Source: Cyanobium sp. CH-040 (GTDB taxonomy: Bacteria > Cyanobacteriota > Cyanobacteriia > PCC-6307 > Cyanobiaceae). From it: a stretch of 64,000 nt of DNA. Made by a program: the position numbers and the translations under genes. Positions 1-64,000 of this stretch are shown in pieces. The DNA lies in contig NZ_JAGQCJ010000002.1 of the NCBI RefSeq assembly GCF_024346135.1, positions 1 to 64,000 of the forward strand. Direction: 5' to 3'. Every line of letters starts with the position of its first letter. Within the stretch, counting starts at the first letter, position 1. Under the pieces are notes generated by a model that saw only the letters and a list, made by a program, of their open reading frames with translations, had not been told where the DNA came from and did not search any database.

Positions 1-238
1 GAGCTCCCTGCTCTACCTGTTCACCCCCGAGCTGGTGCTGATCGGCGGCGGCCTGAGCGCCGCCAGCCGCCACTTCCTGCCGGCCGCCTGGCGGCAGGTG
101 CGGCAGCGGGTGCTGGAGGTGAGCCGCGAGGGGCTGCGGATCGAACCCTGTGCCCTCGGCAACGGCGCCGGCCGCCTGGGGGCTGCCCGCCTGGCCCTCG
201 ACCGGCTGGCTCCGGATGCCGCGCGTGAGTTGGGATGA
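1..238 (+). CDS. ROK-family sugar kinase/regulator, C-terminal end (partial)
   Basis: The window opens inside this gene, and only about 78 C-terminal residues are visible (reading frame 2). The segment [11 protein letters not shown] followed by a basic helix and a Gly-Ala-rich end ([13 protein letters not shown]) matches the C-terminus of ROK-family proteins, where the PxxVxxGGG element closes the sugar-kinase fold. ROK proteins are cytoplasmic glucose/hexose kinases or sugar-responsive repressors; the missing N-terminus would decide which. The stop overlaps the proA start (ATGA at 235-238), so the two are probably translationally coupled. It is not the glk-type glucokinase found at 9240-10250, which is a separate family. 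Confidence 0.72.
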
Positions 239-1620
239 TGGCAGCCATGAGCATCTCCGCCCCGAGCTCCACCTCGGTTTCCGACCCCACGGTTTCCGAC
301 CCCACGGTTTCCGACCCCACCGTTCCCGACCCCAGCCCCGAGCTCCTGCAGCGCGCCGCCGCCGTGCGCCGCAGCGCCATGGCCCTGGGCCAGCTCGCCG
401 ACGGCCAGCGGCGGGCGGCCGTGGAGGCCATGGCTGAGGCCCTGGGCCGTGGTCGGGAGGCGATCCTGGCGGCCAACAGCGCCGACCTGGAGGCCGCCGC
501 CGCCGACGGCCTGGCGCCGGCCCTGGTGGCGCGCCTGAAGCTGGACGCCGCCAAGCTGGACGCCGCCATCGCCGGTGTGCGCCAGGTGGCCGCCCTGGCC
601 GACCCGCTGGGGCGGCGCCAGCTGCACACCGAGCTCGATCAGGGGCTGGTGCTGGAGCGCGTCACCGTGCCGCTGGGGGTGCTGGGGGTGATCTTCGAGG
701 CCCGGCCCGATGCAGTGATGCAGATCGCCTCCCTGGCGATCCGCTCCGGGAATGGCGCCCTGCTCAAGGGCGGCAGGGAAGCCAGCCGCAGCTGCGCAGC
801 CATCCTCGAGGCCCTGCGGGCGGGCCTGGCCGGCAGCGCCGTGGACCCCTCCGCCCTGGAGCTGCTCACCAGCCGCCAGGAGAGCCTGGCCCTGCTGCGC
901 CTCGACGGGCTGGTGGACCTGATCATCCCGCGCGGCTCCAACGCCCTGGTGCGCTTCATCCAGGACAACACGCGCATCCCGGTGCTCGGCCACGCCGATG
1001 GCATCTGCCACCTCTACGTCGACCGGCAGGTGGATCCCGACCAGGCCCTGCGGGTGGCGATCGACGCCAAGACCCAGTACCCGGCCGCCTGCAACGCCAT
1101 CGAGACCCTGCTGGTGCACCAGGCCATCGCGCCCACGTTCCTGCCGGCGGCTGTGGCCGCCTTCGCGGCGGCCGGCGTGGAGCTGCGCGGCGACGCCGCC
1201 GCCCGGGCCCTGGGGGTGCCCCACGCCGCCTCGGAGGACGACTGGGGCACGGAGTACTCCGACCTGATCCTGGCGGTGAAGGTGGTGCCCGATCTGCAGG
1301 CGGCCCTCGAGCACATCGCCACCTACGGCTCCCGCCACACCGACGCCATCTGCACCACCGACCCCGCGGCGGCCGACCGCTTCCTGGCGGCGGTGGACAG
1401 CGCCGGGGTGTACCTGAACTGCTCCACCCGCTTCGCCGACGGCTTCCGCTATGGCTTCGGGGCGGAGGTGGGCATCAGCACCCAGACCCTGCCGCCCCGG
1501 GGGCCGGTGGGGCTGGAGGGCCTGGTGACCTACCGCTACCGGCTGCGCGGCGAGGGCCACATCGCCGCCGACTACGCCAGCGGCACCCGCCGCTTCAGCC
1601 ACCGCGCCCTGCCCCTGTGA
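235..1620 (+). CDS. proA: Gamma-glutamyl phosphate reductase (glutamate-5-semialdehyde dehydrogenase)
   Basis: This enzyme reduces gamma-glutamyl phosphate to glutamate-5-semialdehyde with NADPH, the second step of proline synthesis. The 461-residue product carries ProA hallmarks: [19 protein letters not shown] and LLKGGREA in the nucleotide-binding part, [19 protein letters not shown], and the catalytic Cys at about residue 286 in [14 protein letters not shown]. The C-terminal part ([13 protein letters not shown]) is typical. The first 33 or so residues are not family sequence: they contain a Val-Ser-Asp-Pro-Thr repeat (see 276-335). Start at ATG 235 overlaps the previous stop; ATG 247 is an equally possible start. 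Its stop overlaps the GTG of folB (GTGA), so ROK-proA-folB looks like one transcript. Confidence 0.96.
276..335. repeat. 15-bp tandem repeat in the proA N-terminus
   Basis: Three exact copies of ggtttccgaccccac (276-290, 291-305, 306-320) are followed by one degenerate copy (321-335). The unit keeps the frame and encodes VSDPT repeats ahead of the ProA domain. Replication slippage is the simplest origin. Confidence 0.9.
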
Positions 1621-2045
1621 GCACCCCTGCCACCGTGGGCCCTGGCCTCCCCGGCAATGGCATCGCCGTGCGGGGGCTGCGCCTCTGGGCCCACGTGGGC
1701 GTGCTGCCGTTCGAGCGCGAGCACGGTCAGTGGTTCGAACTGGATCTGGAGCTGGGGGTGGATCCGGCGCTCGCCGGCGGCACCGATCAGCTGGCCGACA
1801 CGCTCGATTACGCCACCCTGATCGGCGCCCTGCAGCGCCAGGCCCGCAGCATCCGCTGCCACACCCTGGAGCGCTACGCGCAGGCCATCCTGGAGCTGAT
1901 CGTCGAGTGCCACGGCCCGCTGCCGGTGCAGCTGGAGCTGCGCAAGTGCGCGGCCCCGGTGCCGGGGTTCAGCGGCAGCGTCGCCATCCGCCGCGCCAGT
2001 GGAAGTCTGCGTCTCCCGCTGGGTGAACCAGGGCCCAGTAGCTGA
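1617..2045 (+). CDS. folB: Dihydroneopterin aldolase
   Basis: FolB converts 7,8-dihydroneopterin to 6-hydroxymethyl-dihydropterin in folate synthesis. The product (142 aa) has the family pattern: [20 protein letters not shown] at the N-terminus, [13 protein letters not shown], the substrate-pocket stretch DTLDYATL, and the C-terminal [19 protein letters not shown]. The start is GTG 1617, overlapping the proA stop. The last 20 or so residues after VAIRR are not conserved FolB sequence. The 3' end overlaps the convergent DOMON-like gene by 77 bp, and the overlap reaches into the conserved FolB C-terminus. Confidence 0.93.
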
Positions 2046-2523
2046 GACCGCCATCGGCGTGCTCGAGAACGGCGGTGAGCGCCAGCTCCAGCTCCTCCGC
2101 CTCCGCCAGCGGCGGTGGCAGGGGCAGCGAGGCCTGCAGCCGCAGGGCGCCGGTGCTGTGCTCCACCGCCAGGGGCAGGGCCTCCAGCGCGGGATCGGGG
2201 CGCAGGTTGCGGCGGTAGCCGTCCAGCTGATACCAGTTCCAGTCCCCCGACGGCGCCAGGTTCAGCTCCCAGTAGCCCTCCCGCCCGGGCACGGCCAGGA
2301 ACGCTTCCAGACAGGTGTGCTGCCAGAGGCCGTCCCGGCGTAGCGGCACCGCCTGGAGCGGCGGAATCCGAAGCTGCTCCAGAGGCCCGCAGAGGTCGTA
2401 GCCGAGCCGCAGGTGCGCCCCCAGGCGCTCCGCCCGGGCGTGGAGGCTGAGTGCGGATCCCCGCGACGCCTCCGTCAGCGCCTCCCGAGCGGCGTGGGGC
2501 ACCAGCTCGGCAGCCAGCATCAT
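1969..2523 (-). CDS. DOMON-like domain protein of unknown function
   Basis: The predicted 184-residue protein matches the DOMON-like/CBM9-like family of cyanobacteria and proteobacteria: QHTCLEAFLAVPG, YWELNLAPSGDWNWYQLDGYR, and a C-terminal [16 protein letters not shown]. The fold is a beta sandwich related to heme- and sugar-binding DOMON domains. No signal peptide is seen, so it is probably cytoplasmic. I place the start at ATG 2523, which overlaps the stop of the upstream phosphotransferase (TGA 2522-2520); a longer reading through that gene adds only unconserved Pro/Gly-rich sequence. Translational coupling suggests a joint role with the kinase-like protein. The ligand is unknown. Confidence 0.82.
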   Translation of the reverse strand: MMLAAELVPHAAREALTEASRGSALSLHARAERLGAHLRLGYDLCGPLEQLRIPPLQAVPLRRDGLWQHTCLEAFLAVPGREGYWELNLAPSGDWNWYQLDGYRRNLRPDPALEALPLAVEHSTGALRLQASLPLPPPLAEAEELELALTAVLEHADGGLSYWALVHPAGDADFHWRGGWRRCR

Positions 2524-3647
2524 CCCAGCTCCTCCACCAGCGCCTCGATCGCCCCCTGCTGGGCCTCGATGCTCTGCACCAGGCGGAACTGCACCAGGGC
2601 CCGCTCCAGGTTGTGGCGGGGGTGGCGGCATTTGAAGTAGCGGTTGCCGGCCAGATGGTCGCTGAAGAAGCGCAGGCCGAGCTCGAAGCTGATCAGGCGC
2701 ACCGCGGTGGGGATCAGCTCCAGGTCGGCCGGGGTGAGAAACGGCCGCGCCAGCTCCAGGTAGCCGCCCAGCATCGGCCGGCAGAGGGCCAGATCGAAGC
2801 TCACGGCGTTCAGGTCCGCGGCCTCCTCGCCTGCCGGATTGCAGCCCGAGCGCAGGCAGTCGCCGATGTCGTACTGCACCAGGCCCGGCTTCACCGTGTC
2901 CAGATCCACCAGTGCCACCGCCTCGCCGCTGCGGCGGTCGAGCAGCACGTTGTTCACCTTGGGATCGCCGTGGATCGGCCGCTCCTGCAGTCGGCCCTGC
3001 AGACGGGCCTGCTCCAGGGCCGGCACCAGCGCCTCCCGTTCAGCCACGAAAGCGCGGCAGAAGCGGCTGGCCTCGCAGGCCTGATCCAGGCCGCGACTGT
3101 CCAGCAGCTCCTGGTAGGCCGCCAGGTAGCGGGGCGTCACATGGAAGCCCTCCAGGGTGTCGGCCAGCTGAGCGCAGGGCAGGTCGTGGATCAGCAGGTG
3201 GAAGCGCCCCAGGGCCCGTCCCACCTCCCGGGCGTGGCCGGAATCCTGCACCGTGTCGTGGCTCACGCTGTCGTCGATGTGGGTGAGCAGCCGCCAGGCC
3301 TGGCCGTCCCGCTCCAGCCAGCTGGCCCCCCCGCTGCGGGCCGGCACCAGCCGCGGCAGCTCCCAGCTCCTGCCACTGCGCAGCCGGGGAGCGGGCCGGC
3401 CGTCGAGGTGCTCGCCCAGCGTGGCGATGTTGCCCATCACCAGCTCCGGCCGCGGAAACACGCCTGTGTTGAGCCGCTGCAGCACGTAGAGACTGCCGTC
3501 GGCCGCCTCCACCCGGTAGGTGTCGTTGACATTGCCGCTGCCCAGCGGGGCGAGGCCGCGCACCGGCGTGGCGATGGCGAACGCCTCGGCGATGGCCTGC
3601 AGCCGCCCATCGGCAGCGGTGGCGAAGGGTTGGTCCTGGGCGTTCAT
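2520..3647 (-). CDS. APH-fold phosphotransferase (N-acetylhexosamine-kinase-like)
   Basis: This 375-residue protein has the aminoglycoside-phosphotransferase/choline-kinase fold. It shows an N-terminal lobe with GSGNVNDTYRVEA and LYVLQRLNTGVFPRP, the catalytic HGDPKVNNVLLD (Brenner motif) and the metal-binding VDLDTVKPG with a following DIGDCLRSGCNP. The combination LQRLN.VF.P...V and HGDPKVNNVL is characteristic of the NahK-like branch that phosphorylates N-acetylhexosamines at C1, rather than of antibiotic resistance enzymes. The substrate is inferred, not shown. It is the first gene of a two-gene minus-strand unit with the DOMON-like gene and is divergent from the lipase at 3698. Confidence 0.82.
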   Translation of the reverse strand: MNAQDQPFATAADGRLQAIAEAFAIATPVRGLAPLGSGNVNDTYRVEAADGSLYVLQRLNTGVFPRPELVMGNIATLGEHLDGRPAPRLRSGRSWELPRLVPARSGGASWLERDGQAWRLLTHIDDSVSHDTVQDSGHAREVGRALGRFHLLIHDLPCAQLADTLEGFHVTPRYLAAYQELLDSRGLDQACEASRFCRAFVAEREALVPALEQARLQGRLQERPIHGDPKVNNVLLDRRSGEAVALVDLDTVKPGLVQYDIGDCLRSGCNPAGEEAADLNAVSFDLALCRPMLGGYLELARPFLTPADLELIPTAVRLISFELGLRFFSDHLAGNRYFKCRHPRHNLERALVQFRLVQSIEAQQGAIEALVEELG

Positions 3648-3697
3648 GGCGCCATCCTGACCTGACCTGAGCGGAGCGTCCTGTCCCCGCCGCCGTC

Positions 3698-4378
3698 ATG
3701 CCCAGTTCCCCGCCCGCCAACGACACCCCCAGGCCCGACACCCCCCAGCCCGGCAGCCCCCAGCCCGGCTCCTCCCAGCCCGGCTGCACGGCCCCGCCGC
3801 TCGTGCTGGTGCATGGTCTCTGGGACACACCGGGGCTGTTCCGACGTCTCGAGCAGCGGCTCGAAGGCCGCCGTGACCCCGTGCTCGTGCCCCACCTGCC
3901 CCATGGCCTCGGGGAGCGGCCGGTGCTGGAGCTGGCCGAGGAGCTGGGGCAGGCCGTGGCGGACTGCTTCGGACCGGATCAGCCGGTGGATGTGCTGGGG
4001 TTCTCCCTCGGCGGGGTGATCGCGCGCACCTGGATCCAGCTGCTGGGCGGTCGGGAGCGCACCCGCCGCCTGATCAGCGTCGGCAGCCCGCACAGGGGCA
4101 GCCTGCTGGCCCTGCCCTGGCCCCGCCGCTGGCTGTCCACCGTGGCCGACCTGAGGCCCGGCAGCCCCCTGCTGCGCAGGCTCAACGACGACCCCGCCGG
4201 CCTGGAGGGGGTGGAGTGCACCAGCTTCTGGTGCCTCCCCGACCAGATGGTGGTGCCCAGCTGGACGGGTGTGCTGCCCCGGGGCTCACGGCACCAGCTG
4301 CCGGTGTGGCATCACCAGCAGCTGATCACCAGTCCCGCCGGTCTGGAGGCGATCGTGGCGGAGCTGCTGCGGCCCTGA
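3698..4378 (+). CDS. Alpha/beta-hydrolase, lipase/esterase family
   Basis: The product (226 aa) has an alpha/beta-hydrolase core: VLVHGLWDTPG (oxyanion HG), the nucleophile elbow GFSLGG with Ser about residue 105, SVGSPHRGS, a possible acid in CLPDQMVVP, and a late His in LPVWHHQQL. This resembles the short cyanobacterial triacylglycerol-lipase-like proteins. The first 30 residues are Pro/Gly-rich repeats (DTPQPGSPQPGSSQPG), not a signal peptide, so the enzyme is probably cytoplasmic. Fifty bases separate it from the divergent phosphotransferase; a later start inside the repeat is possible but no good alternative codon is seen before VLVHG. The substrate is unknown. Confidence 0.85.
   Translation: MPSSPPANDTPRPDTPQPGSPQPGSSQPGCTAPPLVLVHGLWDTPGLFRRLEQRLEGRRDPVLVPHLPHGLGERPVLELAEELGQAVADCFGPDQPVDVLGFSLGGVIARTWIQLLGGRERTRRLISVGSPHRGSLLALPWPRRWLSTVADLRPGSPLLRRLNDDPAGLEGVECTSFWCLPDQMVVPSWTGVLPRGSRHQLPVWHHQQLITSPAGLEAIVAELLRP
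3746..3790. repeat. 15-bp tandem repeat in the lipase N-terminus
   Basis: Three in-frame copies begin with cagcccggc (3746-3760, 3761-3775, 3776-3790) and give PQPGS/SQPG repeats. The unit length is the same as in the proA repeat, but the sequence differs. Confidence 0.8.
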
Positions 4379-4423
4379 TCCCCGGTCCGGGTGCCACACG
4401 GGCGGTTGCAGGGGACGGGCGGT

Positions 4424-6538
4424 TCAGACGGCCGTCAGCCCGGAGTGACGGATCAGCGCCTCGGGGCTGGGCGGGCGGCCCCGGAACGCCTCGAACACCT
4501 CCGCCGGCGAGCGGCTCCCCCCCAGGCTGAGCACCGTGTCGCGGAAGCGGCGGCCGGTGGCCACCACCTGCTCCTCGTCGTCGAGTCCCACCTCCTCGAA
4601 GGCGCTGAAGGCGTCGGCGCTGAGCACCTCCGCCCACTTGTAGGAGTAGTAGCCCGCCGAGTAGCCACCGGCGAAGATGTGGCTGAAGGAGCAGAGGAAG
4701 GCGTCCTCGGGGATCGGTTCCAGCACCGTGGTGGTGCGCGCCACCTCCCGGCGCAGCTGCTCCGGCGTCTGGCCGCACTCCGGGGTCCACCGGCTGTGCA
4801 GGCGCAGGTCGGTGAGGGCGAAATGCACCTGGCGCAGGGTGGCGGTGCCGCCCATGAAGGTGCGGGCGGCCAGCAGCTTCTGATACTCCGCCTCCGGCAG
4901 CGGCTCGCCGCTCTGCCAGTGGCGGGCCATGCCCATCAGGGTGGTGCGCTCGTAGCACCAGTTCTCCATGAACTGGCTGGGCAGTTCCACCGCGTCCCAC
5001 TCCACGTTGCTGATGCCGGCGGCCCGGGGCCGGTCGACCGTGGTGAGCATGTGCTGGAGGCCGTGGCCGAACTCGTGGAAGAGGGTCTCCACCTCCTCGA
5101 AGGTCATCAGGCTGGGGGTGTCGCCCACCGGGGGGCTCTGGTTGCAGATCAGGTAGGCCACCGGCAGCACCGGCTCGCCGGCGGGGGTGCGGCTGCGGCC
5201 CAGGCACTCGTCCATCCAGGCGCCGCCGCGCTTGCTGCCTGGCCGGCTGTAGGGGTCGAGGTAGAAGGCCGCCAGCAGGTCGCCGCTGGCGCCGTCGTGC
5301 ACGCGGAAGTAGCGCACGTCGGGATGCCAGGTGGGTGCTTCGCCCGGCTCGGTGGCCTGGATGCGGATGTCGAACAGCCGCTGGCAGAGCCCGAACAGCC
5401 CCTGCAGCACCTGCTCGAGCGGGAACCAGGGGCGCAGGGCCTCGGTGTCCAGCTCGAAGCTCTCCTTGCGCAGCACCTCGGCCCAGTGGGCCACGTCCCA
5501 GGGTTTGAGATCGGCGGCTTCCGGGGCGCCGTGGCGGGCGGCGCAGGCGCGCAGCTCCTCCAGCTCCCGCTGGGCCACGGGGTAGGCCGCGGCCCGCAGA
5601 TCGTCGAGCAGCTGCTCCACCTCGGCCACCGATTCGGCCATCTTGCTGGCCAGGCTCACCTCCGCCCAGTTGGCGTAGCCCAGGCGCCGGGCCTGCTCCA
5701 GCCGCAGGCTGAGGATGCGTTCGATCAGGGGTCTGTTGTCGAGGTCGCCACCGGAGGCCCGGGACACCTGGGCGCGGTAGACGGCCTCGCGCAGGTCGCG
5801 CCGCCGGCTGTACTTCAGGAACGGCACCACCCGCGGCATGTCCAGCCCCATGCGCCAGCCGTCATCGCCCGCATCGCGGGCCGCCTGGGCCAGCAGGGCC
5901 CTGAGGCTGTCGGGCAGGCCCGCGAGCTCCTCCTCGCTGGTGAGCTTGAGGCTCCACTTGTTGGTGGCATCGAGCACGTGGTTGCCGAAGTCGCTGGCCA
6001 GCTGGGCCAGTTCGGCGGTGGCGGCATTGAAGGCCTCCTGCTCGCTCCCCTCCAGCCCCACACCGCGCAGCCGCATGTGGCGCAGCTCGGAGGCCAGGAT
6101 GCGGCGCTGGGTGCCATCGAGGTGCTGGCGCTCCAGCTGCTCCAGGGCTCGGTAGATCGGCCTGCTCTGACCGGCCCGGCTGCCGAAGGCCACCACCGCC
6201 CCCTGCTGGTTCTGGTAGGCCTCGCGCAGCGCCGGGCTGTTGCACACGCCATGCAGATGGCTCACCACCCCCCAGCTCCAGCGCAGCCGTTCCTCCAGAT
6301 GGCGCAGCGGATCCATCAGCTCCTCCCAGCCGATGACTGGCTGGGGCTCCGGACCGTTGCCGTCGGCGGCACCCAGACGCTGCTCCAGCCGGCATTCGAG
6401 GCTCTCCAGTTCCTCGTGCAGGTCCCGCAGCAGGGCCGGGATCGCGGCGTCCACCTGCTCCGGGGTGATCTCCTCGAAGCTGGGCAGACCGGTGCCCGCC
6501 AGCAGGGGGGGCTGAGCCGGGGCTGACGCGTTGGCCAT
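4424..6538 (-). CDS. prlC: M3-family metallopeptidase, oligopeptidase A-like
   Basis: A 704-residue cytoplasmic zinc oligopeptidase that degrades short peptides, including cleaved signal peptides in well-studied relatives. The zinc site is plain: HEFGHGLQH at residues 488-496 with His488, Glu489 and His492, and the third ligand Glu518 in WDAVELPSQFMENW. The N-terminal LPSFEEITPEQVDAAIPALL and LPVAYLICNQSPPVG fit PrlC/OpdA. Length is normal for the family. Start ATG 6538 fits an open minus-strand layout 52 bases from the ndhD stop. The C-terminus (GRPPSPEALIRHSGL) also fits the family, so the gene is complete. Confidence 0.95.
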   Translation of the reverse strand: MANASAPAQPPLLAGTGLPSFEEITPEQVDAAIPALLRDLHEELESLECRLEQRLGAADGNGPEPQPVIGWEELMDPLRHLEERLRWSWGVVSHLHGVCNSPALREAYQNQQGAVVAFGSRAGQSRPIYRALEQLERQHLDGTQRRILASELRHMRLRGVGLEGSEQEAFNAATAELAQLASDFGNHVLDATNKWSLKLTSEEELAGLPDSLRALLAQAARDAGDDGWRMGLDMPRVVPFLKYSRRRDLREAVYRAQVSRASGGDLDNRPLIERILSLRLEQARRLGYANWAEVSLASKMAESVAEVEQLLDDLRAAAYPVAQRELEELRACAARHGAPEAADLKPWDVAHWAEVLRKESFELDTEALRPWFPLEQVLQGLFGLCQRLFDIRIQATEPGEAPTWHPDVRYFRVHDGASGDLLAAFYLDPYSRPGSKRGGAWMDECLGRSRTPAGEPVLPVAYLICNQSPPVGDTPSLMTFEEVETLFHEFGHGLQHMLTTVDRPRAAGISNVEWDAVELPSQFMENWCYERTTLMGMARHWQSGEPLPEAEYQKLLAARTFMGGTATLRQVHFALTDLRLHSRWTPECGQTPEQLRREVARTTTVLEPIPEDAFLCSFSHIFAGGYSAGYYSYKWAEVLSADAFSAFEEVGLDDEEQVVATGRRFRDTVLSLGGSRSPAEVFEAFRGRPPSPEALIRHSGLTAV

Positions 6539-6590
6539 GGCGGAGGGGTCGCTGCCGCCATTTCAGACCATCGAGCGGGGGGTGTGCGGT

Positions 6591-8186
6591 TCAGCCCAGG
6601 GCGGTGAACCGTCCCAGCGCCACGGCCACGGTGCCGGCGAGCTGGCTGGAGAGGGCGTTGGTGCTGGCGGAATAGAAGTCGATCGCCACCCGCGGCCAGA
6701 AGCCGATCACCAGGGTGGGCACCAGCAGGGTGAGGCCGATCACCAGCTCCCGGGGGGTCATGTCGCCCACCACGGCGAGGGCCGGGATGCGGGGCCCGAA
6801 GAACACGCGGCGGCAGAGGCTCAGCAGGTAGACCGGCGTGAGCACCAGGCCGATGGCGGCCAGCACGATCGTGATCACCCGGAAGCCGGTGGTGAAGTCG
6901 TCGTTGGCGGTCACCCCCAGGAACACCGTGATCTCGCTGACGAAGCCGCTCATGCCGGGCAGAGCGAGCGAAGCCAGGCAGCTGGCCAGGAAGAAGGCGA
7001 AGGTGATCGGCAGCGCCTTGGCCAGACCACCCATGTTGGGGATCGAGAGGGTCTCGGTGCGCTCGTAGAACACGCCGGTGACGAAGAACATCGCCGCGGC
7101 GATCAGGCCGTGGCTGATCATCTGCAGCATGGCCCCGCTCATGCCCAGGGCATCGATGGCACCGATGCCCACCAGCACGAAGCCCATGTGGCTCACCGAG
7201 CTGCAGGCGATGCGCCGCTTGACGTTGTCCTGGGCGAAGGCGTTGAGGGCGCCGTAGATGATGTTGACGATGCCCAGCACGATCAGGGCCGGGGCCAGCA
7301 CCAGATGGGCCTCGGGCAGCATCTGTACGTTGAAGCGCATCAGGGCGTAGCCGCCCATCTTCAGCAGCACCCCGGCCAGCAGCATCGACACCGGCGCGTT
7401 GGCCTCGCCGTGGGCGTCGGGCAGCCAGGTGTGCAGGGGGAACATCGGCAGCTTGACGCCGAAGCCCACCAGGAAGCCCAGATAGCAGAGCAGGCCGAAG
7501 GTGCCCCCGGGGCTGCGGGCCGCCAGCTCGGAGAGGTTGAAGCTGAAGGGGCCGTTGAAGGCCAGGGCGAGGCCGCTCACCAGGATCAGCAGCGAGGCGG
7601 TGGCGGTGTAGAGGATGAACTTGGTGGCGGCGTACTGGCGCTGCTTGCCGCCCCAGATGGCGATCAGCAGATACACCGGCACCAGCTCCAGTTCCCAGGC
7701 CAGGAAGAACAGCAGGAAGTCCTGGGACAGGAACACCAGCCCCTGGGCCGAGGCCTGCACCAGCATCAGGGCGTAGTAGAGGCGGGTCTTGCGGTTCACC
7801 TTCCAGCTGGCCGCCACCGAGAGCAGGGTGACCAGGCCGGAGAGCACCACCAGCGGCGCCGAGAGGCCATCGGCGGCGAGGGACCACTCCAGGCCCAGCA
7901 CGGGCACCCAGCTCACCCGCTCCACCAGCTGCAGACCGCTGAGGCTGCCGTCGAAGTGACGGCTGAAGCACACCAGCATCAGCAGCAGATCCACCGCCAG
8001 GGCCCCCAGGGCAAGGGAGCGGGGCAGGCGGGGATCGCTGCCGTCGCCGGGCAGCAGGGGCATCAGCAGCGCCACCGCCGCAGGCAGCAGCACGATCAGG
8101 CTGAGCCAGGGGAACGCTCCCGTGGCCGCTGCCGTGTCCGTCAGCAGAGGGGTGGACGCAGCCAAGAGGGGCAGGTTGGCGTCCAT
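6591..8186 (-). CDS. ndhD: NAD(P)H-quinone oxidoreductase chain 4 (NdhD)
   Basis: NdhD is one of the antiporter-like membrane subunits of the thylakoid NDH-1 complex used in cyclic electron flow and respiration. The 531-residue protein is almost entirely hydrophobic helices with NuoM/NdhD motifs: [40 protein letters not shown] (with the functional Glu of the ELELVP segment), [28 protein letters not shown] and [10 protein letters not shown]. It ends within 52 bases of the M3 peptidase start. Upstream lies thrB with a perfect palindrome at 8234-8253 in the 62-base gap. AAGGG lies immediately against the ATG, an unusually close spacing for a ribosome site. It is an isolated ndhD with no ndhF beside it. 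Confidence 0.95.
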
Positions 8187-8233
8187 CCCTTACGCGCCGA
8201 AAGCGTGTTGACGCTAACAGTTGCCCCGCAGGC

Positions 8234-8253
8234 GCTGAGTAGATCTACTCAGC
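8234..8253. promoter_or_regulatory. 20-bp perfect palindrome between thrB and ndhD
   Basis: The arm gctgagtaga is followed directly by its exact reverse complement. The palindrome contains the thrB stop codon (8249-8251) and lies 48 bases upstream of the ndhD start. No T-run follows on the minus strand, so it does not look like an ordinary terminator. A dimeric repressor site for ndhD, or an RNA hairpin at the thrB 3' end, are the candidates. Confidence 0.6.
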
Positions 8254-9199
8254 ACAGATCCGGCAACGGCAGCCAGTGGCTGCCGCTCTGCTGCACCCCC
8301 AGCACCTCGCCGCGGGCCTCCACACCGGCCCGGTGCCAGGCCACCAGCATCTCCCGACGCACCGCATCGGCCACCTCGCCCCGGCACAGCGCCAGCAGGC
8401 TCGGCCCGGCGCCGCTGATCACGCAGCCCCAGGCGCCGGCCTGCAGGGCCGCCTCGCGCACCTTCTGGCCGCCGGGGATCAGTCCCCAGCGGTAGGGCTC
8501 GTGGAGGCGGTCGTGCATGCCGTCGGTGATCAGGTCGCCGTTGCCGGTGCGCAGCCCCTGCAGCAGCAGCGTGAGGGCGCCGAGGTTGATCACCGCGTCG
8601 GCCACCGGAATCGCCTTGGGCATGGCCCGCCTGGCTTCGCTGGTGGTGAGCCGGATCGCTGGAATCGCCACCACCGCCACCACCTCGGGTGACCACTCGC
8701 AGCGCACCACCCGCCAGCGGTGGGAAGCCGCCCTGGCAGTCATGCACAGGCCTCCCACCAGCGAGGGCACGACGTTGTCCGGATGGCCCTCGATGTCGAT
8801 GGCCAGCTCCAGCAGCTTCTCCTTGCTCAGGGGCTCACCCACCAGGGCATTGGCGCCCATCAGCCCGGCCACGATCGCCGTGGCGCTGCTGCCCAGGCCC
8901 CGGGCCGGCGGCACCGCGAGGCGCACACGGGCCTCCAGCCCCACCGGCTCCTCGCCGGCCTCCTTCCACACCCGCTGCGCCGAGCGGTACATGAGGTTGT
9001 CGGGACCACCGCGCAGATGGGCCCCCTCCCGCCCCTCGATGATCAGGTCGAAGCGCTGGCTGTCTCCCTCCATGCAGCGCAGCTCGAACACGTTGTCGAG
9101 ATCCAGCGCGGCGCCGAGGCAGTCGAATCCCGGCCCGAGGTTGGCCGTGGTGGCCGGAACGTGGACGATGACCCCTTGGCCGACCCGGGGGCGCACCAT
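8249..9199 (-). CDS. thrB: Homoserine kinase
   Basis: ThrB phosphorylates homoserine to O-phosphohomoserine for threonine (and methionine) synthesis. The 316-residue product is a GHMP kinase: N-terminal VHVPATTANLGPGFDCLGAA, the ATP-binding PPARGLGSSATA at residues 97-108, the substrate region EGHPDNVVPSLVGG, and the C-terminal GCVISGAGPSLLAL. Length is typical. It sits between glk (upstream, 40 bases) and ndhD. No thrC or hom gene is in the window. The start ATG 9199 gives only a short lead before the conserved strand. Confidence 0.96.
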   Translation of the reverse strand: MVRPRVGQGVIVHVPATTANLGPGFDCLGAALDLDNVFELRCMEGDSQRFDLIIEGREGAHLRGGPDNLMYRSAQRVWKEAGEEPVGLEARVRLAVPPARGLGSSATAIVAGLMGANALVGEPLSKEKLLELAIDIEGHPDNVVPSLVGGLCMTARAASHRWRVVRCEWSPEVVAVVAIPAIRLTTSEARRAMPKAIPVADAVINLGALTLLLQGLRTGNGDLITDGMHDRLHEPYRWGLIPGGQKVREAALQAGAWGCVISGAGPSLLALCRGEVADAVRREMLVAWHRAGVEARGEVLGVQQSGSHWLPLPDLC

Positions 9200-9239
9200 G
9201 GCGATGGCTCTGCTGCGGCCAGTGTCTCAGCTCGCCGTC

Positions 9240-10250
9240 TCAGCCCGCCGCGCCCAGCAGCATGCGGGCCCGGCAGGCGGCGCTGAACTCGCCGATGGCC
9301 GGATCGGTCACGGCGGTGATCGGGATCGGCTCCAGCACCGACGCCAGCCGCCCCTTGTTCAGGAAGGCGCGGCGGAAGAGCGGGCCGCGCAGCTCCATCA
9401 GCAGCTTGCCCGCCGTGCCGCCGGCCAGCCAGATGCCGCCGCGGCAGAGCCCCGTGAGGGCCAGATCGCCGGCGACGCTGCCGTAGGCGTCCAGCCAGAG
9501 ATCCAGGGCCTCACGGGCGAGGGGATCCGCCTGCGCCGCCGCGCTGGCCACCGCCGCCGGCAGATCGCCCGTGACCCGCTGCAGCGGGTGGTCGCCGTCG
9601 GGGTGGCGGCGGCTGAGCAGCCAGCGGGCCACGTGCCCCAGGCCGGTGCCGCTCACCACGCGCTCGATCGACACCCGGGAGATCCCCAGATCCGCCCCCA
9701 GCCACTGCTTGAGGTCCCATTCGGCCTCGTGACGCGGCGCGAATTCGGCATGGGCCGCCTCGCTGGCCACCGCCACCAGTCCATCCGCGCCCGGCACGCC
9801 GTAGGCGACCCCCAGACCCGTGCCGGCGCCCAGCACCAGCACAGGCTCATCCCCGCAGGCGCTGCCCTGGCGGATCGAGGCCTGCTGGGCGGGGCCGAGA
9901 TGCAGCAGGCCATAGATCAGCACGGCGAAGTCGTTCACCAGGTCCACCACGGGGATGCCCGTGGCGGCGCTCAGCTCCCGCTCCTCCAGCTGCCAGGGGA
10001 GGTTGGTGAGTCGGGCCGTGCCCTGCTGCACCGGGCCGGCCACGGCGAAGCAGGCGGCCGCTGGGGCCTCCTGGGCCGCACCCGTCTCCCGGGCTTCCGC
10101 CAGGAAGGCCAGCACCATCGGTGCCAGGTCGGGCCACTCCTCCGAGCCGTAGCGGCGTGAGCAGAGGGGCTCGAGCTGCTCCTCGCGGGTGCGGTAGAGG
10201 GCGAGCAGGGTCTTGGTTCCGCCGATGTCTCCGGCCAGGACGATGGTCAT
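9240..10250 (-). CDS. glk: Glucokinase
   Basis: The gene encodes an ATP-dependent glucokinase of the bacterial Glk family (not ROK). The phosphate-binding loop AGDIGGTKT is at residues 6-14; FAVAGPV and LPWQLEERELS match the glucose pocket region, LVNDFAV contains the catalytic Asp, and VLGAGTGLGVAY is the second phosphate loop. I choose ATG 10250, 10 bases after the thrS stop, giving 336 aa; an upstream in-frame start would add Pro-rich residues that overlap thrS. Glucokinase feeds glucose released from glycogen into metabolism; glgA lies elsewhere in this window. Confidence 0.93.
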   Translation of the reverse strand: MTIVLAGDIGGTKTLLALYRTREEQLEPLCSRRYGSEEWPDLAPMVLAFLAEARETGAAQEAPAAACFAVAGPVQQGTARLTNLPWQLEERELSAATGIPVVDLVNDFAVLIYGLLHLGPAQQASIRQGSACGDEPVLVLGAGTGLGVAYGVPGADGLVAVASEAAHAEFAPRHEAEWDLKQWLGADLGISRVSIERVVSGTGLGHVARWLLSRRHPDGDHPLQRVTGDLPAAVASAAAQADPLAREALDLWLDAYGSVAGDLALTGLCRGGIWLAGGTAGKLLMELRGPLFRRAFLNKGRLASVLEPIPITAVTDPAIGEFSAACRARMLLGAAG

Positions 10251-10260
10251 CGCCGGGAGC

Positions 10261-12102
10261 TCAGGCTGCCGTGGCGGCGGGCTCAAGCCCCAGGCCCGCC
10301 GCCAGGTTGGCGCTGGCGCCGCTCGCCGCCGCCAGCAGCTCCTCCAGGGGCACCGAGCCCAGGTCGCCGTCGCGGCGGCTGCGCAGGCTGATCTGCCGGC
10401 TCTCGGCCTCCTTGGCGCCGATCACGCCGAGCACCGGGATCTTCATCTGCTCGCCGTTGCGGATCAGCTTGCCCAGCCGGTCGCCCGAATGGTCCACCGT
10501 GGCCCGCACCCCGGCGGTCACCAGCCGGCTGCGCACCTCCTCGGCGTAGGGCACCACCTCATCGGTGACCGGCAGCAGGCGGATCTGCTCGGGCGCCAGC
10601 CAGAAGGGGAAATCGCCGGCGTAGTTCTCGGTCATGATCCCGAAGAACCGCTCCAGCGAGCCGAAGATGGCGCGGTGGATCATGATCGGCCGCTGGCGCG
10701 TGCCGTCGGCGGCCACGTACTCCAGCTGGAAGCGCTCCGGCAGGTTGAAGTCGAGCTGGATGGTGGAGCACTGCCACATCCGGCCGATGGCGTCCTCGAT
10801 CTTGAGGTCGATCTTGGGGCCGTAGAAGGCGCCGCCGCCCTCATCGACCTTGTAGGCCCAGCCCTTGCGGTTCAGGGCCTCGATCAGGCCGGCGGTGGCC
10901 AGCTCCCACACGGCGTCCTCACCGATCGACTTCTCCGGCCGGGTGGAGAGGTTGATCTCGTAGCTGCGGAAATCAAAGGTGGAGAGGATCTGCTCGGTGA
11001 GATCGAGGATGCGCAGGATCTCATCGCTGATCTGCTCGGGCAGGCAGAACACGTGGGCGTCGTCCTGGGTGAAGCCCCGCACCCGCATCAGCCCGTGCAT
11101 CACCCCAGGGCGCTCGTAGCGGTACACGGTGCCGAGCTCAGCCCAGCGGATCGGCAGTTCGCGGTAGCTGCGCAGGGTGCTGGCGTAGGTGAGCACGTGG
11201 AATGGGCAGTTCATAGGCTTGAGCTGGTATTCCCGCTCATCCACCTGCATCGGCCCGAACATGCTCTCGCTGTAGAAGTCGAGGTGGCCGGAGGTCTTCC
11301 ACAGGCTGATGTCGGCCACGTGGGGCGTGTAGAGCAGCTCGTAGCCGGCCTTGAAGTGCAGATCCCGCCAGAGGTCTTCGATCAGCAGGCGCATGCGGGC
11401 GCCGCGCGGATGCCAGAACACCAGGCCGGCGCCGGCCTCATCCTCGATCGAGAACAGATCCAGGTCCGTGCCCAGGCGCCGGTGGTCGCGGCGCTTGGCC
11501 TCTTCCTTGCGGCGCTGGTATTCGGCCAGTTGCTCGGGGGTTTCCCAGGCGGTGCCATAGATGCGCTGCAGCTGGGCGTTGGCCTCATCGCCGCGCCAGT
11601 AGGCGCCGGCCACGCTTTCGAGCTCGAAGGCCTTGGCGTTGAGCTCGCCGGTGTTGCCCACGTGGGGGCCGGCGCAGAGGTCCCACCACTCCTCCCCCAG
11701 GGTGTAGAGGGTGATCGGCTCGGAGATCCCGGCCAGGATCTCGAGTTTGTAGGGCTCGTTCTGGGCCTGGATCCTGGCCTCGGCCTCGGCGCGGCTCACC
11801 TCGATGCGCTCGAGCGGCAGCTTCTTGTTGATGATCCGGATCATCTCCTTCTTGATGGCCTTGAGGTCGGCCTCGGTGAAGGGATCGGGGCTGTCGAAGT
11901 CGTAGTAGAAGCCGGTCTCGGTCCAGGGGCCGATGGTCACCTGGGCCTTGGGAAACAGCTTCTGCACCGCCATGGCCATCACGTGGCTCATCGAGTGGCG
12001 GATGCGCAGCAGCTGGTCGCTCTCGCTGGTCTTGGGCAGGTGGACGGCGCTTCCGGCGGCGGGAACAGCGCTGGACGCTGGCGCGGAAGCGGTCACGGGC
12101 AA
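10261..12102 (-). CDS. thrS: Threonyl-tRNA synthetase
   Basis: This class II synthetase (613 aa) charges tRNA-Thr. It has the editing-domain zinc/His region RIRHSMSHVMAMAVQKLFP near the N-terminus, CAGPHV, the core zinc Cys about residue 299 in PMNCPFHVL, motif 2 RYERPGVMHGLMRVRGFTQD, and a C-terminal anticodon-binding domain (VRATVDHSGDRLGKLIRNGE). The N-terminal TGS domain of the E. coli enzyme is absent: only about 30 low-complexity residues precede the editing domain. As far as I recall this shorter form is normal in cyanobacteria. It is followed by glk after 10 bases and is divergent from the TM2 gene. Confidence 0.96.
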   Translation of the reverse strand: MPVTASAPASSAVPAAGSAVHLPKTSESDQLLRIRHSMSHVMAMAVQKLFPKAQVTIGPWTETGFYYDFDSPDPFTEADLKAIKKEMIRIINKKLPLERIEVSRAEAEARIQAQNEPYKLEILAGISEPITLYTLGEEWWDLCAGPHVGNTGELNAKAFELESVAGAYWRGDEANAQLQRIYGTAWETPEQLAEYQRRKEEAKRRDHRRLGTDLDLFSIEDEAGAGLVFWHPRGARMRLLIEDLWRDLHFKAGYELLYTPHVADISLWKTSGHLDFYSESMFGPMQVDEREYQLKPMNCPFHVLTYASTLRSYRELPIRWAELGTVYRYERPGVMHGLMRVRGFTQDDAHVFCLPEQISDEILRILDLTEQILSTFDFRSYEINLSTRPEKSIGEDAVWELATAGLIEALNRKGWAYKVDEGGGAFYGPKIDLKIEDAIGRMWQCSTIQLDFNLPERFQLEYVAADGTRQRPIMIHRAIFGSLERFFGIMTENYAGDFPFWLAPEQIRLLPVTDEVVPYAEEVRSRLVTAGVRATVDHSGDRLGKLIRNGEQMKIPVLGVIGAKEAESRQISLRSRRDGDLGSVPLEELLAAASGASANLAAGLGLEPAATAA

Positions 12103-12168
12103 TCGGCACGGGGCGAAGGCCGATCCTACGCAGCGCTTCTAGGCTCAGCTGTCGGCCGTTGAGCGGTG

Positions 12169-12630
12169 ATGGCGGGTCCTCTGGTGCGAGATGGCGAGCG
12201 CCGCACGCTGGCCCTCTCCTACCTGCTCTGGGGCCTGGGACTGCTGGGGGTGTGCGGGCTGCAGCGCTTCTACAACCGCAAGCCCTACAGCGGCACTCTC
12301 TATCTGCTCAGCTTCGGCCTCTGCGGGGTCGGCCAGCTGGTGGATCTGTGGCTGATGCCGGAGATGGTCGATCGGGCCAACACCCTGCCCCTGCTGCGCC
12401 GCGGCCAGCCTCTGCCGCTGGCGAGGCAGCTGCTGGAGCGTCAGCTGCTGGAGCTGGCCCGGCGCAGCGGCGATCGCGGCTTCACCATCAACGACGCCCT
12501 GCTGGCGCTGCAGCCCGGCAGTCCCGTGGACAGCCAGCAGCTGCGGGCCGAGATTCAGCGGCTCCTCGAGAATCACCTGCTCGATGTCGGCAACGACCCC
12601 CGGGGCCGGGTGGTGTACCGCGAGCCCTGA
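12169..12630 (+). CDS. TM2-domain membrane protein
   Basis: The product (153 aa) begins with a TM2-type module: a first hydrophobic helix (LALSYLLWGLGLLGVCGL), the connecting QRFYNRKPYSGTLYL that replaces the classic GxHxFYLG element, and a second helix ending in QLVDLWLMPEMV. The remaining 80 residues are soluble, with FTINDALLAL and RLLENHLLDVG, which looks like a small winged-helix-like module often attached to cyanobacterial TM2 proteins (inference). Start is ATG 12169; a GTG lies just before it. Its role is unknown. It is divergent from thrS and convergent with the lysozyme-like gene 30 bases downstream. Confidence 0.8.
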   Translation: MAGPLVRDGERRTLALSYLLWGLGLLGVCGLQRFYNRKPYSGTLYLLSFGLCGVGQLVDLWLMPEMVDRANTLPLLRRGQPLPLARQLLERQLLELARRSGDRGFTINDALLALQPGSPVDSQQLRAEIQRLLENHLLDVGNDPRGRVVYREP

Positions 12631-12660
12631 CGCCGGCGGGACGAGGTCTGCCGTGGGCCC

Positions 12661-13341
12661 TCAGCCGGCGGCCTGGTGCCGCTGCAGCGCCGAGCGGTAG
12701 AAGGCCAGCAGCTCCTGGCGGGTCTTCACCGGCTGGCCGTAGTAGCTGCCGCCGTGGTGGGCCGGCAGGGAGGCCCACTCCGGTGCCAGGCGCGCCATCA
12801 CGTCGGCGGTGAGGCCTGCCCGGTCGAACAGGGCGAGGGCGCCGCGCCGCTCGACCAGATGCAGGGCGGCCTGGTCCTGGTTGTGGGGTTCGAAGCTGCG
12901 CAGCCTGAGCTGGCGGGACACCGCCTGCCAGGTGGAGGGCAGGAACTGGTAGGCGCCGGCGGCGGCGCTGGTGTACCGCCGCTGCACGGTGATCTCGGGA
13001 TGGCGCTCCAGTCCGCTGAACAGCCCACCGCCGTAGAGCACCCGGTAGCCCTCGGGGCTGCCCCCCTTCCAGGTGCCCTCGGCGTAGCGGATGGTGTCCA
13101 GCAGGGCGCGGCGGGCCGGGGTGATCGTGTAAGGGCCGGCATCGGCCACGCGTGCGGCCACGGGGCGGGGCGCTTCCGGCAGCACCGGCAGGGGCCTGGG
13201 CCGGGAGACGGCGGTGGCGGGTCGGGGCATCGGCACCACGCTGCCCACGGCAATGGCCAGCAGGGTGGAGGCGAACAGGCGGTGGGTGGTCAGACGCGAA
13301 TGAATCGTGCTGCATGACCCTGCTGAGCCGGGGTGCACCAC
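12661..13341 (-). CDS. GH104-type lysozyme-like glycoside hydrolase, probably secreted
   Basis: The C-terminal 150 residues match the lambda-endolysin/GH104 (muramidase) family: LLDTIRYAEGTWKGG contains the likely catalytic Glu, then YRVLYGGGLFSGLERHPE, SAAAGAYQFLPSTWQ, and QDQAALHLVERRGAL. A hydrophobic segment (RLFASTLLAIAVGSVV) followed by a Pro-rich linker indicates an export signal or membrane anchor, so it would act on peptidoglycan in the periplasm. The start is uncertain: the frame stays open to a TTG at 13446, and GTG codons at 13341 and 13338 give a more normal signal peptide; I chose GTG 13341. It may be an autolysin. It is not part of a prophage here. Confidence 0.78.
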   Translation of the reverse strand: MVHPGSAGSCSTIHSRLTTHRLFASTLLAIAVGSVVPMPRPATAVSRPRPLPVLPEAPRPVAARVADAGPYTITPARRALLDTIRYAEGTWKGGSPEGYRVLYGGGLFSGLERHPEITVQRRYTSAAAGAYQFLPSTWQAVSRQLRLRSFEPHNQDQAALHLVERRGALALFDRAGLTADVMARLAPEWASLPAHHGGSYYGQPVKTRQELLAFYRSALQRHQAAG

Positions 13342-13383
13342 AGCCAGGGGGGGCACGGGGGGGTTGACGCAGGCCGGGCGATG

Positions 13384-13424
13384 TGTATCAAAACCCACAG
13401 GACGGGTTGTGTCGCAGCTGCGAC
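13384..13424 (-). promoter_or_regulatory. Candidate promoter and operator for the GH104 gene
   Basis: On the minus strand GATACA (13389-13384) is a -10-like hexamer in a short AT-rich patch of an otherwise GC-rich region. The perfect 14-bp palindrome gtcgcagctgcgac lies at 13411-13424, next to where a -35 box would fall. The arrangement would suit an activator or repressor site. This is by eye only. Confidence 0.35.
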
Positions 13425-13550
13425 GGCTGGATCTGGCCAGCGCCAAACCCTGTGGCGTCCTGAGCTCCTGGGGTTCCGCCGGGCCCAGGGCCGGCTGCTG
13501 CCGGGCGATTCCTTGAAGCGATCGGGGCCCGCCGCCACCGCCGGCCCGAT

Positions 13551-13569
13551 TGATCAGCCCGTCTGATCA
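13551..13569 (-). terminator. Hairpin downstream of trpS, possible terminator
   Basis: A 7-bp stem (tgatcag/ctgatca) with a 5-base loop lies 17 bases past the trpS stop. No T-tract follows, so termination is not assured. Confidence 0.35.
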
Positions 13570-13585
13570 GTGCCTGTCCTGGCGA

Positions 13586-14635
13586 TCAGCGCGCCTGCGG
13601 TGCGCGGGGGGATGCCGGCAGGAATCCGAGGGCAGCCCGAACCCGGTCCAGGGTGCTCTGGGCCACGGCCAGTGCTCTCTCCCGGCCCTCGGCCAGCACG
13701 GCCTCAAGGGTGGCCGGCTCGGCGCGCAGGTCGCGGTAGCGCTCCTGGATGGGCCGCAGGGCCTCCACGGTGGCTTCGGTGAGCAGGGGCTTGAAGCGTC
13801 CCCAGCCCATCGCCGCGCATTCCTCGGCCACCGCAGCGCGGCCGCGGCCGGAGAGCACCGCATAGAGACCCAGCAGGTTGTCGGCTTCGGGCCGTTCGGG
13901 ATTGCCGAACTCCAGGCCCATGGTGGGGTCGGTGCGGGCCCGCTTGATCTTGCGACTGATCAGCTCCGGCGGATCCAGCAGGGTGATGCGTGAGCCCTCG
14001 TTGGGATCGCTCTTGCTCATCTTGCTGGTGCCGTCGGTGAGGCTCATCACCCGGGCTCCCTCCGCCAGGATCATGGGTTCGGGCACCTTCAGGATGGGTA
14101 CGGGTTCGCCGTCGGCTCCCCTGGGGGCGAAGCGGGCGTTGATGCGCTGCTGGGCGATGTCGCGGGCCAGTTCCAGGTGCTGCTTCTGGTCTTCGCCCAC
14201 CGGCACCAGATCGGCGTCGTAGAGCAGGATGTCCGCGGCCATCAGCACCGGATAGTCGAGCAGGCCTGCAGACACCTGGTCGCCCTGCTTGACGGCCTTC
14301 TCCTTGAACTGGATCATCCGCTCCAGCCAGTTGAGCGGCGTGACGCAGTTCAGCAGCCAGCACAGTTCGCTGTGGGGCGGCACCTGGCTCTGCACGAAGA
14401 CGGTGGAGCGCGCCGGATCGATGCCGCAGGCCAGGTAGAGGGCGGCGGTGGTGAGGGTGTCCTCCGCCAGGCGGGCCGGATCGTGGGGCACCGTGATGGC
14501 GTGCAGGTCCACCACACAGAAAAAGGTGTCGTGGTCGCTCTGCAGATCAACCCAGTTGCGGATCGCCCCCAGCCAGTTGCCCAGGTGCAGGGCGCCGGTG
14601 GGCTGAACGCCGGAGAGCACCCGGGGCCTGGTCAT
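13586..14635 (-). CDS. trpS: Tryptophanyl-tRNA synthetase
   Basis: A class I synthetase of 349 aa that charges tRNA-Trp. GVQPTGALHLGNWLGA carries the HIGH-type motif at residues 16-20; the KMSKS loop is at 205-209 in GTSKMSKSDPNEGS; MAADILLYDADLVPVGEDQ is the typical Trp-binding region. The C-terminal end (LDRVRAALGFLP) is complete. The upstream hypothetical gene ends five bases before the ATG, so the two are very likely co-transcribed. Confidence 0.96.
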   Translation of the reverse strand: MTRPRVLSGVQPTGALHLGNWLGAIRNWVDLQSDHDTFFCVVDLHAITVPHDPARLAEDTLTTAALYLACGIDPARSTVFVQSQVPPHSELCWLLNCVTPLNWLERMIQFKEKAVKQGDQVSAGLLDYPVLMAADILLYDADLVPVGEDQKQHLELARDIAQQRINARFAPRGADGEPVPILKVPEPMILAEGARVMSLTDGTSKMSKSDPNEGSRITLLDPPELISRKIKRARTDPTMGLEFGNPERPEADNLLGLYAVLSGRGRAAVAEECAAMGWGRFKPLLTEATVEALRPIQERYRDLRAEPATLEAVLAEGRERALAVAQSTLDRVRAALGFLPASPRAPQAR

Positions 14636-14640
14636 GGCGA

Positions 14641-15174
14641 TCAGCTCTCGCTGGCGGCGGTTGCGCTCCCAGCTTCCGCCTTCACGGAGGGCTCTGCCTC
14701 CAGGGACGGCTCCCCGTGATCGTCCGCTGCGGACTCGGCTGCCTCCTGGGTGGCCTCCGCAGGTTCCGGCTCCGCCTGCGGTTGCGGGGACGGCACCGGC
14801 TCCGCGGCGGCTGCCGGCCGGCTGGGTCGGGCGAAGGGATCAACCTGCGGCGCGCGCTCCTGGCGCCCGCCCCGGCCACCATCGCGTCCGGCGCGCTCGG
14901 AGCGGGGGGACCGGTCCTGACGCTCCGGCCGGGTACCGGCCGCGGCCTGTTGCTGCGCCACCAGCGCCTCCAGCTGGCCCTCCTCCAGGAGCTGGCCGAG
15001 GGTGCGCACCGAGAAGCCCAGCACCGCCACGGTGGAGCGCAGACGGAAGGCTTCCTGGATGCTGCGGGCGGCGCGCATCTCGTTATCACTCAGACGGATG
15101 CGAAAGCCACCCGCATCGCGGTTGCCCCCGGCTCGCCCGGCCTGGGGCGCTGGCGTGGTGGTCTCGTCAGCCAT
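14641..15174 (-). CDS. Conserved cyanobacterial hypothetical with disordered C-terminus
   Basis: A 177-residue protein in two parts. Residues of roughly 20-75 form an ordered block (RIRLSDNEMRAARSIQEAF, STVAVLGFSVRTLGQLLEEG) that reads like a compact helical module. The rest is low-complexity, rich in Arg/Gly and then Ala/Glu/Pro (a basic patch followed by an acidic tail). No membrane segment or known catalytic motif is seen. Start is ATG 15174 (MADETTT); a longer reading upstream adds only Arg/Gly-rich sequence. It is directly upstream of trpS. The basic-acidic tail might contact nucleic acid or proteins, but that is a guess. Confidence 0.7.
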   Translation of the reverse strand: MADETTTPAPQAGRAGGNRDAGGFRIRLSDNEMRAARSIQEAFRLRSTVAVLGFSVRTLGQLLEEGQLEALVAQQQAAAGTRPERQDRSPRSERAGRDGGRGGRQERAPQVDPFARPSRPAAAAEPVPSPQPQAEPEPAEATQEAAESAADDHGEPSLEAEPSVKAEAGSATAASES

Positions 15175-15315
15175 GGCTGCAACCGCTGAATCAGGCGCAA
15201 GTGTGCCGCATCGTCCGGCGCCGCCGCGGTGCCGCCGCATGGGTTGCGAAGGCCGCGCCGCGATGGTGCTCCACCGTGCCGCCTGAGCTAAAGAGGCTCA
15301 GCTCCCACCATCGCG

Positions 15316-16800
15316 TTGACGCCACCGCCGTCACCCGCATCGCCCGCATTGCCCTGCTCGTCCGCATTGTCCGGCTCGCCCGCATCGTCCGGCTCGTCCG
15401 CATCGCCTTCCGGCCCGCTCCCACCGGCCCTGGCGCTGCCGCCGCTCGCTGTGCTGGCCGCCCGGCGGCTGTGGCCCCTGGCCGCCGGCACCGTGGCCGC
15501 CGGCCTGGCGCTCGATGGCCTGGAGCGGCTCGCTCCGGGTTCCATTCTTTCCGCGGCGGCCGCCGCCGCCGGCCTCGGGCTGCTCTGGTGGCTGCGGCCA
15601 GGCCGTGCCCGCCCGTCCATGGCCGCGCCTACAACGGCTGATGGCTGGCTGCAGCGGCTGGAGGCCCTGCAGGGCCAGTTCGCGCAGCTCGAGCAGGAGC
15701 ACCAGCACGCCGAGACGTCCCTGGCTCCGGCCTGTCAGCGACGGGATGCCCAACTCAGTGCCCTGCGGGCCCAGCTGCAGCGCCCGGGGCTTCACCTGGC
15801 CGTGGTCGGCCGCACCCCGCTCGATCCCGCCTCGCGGCAGCGCTTCTCGCTGGCCCTGCAGGGCTCCCACCCCCTCACCCTGCACTGGTCGGGCCCGCTG
15901 CCCGCGGCCACCGGCGACTGGCAGTGGCCGGAGCCCTTCAGCAGCTGCGACGCCCTGGTGTTCTGCCTGAGCACACCGCTGATGGCCTCCGACCTGCGCT
16001 GGCTCGAGGCCCTCCCCGGCGGCCAACCCCTGTGGCTGCTGCTGAACCAGGGCGCGCACGGGGATCCTGCCGCTGCCCGCTCCGAACTGCTCAGCCAGCT
16101 GCGGCTTCAGCCGGCCCCCACCGTTCTCTGCTGGGACGGAAGCGAGGATCCGCACACGGCGCTGCGGCCCCTGGCCCAGAGCTGTGCGGCCGAGGCCGCG
16201 CGGCTTCGGCGCGATCGCCAGCTGCGCTGTCTCGAGGATCTGCACAGCCGCTGGCAGGCGGAACTGGAGGGTCTGCGCAGGGTGCGGTTCCAGATGATCC
16301 AGCAGCGCACCCAGTGGCTGGTGGCCGCCGGTGTGGTGGCGGCGCCGCTGCCGAGCCTGGACCTGCTGGTGCTGGCGGTGGCCAATGGCCTGATGGTGCG
16401 GGAGATGGCTCAGCTCTGGGACTGTCCCTGGAGCGGCGAGCAGCTGCGGGCCCTGGCGGTGGAACTGGCCCGGGCCTCGCTCAGCCTGGGCGTTGTGGAA
16501 TGGAGCACCCAGGCCCTGGCTGGGGCGGTGAAGTGGCATGGGGCCACCTGGCTGCTGGGCAGCGTGGTGCAGGCCCTCAGCGCCGCCTATCTCACCCGCG
16601 TGGTGGGCCGGGCCATGGCCGACACCCTGGCCCGCTCGGTGGGGGTGAAGGAGCCGGACCTGGAGCGGATCCGCCGCGAGGCGCCCCTGCTGGTGGCGCG
16701 CGCCGCCGAACGCGAGCGCATCGACTGGTCGGCTTTCGTGCGACAGGCGCAGCAGTGGTTGACGGAGCAGGCCAGCAACACTTCGCAGCAATCGGCGTAA
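15316..16800 (+). CDS. DUF697-containing membrane protein with a degenerate GTPase-like middle
   Basis: A protein of up to 494 aa. After a low-complexity start there are two hydrophobic stretches (about 40-95), then a coiled region, a central alpha/beta segment (LHLAVVGRTPLDPASRQRF, DALVFCLSTPLM, LWLLLNQG), and a C-terminal DUF697 domain with hydrophobic helices (LVAAGVVAAPLPSLDLLVLA, VVGRAMADTLARSVGV). In related cyanobacterial proteins the central part is a dynamin/Era-like GTPase. Here the P-loop GxxxxGK[ST] is missing, and no NKxD is intact (LNQG at that place), so it probably cannot bind GTP. The TTG start at 15316 is uncertain; TTG or GTG codons downstream, such as near 15450, are alternatives. 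It is convergent with nothing and precedes psbA. Confidence 0.72.
   Translation: MTPPPSPASPALPCSSALSGSPASSGSSASPSGPLPPALALPPLAVLAARRLWPLAAGTVAAGLALDGLERLAPGSILSAAAAAAGLGLLWWLRPGRARPSMAAPTTADGWLQRLEALQGQFAQLEQEHQHAETSLAPACQRRDAQLSALRAQLQRPGLHLAVVGRTPLDPASRQRFSLALQGSHPLTLHWSGPLPAATGDWQWPEPFSSCDALVFCLSTPLMASDLRWLEALPGGQPLWLLLNQGAHGDPAAARSELLSQLRLQPAPTVLCWDGSEDPHTALRPLAQSCAAEAARLRRDRQLRCLEDLHSRWQAELEGLRRVRFQMIQQRTQWLVAAGVVAAPLPSLDLLVLAVANGLMVREMAQLWDCPWSGEQLRALAVELARASLSLGVVEWSTQALAGAVKWHGATWLLGSVVQALSAAYLTRVVGRAMADTLARSVGVKEPDLERIRREAPLLVARAAERERIDWSAFVRQAQQWLTEQASNTSQQSA
15345..15398. repeat. 18-bp tandem repeat in the DUF697 gene 5' end
   Basis: Three units resembling cgcattgtccggctcgcc lie at 15345-15362, 15363-15380 and 15381-15398, with partial units on both sides. 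If translated in the DUF697 frame they give Ser/Ala/Gly/Pro low-complexity sequence. They make the gene's true start hard to place. Confidence 0.7.
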
Positions 16801-16827
16801 CGAATCGCTAAGCGGTGGAACGTTTCA

Positions 16828-16856
16828 TTGCGGCTTCTCATCGCTTCTGAGAATGT
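16828..16856 (+). promoter_or_regulatory. Candidate psbA promoter
   Basis: TTGCGG (16828-16833) is followed after 17 bases by GAATGT (16851-16856). This is the best sigma70-like pair I can see in the 222-base gap before psbA. It would give a leader of about 160 bases. Confidence 0.3.
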
Positions 16857-16939
16857 CCGTAGCTTTTTCAGGTCACCGCTGAGCATCCGAAGCCCGACAG
16901 GCATCCTGCGGGCAACCCGGCCGTGCCAGCCGTGGCTCT

Positions 16940-16963
16940 GTTCTCATCCCGGTTCTCATCCCG
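16940..16963. repeat. 12-bp tandem repeat in the psbA leader
   Basis: Two exact adjacent copies of gttctcatcccg occur, 60 bases upstream of the psbA start. Confidence 0.75.
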
Positions 16964-17022
16964 GCCCAACACCGGTCTGAAACCGTTCTCTTCCCTCCTC
17001 GTCGTTTCCTGAGGACTTCTCC

Positions 17023-18099
17023 ATGACCACCGCACTGCGCGGCGGCCGCGCCGGAAGCTGGGAAAGCTTCTGCCAGTGGATCACCTCCACCAACAACCGC
17101 ATCTACGTGGGTTGGTTCGGTGTGCTGATGATCCCCTGCCTGCTGGCGGCCACCATCTGCTTCATCGTGGCGTTCATCGCCGCTCCCCCGGTCGACATCG
17201 ACGGCATCCGTGAGCCCGTCGCCGGATCCTTCCTCTACGGCAACAACATCATCTCCGGCGCCGTTGTTCCCTCCAGCAACGCCATCGGCCTGCACTTCTA
17301 CCCCATCTGGGAAGCCGCTTCCCTCGATGAGTGGCTGTACAACGGCGGTCCCTACCAGCTGGTGGTCTTCCACTTCCTGATCGGCATCTCCGCCTACATG
17401 GGTCGGCAGTGGGAGCTCTCCTACCGCCTGGGCATGCGCCCCTGGATCTGCGTGGCCTACAGCGCCCCACTCTCGGCCGCCTTCGCGGTGTTCCTGATCT
17501 ATCCCTTCGGTCAGGGCAGTTTCTCTGACGGCATGCCCCTCGGCATCAGCGGCACCTTCAATTTCATGCTGGTGTTCCAGGCTGAGCACAACATCCTGAT
17601 GCACCCCTTCCACATGCTGGGTGTGGCCGGTGTGTTCGGCGGCAGCCTCTTCTCCGCCATGCACGGCTCGCTGGTGACCAGCTCGCTGCTGCGGGAGACC
17701 ACCGAAACCGAGAGCCAGAACTATGGCTACAAGTTCGGGCAGGAGGAGGAGACCTACAACATCGTGGCCGCCCACGGCTACTTCGGTCGCCTGATCTTCC
17801 AGTACGCCTCCTTCAACAACAGCCGCAGCCTGCACTTCTTCCTGGCTGCCTGGCCGGTGGTGGGCATCTGGTTCACCAGCCTGGGCATCAGCACCATGGC
17901 CTTCAACCTGAACGGCTTCAACTTCAACCAGTCGATCCTCGACGCCCAGGGCAAGGTGGTGCCCACCTGGGCCGACGTGATCAACCGCGCCAACCTGGGC
18001 ATGGAAGTGATGCACGAGCGCAACGCCCACAACTTCCCGCTCGACCTGGCCGCCAGCGACTCGATCCCCGTGGCGCTCACCGCCCCGGCCGTTGGCTGA
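17023..18099 (+). CDS. psbA: Photosystem II D1 protein, D1:1-like form
   Basis: D1 binds the photosystem II reaction-centre pigments, QB and the oxygen-evolving Mn cluster in the thylakoid membrane. The 358-residue protein is offset by -1 from standard numbering, and all key ligands are present: TyrZ Y160, D169, E188, H189, chlorophyll ligand H197, Ser263 in the QB pocket, and H331, E332, D341, A343 at the Mn cluster. The C-terminal 15 residues after A343 would be removed by CtpA. Position 129 (standard 130) is Gln, the low-light D1:1 signature rather than Glu. A strong GAGGA ribosome site (17011-17015) precedes ATG 17023. Cyanobacteria normally carry several psbA copies; only this one is here. 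Confidence 0.99.
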
Positions 18100-18145
18100 T
18101 CACGGACAGCCCGGCTGAGGTCCGCCTCAGCCTCCGAGGTTCAGC

Positions 18146-18170
18146 AGCCCCCTCGTCGAGGGGGCTTTTT
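18146..18170 (+). terminator. Rho-independent terminator of psbA
   Basis: A perfect 9-bp stem agccccctc/gagggggct with loop gtc is followed by TTTTT, 47 bases past the psbA stop. Confidence 0.92.
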
Positions 18171-18278
18171 GCTGTCCGTCCCGCGAGGCCCCTGCCCGGG
18201 CTGGCAGCATCGGCCCGGTCCAGCTATCGCCACCGGCCACCCCCGCAGCGATCCCCTGCAGCTCCGCCGCCTGCTCCC

Positions 18279-19463
18279 TTGCCTGCCGTCCCCCCCGCTT
18301 CCGCCTCACCGGCCCGCCAGCGCTGGGCGTGGTGGCCATTGCTGCCCCTCTACCCCTACGGCCTGCGTCGCACTCTGGTGCGGGAGCTGATCCCGGCCCA
18401 GCTGTGGAGCTTCGAGCAGCTGCAGGGGCTGCTGTACGTGGCCGTGCCGATCCGCATGACCGTGGTGCGGCTGCGCAGGGGGCTGATGCTCTACGCGCCC
18501 CTGCCGGTCACCGCCGAGCTGCGCGAGGCCCTGCGGCAGCTGGAAGCCGCCTACGGGCCGGTGCGCACGATCGTGCTGCCCACGGCCTCAGGTCTGGAGC
18601 ACAAGCTGCCGGCGCCGGCCCTGGCCCGTGCCTTCCCCGAGGCGGAGCTCTGGGTCACCCCCGGTCAGTGGAGCTTTCCCCTGCGTCTGCCCCTCAGCTG
18701 GCTGGGTTTTCCCGCCGGCCGCACCCGCGTGCTGTTCGAGCAGGGGCTGCCCCACGCCGACGAACTGCTGTGGACGGCGCTGGGACCCCTCAACCTCGGT
18801 CTCGGCACCTTCATGGAGGCAGCCTGCCTGCACCGGGCCAGCGGCAGCCTGCTGGTGACCGATGCCCTGGTGGCGATCGACCCGCAGCCGCCGGAGATCT
18901 TCGACGCCGATCCCACCCCCCTGCTCTTCCATGCCCGCGACCGGGGGGATCAGCCCCTGGAGGACAGCCCGGAGCTGCGCCGGCGCGGCTGGCGGCGGCT
19001 GGTGATCTTCGCCTCCTACCTGCGTCCGGAGCCCCTCACCGTGCTTGGCTGGCCGGAGGTGCTGCGTCGGGCCTTTGCCCCGGGCCTGCGCAATCCCCGC
19101 AGCCATTTCGGCCTCTACCCCTTCCACTGGCACGAGAACTGGGAGGAGGCGTTCCAGGCCCTGGTGCCCGAAGCCGTGCCGCGGGTGCAGGTGGCGCCGG
19201 TGCTGGAGCGGCTGGTGTTCCCCCGCGCCCGCGATGCCCTGCTGGCCTGGATCCGTTCGCTGGCGCAGCTGCCCGAGATCCGCTGGCTGGTGCCCGCCCA
19301 CTACGCGGCGCCGGTGGCCTGTTCAGCCGAGCTCCTGAATCAGCTGGCCGACGAGCTCGCGGCCCGCAGCTGGGCCCCCGACGAGGGCAACTGGGCAACG
19401 CTGGCGCGCATCGACCGGGGCCTGCTGAAGCTCGGTCTGGTGCCTTCGCGGCCTTCGGGCTAG
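18279..19463 (+). CDS. DUF4336 family protein
   Basis: A 394-residue protein of a family common in cyanobacteria and plastid-bearing eukaryotes. Recognisable blocks are WPLLPLYPYGLRRTLVRELIP, WSFEQLQGLLYVAVPIRMTVV, VLPTASGLEHK, TPGQWSFPLRLPLSWLGFP and LLVTDALVAI. The layout VPIRMTVVRL...LYAPL...IVLPTASGLEHK resembles a metallo-beta-lactamase-type fold in which a His-containing substrate site is retained, but I see no full HxHxDH motif, so no activity is assigned. The start is TTG 18279; no ATG lies before the conserved WPLLP block. It ends on a shared CTAG with the convergent DUF760 gene. Confidence 0.85.
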   Translation: MPAVPPASASPARQRWAWWPLLPLYPYGLRRTLVRELIPAQLWSFEQLQGLLYVAVPIRMTVVRLRRGLMLYAPLPVTAELREALRQLEAAYGPVRTIVLPTASGLEHKLPAPALARAFPEAELWVTPGQWSFPLRLPLSWLGFPAGRTRVLFEQGLPHADELLWTALGPLNLGLGTFMEAACLHRASGSLLVTDALVAIDPQPPEIFDADPTPLLFHARDRGDQPLEDSPELRRRGWRRLVIFASYLRPEPLTVLGWPEVLRRAFAPGLRNPRSHFGLYPFHWHENWEEAFQALVPEAVPRVQVAPVLERLVFPRARDALLAWIRSLAQLPEIRWLVPAHYAAPVACSAELLNQLADELAARSWAPDEGNWATLARIDRGLLKLGLVPSRPSG

Positions 19464-19816
19464 AGCCGCAGGGGACCGGGATCGGCGTCCAGGTCATCGC
19501 CGCCGGCCGCCGCCATCAGGCTGGCCTCCAGCTCCATGCGCTGCTCCATCTGGCGCAGGAAGTAGCCTGTCATCATGGCCGAGGCGAGCAGGCCGGCGAG
19601 GTTGTCGCGGCTGGTCTGAACCTTCACCTCGAAGTGCTCGCCGGGCAGCATGCCCAGCAGGCCCTGGACGTTGTGGCGGATGATGTCCTGGATCTCGCCG
19701 CTGGCGGAGCGGGCCACCCGCTGCAGGACATCCGGTGACTGCTCCTGGAGGTACTGGATCAGGGGATTGCCGCTGATCGCCTCGTTGTCGCTCGTCAGGA
19801 ACTCCGGGTTGAACAT
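19460..19816 (-). CDS. DUF760 family protein
   Basis: A 118-residue protein with the DUF760 pattern: NPLIQYLQEQSPDVLQRVAR, then DIIRHNVQGLLGMLPGEHF, then LAGLLASAMMTGYFLRQMEQRMELE. Related proteins are found in cyanobacteria and chloroplasts, with no established function. I start at ATG 19816 (MFNPEFL), which matches the family's beginning; the frame could extend to 19837. The stop codon overlaps that of the convergent DUF4336 gene on the palindrome CTAG. A helical soluble protein is expected. Confidence 0.88.
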   Translation of the reverse strand: MFNPEFLTSDNEAISGNPLIQYLQEQSPDVLQRVARSASGEIQDIIRHNVQGLLGMLPGEHFEVKVQTSRDNLAGLLASAMMTGYFLRQMEQRMELEASLMAAAGGDDLDADPGPLRL

Positions 19817-19857
19817 CCTGCGTGTGCGCCACGTCACGCCTGCACCCTAGTCGAGGT

Positions 19858-20508
19858 TCAGGCCGCGTCCTGTCCCGGGCGGATCGGGCCGAACCGGGGC
19901 AGGGGCCAGTAGCGCCACACGGCGGTGCCGATCAGCTGCCCCTCCGGCAACGGCCCCCAGAAGTGGGAGTCGAGGCTGGCGTTGCGGTTGTCGCCCAGCA
20001 CCAGCAGGTGCCCGGGGGGCACCGTGACGGGCTCGAGGCGGTAGTCCATGGGCTCGGCGTTCCAGTCGCGCGGCACCGCCACGCCGTTGCGCCACAGACG
20101 GCCGTCGCGCACCTCCAGGCGATCGCCGGGGAGGCCGACGACCCGCTTGATCAGGGCGCTGGCCGGGTCGTAGCCGGCCTTCTGCAGCAGCGGCGGCGGA
20201 TGGAACACCACCACGGTGCCCAGGGGCAGGGCGCGGTGCAGACGGGTGCGCAGCTTCTCCACAAGCACCCGGTCCTCCAGCTGCAGGCTGGGCAGCATCG
20301 AGCCGGAGGGAATCCAGCGGGGTTCGATCACCGCCCAGCGCAGCAGCAGGGCCAGGCTGACCCACACCAACAGCGGCAGCACCTGCCTGCGGATGAGGGC
20401 CCATGGCCCGTTCACCGCCGCCGCCGCGGCTGAGGGGGAAGAGGTGTCGTCGCTGGACGGGTCCGTCGCCGGTGCGCTCAAGCCGGGCAGGAGGATGCTG
20501 CCACCCAT
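19858..20508 (-). CDS. lepB: Signal peptidase I
   Basis: The gene encodes a membrane serine protease that removes signal peptides from exported proteins. The 216-residue product has one N-terminal transmembrane segment (VLPLLVWVSLALLLRWAV), the catalytic Ser70 in IPSGSMLPSL, the general base Lys121 in ALIKRVVGLPGD, and the conserved GDNRNASLDSHFWGPL near the end. The length is typical of the short cyanobacterial form. It is divergent from menD with only about 26 bases between the two starts, so their promoters must overlap one another's coding ends. Confidence 0.95.
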   Translation of the reverse strand: MGGSILLPGLSAPATDPSSDDTSSPSAAAAAVNGPWALIRRQVLPLLVWVSLALLLRWAVIEPRWIPSGSMLPSLQLEDRVLVEKLRTRLHRALPLGTVVVFHPPPLLQKAGYDPASALIKRVVGLPGDRLEVRDGRLWRNGVAVPRDWNAEPMDYRLEPVTVPPGHLLVLGDNRNASLDSHFWGPLPEGQLIGTAVWRYWPLPRFGPIRPGQDAA

Positions 20509-20534
20509 CCTGCAGTGCTGCGGCTCGTTCTCCG

Positions 20535-22391
20535 GTGGCTTCCGTTCCGCCCGCCCCGCCCCCGCCCCCGGCAGCGGCCGGAGAGGCCGCCGCCGCCAAC
20601 CTGCGCGCGGCGCTGGCGCTGCTCTCGGCCCTGGGGGACGGGGGCCTGGAGCGTCTGGTGCTCTGCCCCGGCAGCCGTTCCGGCCCCCTGGCCGCCGCGG
20701 CCGGCCTGCTGCAGCGGCGTGGGCTGCTGCAGCTGCACACGGCCATCGACGAGCGCTCAGCGGCCTTCTTCGCCCTGGGACTGGGTCGCGCCAGCGGCCG
20801 GCCGGCTGCCGTGATCACCACCTCCGGCACGGCGGTGGCCAACCTGCTGCCGGCCGCGGTGGAGGCCGACTTCGGTGCCATCCCCCTGCTGCTGCTCACG
20901 GCCGACCGTCCCGCCCGGCTCAAGGGCTGCGGCGCCAACCAGACGGTGAATCAGGAGCGCTTCCTGGCGGCCAGCGTGCGTTGGCTCGGGGAGGGCCACC
21001 CCGAGGGGCTGGCGCTGATGGCCGACGAGGATCTCAGGGGCATGGCCCGGCAGGCCCTGGCGGCCAGCGCCGGTGGCCAGGGCGCGGCCCCCGGTGCCGT
21101 GCACCTCAACCTGCCCTTCGAGGAGCCGCTGCATGCCGGCGACGCTGCTCTGGATGCCCTGGCGGCAGCGGCGGCGGCATCCCCTGCGGCCGCCACCTCC
21201 CGGGCGCTCGGGTCTCCTCCGCCGTGGGCCCAGCCGGCGCAGCAACCTGGCGCGGCCTGGCCCGGCGGCCTGGCCGGCCTCGATCCCCACCGCCCCGGGC
21301 TGGTGGTGGCCGGACCGTGGCGCGGGCAACCCCAGGCCTGGTCAGGCTTCGTTGACGCCCTGCGGCACTGGCAGCACCGCAGCGGCTGGCCCGTGCTGGC
21401 CGACGGCCTCAGCGGTCTGCGCGGCTGCCCCGGCCTGGAGCTGGTGGCCGGCTACGACCTGATCGCCGCAGCCCTGCCTGCGGAGCTGCTGGCCGAGCAG
21501 GTGCTGCGGCTCGGTCCGCTGCCCGCCAGCCGTGGTCTGCAGGCTCTGCTGCAGCGCTGCGGTGGCCGCCAGCTGCTGGTCAGCGAAGGCGATCCCCGCC
21601 CCCTGGATCCGCTCGGGCTGGCCGGGGCACAGTGGAGCAGCGGCCTCGAGCGCTGGCTGGCGCAGCTGCCCGCGCTCCCCGCCCAGGCCCTGGCGTCCGC
21701 AGCCAATCGCCGCCATGCCGCCAGCTGGCTGAGCGCCGATGGCCAGGTTCAGGCCTGGCTGGACGGCCGGCTGGACGGCGACGCCAGCGCCGGCTGGAGC
21801 GAACCGCTGCTGGCCCGGCGGCTGGCGCGGCTGCTGCCGCCGGAGCTGCCCCTGGTGATCGCCAACAGCTCGCCGGTGCGCGACTGGGAGAGCTTCACCC
21901 CGCCCGACGGGCCCTGGCGCCCGGTGCATGGCTTCCGAGGCGCCTCGGGGATCGACGGCACCCTGTCGCTGGCCTGCGGCGTGGCCGAGGCGGCCGGCCG
22001 GGCGGTGCTGCTGAGCGGTGATCTGGCCCTGCTGCACGACAGCAACGGCTGGCTCTGGCACCGGCAGCTGCGCGGCCGCCTCACGGTGCTGCTGATCGAC
22101 AACGGTGGCGGCGGCATCTTCGAGCAGCTGCCGATCCGGCCTGAGCGCCCTGAGGCCCTCGACTTCGAGCGCCTGTTCGCCATGCCCCAGGCGGTTGATC
22201 CCCTGGCCCTGGCGGCGGCCCACGGTGTGCCCGGCCGGGAGGTGGCCGCTCCGGCCGATCTCGCCGCTGCCCTGGCCTGGGCGCTGGAGCAGCCGCTGGC
22301 CCTGCTGCGGCTGCACACCGAGCGCCGCCGCGACGCGGCCTGCAGGCGGGAGCTGCGCAGAATGGCCGCTGCCCTCGTCTCACCGCCATGA
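20535..22391 (+). CDS. menD: SEPHCHC synthase (MenD)
   Basis: MenD is the ThDP enzyme joining isochorismate and 2-oxoglutarate in naphthoquinone (here phylloquinone) synthesis. The product (618 aa) shows [11 protein letters not shown], the ThDP glutamate region [51 protein letters not shown], and the C-terminal cofactor loop [14 protein letters not shown] with [16 protein letters not shown] 20535 is the only start in this frame close to the conserved region; the frame remains open upstream to 20403 but that part overlaps lepB. Its stop overlaps the menB start (ATGA). Confidence 0.95.
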
Positions 22392-23248
22392 CCATGGCCT
22401 CCCCTGCCGGGCAGCCCGTGCTCTGGCAACCGGCCGGCAGCTACGAGGACATCCGCTTCGAGCGCAGCGATGAGGGCATCGCCCGCATCACGATCGACCG
22501 CCCCCACAAGCGCAACGCCTTCCGGCCACGCACGGTGCACGAGCTCTGCGACGCCTTCTCGCGGGTGCGCGACGATCCGCGCCTCGGCGTGGTGCTGTTC
22601 ACCGGCGCCGGGCCCGCCGCCGACGGCGGCTGGGCCTTCTGCGCCGGCGGTGACCAGAGCGTGCGCGGAGATGGCGGCTACGTGGACGAGGACGGCCTGC
22701 CGCGGCTCAACGTGCTCGATCTGCAGCGCCTGATCCGCAGCCTGCCCAAGGTGGTGATCGCCCTGGTGGCGGGGTACGCCATCGGCGGCGGCCAGGTGCT
22801 GCATCTGCTCTGTGATCTCTCGATCGCCGCCGAGAACGCCCGCTTCGGCCAGACCGGTCCGCGGGTGGGCAGTTTCGACGGCGGCTTCGGTGCCGGTTTC
22901 CTGGCCCGGGTGGTGGGCCAGCGCAAGGCCCGCGAGATCTGGTTCCTCTGCCGCCAGTACGACGCCGCCGAGGCCCTGGCGATGGGGCTGGTGAACGCGG
23001 TGGTGCCGCTGGAGCAGCTCCAGGAGGAGGGAGTGCGCTGGGCCCGGGAGGTGCTGCAGCACAGTCCCACGGCGATCCGCTGCCTCAAGGCGGCCTTCAA
23101 TGCCGAGACCGACGGGCTGGCCGGCATCCAGGAGCTGGCCGGCCAGGCCACCCACCTCTTCTACCGGACCGAGGAGGGCCAGGAGGGCCGCAATGCCTTC
23201 CTGGAGAAGCGGCCCCCCGACTTCTCCGCCCATCCCTGGTTACCTTGA
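22388..23248 (+). CDS. menB: 1,4-dihydroxy-2-naphthoyl-CoA synthase
   Basis: MenB is a crotonase-fold enzyme that cyclises o-succinylbenzoyl-CoA to form the naphthoquinone ring. The 286-residue product has [20 protein letters not shown], the oxyanion-forming [51 protein letters not shown] and the C-terminal [13 protein letters not shown]. All are highly typical of MenB rather than a generic enoyl-CoA hydratase. It is coupled to menD by a 4-base overlap. The menD-menB pair supplies phylloquinone to photosystem I. Confidence 0.97.
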
Positions 23249-23280
23249 GCGTGCAGCTCCATGGATCGCTGGGCTCCTCC

Positions 23281-23892
23281 ATGCCTGGTGCGTTTGCCCG
23301 CTTCTGGAGACCGTCCCTGGTCCTGCTCCTGGCGGCGCTGCTGCCATCCGCCGCCGGCGCCACGTCTGCTCACCGCCCACCATCTCCGCTTCCCTACACA
23401 CCGGCCCTCAGGCCCTATGCCAGTCCCGGCAGGTCTGCCGGTTCCGAGAAGTCGTCCAGTCGTGAACTGGTGCTCGATCGGCGTGCCCGCCTGCTTCGAG
23501 TTCTGGAAGCTGGTCAAGAATTGAGGCGGTTTCCCGTGGCCGTCGGTCGTCCGGGCTGGGAGACCCCGGTGGGGCAGTTCCAGGTGATCGAGCTGGTGGC
23601 CGATCCCATCTGGGAGCATCCGGCCACGGGCGTGCATGTGCCGCCGGGCCCGGACAATCCCCTCGGCAGCCGCTGGATCGGGTTTCACCGCGACTGCGAA
23701 GGCCGCCGTGGCTTCAACGGGGTGGAAGTGCTCACGGTGGAGGGTTGCGTGAGCTCCGGCTTCCATGGCACGCCCCAGCGTGACAGCGTGGGCCGCGCGG
23801 TGTCGCACGGCTGCGTGCGTCTCTTCGACGAGCACGTGCGCGAGCTGTTCGAGCTGGTCCAGCTGGGCACCCCCGTCACCGTGCTGCCCTGA
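23281..23892 (+). CDS. L,D-transpeptidase (YkuD family), secreted
   Basis: A periplasmic enzyme that cross-links peptidoglycan stem peptides or attaches proteins to them. The 203-residue product starts with a signal peptide (RPSLVLLLAALLPSAAGA), and its catalytic domain ends with the YkuD signature SHGCVRL: His176, Gly177, Cys178 and Arg180. GRPGWETPVGQFQV and FHGT are also typical. I prefer ATG 23281 because it puts the signal peptide at the very start; an upstream TTG (23245) overlapping the menB stop is possible. It sits directly after menB, so it may be read from the same transcript. Confidence 0.9.
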   Translation: MPGAFARFWRPSLVLLLAALLPSAAGATSAHRPPSPLPYTPALRPYASPGRSAGSEKSSSRELVLDRRARLLRVLEAGQELRRFPVAVGRPGWETPVGQFQVIELVADPIWEHPATGVHVPPGPDNPLGSRWIGFHRDCEGRRGFNGVEVLTVEGCVSSGFHGTPQRDSVGRAVSHGCVRLFDEHVRELFELVQLGTPVTVLP

Positions 23893-23932
23893 GCCGGGTC
23901 CGCAGCCTGAGGGGACCACGACGCACCACCCC

Positions 23933-23938
23933 TACAGT
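23933..23938 (+). promoter_or_regulatory. -10-like element before glgA
   Basis: TACAGT ends 26 bases upstream of the glgA start; no clear -35 box is seen. The same hexamer occurs 24 bases before the nitrilase gene. Confidence 0.35.
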
Positions 23939-23964
23939 TGCGCCCACCCTGCGCCAGTGCCCGG

Positions 23965-25449
23965 ATGCGCATCCTGTTTGCCGCCGCCGAGTGCGCGCCC
24001 CTGATCAAGGTGGGCGGCATGGGAGACGTGGTGGGTTCCCTGCCGCCGGCCCTGGCCCGGCTGGGCCACGACGTGCGCACGATCATTCCCGGCTACGGCA
24101 AGCTCTGGTCGCGCCTGTCGATCCCCGATGAGCCGGTGTGGCGGGGCCACACGATGGGCAACGACTTCGCGGTCTTCGAGAGCCGCCATCCCGACAGCGG
24201 CCTGCCCCTCTATCTGGTGGGCCATCCGGTGTTCGACCCCGAGCGCATCTACGGCGGCGAGGACGAGGACTGGCGGTTCACCTTCTTCGCCAGCGCCACC
24301 GCCGAGTTCTGCTGGCACCACTGGAAGCCCCAGGTGCTGCACTGCCACGACTGGCATACCGGCATGCTGCCGGTGTGGATGCATCAGGACCCGGAGGTGA
24401 GCACCGTGTTCACCATCCACAACCTGCGCTACCAGGGCCCCTGGCGCTGGAAGCTCGACCGCATGACCTGGTGCCCCTGGTACATGCAGGGTGACCACAC
24501 GATGGCGGCGGCCCTGCTCTACGCCGACCGCATCAGCGCGGTGTCCCCCACCTATGCCCAGGAGATCCGCACCGCTGAGTACGGCGAGAAGCTGGAGGGG
24601 CTGCTCAACTTCGTGAGCGGCAGGTTGCGCGGCATCCTCAACGGCATCGACATGGGCGCCTGGGATCCCGCGACGGACCCCACCCTGCCGGCCCGCTTCA
24701 GCGCCGACGACCTGGCTCCCCGGGCGATCAACAAGCGGGCGCTGCAGGAGCGTTTCGGTCTCACGGTGAATCCCCGCAGCTATCTGATGGGCGTCGTCAG
24801 CCGGCTGGTGGACCAGAAGGGGGTCGACCTGCTGCTGCAGGTGGCCGACCGGGTGCTGGCCTACACCGACAGCCAGATCGTGGTGCTGGGCACCGGCGAC
24901 CGCACCTACGAGTCGGGGCTGTGGCAGATGGCGGCCCGCCATCCGGGCCGCTTCGCCGTGTTCCTCACCTACGACGATGCCCTCTCCCGCCTGATCTACG
25001 GCGGCAGCGATGCCTTCCTGATGCCCAGCCGATTCGAACCCTGCGGCATCAGCCAGATGCTGGCGATGCGCTACGGCTCGGTGCCGGTGGTGCGGCGGGT
25101 CGGCGGCCTGGTGGACACGGTGCCCCCCAGCGATCCGGGCGCCGACGGTGGCGAGGGCAGCGGCACCGGCTACGGCTTCGACCGCTACGAGCCGATCGAC
25201 TTCTACACCGCGATCGTGCGCTCCTGGGAGGCCTACCGCCACACCCGCTCCTGGGCGCGGCTGCAGCGCCGCGGCATGACCGTCGACTTCAGCTGGGACC
25301 GTTCGGCCCTGGCCTACGACGCCATGTACCGCGAGGTGTGTGGGGTCAAGGAGCCCACCCCCGAGGCGGCGGCGGTGGAGCAGTTCTCCCTGGGGCAGGA
25401 CGCCGATCCCAGCCGCAAGGGTCTGGCCGCCCTGCTCAAGCGTCGCTAG
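23965..25449 (+). CDS. glgA: Glycogen synthase (ADP-glucose type, GT5)
   Basis: GlgA transfers glucose from ADP-glucose to growing alpha-1,4-glucan. The 494-residue product begins [21 protein letters not shown] with the nucleotide-binding K15-x-G-G motif, and has [44 protein letters not shown] and the acceptor loop [19 protein letters not shown] with the active Glu. The chosen ATG 23965 fits the family exactly; the frame is open 27 bases further. It is followed after 10 bases by an unrecognised membrane protein and then murF. Confidence 0.97.
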
Positions 25450-25459
25450 GCCGGGGCCG

Positions 25460-26239
25460 GTGGGGGAGGAGCGGCCGGCGCCAGCCCCGGCGGGCCTGGA
25501 TCTGACCGACGGCCGGAACCTGCCCGCCCCCTACCAGGATCCGTGGACGCTGCTGCGCCGCGATCTGCGCGCCGTGCTGGCCTCGCTGCGGCTGCGCCTC
25601 TGGGAGCTGAGCCGGCGCAACCGCCAGGGGGATCTGCCGCTGCCGCCGTTCTGGCCGCGCCGTCTCGGCGCCTGGTTCTGGCCCCTGGTGCTCGCTCTGG
25701 CCGTGGCCGTCCCTGCGGCCCCGTTGGTGCTGGCGCGCAGCGCCTTGCCCCAGCCGCAGGCGCGCACCCTGCCCCCGAGCCCGGCGGCCCCGCCCAGCGA
25801 GCTCAGCCTGGACGACAGGGTTGAGGTTCGCGAAGACCAGGATCGGGAACCGGGCGGCCCCACGACCCGGGAACCGGACGGCCCCACTGTCGCCGCTGCG
25901 CCTTCCGGCCTCCCCGCTTCGCCGGGACAGGATGTCGAGCCCCCTGCTCCTGATCCCCTGCTGGCGCTGCTGCAGCCTGCCGATCCCCGTCAGCTGGTGC
26001 GCGCCGTGCGCGAGCGTCCCGCCCTTGCCTGCCTGCAGCTCGAGCTGGCCGCCGGCTTCCAGGCCCTGGCGCCCGCCGAACGGCAGCGCCAGGCCGAGAC
26101 CTGGCGCCAGAGGGCCGTGGATCTGGGCTATGAGCGGCTGGAGCTGCTCGACGGATCGGGGAGGCTGCTGGGGCGGACCGCCCGGGTGGGCTCGGGCATG
26201 ATCCTGCTCGATGCCACGGCCGGCCCCGATGTCCCTTGA
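25460..26239 (+). CDS. Hypothetical one-span membrane protein
   Basis: A 259-residue protein I do not recognise. There is a short cytoplasmic N-terminus with a conserved-looking DLTDGRNLPAPYQDPWTLLR, one transmembrane helix (AWFWPLVLALAVAVPAAPLVLA, about residues 70-92), a long Pro/Gly/Asp-rich linker, and a C-terminal ordered part of about 90 residues (ERPALACLQLELAAGFQAL, LGYERLELLDGSGRLLGR). The topology suggests a periplasmic or lumenal C-terminal domain. The start is GTG 25460, ten bases after glgA. Its end overlaps the murF start, so it may be co-expressed with cell-wall synthesis. Confidence 0.7.
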   Translation: MGEERPAPAPAGLDLTDGRNLPAPYQDPWTLLRRDLRAVLASLRLRLWELSRRNRQGDLPLPPFWPRRLGAWFWPLVLALAVAVPAAPLVLARSALPQPQARTLPPSPAAPPSELSLDDRVEVREDQDREPGGPTTREPDGPTVAAAPSGLPASPGQDVEPPAPDPLLALLQPADPRQLVRAVRERPALACLQLELAAGFQALAPAERQRQAETWRQRAVDLGYERLELLDGSGRLLGRTARVGSGMILLDATAGPDVP

Positions 26240-27644
26240 TCTCCAGCAGTTGCAGGCGCTCTGGGGACCTCCCCTCACCCCCGTGACCGCTGCGGCGGCG
26301 ATCCTGCCCCTGGCGGTGAGCACCGACAGCCGGCAGCTGAGTGCCGGTGGACTGTTCCTGGCGCTGGTGGGGGAACGCTTCGACGGGCACGCCTTCCTCC
26401 AGCAGGCCCTGGCCGCCGGCTGCCGGGCCCTGGTGGCCCAGCGTGATCGCCTGGGCGCCGCTGCCCGCGAGGAGCTCACGGCGGCGGCGGCGGCGGCCGG
26501 CGCGGCTCTGTGGCTGGTGGACGACACCCTGCAGGCCTACCAGGACCTGGGCCGCCTCTGGCGCGAGCGGCTCACGGCCCCCGTGGTGGCGGTGACCGGT
26601 TCGGCCGGCAAGACCAGCACCCGGGAGCTGATCCGCGCCGCCCTGGCCCCCCTCGGCCCGGTGCTGGCCTCCAGCGGCAACGAGAACAACGATGTGGGGG
26701 TGCCCCTCACCCTGCTCAGGGCCGGTCCCGAGCACCGTGCCGTGGTGGTGGAGATGGGCATGCGCGGCCTGGGCGAGATCGAGCGGCTGAGCCGCTGTGC
26801 CCGCCCCGATGTGGCGGTGATCACCAACATCGGCACCGCCCACATCGGCCGTCTCGGCAGCCGCGAGGCCATCGGCACGGCCAAGTGCGAGATCGTCACC
26901 GCCCTGGAGCCCGGGGGGGTGGTGGTGATCCCGGCCGGCGATCCCCTGCTCGACGCCAGCCTGGCGCGGGTGTGGAGCGGGCGTGTGCTGCGGGTGGCCC
27001 TGGCCGGCGATGCGGGGGAGGCCGAGGCTCAGCTGGTGGGCGTGCTCGACGAGGCGGGGGCCTGTCTGCAGGTGGCCGGGGTGCGTCTGCCGCTGCCGCT
27101 GGAGGGCCGCCACCAGGCCCGCAACCTGCTGCTGGCACTGGCCGTCGCCGAGCAGCTGGGCCTGCCGCCCGAGCGCTGGCGGCCCCTGGCGGTGGAGCTG
27201 CCGGGGGGCCGCAGCCGCCGCCTGCAGGTCGCTGGCGTGAGCGTTCTCGATGAGACCTACAACGCCTCGCCGGAGGCGATGCTGGCCGCCCTTGAGCTGC
27301 TGGCACAGCAGCCGGGGGGCCGTCGCTACGCCGTGCTGGGCACGATGCTCGAACTCGGCGAGCGCAGCCTGGAGCTGCACCGCCGGGTGGCGGAGCGGGC
27401 CGCGCAGCTGGACCTCGACGGTCTGGTGCTGGTGGTGGACGGCGCCGAGGGCGACGCCATGGCCGTCGCCGCGGCCGCGCTGCCGCGGCTCGCGCGGGCG
27501 GCCACCCCCGAGCAGGCGGCCGAGCCCCTGCGGGAGTGGCTCGAGCCCGGCGATGTGGTGCTGCTCAAGGCCAGCCGCGGCGTCGCCCTCGAGCGCCTGC
27601 TGCCGCTGCTGGACTCGTCCTCGGCGAAGCCGGCCGGGGGCTAG
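26229..27644 (+). CDS. murF: UDP-N-acetylmuramoyl-tripeptide--D-alanyl-D-alanine ligase
   Basis: MurF adds D-Ala-D-Ala to the UDP-MurNAc-tripeptide, the last cytoplasmic step of peptidoglycan precursor synthesis. The 471-residue product has an N-terminal substrate domain (ILPLAVSTDSRQLSAGGLFLAL), the ATP loop GSAGKTS at residues 124-130, GNENNDVGVPLTLL, EMGMRGLGEIERL, and a C-terminal domain with DETYNASPEAMLAALELL. I use ATG 26229 (MSLDLQQL); ATG 26211 is an alternative. It ends back to back with the convergent glmU, the two stop codons being adjacent. Confidence 0.96.
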   Translation: MSLDLQQLQALWGPPLTPVTAAAAILPLAVSTDSRQLSAGGLFLALVGERFDGHAFLQQALAAGCRALVAQRDRLGAAAREELTAAAAAAGAALWLVDDTLQAYQDLGRLWRERLTAPVVAVTGSAGKTSTRELIRAALAPLGPVLASSGNENNDVGVPLTLLRAGPEHRAVVVEMGMRGLGEIERLSRCARPDVAVITNIGTAHIGRLGSREAIGTAKCEIVTALEPGGVVVIPAGDPLLDASLARVWSGRVLRVALAGDAGEAEAQLVGVLDEAGACLQVAGVRLPLPLEGRHQARNLLLALAVAEQLGLPPERWRPLAVELPGGRSRRLQVAGVSVLDETYNASPEAMLAALELLAQQPGGRRYAVLGTMLELGERSLELHRRVAERAAQLDLDGLVLVVDGAEGDAMAVAAAALPRLARAATPEQAAEPLREWLEPGDVVLLKASRGVALERLLPLLDSSSAKPAGG

Positions 27645-28994
27645 CTAGCGCGGCCCCGTCCAGTTCTCCTTCACCAGCTGGCGGGCGCGGCCCAGGGCCA
27701 GGGCGCCGCTGGGCACGTCCCGGGTGAGGGTGGAGCCGGCACCCACGGTGACGTTGGCACCGAGGGTGATCGGCGCCACCAGCACCGAGTTGGCGCCGGT
27801 CTTGCTGCCGGCGCCGATCACGGTGCGGTGCTTGCGCACGCCGTCGTAGTTGGCGGTGATCGTGCCGGCGCCCACATTCACAGCGGCGCCGAGATCGGCA
27901 TCGCCGATGTAGCTGAGGTGGTTCACCTTCACGCCGTCGGCCAGGGTGCTGTTCTTGATCTCCACGAAGTTGCCCACGTGGCAGCCGGCCGCCAGCCGGG
28001 CGCCGGGGCGCAGCTGGGTGAAGGGGCCCACCGCGGCGTTCGGGCCCACGCTGGCCTCGCGCAGCACGGCATGGAGGATCTGGCTGCCTTCGCCCACCTG
28101 GCTGTTCTCCAGCAGACAGCCCGGTCCGATGCGGCAGCCTGAACCGATCTCATTGCTGCCGCGGAAGTGGCACTGGGGCTCCACCACCACGTCCCGGCCG
28201 AAGCGGGTGCCGTCACTGAGGGTGCAGCTGGCCGGGTCGGTGAAGGTCACCCCCTCGCGCATCCAGTGCTCCCGCAGCCGCTGCTGCAGCACCGCCTCGC
28301 ACTGGGCCAGCTGGAGGCGGTCGTTGATGCCGTTGATCTCGTCGGCATCGGCCACCTCCAGGTGCATGGCCGGGCTGAGCATGGCCACCGTGTCGGTGAG
28401 GTAGAGCTCGCCCTGGTCGTTGTCGCTGCGCAGCCGGGGCAGCACCGCCGCCAGCTTCTCCCAGTCGAAGCAGTAGATGCCGGCGTTGATCAGGTTGACC
28501 TGCCGTTGCGCTTCCGTGCAGTCGCGGTGCTCCACGATCCGCTCCACCCGGCCGTCATCCCCGGCCAGCACGCGGCCATAGCCGCTGGGATCGGCCAGTC
28601 GGGCCGTGAGCAGGGTCACCGCGGCGCCGCTGGCGCGGTGGCGCTCCAGCAGCTGCCCGAGGGTTTCGGGCCGCAGCAGCGGCACATCGCCGTTGAGCAC
28701 CAGCAGCTCGCCCGTGAAGCCGGCCAGCGGCTCGAGCAGCTGCTGCACCGCATGGCCGGTGCCGTTCTGGGGCTGCTGCAGCACGAACTCCAGACCCTCG
28801 TACCGCGCCAGCGACTGCTGCACGCGCTCGGCCTGGTGCCCGACGATCAACAGCCGCCGCTCCGGGCTGAGTTGCTCGCAGCTGCTGAGCACCCGCTCCA
28901 CCAGGGTGGCGCCGGCCAGGGGTTGGAGCACCTTGGGCAGGTCGCTCTTCATGCGGGTGCCCTTTCCGGCGGCGAGCACGGCAACGGCGAGCAT
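27645..28994 (-). CDS. glmU: Bifunctional GlcNAc-1-P uridyltransferase / GlcN-1-P acetyltransferase
   Basis: GlmU makes UDP-GlcNAc for peptidoglycan and glycans. The N-terminal half is a nucleotidyltransferase: [15 protein letters not shown] at residues 7-21, [11 protein letters not shown] and VLNGDVPLL. The C-terminal half is a left-handed beta helix with hexapeptide repeats ([21 protein letters not shown]), [21 protein letters not shown] and [15 protein letters not shown], the acetyltransferase site. Length 449 aa is normal. Thirty bases upstream lies the MnmC-like gene on the same strand, so aroA, the methyltransferase and glmU probably form one transcription unit. Confidence 0.97.
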
Positions 28995-29023
28995 CGGCGG
29001 GGGAACGGAGACTGGGCGGGAAT

Positions 29024-30043
29024 CTACGCGGGCTGCCGAGGGGGCTCGGCGCCGGTCCGTGGGTGCCCCTCCAGTCCCCAGCGGCGCCGCCAGGCGCTGG
29101 TGGAGGCGGCCGCACTGGCGGCCTGGGCCAGTTGGCGCTCCGCCAGGATTACGGCGGCGGCGGCCTGGCCGGAGGGGTCGCGGTAGGGCTGGGCGGCCCG
29201 GGTGCCGAGGTGCTCGATCTCCATGGTTGTGAGCGGCTGCAGCGGGCAGTCCGGCCCGCTGCCCAGACCCAGGGCGGTGGGGCTGGCGGCGGTCCCGAAG
29301 CTCCAGGGACGGATCCGCTGGGATGGGGCCATGGTCCCCAGCTCCTGGGGTGGCCGGATCGAGGCCAGCTGCAGCCCGGCCAGCTGCAGGCTGTGGCGCA
29401 CGGCGGCCGCGCAGCAGTAGGTGAGCAGCCGGCCCTCGGGCCGCAGCAGCCGGGCCAGGGCGCTCAGAAACTCCAGGCTCCAGAGTTCGGGGCAGCGCCG
29501 GGGCGAGAAGGCGTCCAGCAGCACCAGATCGCAGCGGCCGGCGAGCTGGTGACGCTCCAGCAGCCCGCCCACCCGGCTGCGGGCATCACCCCAGAGCAGC
29601 CGGGCCTGGCTGCCGTCGGCGCACCAGCCCCCGCGCTCCAGCAGGGCCCACAGCATCGCCAGGGTGCCGGGTTGCCACTGGCGGCGGAAGGCTGCGCAGG
29701 CGAGGGCCTGGCGCAGGGGCTGGGGATCGAGCTCCAGGCCCAGGATCTGCAGCGTCAGTCCCTGCCCTGAGGCAGCCTCCAGCAGGGCGGCGCTGTTGGT
29801 GCCCAGCCCGAAGCCCACATCCACCACCACCAGCCGCTGGCCGGCGCTGAAGCGCTCCAGCTGAGCCGGCCGCACGAACTTGGCCCGGGCCTCGCTGAGG
29901 GCGCCGATCGTGCCGTGGAAGCCCTCGCCGAAGCGGTTACTGAACAGGCTGAAGCTGCCGTCGGCCCCGGACTGGATCCTCAGGGCCGGCGTCCCATCCG
30001 CTGGCGTCGGCCCCGCCTCAGGCCCGCAGCCGTTCGAGGTCAT
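29024..30043 (-). CDS. MnmC-like (DUF752) SAM-dependent methyltransferase
   Basis: A 339-residue protein with the methyltransferase half of MnmC but no attached FAD oxidoreductase. [16 protein letters not shown] is the typical N-terminal element, [17 protein letters not shown] the SAM-binding loop, and [18 protein letters not shown] the characteristic DAFxPxxxPxLW motif; [15 protein letters not shown] follows. The relative MnmC methylates 5-aminomethyl-2-thiouridine at the tRNA wobble position; whether this stand-alone protein does so is inferred. Its start overlaps the aroA 3' end by 26 bases. The last 40 residues are low-complexity. Confidence 0.85.
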
Positions 30044-31343
30044 CCCAGAAGCCCGGGTAGGACACCGCCGCCGCCTCGGGGCGCCGCAGGACGGTGTCGC
30101 CGCTGGCGATCCCGGCCGCCACCGCCAGGCTCATGGCCACGCGGTGGTCGGTCTCGCTGTCCACCGCGGCCCCCTGCAGCTCCGTGACGCCGGTGATGGC
30201 CATGCCGTCCTCGAACTCCTCGATGCGGCCGCCCATGGCCCCCAGCTGCCGGGCCATCACCGCCAGCCGGTCGGTTTCCTTCACCCGCAGCTCGGAGGCG
30301 TCGGCGATGCGGCTGACGCCCTCGGCGCAGCAGGCGGCCACCGCCAGCACCGGGATCTCATCCACCAGCCGGGGGATCAGCTCGCCACCGATCGTGAAGG
30401 GCTGCAGGGGGCCGTGGCTCACGCGCAGGTCGCCCACCGGTTCGCCGGCCACATCGCGCGCGTTCAGCACCTCCAGCCGGGCACCCATCTGTTCGAGCAC
30501 CTCGAGGATGCCGGTGCGGCTGGGGTTGAGGCCCACGTTCTCCACGGTGAGCTCGGCCCCGGGGGTGACGGCGGCGGCCACGAGCCAGAAGGCGGCCGAA
30601 CTGATGTCGCCCGGCACCACCACGCTCTGCCCGCGCAGGGCATGGCCGGGGCTGAGCGTGACCTCGGTGAGGCCGGGGCCGCCCACCTCCAGCCGGGCGC
30701 CGAAGGCCTTCAGCATGCGCTCGCTGTGGTCACGGCTCTGGGCCGGCTCGATCACGGTGGTGCTGCCGCTGGCGGTGAGGCCCGCCAGCAGGATGGCGCT
30801 CTTCACCTGGGCCGAGGCCACCGGCGTGTGGATGGTGGCGCCGCGCAGGGGCTGCCCCAGCACCGCCAGCGGCGCGAAGTTGCCGTCCCGGCGGCCGTGG
30901 ATCACGGCGCCCATCTGCGCCAGGGGCGCGCCCACCCGCCGCATCGGCCGGCCCCGCAGGGAGTCGTCGCCGGTGAGCACGAAGTGGCGGCCCGCCCGCC
31001 CCGCCAGCAGGCCGAGCATCAGGCGCATGGTGGTGCCGGAATTGCCGCAGTTCAGCACGTCGTGGGGCTCCTGGAAGCCGTCGAGCCCCACGCCCTGCAC
31101 CGTCACCGGCTGGCCGGCCTCGATCGCCGACACCTCCACCCCCATCGCCCGCAGGCAGGCGGCGGTGCTGAGGGGGTCCTCCGCCGGCAGCAGGCCCTCG
31201 ATGCGGGTCGTGCCCTCGGCGATGGCCCCGAACAGCAGCGCCCGGTGGGAGATGGACTTGTCGCCCGGCACCCGCACCGTGCCCCGCAGGCTGCCGCCGC
31301 CGCTCAGGTGCAGGGGGCTGGAGGCGGCGCTGGACTCGGCCAC
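30018..31343 (-). CDS. aroA: EPSP synthase
   Basis: AroA is 3-phosphoshikimate 1-carboxyvinyltransferase of the shikimate pathway, the step inhibited by glyphosate. The 441-residue product carries [19 protein letters not shown] (shikimate-phosphate binding), [19 protein letters not shown] (PEP binding), [25 protein letters not shown] and [13 protein letters not shown]. It is complete. Its stop lies inside the next gene's start region (26-base overlap), so downstream translation is probably coupled. It is divergent from the small secreted protein at 31433. Confidence 0.97.
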
Positions 31344-31432
31344 GGGCAGGGGGGCGCTGGAGCGGCGATCCTATGGAGCATGCCCTCCGGCGCCAGGATC
31401 GCCGCTGTGTTCCACCGCGTTGCCCGATCGTG

Positions 31433-31783
31433 ATGGCCCGATTGCTGTCTGTGCTGCTGGCGCTGCTGCTGGGAGGGCCCGTCGGTGCTGCCCCCCTGCA
31501 GGTGGACCGCTACCGCTGCGAGGGCGACCCCCTCGAAGCCCGGGTGTTCGCGGGGGCGGTGGATGCCATCGCCATTCCCAACATCAGCGCCGGCACGCCG
31601 CCCGGCGCCTACGTGGTGCTGCAGTGGCGCGGCGTGAGCCTGCAGCTGCCGCGCACCAACAATGCCGGCCCCCCCAGCTACACCGACGGCCGCTGGTGGT
31701 GGAGTGTGGCCGATGCCGATCAGCCCCAGTTCCGGCAGCGCCGCGGGGCGGTGCAGACCTACACCTGCGAGCGCGCGGACTGA
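31433..31783 (+). CDS. Small secreted protein, MliC-like
   Basis: A 116-residue protein with a clear signal peptide (ARLLSVLLALLLGGPVGAAP). The mature part has two cysteines near its ends (YRCEG and YTCER), alternating beta-strand-like segments, and YTDGRWWWS in between. This resembles the compact beta-barrel of MliC/PliC lysozyme inhibitors, where two cysteines form a disulphide and GxRYxNG-like sequence occurs mid-domain. The assignment is by pattern only. The start ATG 31433 directly precedes the signal peptide; the frame is open from 31373. It is convergent with thiD, 12 bases away. Confidence 0.65.
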   Translation: MARLLSVLLALLLGGPVGAAPLQVDRYRCEGDPLEARVFAGAVDAIAIPNISAGTPPGAYVVLQWRGVSLQLPRTNNAGPPSYTDGRWWWSVADADQPQFRQRRGAVQTYTCERAD

Positions 31784-31795
31784 GCTGACGCTGGG

Positions 31796-32587
<792 letters not shown>

Positions 32588-32626
32588 GCCGCCATGATCG
32601 CCGCCTGCTCCCGCCGCCATCGGCCC

Positions 32627-33199
32627 ATGGCCTCCGCCGAATCTCTTCCCCCCTGGCGGCCGCTGCTGCGCGCGGCCCGCCAGCGGGAGGGGCGTTCGCC
32701 CCTGGCGCGCTGGCTGCAGCTGGCCACGGTCGCCAGCGACGGCACGCCCCGGGTGCGCACCCTGGTGTTCCGCGGCTGGGCCGGAGCCAGCTGCCTCGAT
32801 CTGCTCACCGATGGCCGCAGCGCCAAGGCGGCCGAACTGCGTGCCCGGCCGGCGGTGGAACTCTGCTGGCTGCTGCCGCGGGCCCGCTGCCAGTTCCGGC
32901 TGAGGGGCACTGTGCTGGCCCTCCCGGCTGAGCAGAAGCGGGCCGAGCGGGAGCGCCACTGGCAGGCGCTCACACCCGAGGGGCGGGCGCTGTGGGGCTG
33001 GCCGCCGCCGGGGGAGCCCCTGGCGGCCTCGGCGACGTTCCCGCTGACGCTGCCGCCCGAGACGCCCCTGCCCGAGGCGTTCAGGCTGCTGCGCATTGGG
33101 CTGGCGCAGGTGGAGCTGCTGGAGCTGCAGGGTCAGCCCCACCGCCGTCGCCGCTGGCGAGCAGCCACCGACTGGCTGGAGGAGCCGCTCAATCCCTGA
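32627..33199 (+). CDS. FMN-binding PPOX-type flavoprotein (PdxH-like, Alr4036 family)
   Basis: A 190-residue split-barrel flavoprotein related to pyridoxamine 5'-phosphate oxidase. PWRPLLRAARQREG, RWLQLATVASDGTPRVRTLVF and FRGWAGASCLDLLTDGRSAKA contain the FMN-phosphate-binding Arg/Thr/Ser positions, and GRALWGWPPPGEPL and FRLLRIGLAQVELLELQG are typical of the cyanobacterial subgroup. The C-terminal PdxH substrate motif is not evident, so true PLP synthesis is uncertain. ATG 32627 fits the family start; ATG 32594 is possible. Confidence 0.86.
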   Translation: MASAESLPPWRPLLRAARQREGRSPLARWLQLATVASDGTPRVRTLVFRGWAGASCLDLLTDGRSAKAAELRARPAVELCWLLPRARCQFRLRGTVLALPAEQKRAERERHWQALTPEGRALWGWPPPGEPLAASATFPLTLPPETPLPEAFRLLRIGLAQVELLELQGQPHRRRRWRAATDWLEEPLNP

Positions 33200-33204
33200 G
33201 GGGC

Positions 33205-33921
33205 CTATCCGGCCGCAGCCTCGAGCCAGGGCTCCAGGAAACTGAGCGGCCGGGCCATGGTGGCCGAGAACCCGAGGATCCCGGTGTCGCGGTGGCTGTA
33301 AAGCAGGCTGTCGTCGCCGTCGAGCAGGAAGGTGCCGCCCCGCTGGGTGAGGTGGTCGTCTGTGGGCACGTAGGTGCGCCAGCGGCCCAGCACCTCCACC
33401 ATGTTCTGCAGGCGCACCGTGGCCAGCTCGAAGGGGCGCTGGTAGCCGCGCCCCACCAGGTTGAACAGGGGCAGTTCCAGCCGCGGCGGCGCCTGGCGGT
33501 CGCCGCTGTAGCCGCGCAGCACCTCGGCCAGGGTGCCGGGGGAGCCGATGCCGGCGCACATCAGCAGCAGGGCCGGCCAGGGCCCGAGGGATGTCTGCAG
33601 GCCGGCGTAAAGGCCCAGGGCCTCGTGCAGCGCCGGGGTGGCGTCCACCTGCAGGCATTGCCGGGGCAGGCCGGTGTAGCGGCAGAAGCGCTCAGCGCCG
33701 GCGTCGTTGCCGATGGCGATCGCCAGCAGGGCGATGCCGGCCGCCTGCAGCCGCGGCCATGCAGCCGCCAGGGCCTGGGCGTATTCCAGGCTGTCGAAGT
33801 CGCCCAGCTGGCCCATCAGCACCACCAGCCGCCGGCGGCCGGGGGCCATGGCGGGCACGGCGGCGAGGCGATCCAGCAGGGGCTGGGGGGCGGCTGGGTT
33901 GGCGGCGTTTTGGCTCTCCAT
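33205..33921 (-). CDS. AhpC/TSA-like (peroxiredoxin-like family 2) protein without the usual active-site Cys
   Basis: A 238-residue thioredoxin-fold protein. The segment RLVVLMGQLGDFDSLEYAQ occupies the place where peroxiredoxins carry their Cys-containing loop, but it has Gly-Asp-Phe-Asp instead. Further cysteines occur in RFCRYTG and QCLQVD. ALLLMCAGIGSPGTLAEVL and FLLDGDDSLLYSHRDTG are conserved-looking blocks. A peroxidase function is therefore doubtful. It begins at ATG 33921, 25 bases after the Rrf2 gene, and is the last gene of a likely ubiD-rrf2-this operon. Confidence 0.75.
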   Translation of the reverse strand: MESQNAANPAAPQPLLDRLAAVPAMAPGRRRLVVLMGQLGDFDSLEYAQALAAAWPRLQAAGIALLAIAIGNDAGAERFCRYTGLPRQCLQVDATPALHEALGLYAGLQTSLGPWPALLLMCAGIGSPGTLAEVLRGYSGDRQAPPRLELPLFNLVGRGYQRPFELATVRLQNMVEVLGRWRTYVPTDDHLTQRGGTFLLDGDDSLLYSHRDTGILGFSATMARPLSFLEPWLEAAAG

Positions 33922-33946
33922 TGGCTCAGTCACGGACCGAGTCAGT

Positions 33947-34387
33947 TCAGCCGAGCAGCAGCCCCGCACCGCTGTCGGTGCTGGCCTCGGCGCTGCGCAG
34001 GTCAAAGAGCAGGTCTTCGAGACTGAGTTCTTCGAGGGCTTTGAGGCGGGCTCGTTCCAGGCGACGTTGCAGCGTGCCGGTGACCTGATCGGCGGGGGAG
34101 GCCGTACTGGCAGCCGCGTCGGCCGGTTCAGCCGCCGGTTCAGCCACTGCCTCGAGGATGGCCGCCACAGAGACCTCCCGGGCGGGCCGAGCCAGCCGGT
34201 AGCCCCCCAGCCGTCCCCGTCTGGCTTCCAGCAGCCCGGCCCGGCGCAGGCGCAGCAGCAGCTGTTCCAGCATCGGCTCGGGCAGCCCCCGGGCGATCGC
34301 CAGCTCGTGGGTGGACCGCCAGAGCAGGGGGTCGGCCGCCAGGGCCAGCAGGGCCTTGAGGGCGTGGCTGGCCTGGCGCGACAACAT
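33947..34387 (-). CDS. Rrf2-family transcriptional regulator lacking cysteines
   Basis: A 146-residue protein with the Rrf2 winged helix: MLSRQASHALKALLALA, then the recognition helix region RSTHELAIARGLPEPMLEQL, and the wing RRGRLGGYRLARPAREVSV. Family members such as IscR and NsrR bind an Fe-S cluster through three C-terminal cysteines. This protein has no cysteine at all, so any signal must be sensed otherwise. The C-terminal half is Ala/Glu/Leu-rich and probably helical. It lies 21 bases after ubiD and 25 before the peroxiredoxin-like gene. Confidence 0.87.
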   Translation of the reverse strand: MLSRQASHALKALLALAADPLLWRSTHELAIARGLPEPMLEQLLLRLRRAGLLEARRGRLGGYRLARPAREVSVAAILEAVAEPAAEPADAAASTASPADQVTGTLQRRLERARLKALEELSLEDLLFDLRSAEASTDSGAGLLLG

Positions 34388-34408
34388 CCCTGGCCCTCCC
34401 CCTGGCTC

Positions 34409-35968
34409 TCAGCCGGCCGCCGCCTGGCCGGCAAGCCGCTCCAGCACGTGCTCCAGGGTGTAACCGAACAGGGCCGGGTCGGGCTCGCTGGTGCCCACAT
34501 CCGCCAGGCCCAGCTCCGCCCAGCGGGCATCGAGCCGCGCCTCCAGCTCCGCGGGCCGCCGCAGCGGTTCGCCCCAGGGGTGGCGTTTCTCCGGCCCGAT
34601 CTTGGTGGTGGCGTCGAGTGCCATCCGGCCACCCAGGCCCAGGCGCTCGCTGGCGAAATCGAGCGTGTCGAAGGGGGTGTCCTCCAGCACGAACAGATCC
34701 CGCTGGGGATCCACCTGGGCGCTGATCGCCCAGATCACCTGGCGCGGGTCGCGGATGTTGATGCTCCTGTCCACCACCACCACGAACTTCGTGTAGGTGA
34801 ACTGGGGCAGGGCGCTCCAGAAGGCCATCGCCGCGCGCTTGGCCTGGCCCGGGTAGGCCTTGTCGATGGCGATCACGGCCAGCTTGTAGCTCAGCCCCTC
34901 CATCGGCAGGAAGAAATCGACGATCTCGGGGATCTGCTGGCGCAGGATCGGCGTGTAGATGCGGTTGAGGGCGATGGCCAGCATCGCGTCCTCCTTGGGC
35001 GGCCGGCCGCTGAAGGTGGTGAAGTAGATCGGGTCGCGCCGCTGGGTGACGCACTGGATGCGCACCAGCGGCGACTCCTCGACGCCGCCGTAGAAGCCCA
35101 TGTGGTCGCCGAAGGGACCATCGGCGAGCTCCTCGCCCGGGGTGATCGTGCCCTCCAGCACCACCTCGCTGTGGCTGGGCACCTCCAGGTTCACGGTCTT
35201 GCACTTGGCCAGCCGCACACCCTCGCCGGCGTAGAGCCCGGCGAACAGCCACTCGCTCAGCTGCACCGGGATCGGCGTGGCCGCCGCCATCACCAGCAGG
35301 GGGTGCACGCCGATGGCGATGGCGATCTCCAGCTTCTTGCCCATCGCCGCCGCCTTGCGCAGGTGGCGCGCCCCGCCGCGCACGCTCAGCCAGTGCACGG
35401 TCATCGTGTTGATGCTCTGCTGCTGCAGCCGGTACACGCCCACGTTGGGGGTGCGGGTCTCCGGGTCCCTGGTGATCACCAGCCCCAGGGTGATGATCCG
35501 GCCGCCGTCGCCCGGCCAGGGGCGCAGCAGCGGCAGGGCATCGAGGTTCACCTGATCGCCCTTGAACACCTGCTGGCGGCAGGGGGGGGTGAGATCCAGA
35601 TCCGGCTTGGCCTTGAGCACATCCAGCAGCACCGAGCCGAAGCGCACCGCCTCACGCGCGCCCTTCGGCGGCCGCGGCTGCTGCAGCAACGCCAGGCGCT
35701 CGCCCAGGGCTTCGAGCTCCTCGGGCCGCTCCATGCCCATGCTCCAGAGCACCCGCTCCTGGGTGCCCATCAGGTTGATCGCCACCGGCATCGAGGAGCC
35801 GATCACGTTCTCGAACAGCAGCGCCGGCCCGCCCGCGGCCAGTACCCGGTCGGCGATCGCCGCCAGCTCCAGGTCGGGATCCACCGGGGCGGTGATCCGG
35901 CGCAGCCGGCCGCGCTCCTCCAGCAGCTTCAGGAAGCGGCGCAGGTCGCGGCCCTGTTTGTTCGCCAC
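34409..35968 (-). CDS. ubiD: UbiD-family decarboxylase
   Basis: A prenylated-FMN-dependent aromatic acid decarboxylase of 519 aa. In cyanobacteria UbiD is thought to remove the carboxyl of 4-hydroxybenzoate-type or related quinone precursors (plastoquinone pathway); the exact substrate is inferred. Motifs include RDLRRFLKLLEERGRLRRI, FENVIGSSMPVAINLMG, NVGVYRLQQQSINTMTVHW, the cofactor-site run EVPSHSEVVLEG and GPFGDHMGFYGG with Glu residues. I place the start at GTG 35968 (VANKQGRD). It is the first gene of a run with the Rrf2 and peroxiredoxin-like genes. A partner ubiX is not in the window. Confidence 0.94.
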   Translation of the reverse strand: MANKQGRDLRRFLKLLEERGRLRRITAPVDPDLELAAIADRVLAAGGPALLFENVIGSSMPVAINLMGTQERVLWSMGMERPEELEALGERLALLQQPRPPKGAREAVRFGSVLLDVLKAKPDLDLTPPCRQQVFKGDQVNLDALPLLRPWPGDGGRIITLGLVITRDPETRTPNVGVYRLQQQSINTMTVHWLSVRGGARHLRKAAAMGKKLEIAIAIGVHPLLVMAAATPIPVQLSEWLFAGLYAGEGVRLAKCKTVNLEVPSHSEVVLEGTITPGEELADGPFGDHMGFYGGVEESPLVRIQCVTQRRDPIYFTTFSGRPPKEDAMLAIALNRIYTPILRQQIPEIVDFFLPMEGLSYKLAVIAIDKAYPGQAKRAAMAFWSALPQFTYTKFVVVVDRSINIRDPRQVIWAISAQVDPQRDLFVLEDTPFDTLDFASERLGLGGRMALDATTKIGPEKRHPWGEPLRRPAELEARLDARWAELGLADVGTSEPDPALFGYTLEHVLERLAGQAAAG

Positions 35969-36073
35969 GGGATTCCGGTTTGCCGTTGCCGGGTCACTGT
36001 GGCGCAGGGCGTCGGCGACTGCTGACACACTGGGGCGGCTCTCCAGCCAGCGCTGTTCCGGCCCGCCGCCCCT

Positions 36074-36829
36074 GTGCAGATCTCCTATTTCCACACTTCC
36101 GAGGCCGTTCCCCCGGTGCGTCCGGCCGCCGACGGCGGCCCCGATGCCGCCGTGGTGATCGATGTGCTGCGGGCCACCACCACCATCGCCTGGTCGCTGC
36201 AGAACGGCGCCGAGGCGGTGCAGGCCTTCGCCGATCTGGCCGAGCTGGAGCAGGCCGCCCGGGCCTGGCCTGCCGAGCGGCGCCTGCGGGCCGGCGAACG
36301 CGGCGGCCAGACCGTGGAGGGCTACGACCTGGGCAACTCCCCCCTGGCCGTCACGCCCGAACGGGTGGGCGGCAAGCGCATCTTCATGAGCACCACCAAC
36401 GGCACCCGCTCCCTGGCGGCGGTGCGCGAGGTGCCGCTGCTGCTCACGGCCTGCCTGCCCAACCGCACCGCCGTGGCACGCCGGCTGGTGGAGCGGGGCT
36501 GCGAGCGGGTGTGGATCGTCGGCAGCGGCTGGGAGGGCGCCTACTCCCTCGAGGACAGTCTGGCCGCCGGGGCTCTGGCGTCCGCCGCCAGCGAACTGGC
36601 GGTGGCGCCCCATGTGGGGGTGGAGTTCGGCAATGACGAGATGCTCGCCGCCCTGGCCCTCTGGCAGCAGTGGCGCCAGGACCCCGAGACCTGCCTGCGG
36701 GTGGCGAGCCATGGCCAGCGGCTGATGCGCCTGGGGGACCATGACGGCGACTTCGCCTGCTGCAGCGCGGTGGACACGTTGCAGGTGGTGCCGTTCCAGG
36801 CCGAACCCGGCGTGCTGCGGGCTGGCTGA
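36074..36829 (+). CDS. comB: 2-phosphosulfolactate phosphatase family (ComB)
   Basis: A 251-residue protein of the ComB family, whose founding member dephosphorylates 2-phosphosulfolactate in coenzyme M synthesis. Blocks: [44 protein letters not shown] and [20 protein letters not shown]. Cyanobacteria make no coenzyme M, so sulfolactate metabolism or another acid phosphatase role is inferred. The start is GTG 36074 right before the first strand (QISYFHTSE). It is divergent from ubiD (105-base gap) and precedes the nitrilase. Confidence 0.9.
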
Positions 36830-36841
36830 AGCCAGCTCCGA

Positions 36842-36847
36842 TACAGT
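36842..36847 (+). promoter_or_regulatory. -10-like element before the nitrilase gene
   Basis: TACAGT ends 24 bases before GTG 36872, the same hexamer and nearly the same distance as for glgA. It may give the nitrilase-amidase-murI run its own promoter. Confidence 0.35.
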
Positions 36848-36871
36848 TCGCCGGTCTGATCGGTCGGGGCA

Positions 36872-37699
36872 GTGAGCAGCTATCTGGCGGCAGCTGTGCA
36901 ACTCACCAGCACGCCCGACCCCGACGCCAACTTCGCCGCCGCCGAGGAGCAGATCGAGCTGGCCGCCCGCCGCGGCGCCGAGCTGGTGGGTCTGCCCGAG
37001 AATTTCGCCTTCATGGGCGAAGACCAGCTGCGCCTCCAGCTGGCCCCTTCCCTGGCGGAGCGCTGCAGCCGCTTTCTGGTGACCATGGCGCGGCGCTATC
37101 AGGTGACCCTGCTCGGCGGCGGCTTCCCGGTGCCGGCCGCCGAGGGGCACACCCTCAACCGTTCCGAGCTGGTGGGCACCGAGGGCCAGCTGCTCGCCCG
37201 CTACGACAAGATCCATCTCTTCGACGTGGATCTGCCTGACGGCGACACCTACCGCGAGTCGTCCACGGTGCAGCCGGGGCAGGAGCTGCCGCCGGTGGTG
37301 GAGGTGCCGGGGCTGGGCCGGATCGGTCTCTCGATCTGCTACGACGTGCGCTTCCCCGAGCTCTACCGCCACCTCGCCGGCCAGGGCGCCGACGTGCTGA
37401 TGGTGCCGGCGGCCTTCACCGCCTTCACCGGCAAGGATCACTGGCAGGTGCTGCTGCAGGCCCGGGCGATCGAGAACACCGCCTACGTGGTGGCGCCGGC
37501 CCAGACGGGACTCCACTACGCCCGGCGGCACACCCATGGCCATGCCCTGGTGATCGACCCGTGGGGCACGGTGCTGGCCGATGCCGGCGTCAGCCCGGGT
37601 CTGGCGGTGGCGCCCATCGATCCCCGCCACGGCCAGCGGGTGCGGGCCCAGATGCCGAGCCTGCGCCATCGCCGGCCGTCCCTGTTCGCCGCCTGCTGA
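36872..37699 (+). CDS. Nitrilase-superfamily amidase (Nit1-like)
   Basis: A 275-residue carbon-nitrogen hydrolase with the full catalytic triad: Glu43 in LPENFAF, Lys113 in YDKIHLFDVDLPDGD and Cys156 in LSICYDVRFPELYR. The sequence style around the Lys and Cys is that of the Nit1/NIT2 branch, which includes deaminated-glutathione amidase and omega-amidase; the substrate is inferred. The start is GTG 36872. Its stop overlaps the next gene's ATG (TGATG), so it is the first of a tight run nitrilase, amidase, murI. Confidence 0.92.
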   Translation: MSSYLAAAVQLTSTPDPDANFAAAEEQIELAARRGAELVGLPENFAFMGEDQLRLQLAPSLAERCSRFLVTMARRYQVTLLGGGFPVPAAEGHTLNRSELVGTEGQLLARYDKIHLFDVDLPDGDTYRESSTVQPGQELPPVVEVPGLGRIGLSICYDVRFPELYRHLAGQGADVLMVPAAFTAFTGKDHWQVLLQARAIENTAYVVAPAQTGLHYARRHTHGHALVIDPWGTVLADAGVSPGLAVAPIDPRHGQRVRAQMPSLRHRRPSLFAAC

Positions 37700-38778
37700 T
37701 GCGGCTTCACTGGCGCTGGAGAGGACTGCGGGGGCTGCTGGTGCTGGCCCTGCTGCTGGCCGATCTGCCGGCCCTGGCCTCGAGCCTGGCCGCCTGGCGC
37801 GTGACCCGCCAGGGGGTGCTGGAGCTGCGCACCACGCCTGATGTGGCCCTCCAGGCGTTCTACGAGGCCGGTGACGCCGGCCGCGGTCCGCGGGTGTGGG
37901 TCGATCTTCCCGGTGCCCCCCAGCGCACCCGCAGCATCCGCGGCAGCGGCTCCATCCGCGAGGTGCGCATCGGCCGGCCAACCCCCACCACCACCCGCCT
38001 GGTGGTCGAGTTCGCCCCGGGCACGCGGCTCGATCCGCGCAGCCTGCGCCTGGTGGGCACCGCTCCCGATCGCTGGCGGATGGAGTTCCGCGGTCTGGAT
38101 CGGCCGGTGCTGCTGGGCCTGGGGGAGGGCGATCTGGATCGTCCCAGCGGCTGGGCCGCGGCGCCGACCACCCCCTTCCCCACCGCCAGTGCCCCGCTCT
38201 CGGCCGACGGCCTGCCGGTGGTACCCCGCGGCCGCTTCCGGGTGGTGATCGATCCCGGCCACGGCGGCCCGGACCCCGGTGCGGTGGGCATCGGCGGCCT
38301 GCGCGAGACCGACGTGGTGCTCGATGTGTCGCTGCAGGCGGCCCGGCTGCTGCAGGCCCGCGGTGTGCAGGTGACGCTCACCCGCACCAGCGAGATCGAC
38401 CTCGACCTGCCGCCGCGGGTGTCGATCGCCAACCGGGCCGGGGCCGACGCCTTCGTGAGCGTGCATGCCAATGCCCTGAGCATGGCCCGGCCGGATGTGA
38501 ACGGCGTGGAGACCTTCTTCTTCTCCGGCGGTCCCTCCCAGGCCCTGGCCAGTGCCCTGCAGCGCCGCATGATGGCGATCTCCTCCGGCAGCCCCAACCG
38601 GGGGGTGAAGCAGGGCCGCTTCTTCGTGATCCGCCGCACGGTGATGCCCGCGGCGCTGGTGGAGATGGGCTTCGTCACCGGTGCCATCGACGCGCCCCGC
38701 CTCGCCAATCCGGATTTCCGCCGCCGCATGGCCCTGGCCATCGCCGCCGGCATCCTCGATTTCCTCGGAGGCCGCTGA
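37699..38778 (+). CDS. N-acetylmuramoyl-L-alanine amidase, secreted (Amidase_3 with AMIN domain)
   Basis: A zinc amidase that cleaves peptide stems from glycan strands, used in septum splitting. The 359-residue product has an N-terminal signal (LLVLALLLADLPALAS), an AMIN-type targeting domain (about residues 28-140) and an Amidase_3 domain: zinc ligand His188 in IDPGHGGPDPGAVG, Glu in LRETDVVLDVS, His in FVSVHANAL, and the catalytic Glu in LVEMGFVTG. The ATG overlaps the nitrilase stop, and its own stop overlaps murI (ATGA), indicating coupled translation with a peptidoglycan precursor gene. Confidence 0.95.
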   Translation: MRLHWRWRGLRGLLVLALLLADLPALASSLAAWRVTRQGVLELRTTPDVALQAFYEAGDAGRGPRVWVDLPGAPQRTRSIRGSGSIREVRIGRPTPTTTRLVVEFAPGTRLDPRSLRLVGTAPDRWRMEFRGLDRPVLLGLGEGDLDRPSGWAAAPTTPFPTASAPLSADGLPVVPRGRFRVVIDPGHGGPDPGAVGIGGLRETDVVLDVSLQAARLLQARGVQVTLTRTSEIDLDLPPRVSIANRAGADAFVSVHANALSMARPDVNGVETFFFSGGPSQALASALQRRMMAISSGSPNRGVKQGRFFVIRRTVMPAALVEMGFVTGAIDAPRLANPDFRRRMALAIAAGILDFLGGR

Positions 38779-39599
38779 TGAGCCTGCTGGTGGGCCTGTT
38801 CGACAGCGGCCTGGGCGGTCTCACCGTGCTGCGTCAGGTGCAGCAGCGCTATCCCCACTCCCCCTGCCTCTATCTGGGCGACACCGCCCGCGTGCCCTAT
38901 GGCACCCGCACGGTCGAAGACATCCGTGCCATCGCCGCCGAGGTGGTGCACTGGCTGCGGGAGGAGGGCGTGGGGGTGCTGGTGATGGCCTGCAACACCT
39001 CCAACGCCCTGGCTCTGGACGTGGCGGTGGCCGAGGCCGGGGTGCCGGTGGTGGGCCTGATCGACAGCGTCGCCGCCGTGATCGAGAGCGACCGGGTGGG
39101 TGTGCTGGCCACCCCCGCCACCGCCGCCAGCGGCGCCTACAGGCGGGCTGTCCATGCCAGCCGGCCCCAGGCCCAGGTCACCGAGGTGGGCTGTCCGGCC
39201 TTCGTGCCCCTGATCGAGGCGGGTGAGCTGCACAGCCCTGCGCTGCGGGAGGCGGCGCGGGGCTACCTGGAGCCGCTGCTGGCGGCCGGGGTGGACACCG
39301 TCGTGCTGGGCTGCACGCACTACCCCCTCCTGAGCGGGCTGCTTCAGGAACTGCTGCCGCCCGGCACGATGCTGATCGACCCCGCCATCGCCGCGGTGGA
39401 GCGGCTCGGGCCCCTGCTCGCCAGCCTGGGCGATCTGCCCGAGTCGGAGCAGCCCCCCCTGCCGCCGCCGCTGCAGCAGGCCACCCGGCTCTGCGTGACC
39501 GGCTGCCCCGATGCCTTCGCCGTGGCCGCCCACCCCTGGCTGGGCAGCCGTCCCGCGGTCGAGCGCGTGAGCCTGCGGTTGGCCGCCCGCCCCGCCTAG
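38778..39599 (+). CDS. murI: Glutamate racemase
   Basis: MurI supplies D-glutamate for peptidoglycan. The 273-residue protein shows the racemase pattern: GLFDSGLGGLTVL with Asp9-Ser10, LYLGDTARVPYG, catalytic Cys72 in MACNTSNA, and the second catalytic Cys179 in LGCTHYPLL. It overlaps the amidase gene by one base of the start codon. Twenty-three bases downstream a good ribosome site (AGAGGAG) leads into the prenyl synthase gene. Confidence 0.97.
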   Translation: MSLLVGLFDSGLGGLTVLRQVQQRYPHSPCLYLGDTARVPYGTRTVEDIRAIAAEVVHWLREEGVGVLVMACNTSNALALDVAVAEAGVPVVGLIDSVAAVIESDRVGVLATPATAASGAYRRAVHASRPQAQVTEVGCPAFVPLIEAGELHSPALREAARGYLEPLLAAGVDTVVLGCTHYPLLSGLLQELLPPGTMLIDPAIAAVERLGPLLASLGDLPESEQPPLPPPLQQATRLCVTGCPDAFAVAAHPWLGSRPAVERVSLRLAARPA

Positions 39600-39622
39600 G
39601 ATCGTGCCACAGAGGAGATGAC

Positions 39623-40594
39623 GTGGCAACGGTTGCAGAGCTGCTCCAGCCGGTGGAGGCTGATCTCGATGCCCTGCTGGCCGACCTGCGCAGCCTGATC
39701 GGTGCCGGTCATCCCATTCTCCAGGCCGCTGCCGAGCACCTCTTCGCCGCCGGCGGCAAGCGCCTGCGACCGGGCATCGTGCTGCTGCTCTCCCGCGCCG
39801 TGGCGCCCGACGGTGAGCTGAGCGCCCGGCACCGCCGCCTGGCCGAGATCACCGAGATGATCCACACGGCCTCCCTGGTGCACGACGACGTCGTCGATGA
39901 GGCCGCCACCCGCCGCGGGGTGGACACGGTGCACAGCCGCTTCAACCACCGGGTGGCGGTGCTGGCCGGCGACTTTCTCTTCGCCCAGGCCAGCTGGCAT
40001 CTCGCCAACCTCGACGACCTGGAGGTGGTGAAGCTGCTCAGCCGCGTGATCATGGACCTCGCCGACGGTGAGGTGAAGCAGGGTCTGTTCCGCTACGACA
40101 CCGGCCAGAGCTTCGCCACCTATCTGGAGAAGAGCTACTGCAAGACCGCCTCGCTGATCGCCAACAGCGCCCGGGCGGCCGGGGTGCTCTCCCAGCTGCC
40201 CCCGGAACGGCTGGAGGCCCTGCACCGCTTCGGCCGCCAGCTGGGGCTGGCCTTCCAGGTGGTGGACGACATCCTCGACTTCACCGGCAGCGACCAGCAG
40301 CTCGGCAAGCCCGCCGCCAGCGACCTGGCCTCCGGTTACCTCACTGCACCGGCGCTCTATGCCCTCGAGGAGCGACCGTCCCTGGCCGGCCTGATCGAAC
40401 GGGAATTCAGCCAGGACGGGGATCTGGAGCAGGCCCTGGAGCTGGTGCGGGGCTGTGAGGCCATTCCCCGTTCCCGCGCCCTGGCCGAGCAGTTCGCCCG
40501 CGAAGCCGCCGAGGCGATCGCCTGGCTTCCCCCTTCGGAGCCGCGCAGCGCCCTGCGCGCCCTGCCCGACTTCGTGCTCAGCCGGCTCTACTGA
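39623..40594 (+). CDS. sds: Long-chain all-trans prenyl diphosphate synthase (solanesyl-type)
   Basis: The enzyme builds the C45-type side chain used for plastoquinone. The 323-residue product has AAGGKRLRPGIVLLLSRA, the first Asp-rich motif D88-D89-x-x-D92 in LVHDDVVDEAATRRG, VLAGDFLFAQASWHLA, and the second motif D215-D216-x-x-D219 in FQVVDDILDF. Small residues upstream of the first motif are compatible with a long product; chain length is inferred from family likeness. The start is GTG 39623 with AGAGGAG eight bases before it. The gene is convergent with the HAD gene. Confidence 0.93.
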   Translation: MATVAELLQPVEADLDALLADLRSLIGAGHPILQAAAEHLFAAGGKRLRPGIVLLLSRAVAPDGELSARHRRLAEITEMIHTASLVHDDVVDEAATRRGVDTVHSRFNHRVAVLAGDFLFAQASWHLANLDDLEVVKLLSRVIMDLADGEVKQGLFRYDTGQSFATYLEKSYCKTASLIANSARAAGVLSQLPPERLEALHRFGRQLGLAFQVVDDILDFTGSDQQLGKPAASDLASGYLTAPALYALEERPSLAGLIEREFSQDGDLEQALELVRGCEAIPRSRALAEQFAREAAEAIAWLPPSEPRSALRALPDFVLSRLY

Positions 40595-40616
40595 CAGCAC
40601 ACGCCCACTGCACCCC

Positions 40617-41270
40617 TCAGCCCAGCTCCACCTCCCGCAGCGAGCGCAGGCGCAGGCTGCCGGTGGGAAACGGCGCTCCATCGCTCTCCGGTGAGAGGAG
40701 CACGTGCACCAGGCACCCGGCCGCCGCTGCGGCCGTGGCGCCGGCCGGGGAATCCTCGAAGGCCCAGCACCGCTCCGGCGACACGCCCAGTCTCTCAGCC
40801 GCCAGCAGGAAGGGATCCGGAGACGGTTTGCCGGCCTCCAGCTGGGGATCGTCGCCGTGGACCCGCACGCTCAGGAGCTGCAGCCAGGGGTGCGGAGCGC
40901 TCTTGAGCTCCACCGAGGGCCTGGCGCTGCTGGTGACCAGTGCCATCGGAATGGCCAGTTCGCGGCAGCGCCGCAGCAGCTCAGGCGCGCCCTCGATCGC
41001 CGGAGCCCGCACCAGCAGCGCTTCGGCGATGGGCTGGCGGACCGCCAGCAACTCCTGCACGCCCGGCGCCCGGCCGTGCTGCGCCTGGATCCATTCCTGC
41101 ACTTGCGCCGCGCAGTCCAGCCGCCGCCGCCCGCGCAGCTGCAGCAGTTCGGCGTCGCTGAGCTCGCGGCCGAACTGCCGTGCCGCAAGTCGCCAGGCCC
41201 GGGCGTGCAGGGGCTCGGTGTCGAGCAGCAGCCCGTCGAGGTCGAACAGACAGGCGGCGGGCCGGGTCAT
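40617..41270 (-). CDS. HAD-superfamily phosphatase (beta-phosphoglucomutase-like)
   Basis: A 217-residue HAD hydrolase: motif I FDLDGLLLDTEP, a helical cap, motif II VTSSARPS, the Lys in EAGKPSPDPFLLAAERLGV, and motif IV AFEDSPAGATAAAAAG. The GLLLDTEP and FEDSPAG forms are typical of the pgmB/GPP-like subgroup acting on small phosphorylated metabolites. The substrate is not predictable. Its ATG 41270 overlaps the stop of the Trp-rich hypothetical upstream (ATGA), so both are co-translated. Confidence 0.9.
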   Translation of the reverse strand: MTRPAACLFDLDGLLLDTEPLHARAWRLAARQFGRELSDAELLQLRGRRRLDCAAQVQEWIQAQHGRAPGVQELLAVRQPIAEALLVRAPAIEGAPELLRRCRELAIPMALVTSSARPSVELKSAPHPWLQLLSVRVHGDDPQLEAGKPSPDPFLLAAERLGVSPERCWAFEDSPAGATAAAAAGCLVHVLLSPESDGAPFPTGSLRLRSLREVELG

Positions 41271-41686
41271 GGGTCCATTCTCCCAGCTGCCCATCCCTGC
41301 GGTCGCTCCACACTGAAGCGCTGGGGCTGGCCGCAGGCCCGCGGATGCAGCCAGCTCCAGCGGGTCCAGATCAGCAGATAGAGATTGGTGCCGAGCGGTC
41401 CCTGGCCCCAGCCCACGCCCAGCCGGTCCCCCCACACCACCGGCATCGGGTGCTCGCCCCGCCCGGCGTGCCAGGCCGCCAGCTCGCTGCGGTGCAGGAT
41501 CGGCCGGCCGTCGAAGCGGAACAGCAGCGGCCCCCCTGCCCCGGGAGGAACGGGCAGCCGGAACCACACCTTCTTGCTGCAGCGCAGATACCAGAAAACC
41601 CAGCTGGGACCCAGCACCGGGTGGTTGCCGCGGGTGCTGTACACGAGCCCCCGGGCGCTGGCGGCAGGACTGCTGCTGCGGTTCAC
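41267..41686 (-). CDS. Tryptophan-rich conserved hypothetical
   Basis: A 139-residue soluble protein that I do not recognise. It is unusually rich in Trp and other aromatics: [21 protein letters not shown], then [20 protein letters not shown] and [18 protein letters not shown]. No signal peptide or membrane span is clear. The start is GTG 41686, with the acs gene starting 26 bases away in the opposite direction. A 4-base overlap ties it to the HAD phosphatase. Confidence 0.65.
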
Positions 41687-41712
41687 AATGGGGTGCCCTG
41701 CTCCCCGTTGTG

Positions 41713-43691
<1,979 letters not shown>

Positions 43692-43707
<16 letters not shown>

Positions 43708-44438
43708 GCCTGGCCCCAGCCGTCGATGGCCAGCGCCAGCCGCTCGATCTGGCGCTGGCGCGCGGGGTCGTCGGCCCACTCCCCCAGCAGCTGGCGCCGC
43801 AGGCCGCCACTGGCGGGACTGAGGTGGTCCCCCGGCAGTTCCACCAGGCTGCTGGCGTCGTCGGGCCGCTGCTGGAGCACGTCCAGCAAGCGCGGGCTCT
43901 GGTCGATGCCGTCGCGGCTGAAGCGCACCAGCAGGTTGCGGGGCTGGCGGTAGCTGGCGGCCACCTGACGCAGGGTTTCCTCCGGTGAGGGGCTGAATTC
44001 GCTGCGGAAGCGGAACTGCTGACCCAGTTCGGCCAGCAGCGGCACGGACCGCTCCGCCGAGAAGTTGTTGAAGCTGAGGGCCACCAGCCCCCGCGCCCGG
44101 CGACCGCCGTCGGGAGCCAGCAGCTGCAGCTTGCAGCCGAGGCTGTGGCCGAGCCGCAGCGGCTCACCGGCGGGGAGGGCATCCACCTCGCTCAGGGCCT
44201 GCCGCTGGTCGCGGAACCGTGCCCAGGCGCTGTTGGCCTGGGCCTGGTGGTCGAAGCCCGGCACATAGCTCCAGGCGTGCACCCGCCAGCCCCGCGCCGC
44301 CAGTGCCTCCAGCAGCCGTCGGTAGCTGAGCTCCGGGCGGGCCGCCAGGTAGCTGCCGCCGATGAACTCCACCAGGCCCAGCGGCCGGCCGCCGGGCTCC
44401 AGCAGCCAGAGATCGTCCTGCTGCCGCCAGCGGGCCAT
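43692..44438 (-). CDS. DUF1350 family protein, alpha/beta-hydrolase-like
   Basis: A 248-residue protein of a family found in cyanobacteria and chloroplasts. [34 protein letters not shown], a nucleophile-elbow-like [12 protein letters not shown], and [17 protein letters not shown] are family blocks. The GHSLG element with a late DHLSP could form a hydrolase triad, but no activity is established that I know of. The 3' end overlaps acs by 16 bases on the opposite strand; upstream, 24 bases away, lies the bcp gene in the same direction as its neighbour. Confidence 0.88.
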
Positions 44439-44462
44439 CCCTGTGGCTCCCCCTGACGGCGC

Positions 44463-44930
44463 TCAGCTGCCGGCCTGCAGCCGGCGCAGCGCCTCGAGGG
44501 CCTCGCGGCGGTGGGCAGGCCCGTCCAGCAGGTTGTTGAACACGTGGCGGATCACGCCCTCGCCATCGATCACGTAGGTGACCCGGCCGGGCAGCAGCCC
44601 CAGCACACCGGGCACCCCGAAGGCCTTGCGCAGGCCGTTGCCCCGGTCCACCAGCAGCGGGAAGGGGAGGTTGTGCCGGGAGGCGAAGCGCTGGTGGCTG
44701 TCGGCATCGTCACCGCTCACGCCCCACACCTCGGCGCCCAGGGCCTGGAGATCGGCGTAGCTGTCGCGGAAGGCGCAGGCCTCCATCGTGCAGCCCGGCG
44801 TGTCGTCCTTGGGGTAGAAGAACAGCACCAGGGCCCTGCCGTCCAGCTGGTCGCTGCGGCGTTCGTTGCCGCTCTGATCGGGCAGGGCGATCAGGGGGGC
44901 GCGGTCGCCGGCGACGAGCGCACGGGCCAT
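44463..44930 (-). CDS. bcp: Thioredoxin-dependent peroxiredoxin (BCP/PrxQ type)
   Basis: A 155-residue peroxiredoxin that reduces hydroperoxides with thioredoxin. The peroxidatic Cys47 and resolving Cys52 are in KDDTPGCTMEACAFRD, the classic PrxQ arrangement five residues apart. VWGVSGDDADSHQRFASRHN and PFPLLVDRGNGLRKAFGV are typical. ATG 44930 is well placed, and the gene is divergent from the exonuclease. Cyanobacteria usually carry several PrxQ paralogues; no second one is here. Confidence 0.95.
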   Translation of the reverse strand: MARALVAGDRAPLIALPDQSGNERRSDQLDGRALVLFFYPKDDTPGCTMEACAFRDSYADLQALGAEVWGVSGDDADSHQRFASRHNLPFPLLVDRGNGLRKAFGVPGVLGLLPGRVTYVIDGEGVIRHVFNNLLDGPAHRREALEALRRLQAGS

Positions 44931-44978
44931 GGCAACGGGGGGTCGGCAGCCGAAACCCTACTTGCTTCGCCTGGGACG

Positions 44979-45908
44979 ATGGGATGCAGCAGCCGGCCTG
45001 CCGTGAGCGCTCCTTCTCCCCAGCAGCCCAGCCCCTGGCAGCAGCCCGACCTGCTGACACTGATTCCGCCACCAGCCCCTGCCCCCGTTTCTGACCCTGC
45101 GGCCGTCACCGCCCCCGCTGCAGCCCCCGCCCCCGTGCCAGCCGCCGCCTCTGCACCAGCAGCACCCCGGCGCGGTCCCGCCTCGCTGCTGATCCTGGAC
45201 ACCGAGACCACCGGCCTGGATCCGGCGCGGGGACGCTGCATCGAGGTGGGCGCGATCCTGTTCACGGTGGCCGAGCGGGCCGTGCTCTCCCAGGTGTCCT
45301 TCCTGCTGCCCACCGACACCAACCCGGCCGAACACGTCAACGGCATTGCCGCCGCCGTCACCCGGCTGCCCCAGCCCTGGCAGGCCGGCCTGCGCTGTTT
45401 CATGGCCATGCTCGAGGCGGCGGATGCGGTGCTGGCCCACAACGCGGCCTTCGACCGCCAGTGGTTCGGCATCGACCCCCTGCCGCCGGTGGGCAAACCC
45501 TGGATCTGCTCGATGGAGGACATCCGCTGGCCCGCCCACCTGCACCTCAGGGCCAGCCCGTCGGTACGGGACCTGGCCCTGGCCCACGGGGTGCCCGTGT
45601 GGGCGGCCCACCGCGCCCTCAGCGACTGCACCTACCTGGCCCAGGTGCTGGAGCGCTGTGCCGATCTGGAGGCCCTCCTGCTGGGGGCACTCGAGCCGCG
45701 GCAGCTCTTCCGGGCCCGCCTGTCCTACGCCGAGCGCCAGAAGGCGCGCGACGCCGGGTTCCGCTGGAACGACCCGGTACCCGGCAGCTGGAGCCGGCGG
45801 CTCACCGAGGCGGAAGCGGCTGCTCTGCCCTTCCCGGTGGAGCGGGTCGACCCCGAGGCTGCAGGGCACCTGCAGACGCGGCCTGCGCTGGGTCAGGCCG
45901 CTGCCTGA
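44979..45908 (+). CDS. DnaQ-like 3'-5' exonuclease (DEDDh)
   Basis: A 309-residue protein with a long Ala/Pro-rich N-terminus (about 65 residues) followed by an exonuclease domain: motif I Asp74-x-Glu76 in LILDTETTGLD, motif II AHNAAFDRQW, and motif III HRALSDCTYLAQVL with the His and Asp. The last 70 residues (SYAERQKARDAGFRWNDPVPGSW) look like a small nucleic-acid-binding add-on seen in such cyanobacterial proteins. The start may be ATG 44979 or GTG 45003. A proofreading or RNA-trimming role is inferred. Confidence 0.88.
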   Translation: MGCSSRPAVSAPSPQQPSPWQQPDLLTLIPPPAPAPVSDPAAVTAPAAAPAPVPAAASAPAAPRRGPASLLILDTETTGLDPARGRCIEVGAILFTVAERAVLSQVSFLLPTDTNPAEHVNGIAAAVTRLPQPWQAGLRCFMAMLEAADAVLAHNAAFDRQWFGIDPLPPVGKPWICSMEDIRWPAHLHLRASPSVRDLALAHGVPVWAAHRALSDCTYLAQVLERCADLEALLLGALEPRQLFRARLSYAERQKARDAGFRWNDPVPGSWSRRLTEAEAAALPFPVERVDPEAAGHLQTRPALGQAAA

Positions 45909-46012
45909 GGACGGTGGCCTTCCGTTTTGTTTTCCCTTTCTGAAGCCCGCTGGTGGGTTACAGCCACTTTCACAGCCAGGCTGCAGTTTGGAGAGAAGCA
46001 AGCGGGGGTGCC

Positions 46013-46270
46013 ATGGCCGTCCGTGGGGTCACGATCCAGCGCCCGGGTCTCAGCCAGCCCCGCTGTTCCCTGCAGCGCTGGCAGGCGGCACGGTCCTGGG
46101 CCCGTCTGATCCGCGAGGCTGAGGCCCTCTGGCATGTGGAGGCCCTGGCGATGCACCGCCTGGCTGCGCAGGAGCTGGGCTCCCTGCTGGAGGAGGTGCC
46201 GCCCGGCCTGCGGCGGCGGGTGAACCCCTGGCTGGAGCGCTTCGGGGTGCTCACCCGCCTGAACCCCTGA
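46013..46270 (+). CDS. Small hypothetical protein
   Basis: An 85-residue basic protein that I do not recognise: VRGVTIQRPGL, then QAARSWARLIREAEALWHVEALAMH and LLEEVPPGLRRRVNPWLERFGVL. It looks all-helical, with Arg- and Trp-containing amphipathic helices, and no signal or membrane span. I start at ATG 46013; the frame is open to 45953. It stands alone between the exonuclease and the minus-strand tRNA cluster. The codon pattern looks like that of real genes nearby. Confidence 0.55.
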   Translation: MAVRGVTIQRPGLSQPRCSLQRWQAARSWARLIREAEALWHVEALAMHRLAAQELGSLLEEVPPGLRRRVNPWLERFGVLTRLNP

Positions 46271-46313
46271 GGCCGGTCCTGGGAGCGGATGGCGCTGCAC
46301 CATGGCAGGGCAC

Positions 46314-46337
46314 AAAAAAGCAGCCCTTCCGGACTGC
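46314..46337 (-). terminator. Rho-independent terminator downstream of tRNA-Pro
   Basis: On the minus strand GCAGTCC-GGAA-GGGCTGC (7-bp stem with one G-T pair) is followed by six T residues, 30 bases after the tRNA 3' end. Confidence 0.8.
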
Positions 46338-46366
46338 CGCAGAGCTTGGAGTGAAGAAGAGCGGAA

Positions 46367-46440
46367 TCGGAGCGGCGGGATTTGAACCCACGACCCCCAC
46401 TACCCCAAAGTGGTGCGCTACCAAGCTGCGCTACGCCCCG
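46367..46440 (-). tRNA. tRNA-Pro (anticodon GGG)
   Basis: A complete 74-base cloverleaf. The acceptor stem is CGGGGCG/CGCTCCG with discriminator A, the D-arm contains AGCTTGGTAGCGC, the anticodon stem is CCACT/AGTGG around the loop TTGGGGT (anticodon GGG), and the T-arm is GTGGG TTCAAAT CCCGC. The 3' CCA is not encoded (TTC follows). It reads CCC/CCU proline codons. Confidence 0.96.
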
Positions 46441-46464
46441 GATCAATCCGGCAAAGGCAAGCTA

Positions 46465-46818
46465 TCACAGTGCTTTGCGGCCCGCCCCGCGGCGCTGCAG
46501 CCGCCGCAGCAAGCGCCGGTTGAGACGCTCCCTGCTCTCGCAGGCGTAGCCCGGCAGGCGCAGGTCGTGGGCCAGCAGCCGCAGTTCCGCCAGTCCCATC
46601 GCCGCCAGCCGCAGTTCCGGCAGCTCGTGCCAGTCGGTCCGGACCAGGGCGAGATCCACCCCCCGGCGCTGCATCCGCCATCCCCACAGGGCCCCGTCGG
46701 CAATCCACTCGGGCATCAGCACCACCAGCACCGCCAGCAGCCCGTAGAGCTCCACGAGAGCCTGCGGCAACGGCGAGGACGGACGCGGTTCCCCGGATCC
46801 GGGGTCTGCTCCCTTCAT
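46465..46818 (-). CDS. Conserved hypothetical, possible membrane-associated protein
   Basis: A 117-residue protein with one hydrophobic stretch (ALVELYGLLAVLVVLMPEWI) and a following ordered part WGWRMQRRGVDLALVRTDWHELPELRLAAMGLAELRLLAHDLRLPGY that ends in a strongly basic helix (RERLNRRLLRRLQRRG). I know no function for it. The start ATG 46818 overlaps the stop of the small membrane protein upstream (ATGA), and the stop is 24 bases from the tRNA-Pro 5' end, so tRNA and protein genes may share a transcript. Confidence 0.7.
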   Translation of the reverse strand: MKGADPGSGEPRPSSPLPQALVELYGLLAVLVVLMPEWIADGALWGWRMQRRGVDLALVRTDWHELPELRLAAMGLAELRLLAHDLRLPGYACESRERLNRRLLRRLQRRGAGRKAL

Positions 46819-47006
46819 CCCGTCGCCGGGCGGGCGGAACCCCGGGCCGGAGCTGCAACAGCCAGCCGGGCCGACGGCCCATCCCGCCACTGCAGCGGCG
46901 TCTCGAGCCTGGGGTTCAGTCGCACGCTCCAGAACACCAGGGCGAAACAGAGGCCGATGGTGGCGAGCACTCCGATCAGCACCACCCGGTCTGGCAGAGG
47001 ATTCAT
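46815..47006 (-). CDS. Small single-span membrane protein
   Basis: A 63-residue protein: a short start (MNPLPDR), one transmembrane helix (VVLIGVLATIGLCFALVFWSV), then a basic tail with NPRLETPLQWRDGPSARLA. The function is unknown. It is coupled to the downstream hypothetical by a 4-base overlap and lies 40 bases after the MliC-like gene. It was identified by its clean hydrophobic segment and operon position; its small size keeps confidence moderate. Confidence 0.65.
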   Translation of the reverse strand: MNPLPDRVVLIGVLATIGLCFALVFWSVRLNPRLETPLQWRDGPSARLAVAAPARGSARPATG

Positions 47007-47046
47007 CGACGCTGGCGGCGGTGAAGGGGAATGGGGGTGACGACGC

Positions 47047-47358
47047 TCAGGCCCGCTCGGTGCGCGTGCACTGAATGCGGCTGGGCAACTGTTCGATGGT
47101 GAGCAGATCACCCTGCACGATCAGGGTCATGCGCTGATTCACGTAGCGGATCCCGGGCAGGGGCGAGTCGTCCCGGAAGGCGGTGGTGCGGGAGCCGCCG
47201 CGGATCAGCGAGGCCTGGGCGTTGTTGCGTTCCAGCTGGACGGCCCCCAGCCGTGGACACAGAAAGCGCTCGCTGGTGTCGTACTGCTCCCACCAGGGTG
47301 AGACCTGGGCCAGCAGGGCAGCGGCCGTGAGCAGCAGATGGGGAACCGGAACGGCCAT
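47047..47358 (-). CDS. Small secreted protein, MliC-like
   Basis: A 103-residue protein with a short signal peptide (VPHLLLTAAALLAQVSP) and a mature beta-rich part. A first Cys in ERFLCPRLG, the central PLPGIRYVNQRMTLIVQGD, and a last Cys in RIQCTRTERA follow the pattern of MliC/PliC lysozyme inhibitors (GxRYxN, GD, terminal Cys). The match is by eye and no key inhibitory residue is proven. It is the first gene of a small minus-strand cluster ending in tRNA-Pro, and has a possible distant cousin at 31433. Confidence 0.68.
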   Translation of the reverse strand: MAVPVPHLLLTAAALLAQVSPWWEQYDTSERFLCPRLGAVQLERNNAQASLIRGGSRTTAFRDDSPLPGIRYVNQRMTLIVQGDLLTIEQLPSRIQCTRTERA

Positions 47359-47380
47359 GGCTGGAGGTATGGCGATGCGG

Positions 47381-48112
47381 CTAGGCCGGGGAAGCTGCGG
47401 TCAGCCGGATCGGCGTGTTGTCGCCACGCAGCACACAGTGGGGAATGGTCCAGTCGTAGCAGTCCCAGACCCGTCCATCCAGGCGGTAGTGGGCGCCGGG
47501 GAAAGCGCCCAGCAGCAGGCCGGTGGGCTGCGCCGAGCAGTACGGGCGGCTGCCCGGCTTGGCCAGGTATTGCTGGTGGTAGGGCTCGGCGAACCAGAAA
47601 CGCTGGCCGCTGCGGATCTCGGTGGTGATCGTGCCGCGGCCGGCGGCATCCAGCAGCGCCTGGTAGGCCGCGCGGCTGGCCTCGGCCTGGGCCAGCAGGG
47701 CCGGATCGTCCACGTAGATGGCGGAGCGGTACTGGGAGCCGCGGTCATTGCCCTGGCGGTCGCCCTGGGTGGGGTCGTGGCACTCCCAGAACAGCTTGAG
47801 CAGGTCGCTGAAGTCGATCAGCCCCTGATCCCACACCACCCGCACCACCTCGGCGTGGCCGGTGCGACCCGAACACACCTGCTGGTAGCTGGGGTGGTCC
47901 ACCTGACCTCCGGCATAGCCCACGGCGGTGGTGAGCACGCCCGGCAGGCGCCAGAAGCCCTTCTCCGCGCCCCAGAAACAGCCGCAGCCGAACAGCGCCT
48001 CGGCCTGCCCCTCCGCCGGGGTCAGAGCGATCGGCGTGCCGAGCACCACGTGGGTGGCGTCCTCAGCACCGGTTCTTGCCGTGGGTTCACCGCCCGCCTG
48101 TCTGCCGAACAC
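47381..48112 (-). CDS. msrA: Peptide methionine sulfoxide reductase A
   Basis: MsrA repairs S-methionine sulfoxide in proteins. The 243-residue product has the catalytic Cys45 in FGCGCFWGAEKGF, GYAGGQVDHPSYQQVCSGRTGHAEVV, LFWECHDPTQGDRQGNDRGSQYRS and FWFAEPYHQQYLAK. The C-terminal WDCYDWTIPHCVLRG has further cysteines that could recycle the active site. The start is GTG 48112. The N-terminal 35 residues before the domain are variable. It follows a small membrane protein gene on the same strand. Confidence 0.95.
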   Translation of the reverse strand: MFGRQAGGEPTARTGAEDATHVVLGTPIALTPAEGQAEALFGCGCFWGAEKGFWRLPGVLTTAVGYAGGQVDHPSYQQVCSGRTGHAEVVRVVWDQGLIDFSDLLKLFWECHDPTQGDRQGNDRGSQYRSAIYVDDPALLAQAEASRAAYQALLDAAGRGTITTEIRSGQRFWFAEPYHQQYLAKPGSRPYCSAQPTGLLLGAFPGAHYRLDGRVWDCYDWTIPHCVLRGDNTPIRLTAASPA

Positions 48113-48140
48113 AGCTCCGCCGCATCTGAGCGGAGCCTAG

Positions 48141-48434
48141 TCAGGACGAGGGGGCCTGGGGCCGCGGCTCGAGGGCGATGTGGTTCAGCAGGGTGGTGGT
48201 GAAGGCGAACAGCAGGAACGGCAGCGACAGCACCAGGATCAGTCCCACTCCCACCAGCGCGAACAGGGGCCTGCTGGCTCCCATCAGCGCCAGCCCGGCC
48301 GCCAGGCTCACGAAGATCACCACCATCCAGATCAGGATCTGGGCGTAGATGTCCCCGAAGGTGAGCGTGCAGCGCAGGTTGTAGCCCTGGGACCCGAGGG
48401 CGGACGGGATCGGAGCGGTACCGGACGAGGTCAT
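48141..48434 (-). CDS. Two-span hypothetical membrane protein
   Basis: A 97-residue protein with two transmembrane helices (ILIWMVVIFVSLAAGLALM and FALVGVGLILVLSLPFLLFA) and a short soluble N-terminus containing GYNLRCTLTFGDIYAQ. The function is unknown; the conserved look of GDIYAQILIWMVVIF suggests a real cyanobacterial family. The start is ATG 48434. It lies between the ABC exporter (110 bases upstream) and msrA (28 bases downstream). Confidence 0.75.
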   Translation of the reverse strand: MTSSGTAPIPSALGSQGYNLRCTLTFGDIYAQILIWMVVIFVSLAAGLALMGASRPLFALVGVGLILVLSLPFLLFAFTTTLLNHIALEPRPQAPSS

Positions 48435-48544
48435 GGGCTGGCTGCGTTACCACCACGTAAGCCCCGGCGACGCCGTCCGGCCCGCTTCCGCAACAAGAGT
48501 TGGGCAATGTCCGGGGGCAAGATCCCGGGGCCGCCGCGCCCTGT

Positions 48545-50302
48545 TCAGCCCGCGGCCTGCAGCTGTTCGCCGGCCTGTTCGCGGGCCCACAGCCGCCGGT
48601 AGGTGCCGGGCCGCGCCACCAGCTCGGCGTGGGTTCCCTGCTGCACCAGCCGCCCCTCCTCCAGCACCAGCACCCGGTCGCAGGCGGCTGCCGCCGAGAG
48701 CTGATGGCTGATCATCAGTACGGTGCGACCCTGATCGCCCTGGCGGCGGATCGTGCGCAGAATCTGGGCGGCGGTGGTGTTGTCCACGCTGGCCAGGGCG
48801 TCGTCCAGCACCAGCAGGGGCGCATCCACGAGCATCGCCCGACCGAGGGCCGTGCGCTGACGCTGGCCACCGCTGAGGGTGATGCCCCGCTCGCCCACCA
48901 GGGTCTGGTAGCCGTCCGGAAATCCCCTGATGTCGCCCTCCAGACGGGCCTGCTGCGCCACCGTCTGGACCCGCTCCAGGCTGGCGCCGGGTTCGCCGTA
49001 GCGCAGGTTGTCGGCCAGGGTGGCCGTGAACAGATAGCCCTCCTGGGGCACCAGCGCCACCTGGCGGCGCAGGTCCTTCAGCCGCAGCCGGGTGATGTCC
49101 ACCCCATCCAGCCACAGCTGGCCGGGGCACACCTCCACCATCCTGCCCAGAGCCCGCGCCAGGGTGGTCTTGCCGCAGCCCACCGGCCCCACCACCGCCA
49201 CCAGTTCCCCGGGCTCGATGCGGAAGCTCAGCTCCTCCAGGGCGGCACGCGGTGCTCCGGGATAGGAAACCGTGAGTCTGCGCGCCTCGATCGCCCCCCG
49301 TGGATGGCGCGCCGGCGGCTCGGGGGCGACCGGCGACTGGATCAGCGGCTGACGCTCCAGCAGCTGCTCCACCCGGTCGAGGCTCACCTGGCCGGTCTGG
49401 AAGGTGTTGAGGGTGAAGCCGAGCAGGGCGGTGGGGAACACCAGGCGTTCCACATAGAGGATCAGGGCCACCAGATCGCCGATGCTCAGGCGGCCCGTCT
49501 CCAGCTGGCCGCTGCCCAGGGCCAGCAGCAGCAGCAGGCTGATCGAGGAGATCCCCTCCAGCAGGGGAAACAGGGTGCTGCGGGTACGGGCCAGCCCCAG
49601 GGCCGCATCGCGGTAGAGGCGGTTGCGCCCGGCGAACGCGGCCCGCTCGGTGTCCTGCTGCCCGTAGATCTTGATGGCGCTGATGCCGGAGAGGTCCTCC
49701 TGGATCAGATCGCTCAGCCCAGCCAGCGCTTCCTGCTGGCGGCGCTGCTGGCCCATCATCCGGCCGCCGAACAGGCGCACGGTGAGCAGCATCAGCGGGT
49801 AGAGCCCCACCGCCGCCAGGCTCAGCCAGGGGTCGATGCTGAGCATCGCCGGCAGGGTTAGGGCATAGGCCAGAGCCGTGTTGGTGAGGCTGAGGATGGC
49901 GAAGCCCAGCAGCCGGCGCACGTTCTCCACGTCGCTGGTGGCGCGGCTGATCACCTCGCCGCTGCCGGTGCTCTGCACCCAGCCCGGCTCCTGGCGCAGC
50001 AGATGGTCGAAGATCCGCAGCTTGAGATCCGCTTCCACCTGCCGGCCGACGCCGAACACCAGCAGCCGCGACAGCAGCCGGAAGCCTCCCATCACAGTGG
50101 CCAGCAGCGCCAGCAGCAGGGCCTGGAGCAGCAGGTCGCGCAGCTCGAAGCCATCCCGCAGGTCATCGATCACCCGGCGCACCAGCAGCGGGATGGCCAC
50201 CCCCAGCAGGTTCACCACCACCAGGGCGGCGGCGCCCAGCAGCACCGTGCGCCTGTGGGGGCGCAGGTAGCGCAGGATCCGATCAGCCCGCAGGGCGCTC
50301 AA
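48545..50302 (-). CDS. ABC exporter, fused membrane and ATPase domains
   Basis: A 585-residue half-transporter. The six-helix membrane domain occupies about residues 1-310, with VNLLGVAIPLLVRRVIDDL at the start. The ATPase domain has Walker A GPVGCGKTTLA, the Q-loop VPQEGYLFTATLADNLRYG, the signature LSGGQRQRTALGRAM, Walker B LLVLDDALASVD and the switch His in LMISHQLSA. It is MsbA/LmrA-like; such exporters move lipids, peptides or drugs, and the substrate is unknown. The start is TTG 50302, the only start near the first helix; it is divergent from DUF3288 with about 50 bases between. Confidence 0.94.
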   Translation of the reverse strand: MSALRADRILRYLRPHRRTVLLGAAALVVVNLLGVAIPLLVRRVIDDLRDGFELRDLLLQALLLALLATVMGGFRLLSRLLVFGVGRQVEADLKLRIFDHLLRQEPGWVQSTGSGEVISRATSDVENVRRLLGFAILSLTNTALAYALTLPAMLSIDPWLSLAAVGLYPLMLLTVRLFGGRMMGQQRRQQEALAGLSDLIQEDLSGISAIKIYGQQDTERAAFAGRNRLYRDAALGLARTRSTLFPLLEGISSISLLLLLALGSGQLETGRLSIGDLVALILYVERLVFPTALLGFTLNTFQTGQVSLDRVEQLLERQPLIQSPVAPEPPARHPRGAIEARRLTVSYPGAPRAALEELSFRIEPGELVAVVGPVGCGKTTLARALGRMVEVCPGQLWLDGVDITRLRLKDLRRQVALVPQEGYLFTATLADNLRYGEPGASLERVQTVAQQARLEGDIRGFPDGYQTLVGERGITLSGGQRQRTALGRAMLVDAPLLVLDDALASVDNTTAAQILRTIRRQGDQGRTVLMISHQLSAAAACDRVLVLEEGRLVQQGTHAELVARPGTYRRLWAREQAGEQLQAAG

Positions 50303-50351
50303 GCCGTCAGGTCGAAGATGGGCCCAACCTAGGGATCACCGTCGCCGTGCC

Positions 50352-50729
50352 ATGGCCCTCCCCCCTGATTCCAGCCCGGCCGCAGCCACGACCTCCATGC
50401 CGGCGCACCGTCCGGTTCGTGAGGACGGCCCCGAGCAGACCCACCCCCTGCATGCCCTCGACCGGGTCGTGGTGGACCGGCTGCTGGCCGCGGAGCAGCC
50501 CGCCGATGAGCATCTGGTCGATGCCGCCCGGCTGCTGATGCGCTACGAGGGCTTTCCCGGCGCCCGCGACCTTCAGGATGATCTGGCCAAGGTGCTGCGG
50601 CTCTGGGGACTGAGCCGGGAGGCGTTGCATCAACGCACCCGGGCGATCTGGGCGGCGGGTTTCCGGCCGGCGCCGTCCGGCAGCGACGCCGTGGGCTCCG
50701 GCTTCGACACCACCGACCAGGAGGGCTGA
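50352..50729 (+). CDS. DUF3288 family protein
   Basis: A 125-residue protein. The family core is EQTHPLHALDRVVVDRLLAAEQPADEHLVDAARLLMRYEG followed by GFPGARDLQDDLAKVLRLWGLS. The first 28 residues and the last 20 are variable. DUF3288 is a cyanobacterial family of unknown function, predicted all-helical and cytoplasmic. The gene stands alone on the plus strand between the divergent ABC exporter and trpD. A structured RNA segment with a terminator follows it (50740-50855). Confidence 0.88.
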   Translation: MALPPDSSPAAATTSMPAHRPVREDGPEQTHPLHALDRVVVDRLLAAEQPADEHLVDAARLLMRYEGFPGARDLQDDLAKVLRLWGLSREALHQRTRAIWAAGFRPAPSGSDAVGSGFDTTDQEG

Positions 50730-50739
50730 GCGTTCCCCC

Positions 50740-50855
50740 GCTGTTGTGTCGAACACCCGGCAAAGTCGGCCGGCGCATGGCCAGCGGTCCCCTTCCGGGG
50801 GATAGTGAAAGAGTCCCCATCACCCGGCCCGGAGTGCTCCGCACCCGGGCTTTTT
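50740..50855 (+). promoter_or_regulatory. Structured leader or small RNA candidate upstream of trpD
   Basis: A 186-base gap separates DUF3288 and trpD. It contains a strong stem tcccc-ttccg-gggga (near 50787-50801), a GGCC-rich imperfect stem before it, and a terminator-like hairpin with five T residues at the end. It could be the 3' end of the DUF3288 transcript, a stand-alone small RNA, or an attenuator for trpD. I found no leader peptide with Trp codons. Confidence 0.4.
50827..50855 (+). terminator. Rho-independent terminator-like hairpin
   Basis: The stem gcccgg/ccgggc (50827-50832 with 50845-50850) is followed by TTTTT at 50851-50855, 61 bases before the trpD start. Confidence 0.7.
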
Positions 50856-50915
50856 CATGGGCGGCTCCTGGCTTCCTCCTTCAATGGGAATGCCGTCCGC
50901 CTCCATCGCTGCGCC

Positions 50916-51959
50916 ATGGACTCCCGTTCCGCGGTCCCCGCCCTGCTCGAGCAGCTGCTGCGCGGCGAGTCGCTCACCGCTGACCAGGCCGGTGGCCTGA
51001 TGCAGTCCTGGCTGGCGGAGGAGATTCCGCCGGTGCTCACCGGCGCCCTGCTGGCGGCGCTGGGGGCCAAAGGTGTGAGCGCCGATGAGCTGGCGGCCAT
51101 GGCCTCGGTGCTGCGCCAGGCCTGCCCCCTGCCGGGCGACCGCCCGGCCCTGCGGCTGGTGGATACCTGCGGCACCGGCGGGGACGGTGCCGACAGCTTC
51201 AACATCTCCACCGCGGTGGCCTTCGTGGCGGCCGCCTGCGGCGTCCACGTGGCCAAGCACGGCAACCGCAGCGCCAGCGGCCGGGTGGGGTCGGCCGATG
51301 TTCTCGAGGCCATGGGCATCAACCTGCAGGCCCCGCGCCAGCAGGTGGTGGCCGCCCTGCCCGAGGTGGGTGTCACCTTTCTCTTCGCCCCGGGCTGGCA
51401 TCCGGCCCTGGTGGGGCTGGCGCCGCTGCGCAAGGCCCTGGGCGTGCGCACGGTGTTCAACCTCCTCGGCCCCCTGGTGAATCCCCTGCAGCCCGATGCC
51501 CAGGTGCTGGGTGTGGCCCGTGCCGACCTGCTCGATCCCATGGCCGGCGCCCTGGCGCGCCTGGGGCTGCGCAGGGCGGTGGTGGTGCACGGCGCCGGCG
51601 GCCTCGACGAGGCCTCCCTGCAGGGGCCCAACCAGTTGCGGCTGGTGCAGGACGGGGCGGTGACCAGCCAGGAGCTGGAGGCGCCGGCGCTGGGGCTGGC
51701 CCCGGCTCCCGTGACCGCCCTGGCGGGGGGGGATCTGGGCACCAACCGGGCCATCCTCGAGGAGGTGCTGCAGGGCGGCGGCACGCCGGCGCAGCGCGAC
51801 GTGGTGGCCCTGAACACGGCACTCGTGCTCTGGGCTGCCGGGGCGGCCGACAGCATCGCCGCAGGGCATGACCAGGCCGCCGCTGCCCTGGCCGCGGGCA
51901 GTCCCTGGCAGAAGGTGCTGCAGCTGCGCGCGGCGCTGGCGCAGGGGGCTGGGGGATGA
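50916..51959 (+). CDS. trpD: Anthranilate phosphoribosyltransferase
   Basis: TrpD joins anthranilate to PRPP in tryptophan synthesis. The 347-residue product has the PRPP-binding [22 protein letters not shown], the anthranilate-site [53 protein letters not shown] and [13 protein letters not shown] 50916 fits the family (the frame is open to 50805). It is followed after 31 bases by carA. Tryptophan genes are scattered in cyanobacteria, so trpD alone is normal. Confidence 0.97.
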
Positions 51960-51990
51960 TCGGAGCACCGCCCAGCCCGCTCCCGTTGCC

Positions 51991-53157
51991 GTGAGTTCCA
52001 CCGCCAGCCCCCCCGCCGCCCCCGGCCCCACGGCCACCGCCGCCCTGCTGGTGCTGGCCGACGGCACGCTGCTGCGCGGGGAGGCCTTCGGCGCCATCGG
52101 CACCGCGGTGGGCGAGGTGGTGTTCAACACCGGCATGACCGGATACCAGGAGGTGATGACCGACCCCAGCTATTCGGGTCAGCTGGTGACCTTCACCTAC
52201 CCCGAACTCGGCAACACCGGGGTCAACGCCGCCGATCAGGAAGCCCCCCATCCCCATGTTCGCGGGGTGATCGCCCGCGAACTGGCCCCGGTGGCCAGCA
52301 GCTGGCGCGCGGAGGGGGATCTGGACCAGTGGCTGGCGGGCCATGGCGTGGTGGGCATCCGCGGCGTCGACACCCGGGCCCTGGTGCGCCACCTGCGCGA
52401 AGGTGGCGCGATCAACGGCGCCATCAGCAGTGATGGCACCACCCCTCAGGCGCTGCTGGCCGCCGTGCGCTCCGCACCGTCGATGGAGGGGCTCAACCTC
52501 ACCGCCCAGGTGAGCACCCGCGAGCCCTACACCTGGAGCGAGCCCTGCGGTGCCACCTTCGACACCCGTCTGCAGGACCGTCCGGCCCGGCCCTACCGGG
52601 TGGTGGCGATCGACTTCGGCATCAAGCGCGCCATCCTCGAGCGGCTGGTGGCGCACGGCTGTTCCGTGACCGTGCTGCCGGCCGATTCCAGTCTCGAGGC
52701 GGTGCTGCGCGAGCGTCCGGAGGGCGTGTTCCTCTCCAACGGCCCCGGCGATCCGGCCGCCGTCAGCGGCGGCATCGCCCTGGTGAAGGGGCTGCTGGAG
52801 CAGCCGGACCTGCCCCTGTTCGGCATCTGCATGGGCCACCAGATCCTCGGCCTGGCCCTCGGGGGGCGCAGCTTCAAGCTGGCCTACGGCCATCGCGGCC
52901 TCAACCACCCCTGCGGCAGCCCCGGCCAGGTGGAGATCACCAGCCAGAACCACGGCTTCGCGATCGAGGCCGACTCGCTGCCCGCCGAGCGGGTGCGGAT
53001 CACCCACCACAACCTCAACGACCACACCGTGGCGGCCCTGGAGCTGCTGCACCAGCCGGTGTTCGGGGTGCAGTACCACCCCGAGGCCAGCCCGGGCCCC
53101 CATGACGCGGACCACCACTTCGCCCGGTTCGTGGCCCTGATGGCCGCGCGGCGCTGA
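51991..53157 (+). CDS. carA: Carbamoyl-phosphate synthase small subunit
   Basis: CarA is the glutaminase subunit that feeds ammonia to CarB for arginine and pyrimidine synthesis. The 388-residue product has [49 protein letters not shown], the catalytic Cys280 in [17 protein letters not shown], and the His/Glu pair in [12 protein letters not shown]. The start is GTG 51991, giving a 16-residue Ala/Pro lead. It lies 31 bases after trpD. carB is not in the window. Confidence 0.97.
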
Positions 53158-53195
53158 CGCCCCCGCCGGGCCGGCAGCGGCAATGGTGATGTCCT

Positions 53196-53639
53196 GTGGC
53201 AATTTTCCCGTCCGTGCTGCAGCCAGGGCCCCCATCCCTACACTCGCCCCACAGACCAGTTTCGAGGGCATCAGCCATCAACGACCTGCAGCGACTCACG
53301 GTGTCCCTGCGCGGTGGATTCGAGCAGCAGGCGCACTGCCAGCTGTTCCGGTTCACCGGCCAGCTGGATGCCTATTCCGACAAGCAGTTCGGGGAGTTCA
53401 TCGCCAGCCATCGCAGCGCCGGCCAGCCCCTTGTGGTGGATCTGAGCCACATCGATTTCATCGATTCCTCCGGCCTCGGCGCCCTGGTTCAGCTGGCCAA
53501 GCAGTGCACGGCCGATGACCAGCCGTTCGTGGTGGCAGGCAACCCGCGGGTGGTGCAGACCGTGAAGCTCGTGCGTCTGGAGGAGTTCCTCCATCTCCAG
53601 CCCGACCTCAAGAGTGCCCTCGCCCACATCGCCTCCTGA
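53196..53639 (+). CDS. STAS-domain protein (anti-sigma-factor antagonist type)
   Basis: The domain itself is about 118 residues: LQRLTVSLRGGFEQQ, FRFTGQLDAYSDKQF, then VVDLSHIDFIDSSGLGALVQLAKQ with the phosphorylatable Ser, and AGNPRVVQTVKLVRLEEFL. Such proteins bind anti-sigma kinases in partner-switching. The start is unclear: GTG 53196 or GTG 53214 gives a Pro/Ser-rich lead with no family likeness, while the family's first residues (NDLQRL) follow directly on an ATC codon at 53277 that has a GAGGG site ahead of it. No partner kinase or phosphatase is nearby. Confidence 0.85.
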   Translation: MAIFPSVLQPGPPSLHSPHRPVSRASAINDLQRLTVSLRGGFEQQAHCQLFRFTGQLDAYSDKQFGEFIASHRSAGQPLVVDLSHIDFIDSSGLGALVQLAKQCTADDQPFVVAGNPRVVQTVKLVRLEEFLHLQPDLKSALAHIAS

Positions 53640-53991
53640 GCTGGGTCCGCTCCAGCTCGCCTGGCTTGGGGATGCGGTGTGGGAGCTGCACCAGCGGCTG
53701 CTCCACTGCCGCACGCCGGGCAGGCCGCGCGACCTGCACCGTCAGGTGGTGGCTTCGGTGCGGGCGGAGGCGCAGGCCAGGGCTCTGTCTCAGCTCGACG
53801 ATCTGCTGCGTGACCAGGAGCGCGATCTGGTGCGCCGTGGCCGCAACCGCGCCGGTCGCGGTTCGCGCAGCGTCGATGCCGCCACCTACGGCCAGGCCAC
53901 CGGTTTCGAGGCCCTGCTGGGCTGGCTGTTCCTCCACGATCAGCCGCGGCTGCATGAGCTGCTAGATCACTTGCAGAAGACCGATCCATAA
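53614..53991 (+). CDS. mrnC: Mini-ribonuclease III
   Basis: A 125-residue RNase III catalytic domain without a dsRNA-binding domain; the Bacillus relative matures 23S rRNA ends. LAWLGDAVWELHQRLL has the catalytic Asp, LHRQVVASVRAEAQARAL and QERDLVRRGRNRAGRGSRSVDAATYGQATGFEALLGWLFL are typical, with the second acidic site at GFEALLGW. The start is GTG 53614, overlapping the STAS gene by 26 bases, so they are probably co-translated. An rRNA methyltransferase follows within 11 bases. Confidence 0.92.
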   Translation: MPSPTSPPELGPLQLAWLGDAVWELHQRLLHCRTPGRPRDLHRQVVASVRAEAQARALSQLDDLLRDQERDLVRRGRNRAGRGSRSVDAATYGQATGFEALLGWLFLHDQPRLHELLDHLQKTDP

Positions 53992-54002
53992 ACCTGTCTG
54001 CC

Positions 54003-55484
54003 ATGAGCCCTCGATTCGAACGCCGTCCCTCCGACCGCGACCGGCGTCGCGATCAGGGCGGCAAGCCCGAGGGCGCCCGCAAGCCCCGCCCCCGCAAGGA
54101 CTGGAGCGAGCGGCGGCCCACCCGTGGCAGCGAGGGGGAGGGGGAGCGGAGCAGCGAACGCCGCTGGTCCGCTCCACGCCGCGACGACAGGACGCGGCAG
54201 CCGTCGCGGCGGTTCGGCTCAACACGTCCGGAGGGCCGCCGCTTCGAGCCGGCACGCCGGCAGGCCGACCGCCCACGCAGCGCCCCCCGGATCGAGCCGG
54301 CCGCCGTTCCGGCAGCCGCACAGTCCGGTGTCGAGCAGCACAGCGACACCCTCAGGGATGACCTCGTGTGGGGCCGCCATGCCGCTCTGGCTGTGCTGGA
54401 GAGCGGCCGGCCCATCCACCGCATCTGGTGCACACCGGAGATGCGCTTCACGCCCAGGTTCCTGCAGCTGCTGCGTGAGACCAAGGCCGCCGGCGTGCTG
54501 GTGGAGGAGGTCACCTGGGCGCGGCTGGGCCAGCTCACCGCCGGCGCCGTGCACCAGGGCATCGTGCTGCAGACCGCGGCGGCGGACACCCTCGACCTCG
54601 AGAGCCTCATCGAGGGCTGCGCCGGCATCGGTGAGCCACCCCTGCTGATGGCGCTGGACGGCATCACCGATCCCCAGAACCTGGGCGCCATCGCCCGCAG
54701 CGCCGAGGCCCTCGGTGCCCATGGCCTGGTGCTGCCCCAGCGCCGCAGCGCCGGTCTCACCGGCTCGGTGGCCAAGGTGGCCGCCGGTGCCCTGGAACAT
54801 CTGCCCGTGGCCCGGGTGGTGAATCTCAACCGGGCCCTGGAGCGTCTCAAGCAGGAGGGCTACCGGGTGGTGGGTCTGGCGGCCGAGGGCAGCGTCAGCC
54901 TCGAGCAGGCCGATCTGGATGGCCCCATGGTGCTCGTGACCGGATCGGAGGGCGATGGCCTCTCGATGCTCACGCGCAGACACTGCGACCAGCTGGTGAG
55001 CATCCCCCTGCGCGGTGCCACCGCGAGCCTCAACGCCTCCGTGGCTTCGGCGCTGCTGCTGTATGAAGTGGCCCGCCGGGGATGGATGCGTGGCCTGCGG
55101 GGGGGAGATCCCGCACCCCGCCTGGTGAGGCCCCAGCTCCCCTCCCCGGCCCCCGCCGGGCCCCAGCCGGAGCCCCCGACGGAGCTCGTGCCGGAGCCGG
55201 AGCAGCCCCTGCAGCCGCAACCCCAGCCGCAGCCCGAGCCGGTCCATCCTGTGGATGCCGGGTTGAGCTCCCGAGCGGAGGCCGGCGTCTGGCCGCTGGC
55301 CGAGGTTCCCCCTGCTGCGGCTGCAGCTGCCGGCGGCCCAGCCAGGGAGCCGGAACCCGTCATCGCTGCCGAAGCCGAGGGGCCTCCGTCCGTTCCGGCC
55401 GCTGGCGAGCCTCAGAGCAGCGTCCCCCCGGCCCCGGTGCCCACCTTCATGGCCGACGTGGATCTGGGCTCCCTGGGCTCCTGA
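54003..55484 (+). CDS. rlmB: SpoU/RlmB-type 23S rRNA 2'-O-methyltransferase with long tails
   Basis: The core (about residues 118-362) is a SpoU methyltransferase: DLVWGRHAALAVLES (substrate domain), MALDGITDPQNLGAIARSAEALG (motif 1), LVTGSEGDGLS (motif 2) and SIPLRGATASLNASVASALLLYE (motif 3). The relative RlmB methylates G2251 of 23S rRNA. The N-terminal 115 residues are Arg-rich and likely disordered; the C-terminal 130 residues are Pro/Gln/Glu-rich (PQPQPQPEP) and acidic. The length of 493 aa is nearly double the E. coli enzyme. It follows mini-RNase III by 11 bases, making a small rRNA-processing pair. Confidence 0.92.
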   Translation: MSPRFERRPSDRDRRRDQGGKPEGARKPRPRKDWSERRPTRGSEGEGERSSERRWSAPRRDDRTRQPSRRFGSTRPEGRRFEPARRQADRPRSAPRIEPAAVPAAAQSGVEQHSDTLRDDLVWGRHAALAVLESGRPIHRIWCTPEMRFTPRFLQLLRETKAAGVLVEEVTWARLGQLTAGAVHQGIVLQTAAADTLDLESLIEGCAGIGEPPLLMALDGITDPQNLGAIARSAEALGAHGLVLPQRRSAGLTGSVAKVAAGALEHLPVARVVNLNRALERLKQEGYRVVGLAAEGSVSLEQADLDGPMVLVTGSEGDGLSMLTRRHCDQLVSIPLRGATASLNASVASALLLYEVARRGWMRGLRGGDPAPRLVRPQLPSPAPAGPQPEPPTELVPEPEQPLQPQPQPQPEPVHPVDAGLSSRAEAGVWPLAEVPPAAAAAAGGPAREPEPVIAAEAEGPPSVPAAGEPQSSVPPAPVPTFMADVDLGSLGS

Positions 55485-55517
55485 GCCTGCCGCTGACCGA
55501 ACTCAGGACCGACGGGC

Positions 55518-55523
55518 ACAATG
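55518..55523 (+). promoter_or_regulatory. -10-like element before the DUF1816 gene
   Basis: CACAAT, followed by GGGG, ends 22 bases upstream of ATG 55546. The same 10-mer cacaatgggg occurs 23 bases before the acs ATG (41684-41693). Confidence 0.3.
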
Positions 55524-55545
55524 GGGCGGTGCTCGAACCCCCCGC

Positions 55546-55785
55546 ATGAATCCCCTGCTCTGGCCCGTGCGCAGCAGCGCCAATGCCCTGGGCCTGGCCT
55601 GGTGGGCGCGGGTGCGCACCCGGGATCCCGACGTCACCTACTGGTTCGGCCCCTACGTGCGCCGCTCCTCCCTGGAGCGGGAGCTGGGCTCCTTTCTCGA
55701 CGACCTGCGCAGCGAGGAGCCCGGGGCCATCGAGCACACGCTCCTGCGTACCCGCCGCGGCGAGCCCCTCACCGAGACCGACTGA
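55546..55785 (+). CDS. DUF1816 family protein
   Basis: A 79-residue protein. GLAWWARVRTRDPDVTYWFGPYVRRSSLERELGSFLDDLRSEEPGAIEH matches the small cyanobacterial DUF1816 family (W-W-V/A-x-V-x-T, Y-x-F-G-P-F/Y). A similar fold element occurs in phycobilisome linker CpcD-like domains, but no such role is shown. ATG 55546 is clear. It stands between rlmB and gatA. Confidence 0.87.
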   Translation: MNPLLWPVRSSANALGLAWWARVRTRDPDVTYWFGPYVRRSSLERELGSFLDDLRSEEPGAIEHTLLRTRRGEPLTETD

Positions 55786-55859
55786 TCCCCCGATCACCGC
55801 CCCTGCCGCCCCGGTGGGCCCTGGCTGATAGCGTCCCACCCAGCAGGTGAGCGGTTCAG

Positions 55860-57338
55860 ATGGGCATCGCCGAATGGCGCGGGCGGCTGCAGCGCGGGGA
55901 GGTGTCCGCCCGCGAGCTCACCGACCAGCACCTGGCCCGCATCGAGGCCGTGGATGGCACGGTGCACGCCTTCCTGGAGGTGACCGCCGAGCGGGCCCGG
56001 GCCGATGCCGACCGCATCGATGCCGCCCGCGCTGCTGGAGAAGCGCTGCCGCCCCTGGCCGGCATCCCCCTCTCGATCAAGGACAACCTCTGCACCCAGG
56101 GGATCCGCACCACCTGCTCCAGCCGCATGCTGGAGAGCTTCGTGCCCCCCTACGAGAGCACCGTCACCGAGCGGCTGTGGCAGGCCGGCGCGGTGCTGCT
56201 GGGCAAGACCAATCTCGACGAGTTCGCCATGGGCAGCTCCACCGAGACCTCCTATTTCGGCCCCAGCCGCAACCCCTGGGATCCGGAGCGGGTGCCGGGC
56301 GGCAGTTCCGGCGGCAGCGCCGCCTCGGTGGCCGCCGGTGAGTGCCTGGGCTCGCTCGGTTCCGACACCGGCGGTTCGATCCGCCAGCCCGCCAGCTTCT
56401 GCGGCGTGGTGGGCCTCAAGCCCACCTATGGCCGGGTGAGCCGCTGGGGCCTGGTGGCCTTCGCCAGCTCGCTCGACCAGGTGGGCCCCTTCACCACCTC
56501 GGTGGCCGATGCGGCCGAGCTGCTGCAGGTGATTGCCGGCGCCGATCCCCGCGATTCCACCTGCCTGAAGGCGCCGGTGCCCGACTACACCGCCGCCCTG
56601 CAGCAACCGGTGGCGGGCCTGCGGGTGGGCATCGTGCGCGAGTGTTTCGAGGCGGAGGGCCTCGACCCGGCGGTGAAGGCCTCGGTGATGGCGGCGGCCG
56701 AGCAGCTGCAGGCCCTGGGGTGTGAGCTGGTGGACGTGAGCTGTCCCCGCTTCAACGACGGCATCGCCACCTACTACGTGATCGCCCCGTCGGAGGCATC
56801 GGCCAACCTGGCCCGCTACGACGGCGTCAAGTACGGCCACCGGGCCGAGGGAGCCACCAGCCTGGCGGAGATGACCGCCCGCAGCCGCGCCGAGGGCTTC
56901 GGCGACGAGGTGCAGCGCCGCATCCTCATCGGCACCTACGCCCTCTCGGCCGGCTATGTGGACGCCTACTACCGTAAGGCCCAGCAGGTGCGCACCCTGA
57001 TCCGGCGTGATTTCGACCGCGCCTTCGAGACGGTGGACGTGCTGCTCACCCCCACGGCTCCCACCACGGCATTCCGCTTCGGGGCCCATGCCGACGATCC
57101 GCTGGCCATGTATCTGGCCGATCTGCTCACCATTCCGGCGAACATGGCCGGCCTGCCGGCCATCAACGTGCCCTGCGGCTTCGATGCCCAGGGCCTGCCG
57201 ATCGGCCTGCAGCTGATCGGTGCGGTGCTCCAGGAGCCACGCCTGCTGCAGGTGGCGCACCACTACGAACAGGCGGCCCGGGTGATGGACCGCCGCCCCC
57301 AGGCCGGGCTGGTGCCTGAGGCTTCCCTGCTGCCCTGA
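55860..57338 (+). CDS. gatA: Glutamyl-tRNA(Gln) amidotransferase subunit A
   Basis: GatA releases ammonia from glutamine to amidate misacylated Glu-tRNA-Gln in the GatCAB complex. The 492-residue product has the amidase Ser-cisSer-Lys triad: Lys74 in [10 protein letters not shown], Ser149 in [12 protein letters not shown] and Ser173 in [34 protein letters not shown] and [12 protein letters not shown] are typical. Start ATG 55860 gives a short MGIAEWR lead. Neither gatB nor gatC is in the window. dnaE follows. Confidence 0.97.
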
Positions 57339-57378
57339 GGCTTTCCTGCCGCCCTGGGCGCGGTTACGCTGCAGCCGG

Positions 57379-57396
57379 CACACCACATCTGGTGTG
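57379..57396. promoter_or_regulatory. Inverted repeat upstream of dnaE
   Basis: Seven-base arms cacacca/tggtgtg with a 4-base loop catc. The right arm contains a GTG (57394) that is the most upstream possible dnaE start; the preferred start TTG 57436 is 40 bases downstream. It could be an operator or an RNA hairpin in the leader. Confidence 0.5.
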
Positions 57397-57435
57397 TCGC
57401 CCCTGCGCTGGGCCCCACGGCCGACCCCACCACCC

Positions 57436-60400
57436 TTGGCTTTCGTTCCCCTCCACAACCACAGCGACTACAGCCTCCTGGACGGGGCCAGCCAGCTGCC
57501 GGCGATGGTCGAGCGCGCGGTGGAGCTGGGCATGCCGGCCCTGGCCCTCACCGACCACGGCGTCATGTATGGCGCCATCGAGCTGCTCAAGCTCTGCGGC
57601 AAGGCGGGCATCAAGCCGATCATCGGCAACGAGATGTACGTCATCAACGGCTCGCTTGATGACCCCAACCCGCCCAAGAAGGAGCGCCGCTACCACCTGG
57701 TGGTGCTGGCCAAGAACGCGGTGGGTTACCGCAACCTGGTGAAGCTCACCAGCATCAGCCACCTGCGCGGCATGCGCGGGCGCGGCATCTTCGCCCGGGC
57801 CTGCATCGACAAGGCCACCCTCGAGCAGCACAGCGAGGGGCTGATCGTGGCCACCGCCTGCCTGGGCGGCGAGATCCCCCAGGCGATCCTGCGCGGCCGC
57901 CCCGACGCGGCCCGGGAGGTGGCCCGCTGGTACCAGCGGGTGTTCGGTGACGACTTCTACCTGGAGATCCAGGACCACGGCGGCATCGAGGACCGCATCG
58001 TCAACACCGGCATTGCTGAAATCGGCGCCGAGCTGGGCATCGAGCTGATCGCCACCAACGACGCCCACTACCTGAGCGTGGGCGATGTGGAGGCCCACGA
58101 CGCCCTGCTCTGCGTGCTCACCGGCAAGCTGATCAGCGACGAGAAGCGCCTGCGCTACACGGGCACCGAATACATCAAGAGCGAGGCGGAGATGCTGCAG
58201 CTCTTCGGCGATCACCTGCCGGCGGAGCTGATCGAGCGGGCGGTGGCCAACACCGCCCGGGTGGCCGAGAAGGTGGAGGACTACGACATCCTCGGCCGCT
58301 ACCAGATGCCGCGCTTCCCGATCCCGGAGGGCCACACGCCGGTGAGTTATCTGCGCGAGGTGAGCGAGCAGGGGCTGCGGGCTCGGCTGGGGCTGGCCGA
58401 TGGAGCGGTGTTTGATGCCACCTATGGCGAGCGGCTGGATTTCGAGCTGCAGGTGATGGAGCAGATGGGCTTCCCTACCTACTTCCTGGTGGTGTGGGAC
58501 TACATCCGCTTCGCCCGCGAGAGCGGCATCCCGGTGGGGCCGGGCCGCGGTTCAGCCGCCGGTTCGCTGGTGGCCTACGCCCTGGGGATCACCAACATCG
58601 ATCCGGTCACGAACGGGTTGCTGTTCGAGCGCTTCCTCAACCCTGAGCGCAAGTCGATGCCGGACATCGACACCGACTTCTGCATCGAGCGCCGCGGCGA
58701 GGTGATCGACTACGTGACCCGCCGCTACGGCGAGGAGAAGGTGGCCCAGATCATCACCTTCAACCGCATGACCTCCAAGGCGGTGCTCAAGGATGTGGCC
58801 CGCGTGCTCGACATTCCCTACGGCGACGCCGACCGGCTGGCCAAGCTGATCCCGGTGGTGCGGGGCAAGCCCGCCAAGCTCAAGGAGATGATCGGCGAGG
58901 AGTCGCCGGCGCCGGAATTCCGCGAGAAGTATCAGAAGGATCCCCAGGTGCAGCGCTGGGTGGACATGGCGATGCGCATCGAAGGCACCAACAAGACCTT
59001 CGGGGTGCATGCGGCGGGCGTGGTGATCGCCGCCGACCCGCTCGATGAGGTGGTGCCGCTGCAGCGCAACAACGACGGCCAGGTGATCACCCAGTACTTC
59101 ATGGAAGACGTGGAGTCGATGGGGCTGCTGAAGATGGACTTCCTGGGCCTGAAAAATCTCACCATGATCGACAAGACCATCGATCTGGTGAAGGAGAGCA
59201 CCGGCGAAACGGTGGATCCCGACGCCCTGCCCCTGGATGATCCGGGCACCTACGGCCTGCTGGCCCGCGGTGATCTGGAGGGCATCTTCCAGCTGGAATC
59301 CAGCGGCATGCGCCAGATCGTGCGCGACCTCAAGCCCTCCTCCCTGGAAGACATCTCCTCGATTCTGGCTCTCTATCGACCGGGCCCCCTCGATGCGGGC
59401 CTGATCCCCAAGTTCATCAACCGCAAGCACGGCCGCGAGGCGATCGACTTCGCCCACGCCAAGCTGGAGCCGATCCTGCAGGAGACCTACGGGATCATGG
59501 TGTATCAGGAGCAGATCATGCGCATTGCGCAGGATCTGGCCGGCTATTCGCTCGGGGAAGCCGACCTGCTGCGGCGGGCGATGGGCAAGAAGAAGAAAAG
59601 CGAGATGGAGAAACACCAGAGCATCTTCGTGAAGGGCGCCACCGAGCGGGGCGTGGATCCCAAGATCGCCGAGGGGCTCTTTGAACAGATGGTGCTGTTC
59701 GCGGAGTACTGCTTCAACAAGAGCCATTCCACCGCCTACGGCGCGGTGACCTATCAGACCGCCTACCTCAAGGCCCACTACCCGGTGGCCTACATGGCGG
59801 CGCTGCTCACCGTGAATGCCGGCGATTCGGCCAAGGTGCAGCGCTACATCGCCAACTGCAATGCCATGGGCATCGAGGTGATGCCGCCGGATGTGAATGC
59901 CTCCGGCATCGACTTCACCCCCGTGGGTGATCGCATCCTGTTCGGGCTCTCGGCCGTGCGCAATCTGGGTGAGGGGGCCATCCGCCAGCTGATCGAGGTG
60001 CGCCAGAGCGATGGGCCCTTCGCCTCCCTGGCCGATCTCTGCGACCGCATCCCCGGCCAGCAGCTCAACCGCCGCGCCCTGGAGGCCCTGATCCACTCCG
60101 GTGCCCTCGACGCCCTCGAGCCCAAGGCCAACCGGGCCCAGCTGATGGCCGATCTCGACTTGGTCCTCGACTGGGCCAGCTCCCGCGCCAGGGACCGGGC
60201 CAGCGGCCAGGGCAACCTCTTCGATCTGCTCGGCGGTGACGGCGGCAGCAGCGCTGCGGGCGAGGTCGGCGCCGGCGGCCCAGGGGCGGCCGGTGCCGGC
60301 TCCCTGAGCACGGCGCCGAAGGCCGCGCCGGTGGCCGATTACCCCCCCACCGAGAAGCTGCGCCTCGAGAAGGAACTGGTGGGCTTCTACCTCTCCGACC

Positions 60401-61020
60401 ACCCGCTCAAGCAGCTGGCGCCGAAGGTGCGGCTGCTCTCACCCGTGGCCCTCGGCAACCTGGAGGAGCTGGCAGACAAGGCCAGGGTGAGTGCCGTGGT
60501 GATGGTGCCGGAGCTGCGCCAGGTGACCACCCGCAAGGGCGACCGCATGGCGGTGCTGCAGCTGGAGGACCTCACCGGCAGCTGCGAGGCGGTGGTGTTT
60601 CCCCGCACCTTCGCCCGGTTGGCCGATCACCTGATGGTGGATGCGCGCCTGTTGGTGTGGGCCTCGGTGGACCGGCGCGACGATCGGGTGCAGCTGATCG
60701 TGGACGACTGCCGGCAGGTGGACGATCTGCAGCTGCTGATGGTGGATCTGCCCGCGGAGCAGGCCGCCGACATCACCATTCAGCACCGCCTGCGCGAGTG
60801 CCTGCAGCGCCACAGGCCGCCCCAGGACGAAGCGGGACTGCGCGTGCCCGTGGTGGCCCTGGTGCGCCAGGGCGATCAGACCCGCTGCGTGCGGCTCGGC
60901 CCCCAGTTCTGCGTGGCTGACCCGCAGGCTGCCCTTTCGACCCTCAGCGCGGCCGAGTTCAGGGGGCGGATCAGTGCTCCACTGCTGGAGGCAGTGGCAC
61001 CGTCAACCCGCGCCGCCTGA
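57436..61020 (+). CDS. dnaE: DNA polymerase III alpha subunit
   Basis: DnaE is the replicative polymerase. The product (about 1194 aa) starts with the PHP domain [20 protein letters not shown], then [17 protein letters not shown]; the polymerase palm has [16 protein letters not shown] and the catalytic Asp410/Asp412 in [51 protein letters not shown] and [19 protein letters not shown] follow, then an OB-fold near the end ([17 protein letters not shown] region). It is uninterrupted: no intein and no split. I choose TTG 57436 because the family begins at MAFVPLH; GTG 57394 is an alternative. Confidence 0.96.
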
Positions 61021-61090
61021 GCCAGGCCACCAGCTCCAGCACGCCGCAACCACAAGGCACGGCCGGGCCTGGCACTATGCGGCGCTGCCC

Positions 61091-61525
61091 TCAGTTGTCC
61101 CGGCGCTGACGAAGGGCGCGGATGGAGTCCTTCAGCCGGCCCACGTTCACGCCGATCTGCTCGCCCCCCAGGACACTGCCGGCCTGGGGTTCCCAGCTGG
61201 CCGAGAGCACGCCGTAGCTGAGGCCCAGCAGGCCGAGAAGGAAGCAGCCGCCGGAGGCCGCCAGCGTGGCGCCCGGGGCGATGTCCATCAACCCGCGGCT
61301 CACCAGCAGATAGCTGGCCACGAACACGCCCATGCCCATCAGGGTGGGGATGCCCGTGGCCACGGCGATGCGCCGGGCCATGCGGTTGGCCACGGCCTCA
61401 GGGATCACCTGCTGGCGGAGGCCGGTGGCGGATGGGTTGCCACCTCGGCCGGCCTGCGGCTTCCCTCCGCCCTTCGGCTTCTTCCGGCTGCTGCTTGCGG
61501 TGGGCTGGATGCCTTTGCCGGCCAT
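61091..61525 (-). CDS. PAM68-family photosystem II assembly-like protein
   Basis: A 144-residue protein: a basic Lys/Gly/Ser-rich N-terminus (SSSRKKPKGGGKPQAGRGG), QQVIPEAVANRMARRIAVATGIPTLMG leading into two transmembrane helices (about residues 55-75 and 88-108), then LSASWEPQAGSVLGGEQIGVNVGRL at the C-terminus. This matches the PAM68/DUF3464 family; the Arabidopsis and Synechocystis members assist photosystem II assembly. Twenty-eight bases separate it from rpsO on the same strand, so the two may be co-transcribed. Confidence 0.9.
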   Translation of the reverse strand: MAGKGIQPTASSSRKKPKGGGKPQAGRGGNPSATGLRQQVIPEAVANRMARRIAVATGIPTLMGMGVFVASYLLVSRGLMDIAPGATLAASGGCFLLGLLGLSYGVLSASWEPQAGSVLGGEQIGVNVGRLKDSIRALRQRRDN

Positions 61526-61553
61526 GTGCCTTGCCCGGACGCCTGAGCCGGGA

Positions 61554-61823
61554 TCAGCCGCGGATGCCGAGCTTGGCGATCAGCTGGCTGTAGCGCTCGC
61601 CGCTGATGCCCCGCAGATAGCCAAGCAGGCGCTTGCGACGGCCGATCATCTTCAGCAGGCCCTGGCGCGACGAGAAGTCGTGCTTGTTCTGCTGCAGGTG
61701 GGTGGTGAGCTGGCTGATGCGCTCGCTCAGCATCGCCACCTGCACCTCAACCGACCCGGTATCGGTGCCGTGGGTCTGGTGGGTGTTGATCAGTTCCTGC
61801 TTCTTGGTGGTGGTGAGCGGCAT
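61554..61823 (-). CDS. rpsO: 30S ribosomal protein S15
   Basis: An 89-residue S15, complete. [38 protein letters not shown] and [14 protein letters not shown] are the conserved rRNA-contact blocks. Start ATG 61823. No clear ribosome site precedes it; instead two short hairpins lie 15-46 bases upstream (61838-61869), which suits the known habit of S15 of regulating its own translation through leader structure. It lies downstream of ruvA. Confidence 0.98.
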
Positions 61824-61837
61824 GGAGATGGAAACGG

Positions 61838-61869
61838 CGGGCGCGGCCCGTGGCCATTGCGCGGCAATG
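61838..61869 (-). promoter_or_regulatory. Tandem hairpins in the rpsO leader
   Basis: On the minus strand CATTGC-CGC-GCAATG (61869-61855) is followed by CGGGC-CGC-GCCCG (61850-61838). Both stems are perfect and both loops are CGC. They lie between the ruvA stop and the rpsO start, so they may form an S15 autoregulatory element. Confidence 0.5.
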
Positions 61870-61893
61870 ACCCACCTTACCGTTCGGTGGTCG

Positions 61894-62553
61894 TCAGGCC
61901 GCCTGGCGCGACAGCCAGCGCAGGCACTCGCGGATCCAGTCCTCCGCGCTCCAGTCCGCCGCCCCCTCCCCGAGCGTCTGCTGGCGGGCCGCGGCCCGCA
62001 GGGCCCGGTGAACCTCGAGCACCTCGTAGCCCAGTGCCTCCAGGGTGTGCTGCACGTCGTCGCGGTGGTCGTCGCCGGGCTGGGCGTCCGTCAACGCCGC
62101 GAGATCGTCGGGGTCGGGATCCAGACCGCCGAGGAAGCGCTGCTGCAGCCGGCCGCGCAGTTCCACGGCCAGCCGTTCCGCCGTGCGCCGCCCCACCCCG
62201 GGCGCCTGGCAGAGCCGGCGCAGGTCGGCCTGCACGATCGCCTGCACCAGGGCGTCGGGCTCCAGGCAACCCAACAGCCCCAGGGCCATCTGCGGTCCCA
62301 CGCCGCTCACCGCCACCAGCTCCCGGAACAGCTCCCGTTCCTGGCGGACGCCGAAGCCGTAGAGGGTCCAGCCGTCCTCCCGCACCGTCTGGTGAATGTG
62401 CAGGCTGAGGCGGGTGCCCACTGGCGGCAGCTGCCGCCAGTGGCGCTGGCTCACCTGCACCTCGTAGCCCACCCCCTGACACACCAGCAGCAGGCCGCAG
62501 CGTTTGTCCTGTTGCCAGGGATCGGCGAGTTCGCCCTGCAACCAGCCGATCAT
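61894..62553 (-). CDS. ruvA: Holliday junction DNA helicase subunit RuvA
   Basis: RuvA binds Holliday junctions and loads RuvB for branch migration. The 219-residue product has an N-terminal OB domain ([22 protein letters not shown]), tandem helix-hairpin-helix elements ([17 protein letters not shown] and [23 protein letters not shown]), an acidic linker, and the C-terminal RuvB-binding domain ([17 protein letters not shown]). ATG 62553 is clear. The divergent lipoprotein gene starts 22 bases away. Confidence 0.95.
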
Positions 62554-62574
62554 GGGTGCACTGTCGATCGCACC

Positions 62575-63069
62575 ATGCTGCCCGCCCCGCGGCCCCCTGC
62601 CCAGTTCCGGTTGCCGGCAACCCTGACGCGCTGGACCCGGCCGGCGCTGCGTTCCCTCGCGGGTGCGGCGCTGGCGCTGCTGCTGCTCCTGCCCCTGGCG
62701 GGCTGCGCTGGCGCTCCCCAGCCCCCCCGTGGGGTGCTGCTCCGGGCCCTGGCCCTGCAGATCCAGCTCACCCAGAGCGCCATCGCCCAGGCTCTCGACC
62801 TGGCCAGCGACCCTGATGCCGTCCCCCAGGTCAGCCGCGTGCGGGTGTCCGAGCAACAGGCGCTGCGCATCGGCGAGGCCAGGGGCCTGCGGCTGGTCGG
62901 CCAGTTCGACTGGCGCCTGCCCGGTGATCCGATCCGGGTCGACAGCCCCTTCGAGCTCTACCTGCAGCGCGGCGAGCGTGGCCAGAGCTGGCGGCTCGCC
63001 CGTCCCGTCGGCAGTGCCGACGGCAGCACCCAGGAGTGGATCACCGACCCGCTGCCGTTGCCGGGCTGA
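62575..63069 (+). CDS. Hypothetical lipoprotein
   Basis: A 164-residue protein with a lipoprotein signal: basic lead RWTRPALRSLAG, hydrophobic ALALLLLLPL and a lipobox LAGC with the acylated Cys about residue 43. The mature part (VLLRALALQIQLTQSAIAQALDLA, RGLRLVGQFDWRLPGDPIRVDSPFELYLQRGERGQSWRLARP) looks helical then beta-rich; I do not recognise it. It is probably anchored to the inner face of the outer membrane or the plasma membrane. The last 29 bases overlap the convergent EamA gene. Confidence 0.75.
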   Translation: MLPAPRPPAQFRLPATLTRWTRPALRSLAGAALALLLLLPLAGCAGAPQPPRGVLLRALALQIQLTQSAIAQALDLASDPDAVPQVSRVRVSEQQALRIGEARGLRLVGQFDWRLPGDPIRVDSPFELYLQRGERGQSWRLARPVGSADGSTQEWITDPLPLPG

Positions 63070-63955
63070 CGCGGCTGCGGCCGAGGCTGATCAGCGTGGC
63101 GCCCAGCACCAGGGCCGCACCGGCCATGGTCCAGCCATCCACCGCCTCACCGAAGATCAGCCAGCCCCACAGGCCTGCGAAAGCCACCTGCACGTAGCTG
63201 ATCGCCGTGGCCCGGGCGGCCGGCAGGCCGATCAGCCCGCGGGTGAGCGTCAGCTGCCCCAGCTGGGTGAACAGGCCCACCCCCAGCAGCCAGAGCAGCT
63301 CGACCGCCGTGGGCAGCACCGGGTTCAGCAGCACCAGGGGCAGGCTCATGGGCAGCGCCACCAACGGGAAATAGAACACGATCACCAGCGGGTGCTCGCT
63401 GCCGGCCAGGCTGCGCACGCTCACATAGGCCAGTGCCGTGCAGAAGGCGCCGGCGATGGCGATCAGCACCGCAGGCGCCGGCAGGGCAGCGCCGCCGGCC
63501 AGTGCCAGCGTGCCCGGCAGCACTGCCGGCCGGGTCACCAGCAGCACGCCCAGCCAGCCCACCGCCACGGCCGCCAGCACCCGCCGGCCGATGGGCTCTC
63601 CCAGCAATAGCCAGGCCAGCAGCGCCGTGCAGGTGGGATAGAGGTACTGCAGCACCGTCGCCGAGGCCAGGGGCAGCTCGCTGAGGGCCACGTACACGCA
63701 GAACAGGGCGACGCTGCCGATGCCGCCACGCCACACCAGCAGGGCGCGCCGCTCTCCCCAGGGACGGATCCCGGCCCGACGCAGCTGCCACCAGCTCAGG
63801 GTCAGGTTCACCAGGGAGCGGGCCAGCACCACCTCGGCAGCGGGGATGCGTCCGCCCACCTGCTTCACGCAGATGCCCATCAGCGAGAAGCTCAGGGCAC
63901 TGATCACCATGGCCGCCCCCGGTCCCGGCGACCAGCTCCGGACCCCTGCCGTCAC
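63041..63955 (-). CDS. EamA/DMT-superfamily transporter
   Basis: A 304-residue membrane protein with ten predicted helices in two EamA repeats: first AAMVISALSFSLMGICVKQVG to LLVTRPAVL, second APAVLIAIAGAFCTALAYVSVR to LVLGATLISLGRSR. VALSELPLASATVLQYLYPTCTALLAWLLLGEP is a characteristic end of repeat one. Substrates in this superfamily range from metabolites to nucleotide sugars and cannot be told from sequence. The start is GTG 63955. The 3' end overlaps the lipoprotein gene by 29 bases. Confidence 0.92.
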   Translation of the reverse strand: MTAGVRSWSPGPGAAMVISALSFSLMGICVKQVGGRIPAAEVVLARSLVNLTLSWWQLRRAGIRPWGERRALLVWRGGIGSVALFCVYVALSELPLASATVLQYLYPTCTALLAWLLLGEPIGRRVLAAVAVGWLGVLLVTRPAVLPGTLALAGGAALPAPAVLIAIAGAFCTALAYVSVRSLAGSEHPLVIVFYFPLVALPMSLPLVLLNPVLPTAVELLWLLGVGLFTQLGQLTLTRGLIGLPAARATAISYVQVAFAGLWGWLIFGEAVDGWTMAGAALVLGATLISLGRSRVSPATAAGR

Positions 63956-64000
63956 AGCGGCCCCTGGCCCGGGCAGGATCGGTCCGCCTCCCCCAGAATC

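Follow-up and report, generated by a model that had tools for sequence, protein, structure and literature searches.

Sequence comparison supports the view that a perfect 20-bp palindrome, GCTGAGTAGATCTACTCAGC, in Cyanobium sp. CH-040 is a conserved control site, a putative operator, that precedes ndhD2 in picocyanobacteria. On balance, we favour the reading that this site is an operator for PedR through which ndhD2 would be repressed under redox control. The palindrome was found in a 64,000-nucleotide stretch of DNA, referred to here as the window, and Table 1 lists the features around it.

Table 1. Features at the thrB-ndhD junction of the window.
Feature	Position	Strand	Basis or remark
ndhD, NAD(P)H-quinone oxidoreductase subunit 4, NdhD2-type	6591..8186	-	outside the NdhD1 clade in the tree
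Inferred extended -10 box TGTTAGCGT (TGnTAnnnT)	8211..8219	-	16 bp after the 16-bp operator core
Putative operator (perfect palindrome of 20 bp, TGAGTA half-sites)	8234..8253	.	sequence, conservation
thrB, homoserine kinase	8249..9199	-	stop at 8249-8251, within the palindrome

Position of the palindrome and expectation by chance

The two halves of the palindrome meet without a spacer. It is separated from ndhD by 47 bases, and its dyad centre (8243/8244) is at approximately -40 relative to the inferred ndhD transcription start. Its position, its perfect symmetry and the thrB stop codon inside it were as the initial annotation had described. The annotation had also remarked on the missing T-run of a terminator, in agreement with the absence of terminator-like matches from 8000-8500; the same interval held no match to the sigma-70 consensus. 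Its argument that such a palindrome is unlikely by chance in 64 kb did not stand. At the 72% GC of the window, 0.34 perfect palindromes of at least 20 bp are expected, shuffled sequences contained 0.40 on average, and 20/60 shuffles contained at least one. The length of the palindrome alone is therefore unremarkable; what goes beyond chance is the conservation of the sequence at the same promoter. A longer perfect palindrome of 26 bp, CCACTGGCGGCAGCTGCCGCCAGTGG, is present at 62418-62443 of the window, within an open frame similar to RuvA on visual inspection.

A search for further copies, as the annotation had suggested, returned none, the 20-bp sequence being single-copy in the assembly at up to three mismatches. 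The exact pattern TGAGTA-N4-TACTCA likewise occurs in the Cyanobium sp. CH-040 genome only in the window. A large regulon in this genome was rejected: at up to three mismatches the pattern matched 143 times and its reversed control 188 times, so there is no excess. No evident target gene accompanied the near matches at C1:54168, C1:116213 and C12:191093.

Conservation of the site upstream of ndhD

The annotation had named absence from close relatives as grounds for abandoning its proposal. Relatives were collected in two ways. A 351-base junction query that included the palindrome matched 20 of 40 relatives and gave 16 family loci, 15 of which could be scored; the scoring thus covers family genomes with a DNA match to this query, 9 of 24 family relatives falling outside it. 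Homology to thrB gave 80 loci, including 18 from the family, of which 16 could be scored. Among these 34 family loci, three had no ndhD in the locus. The 300 bases upstream of ndhD contained a TRRGTA-N4-TACYYA site at 10 or more of 12 positions in 31/31 scored loci, each with a shuffle P of 0.015 or less, and in 30/31 the score was 11 or 12. The 31 loci correspond to about 29 genomes, since L016 and L022 come from a single genome and L010 and L085 probably from a single contig, and nine of the scored sites are near-identical Prochlorococcus sites.

Of 400 family genomes, 30 contained the exact 18-mer CTGAGTA-N4-TACTCAG and none contained its reversed control. Genomes with the exact form are thus a minority, most of the family carrying variants or lying outside the loci inspected. 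Twenty-eight of the 30 were located at ndhD. The two others (L072 and L073) are inside a long open frame common to two g45 genomes and are probably chance matches. In one genome (G010), a 321-aa ORF separates thrB from the site, which is still at ndhD. This indicates that the element stays with ndhD and not with thrB.

The site precedes NdhD2-type genes

The same genome encodes a second close ndhD (C1:514002), with an NdhF-like match as its neighbour. A tree of 35 sequences placed this second copy in the NdhD1 clade (14 rows, support 100/100), a member of which, from G464, matches the solved NdhD1 structure 6hum_D at 1076 bits. The window ndhD fell outside this clade, grouped with genes of G034, G439 and G033 at 87/78 support. 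By its place in the tree, the window gene is of the NdhD2 type and not NdhD1, where NdhD2-type denotes any sequence that does not fall in the NdhD1 clade, a set that does not itself form one clade. We take Synechocystis ndhD2 to belong to the same NdhD2-type group.

Outside the family, 9/11 NdhD2-type upstreams scored 11 or 12 compared to 1/14 NdhD1 upstreams (Fisher P 0.0002), a count from which four NdhD3/D4-like loci were left out. Ten of the 11 NdhD2-type upstreams reached P of 0.05 or less. One NdhD2-type upstream (L279) carries two dyads of 11/12 in tandem, 18 bp apart, with the right half TNCTYA; this variant right half was also seen in L277, L280, L281, L301 and L302.

Arrangement of the site within the inferred ndhD promoter

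A set of 55 family sites, 25 of which had been picked by the motif itself, gave the consensus CTGAGTA-NWWN-TACTCAG, the two central positions each being A or T in 55/55. An extended -10 box, TGnTAnnnT, follows at 16-18 bp in 35/55 of these sites (16 bp in 27, 17 bp in 7 and 18 bp in 1). Shorter distances of 11 bp and 2 bp were found in nine sites each, and in 2/55 there was no such box within 60 bases. By these distances, the site overlaps either the -35 region or the spacer between -35 and -10 in the inferred ndhD promoter. Between lineages, the distance from operator to -10 box appears to have moved (16-18, 11 or 2 bp) while the operator sequence was kept. Together, the conservation, the link to ndhD and the recurring distance to an extended -10 box support the annotation's suggestion that ndhD is controlled through an operator of its own, apart from thrB; the annotation had put forward no regulator.

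Sites at other genes

A relaxed form of the pattern was searched in 13 genomes of the genus and gave 17 sites, ten at ndhD and seven elsewhere. Three of these seven are just before chlL (in G006, G008 and G010), and the other four are at neither gene. The reversed control gave 25 sites in the 13 genomes, 18 of them in G002. With 25 control sites against 17, it is the placement of the sites and not their number that is informative. Upstream of chlL, a site at shuffle P of 0.05 or less was present in 14/25 family loci and a score of 11 or more in 11/25, with one locus (L240) dropped because its contig starts inside chlL. Non-family chlL upstreams had a site in 0/25. For the chlL of Cyanobium sp. 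CH-040 itself, the best site scored only 10/12 (P 0.017). As regards the protein, family ChlL sequences (L218-L240) are 83-100% identical to the G010 query and those of most other cyanobacteria examined (L252-L272) 52-56%. Four non-family genomes (G432, G446, G453 and G459) carry a ChlL of the 83-85% type, which suggests transfer of the chlL gene.

In the three Prochlorococcus-type genomes G044, G174 and G252, all 14 TAAGTA-N4-TACTTA sites were inspected. Three are at ndhD (3/3 genomes), two at ndhI, between ndhA and ndhI, two before an AOX-family gene (PF01786; 2/3 genomes), two at a DoxX gene and two at an ORF of 136/137 aa that follows an infB-like gene, the one copy of this ORF that was scanned having no Pfam match; the remaining three have no close gene start. 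The dyad is 16-21 bases before the AOX-family (plastoquinol oxidase-like) gene in L304 and L308, and in two genomes (L306 and L315) the dyad TAAGTATAAATACTTA is 77-78 bases before the DoxX-family gene. A single-gene regulon was dropped as a reading because of these sites at ndhI, AOX-family and DoxX genes. G044, G174 and G252 belong to a set of 16 genomes with such sites, 13 of which contain the ndhD form TAAGTAGTTTTACTTA. At ndhI, four of five Prochlorococcus-type genomes have a site scoring 11 or 12 of 12 and the fifth has one scoring 10 (for example, 11/12 in G044, 12/12 in G078 and 10/12 in G098). The ndhI site was absent from Cyanobium sp. CH-040 and from six other genomes not of the Prochlorococcus type, where scores were 7-8.

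PedR as the candidate regulator

In the available portions of two reports on Synechocystis (PMC13421787, PMC3264485), the LuxR-type redox regulator PedR is described as acting on both ndhD2 and chlL and as a repressor of ndhD2. As far as the accessible text goes, chlL, chlN and chlB are said to be activated by PedR, which is also reported to repress its own operon. PedR is a small LuxR/GerE-type regulator of about 97 residues. It is encoded in the Cyanobium sp. CH-040 genome (G000:C1, 510 kb), where it matches NCBIfam NF052366 (136.2 bits; cut-off 120). Thirteen orthologues, retrieved from 15 genomes searched with G105 and G116 outside the set, are identical at 50/66 positions, including the recognition-helix region, ISKRTVDNHVSN and NCC. 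The pedR gene (G000:C1:510005) is approximately 4 kb from the second ndhD (G000:C1:514002) and its NdhF-like neighbour.

PedR is named as the binder mainly because the site coincides with its reported targets ndhD2 and chlL, being located at NdhD2-type promoters and at the family chlL upstreams counted above. Several observations count against PedR. The chlL link ends at the family border and is weak in Cyanobium sp. CH-040; ndhI has no site in this genome or in the six others scored that are not of the Prochlorococcus type; and the genome encodes seven GerE domains. The pedR upstreams of 13 genomes have no site of 10/12 or more (best score 9/12), which argues against PedR given the reported autorepression. 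Hik33 is also said to control Synechocystis ndhD2 in what is available of PMC6789579. PedR is described from one model strain, with a loose motif, according to the text at hand. By eye, the printed motif RWWTRGGYNNYY fits the window half-site in part, its core TRGGY matching TGAGT at 4/5 positions and its flanks not matching. As a strict match to RWWTRGGYNNYY is lacking, we do not class the palindrome as a proven PedR operator. The palindrome sequence itself does not appear in the available parts of PMC13421787, PMC3264485, PMC6789579, PMC7880944, PMC9025218, PMC8136909, PMC11979508, PMC2633013, PMC3091678 and PMC11221513. Nor is it reported in the titles and abstract openings among the matches listed, a scope that excludes subscription papers and preprints.

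In the proposed mechanism, the operator would cover the -35 region of the NdhD2-type ndhD promoter, and a PedR dimer would bind its two TRRGTA half-sites. In low light, oxidised PedR would bind the operator and repress ndhD2, as reported for Synechocystis. In strong light, thioredoxin would become reduced and PedR would release the operator, allowing expression of ndhD2. We infer PedR as the binder, the repression and the light/redox logic, the repression from the Synechocystis reports and the shifting operator position. More tentatively, one dyad read by PedR might couple several picocyanobacterial electron-transport genes to the redox state of thioredoxin. These would comprise ndhD2, across the whole family and also in other cyanobacteria, chlL in many of them, and, in Prochlorococcus-type genomes, ndhI (in the ndhA-I-G cluster) together with the AOX-family plastoquinol oxidase; the distance to the -10 box would have moved. 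The analysis thus offers an exact candidate operator, at NdhD2-type and not NdhD1 promoters, for many marine and freshwater phototrophs that together form a large group; through it, the NDH-1 complex would be coupled to a thioredoxin state driven by light.

Alternative readings of the site

A genuine ndhD2 operator could be read by a dimeric regulator other than PedR, either another GerE/NarL protein or one of the CRP/FNR or GntR type, and we consider this rather unlikely. The 6-4-6 geometry of the dyad also suits CRP-family and GntR-type proteins. The seven GerE domains of Cyanobium sp. CH-040 leave room for such a regulator, as do the two in each of the Prochlorococcus-type genomes G044, G174 and G252, one besides PedR in each. 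Against it, ndhD2 and chlL are the pair of targets reported for PedR, as far as the sources are available, and the printed Rre1 (GTNCGGK), RpaB HLR1, LexA and CRP motifs do not fit.

More unlikely still is that PedR acts as a class II activator of ndhD2 from about -40. The dyad centre is at about -40 in the 27/55 sites with a 16-bp spacer, and activation by PedR is described for chlL, chlN and chlB in the same partial texts, but these have ndhD2 repressed by PedR in Synechocystis. The variable -10 distance (2 bp in 9/55 sites and 11 bp in 9/55) is also easier to reconcile with occlusion than with activation through contact.

An RNA hairpin at the end of thrB, as a terminator or 3'-end element, is very improbable. 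The window RNA folds well (z -4.34), as does that of L087 (z -3.18), but those of L004 (z 0.08) and L091 (z -1.42) fold no better or little better than shuffles and the pairing in L009 is gapped. A-C mismatches occur at half-site positions 2 and 3 in 3/55 and 7/55 sites, respectively, there is no T-run, and the element follows ndhD and not thrB. A chance palindrome, although 0.34-0.40 are expected in the window and 20/60 shuffles contain one, is a negligible prospect, given that the site is conserved at this promoter both within the family and outside it.

Comparison with known regulatory systems

The NtcA box is GTA-N8-TAC upstream of TAN3T. The palindrome is similar in its GTA...TAC dyad and in the TAnnnT box downstream, but as GTA-N4-TAC it has a gap of 4 instead of 8, and NtcA was rejected. 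LuxR/TraR-type boxes are 18-20 bp dyads near -40, with GTA...TAC inner half-sites, that lie over the -35 region. The palindrome resembles these in its 18-bp dyad, its inner half-sites and its -35 placement; it differs in the outer bases, and no acyl-homoserine-lactone receptor is implied here. The cyanobacterial LexA box AGTACWNWTGTACT, with the targets recA, lexA and ssb in the available part of PMC3091678, has AGTAC-like letters in common with the palindrome but differs by eye in half-site spacing, and its targets do not include ndhD2. By eye, the CRP box TGTGA-N6-TCACA does not fit, and the Rre1 GTNCGGK and RpaB KTTACAWW-N2-KTTACAWW sites are absent from the palindrome. An intrinsic terminator, a stem followed by a T-run, was rejected on the search of 8000-8500 described above.

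The closest comparison for repression of ndhD2 by PedR is the PedR (Ssl0564) regulon of Synechocystis sp. PCC 6803. It differs in that RWWTRGGYNNYY fits only partly, that pedR has no site here, and that the printed target list, as far as it is available, lacks ndhI and the AOX-family gene, both of which have sites in Prochlorococcus-type genomes. It is alike in its targets ndhD2 and chlL, in the presence and conservation of the regulator, and in the dyad expected for a dimeric LuxR-type protein. Overall, the site is most likely an operator of a known kind, a dyad bound by a dimeric regulator, through which PedR would exert redox-controlled repression of the NdhD2-type gene.
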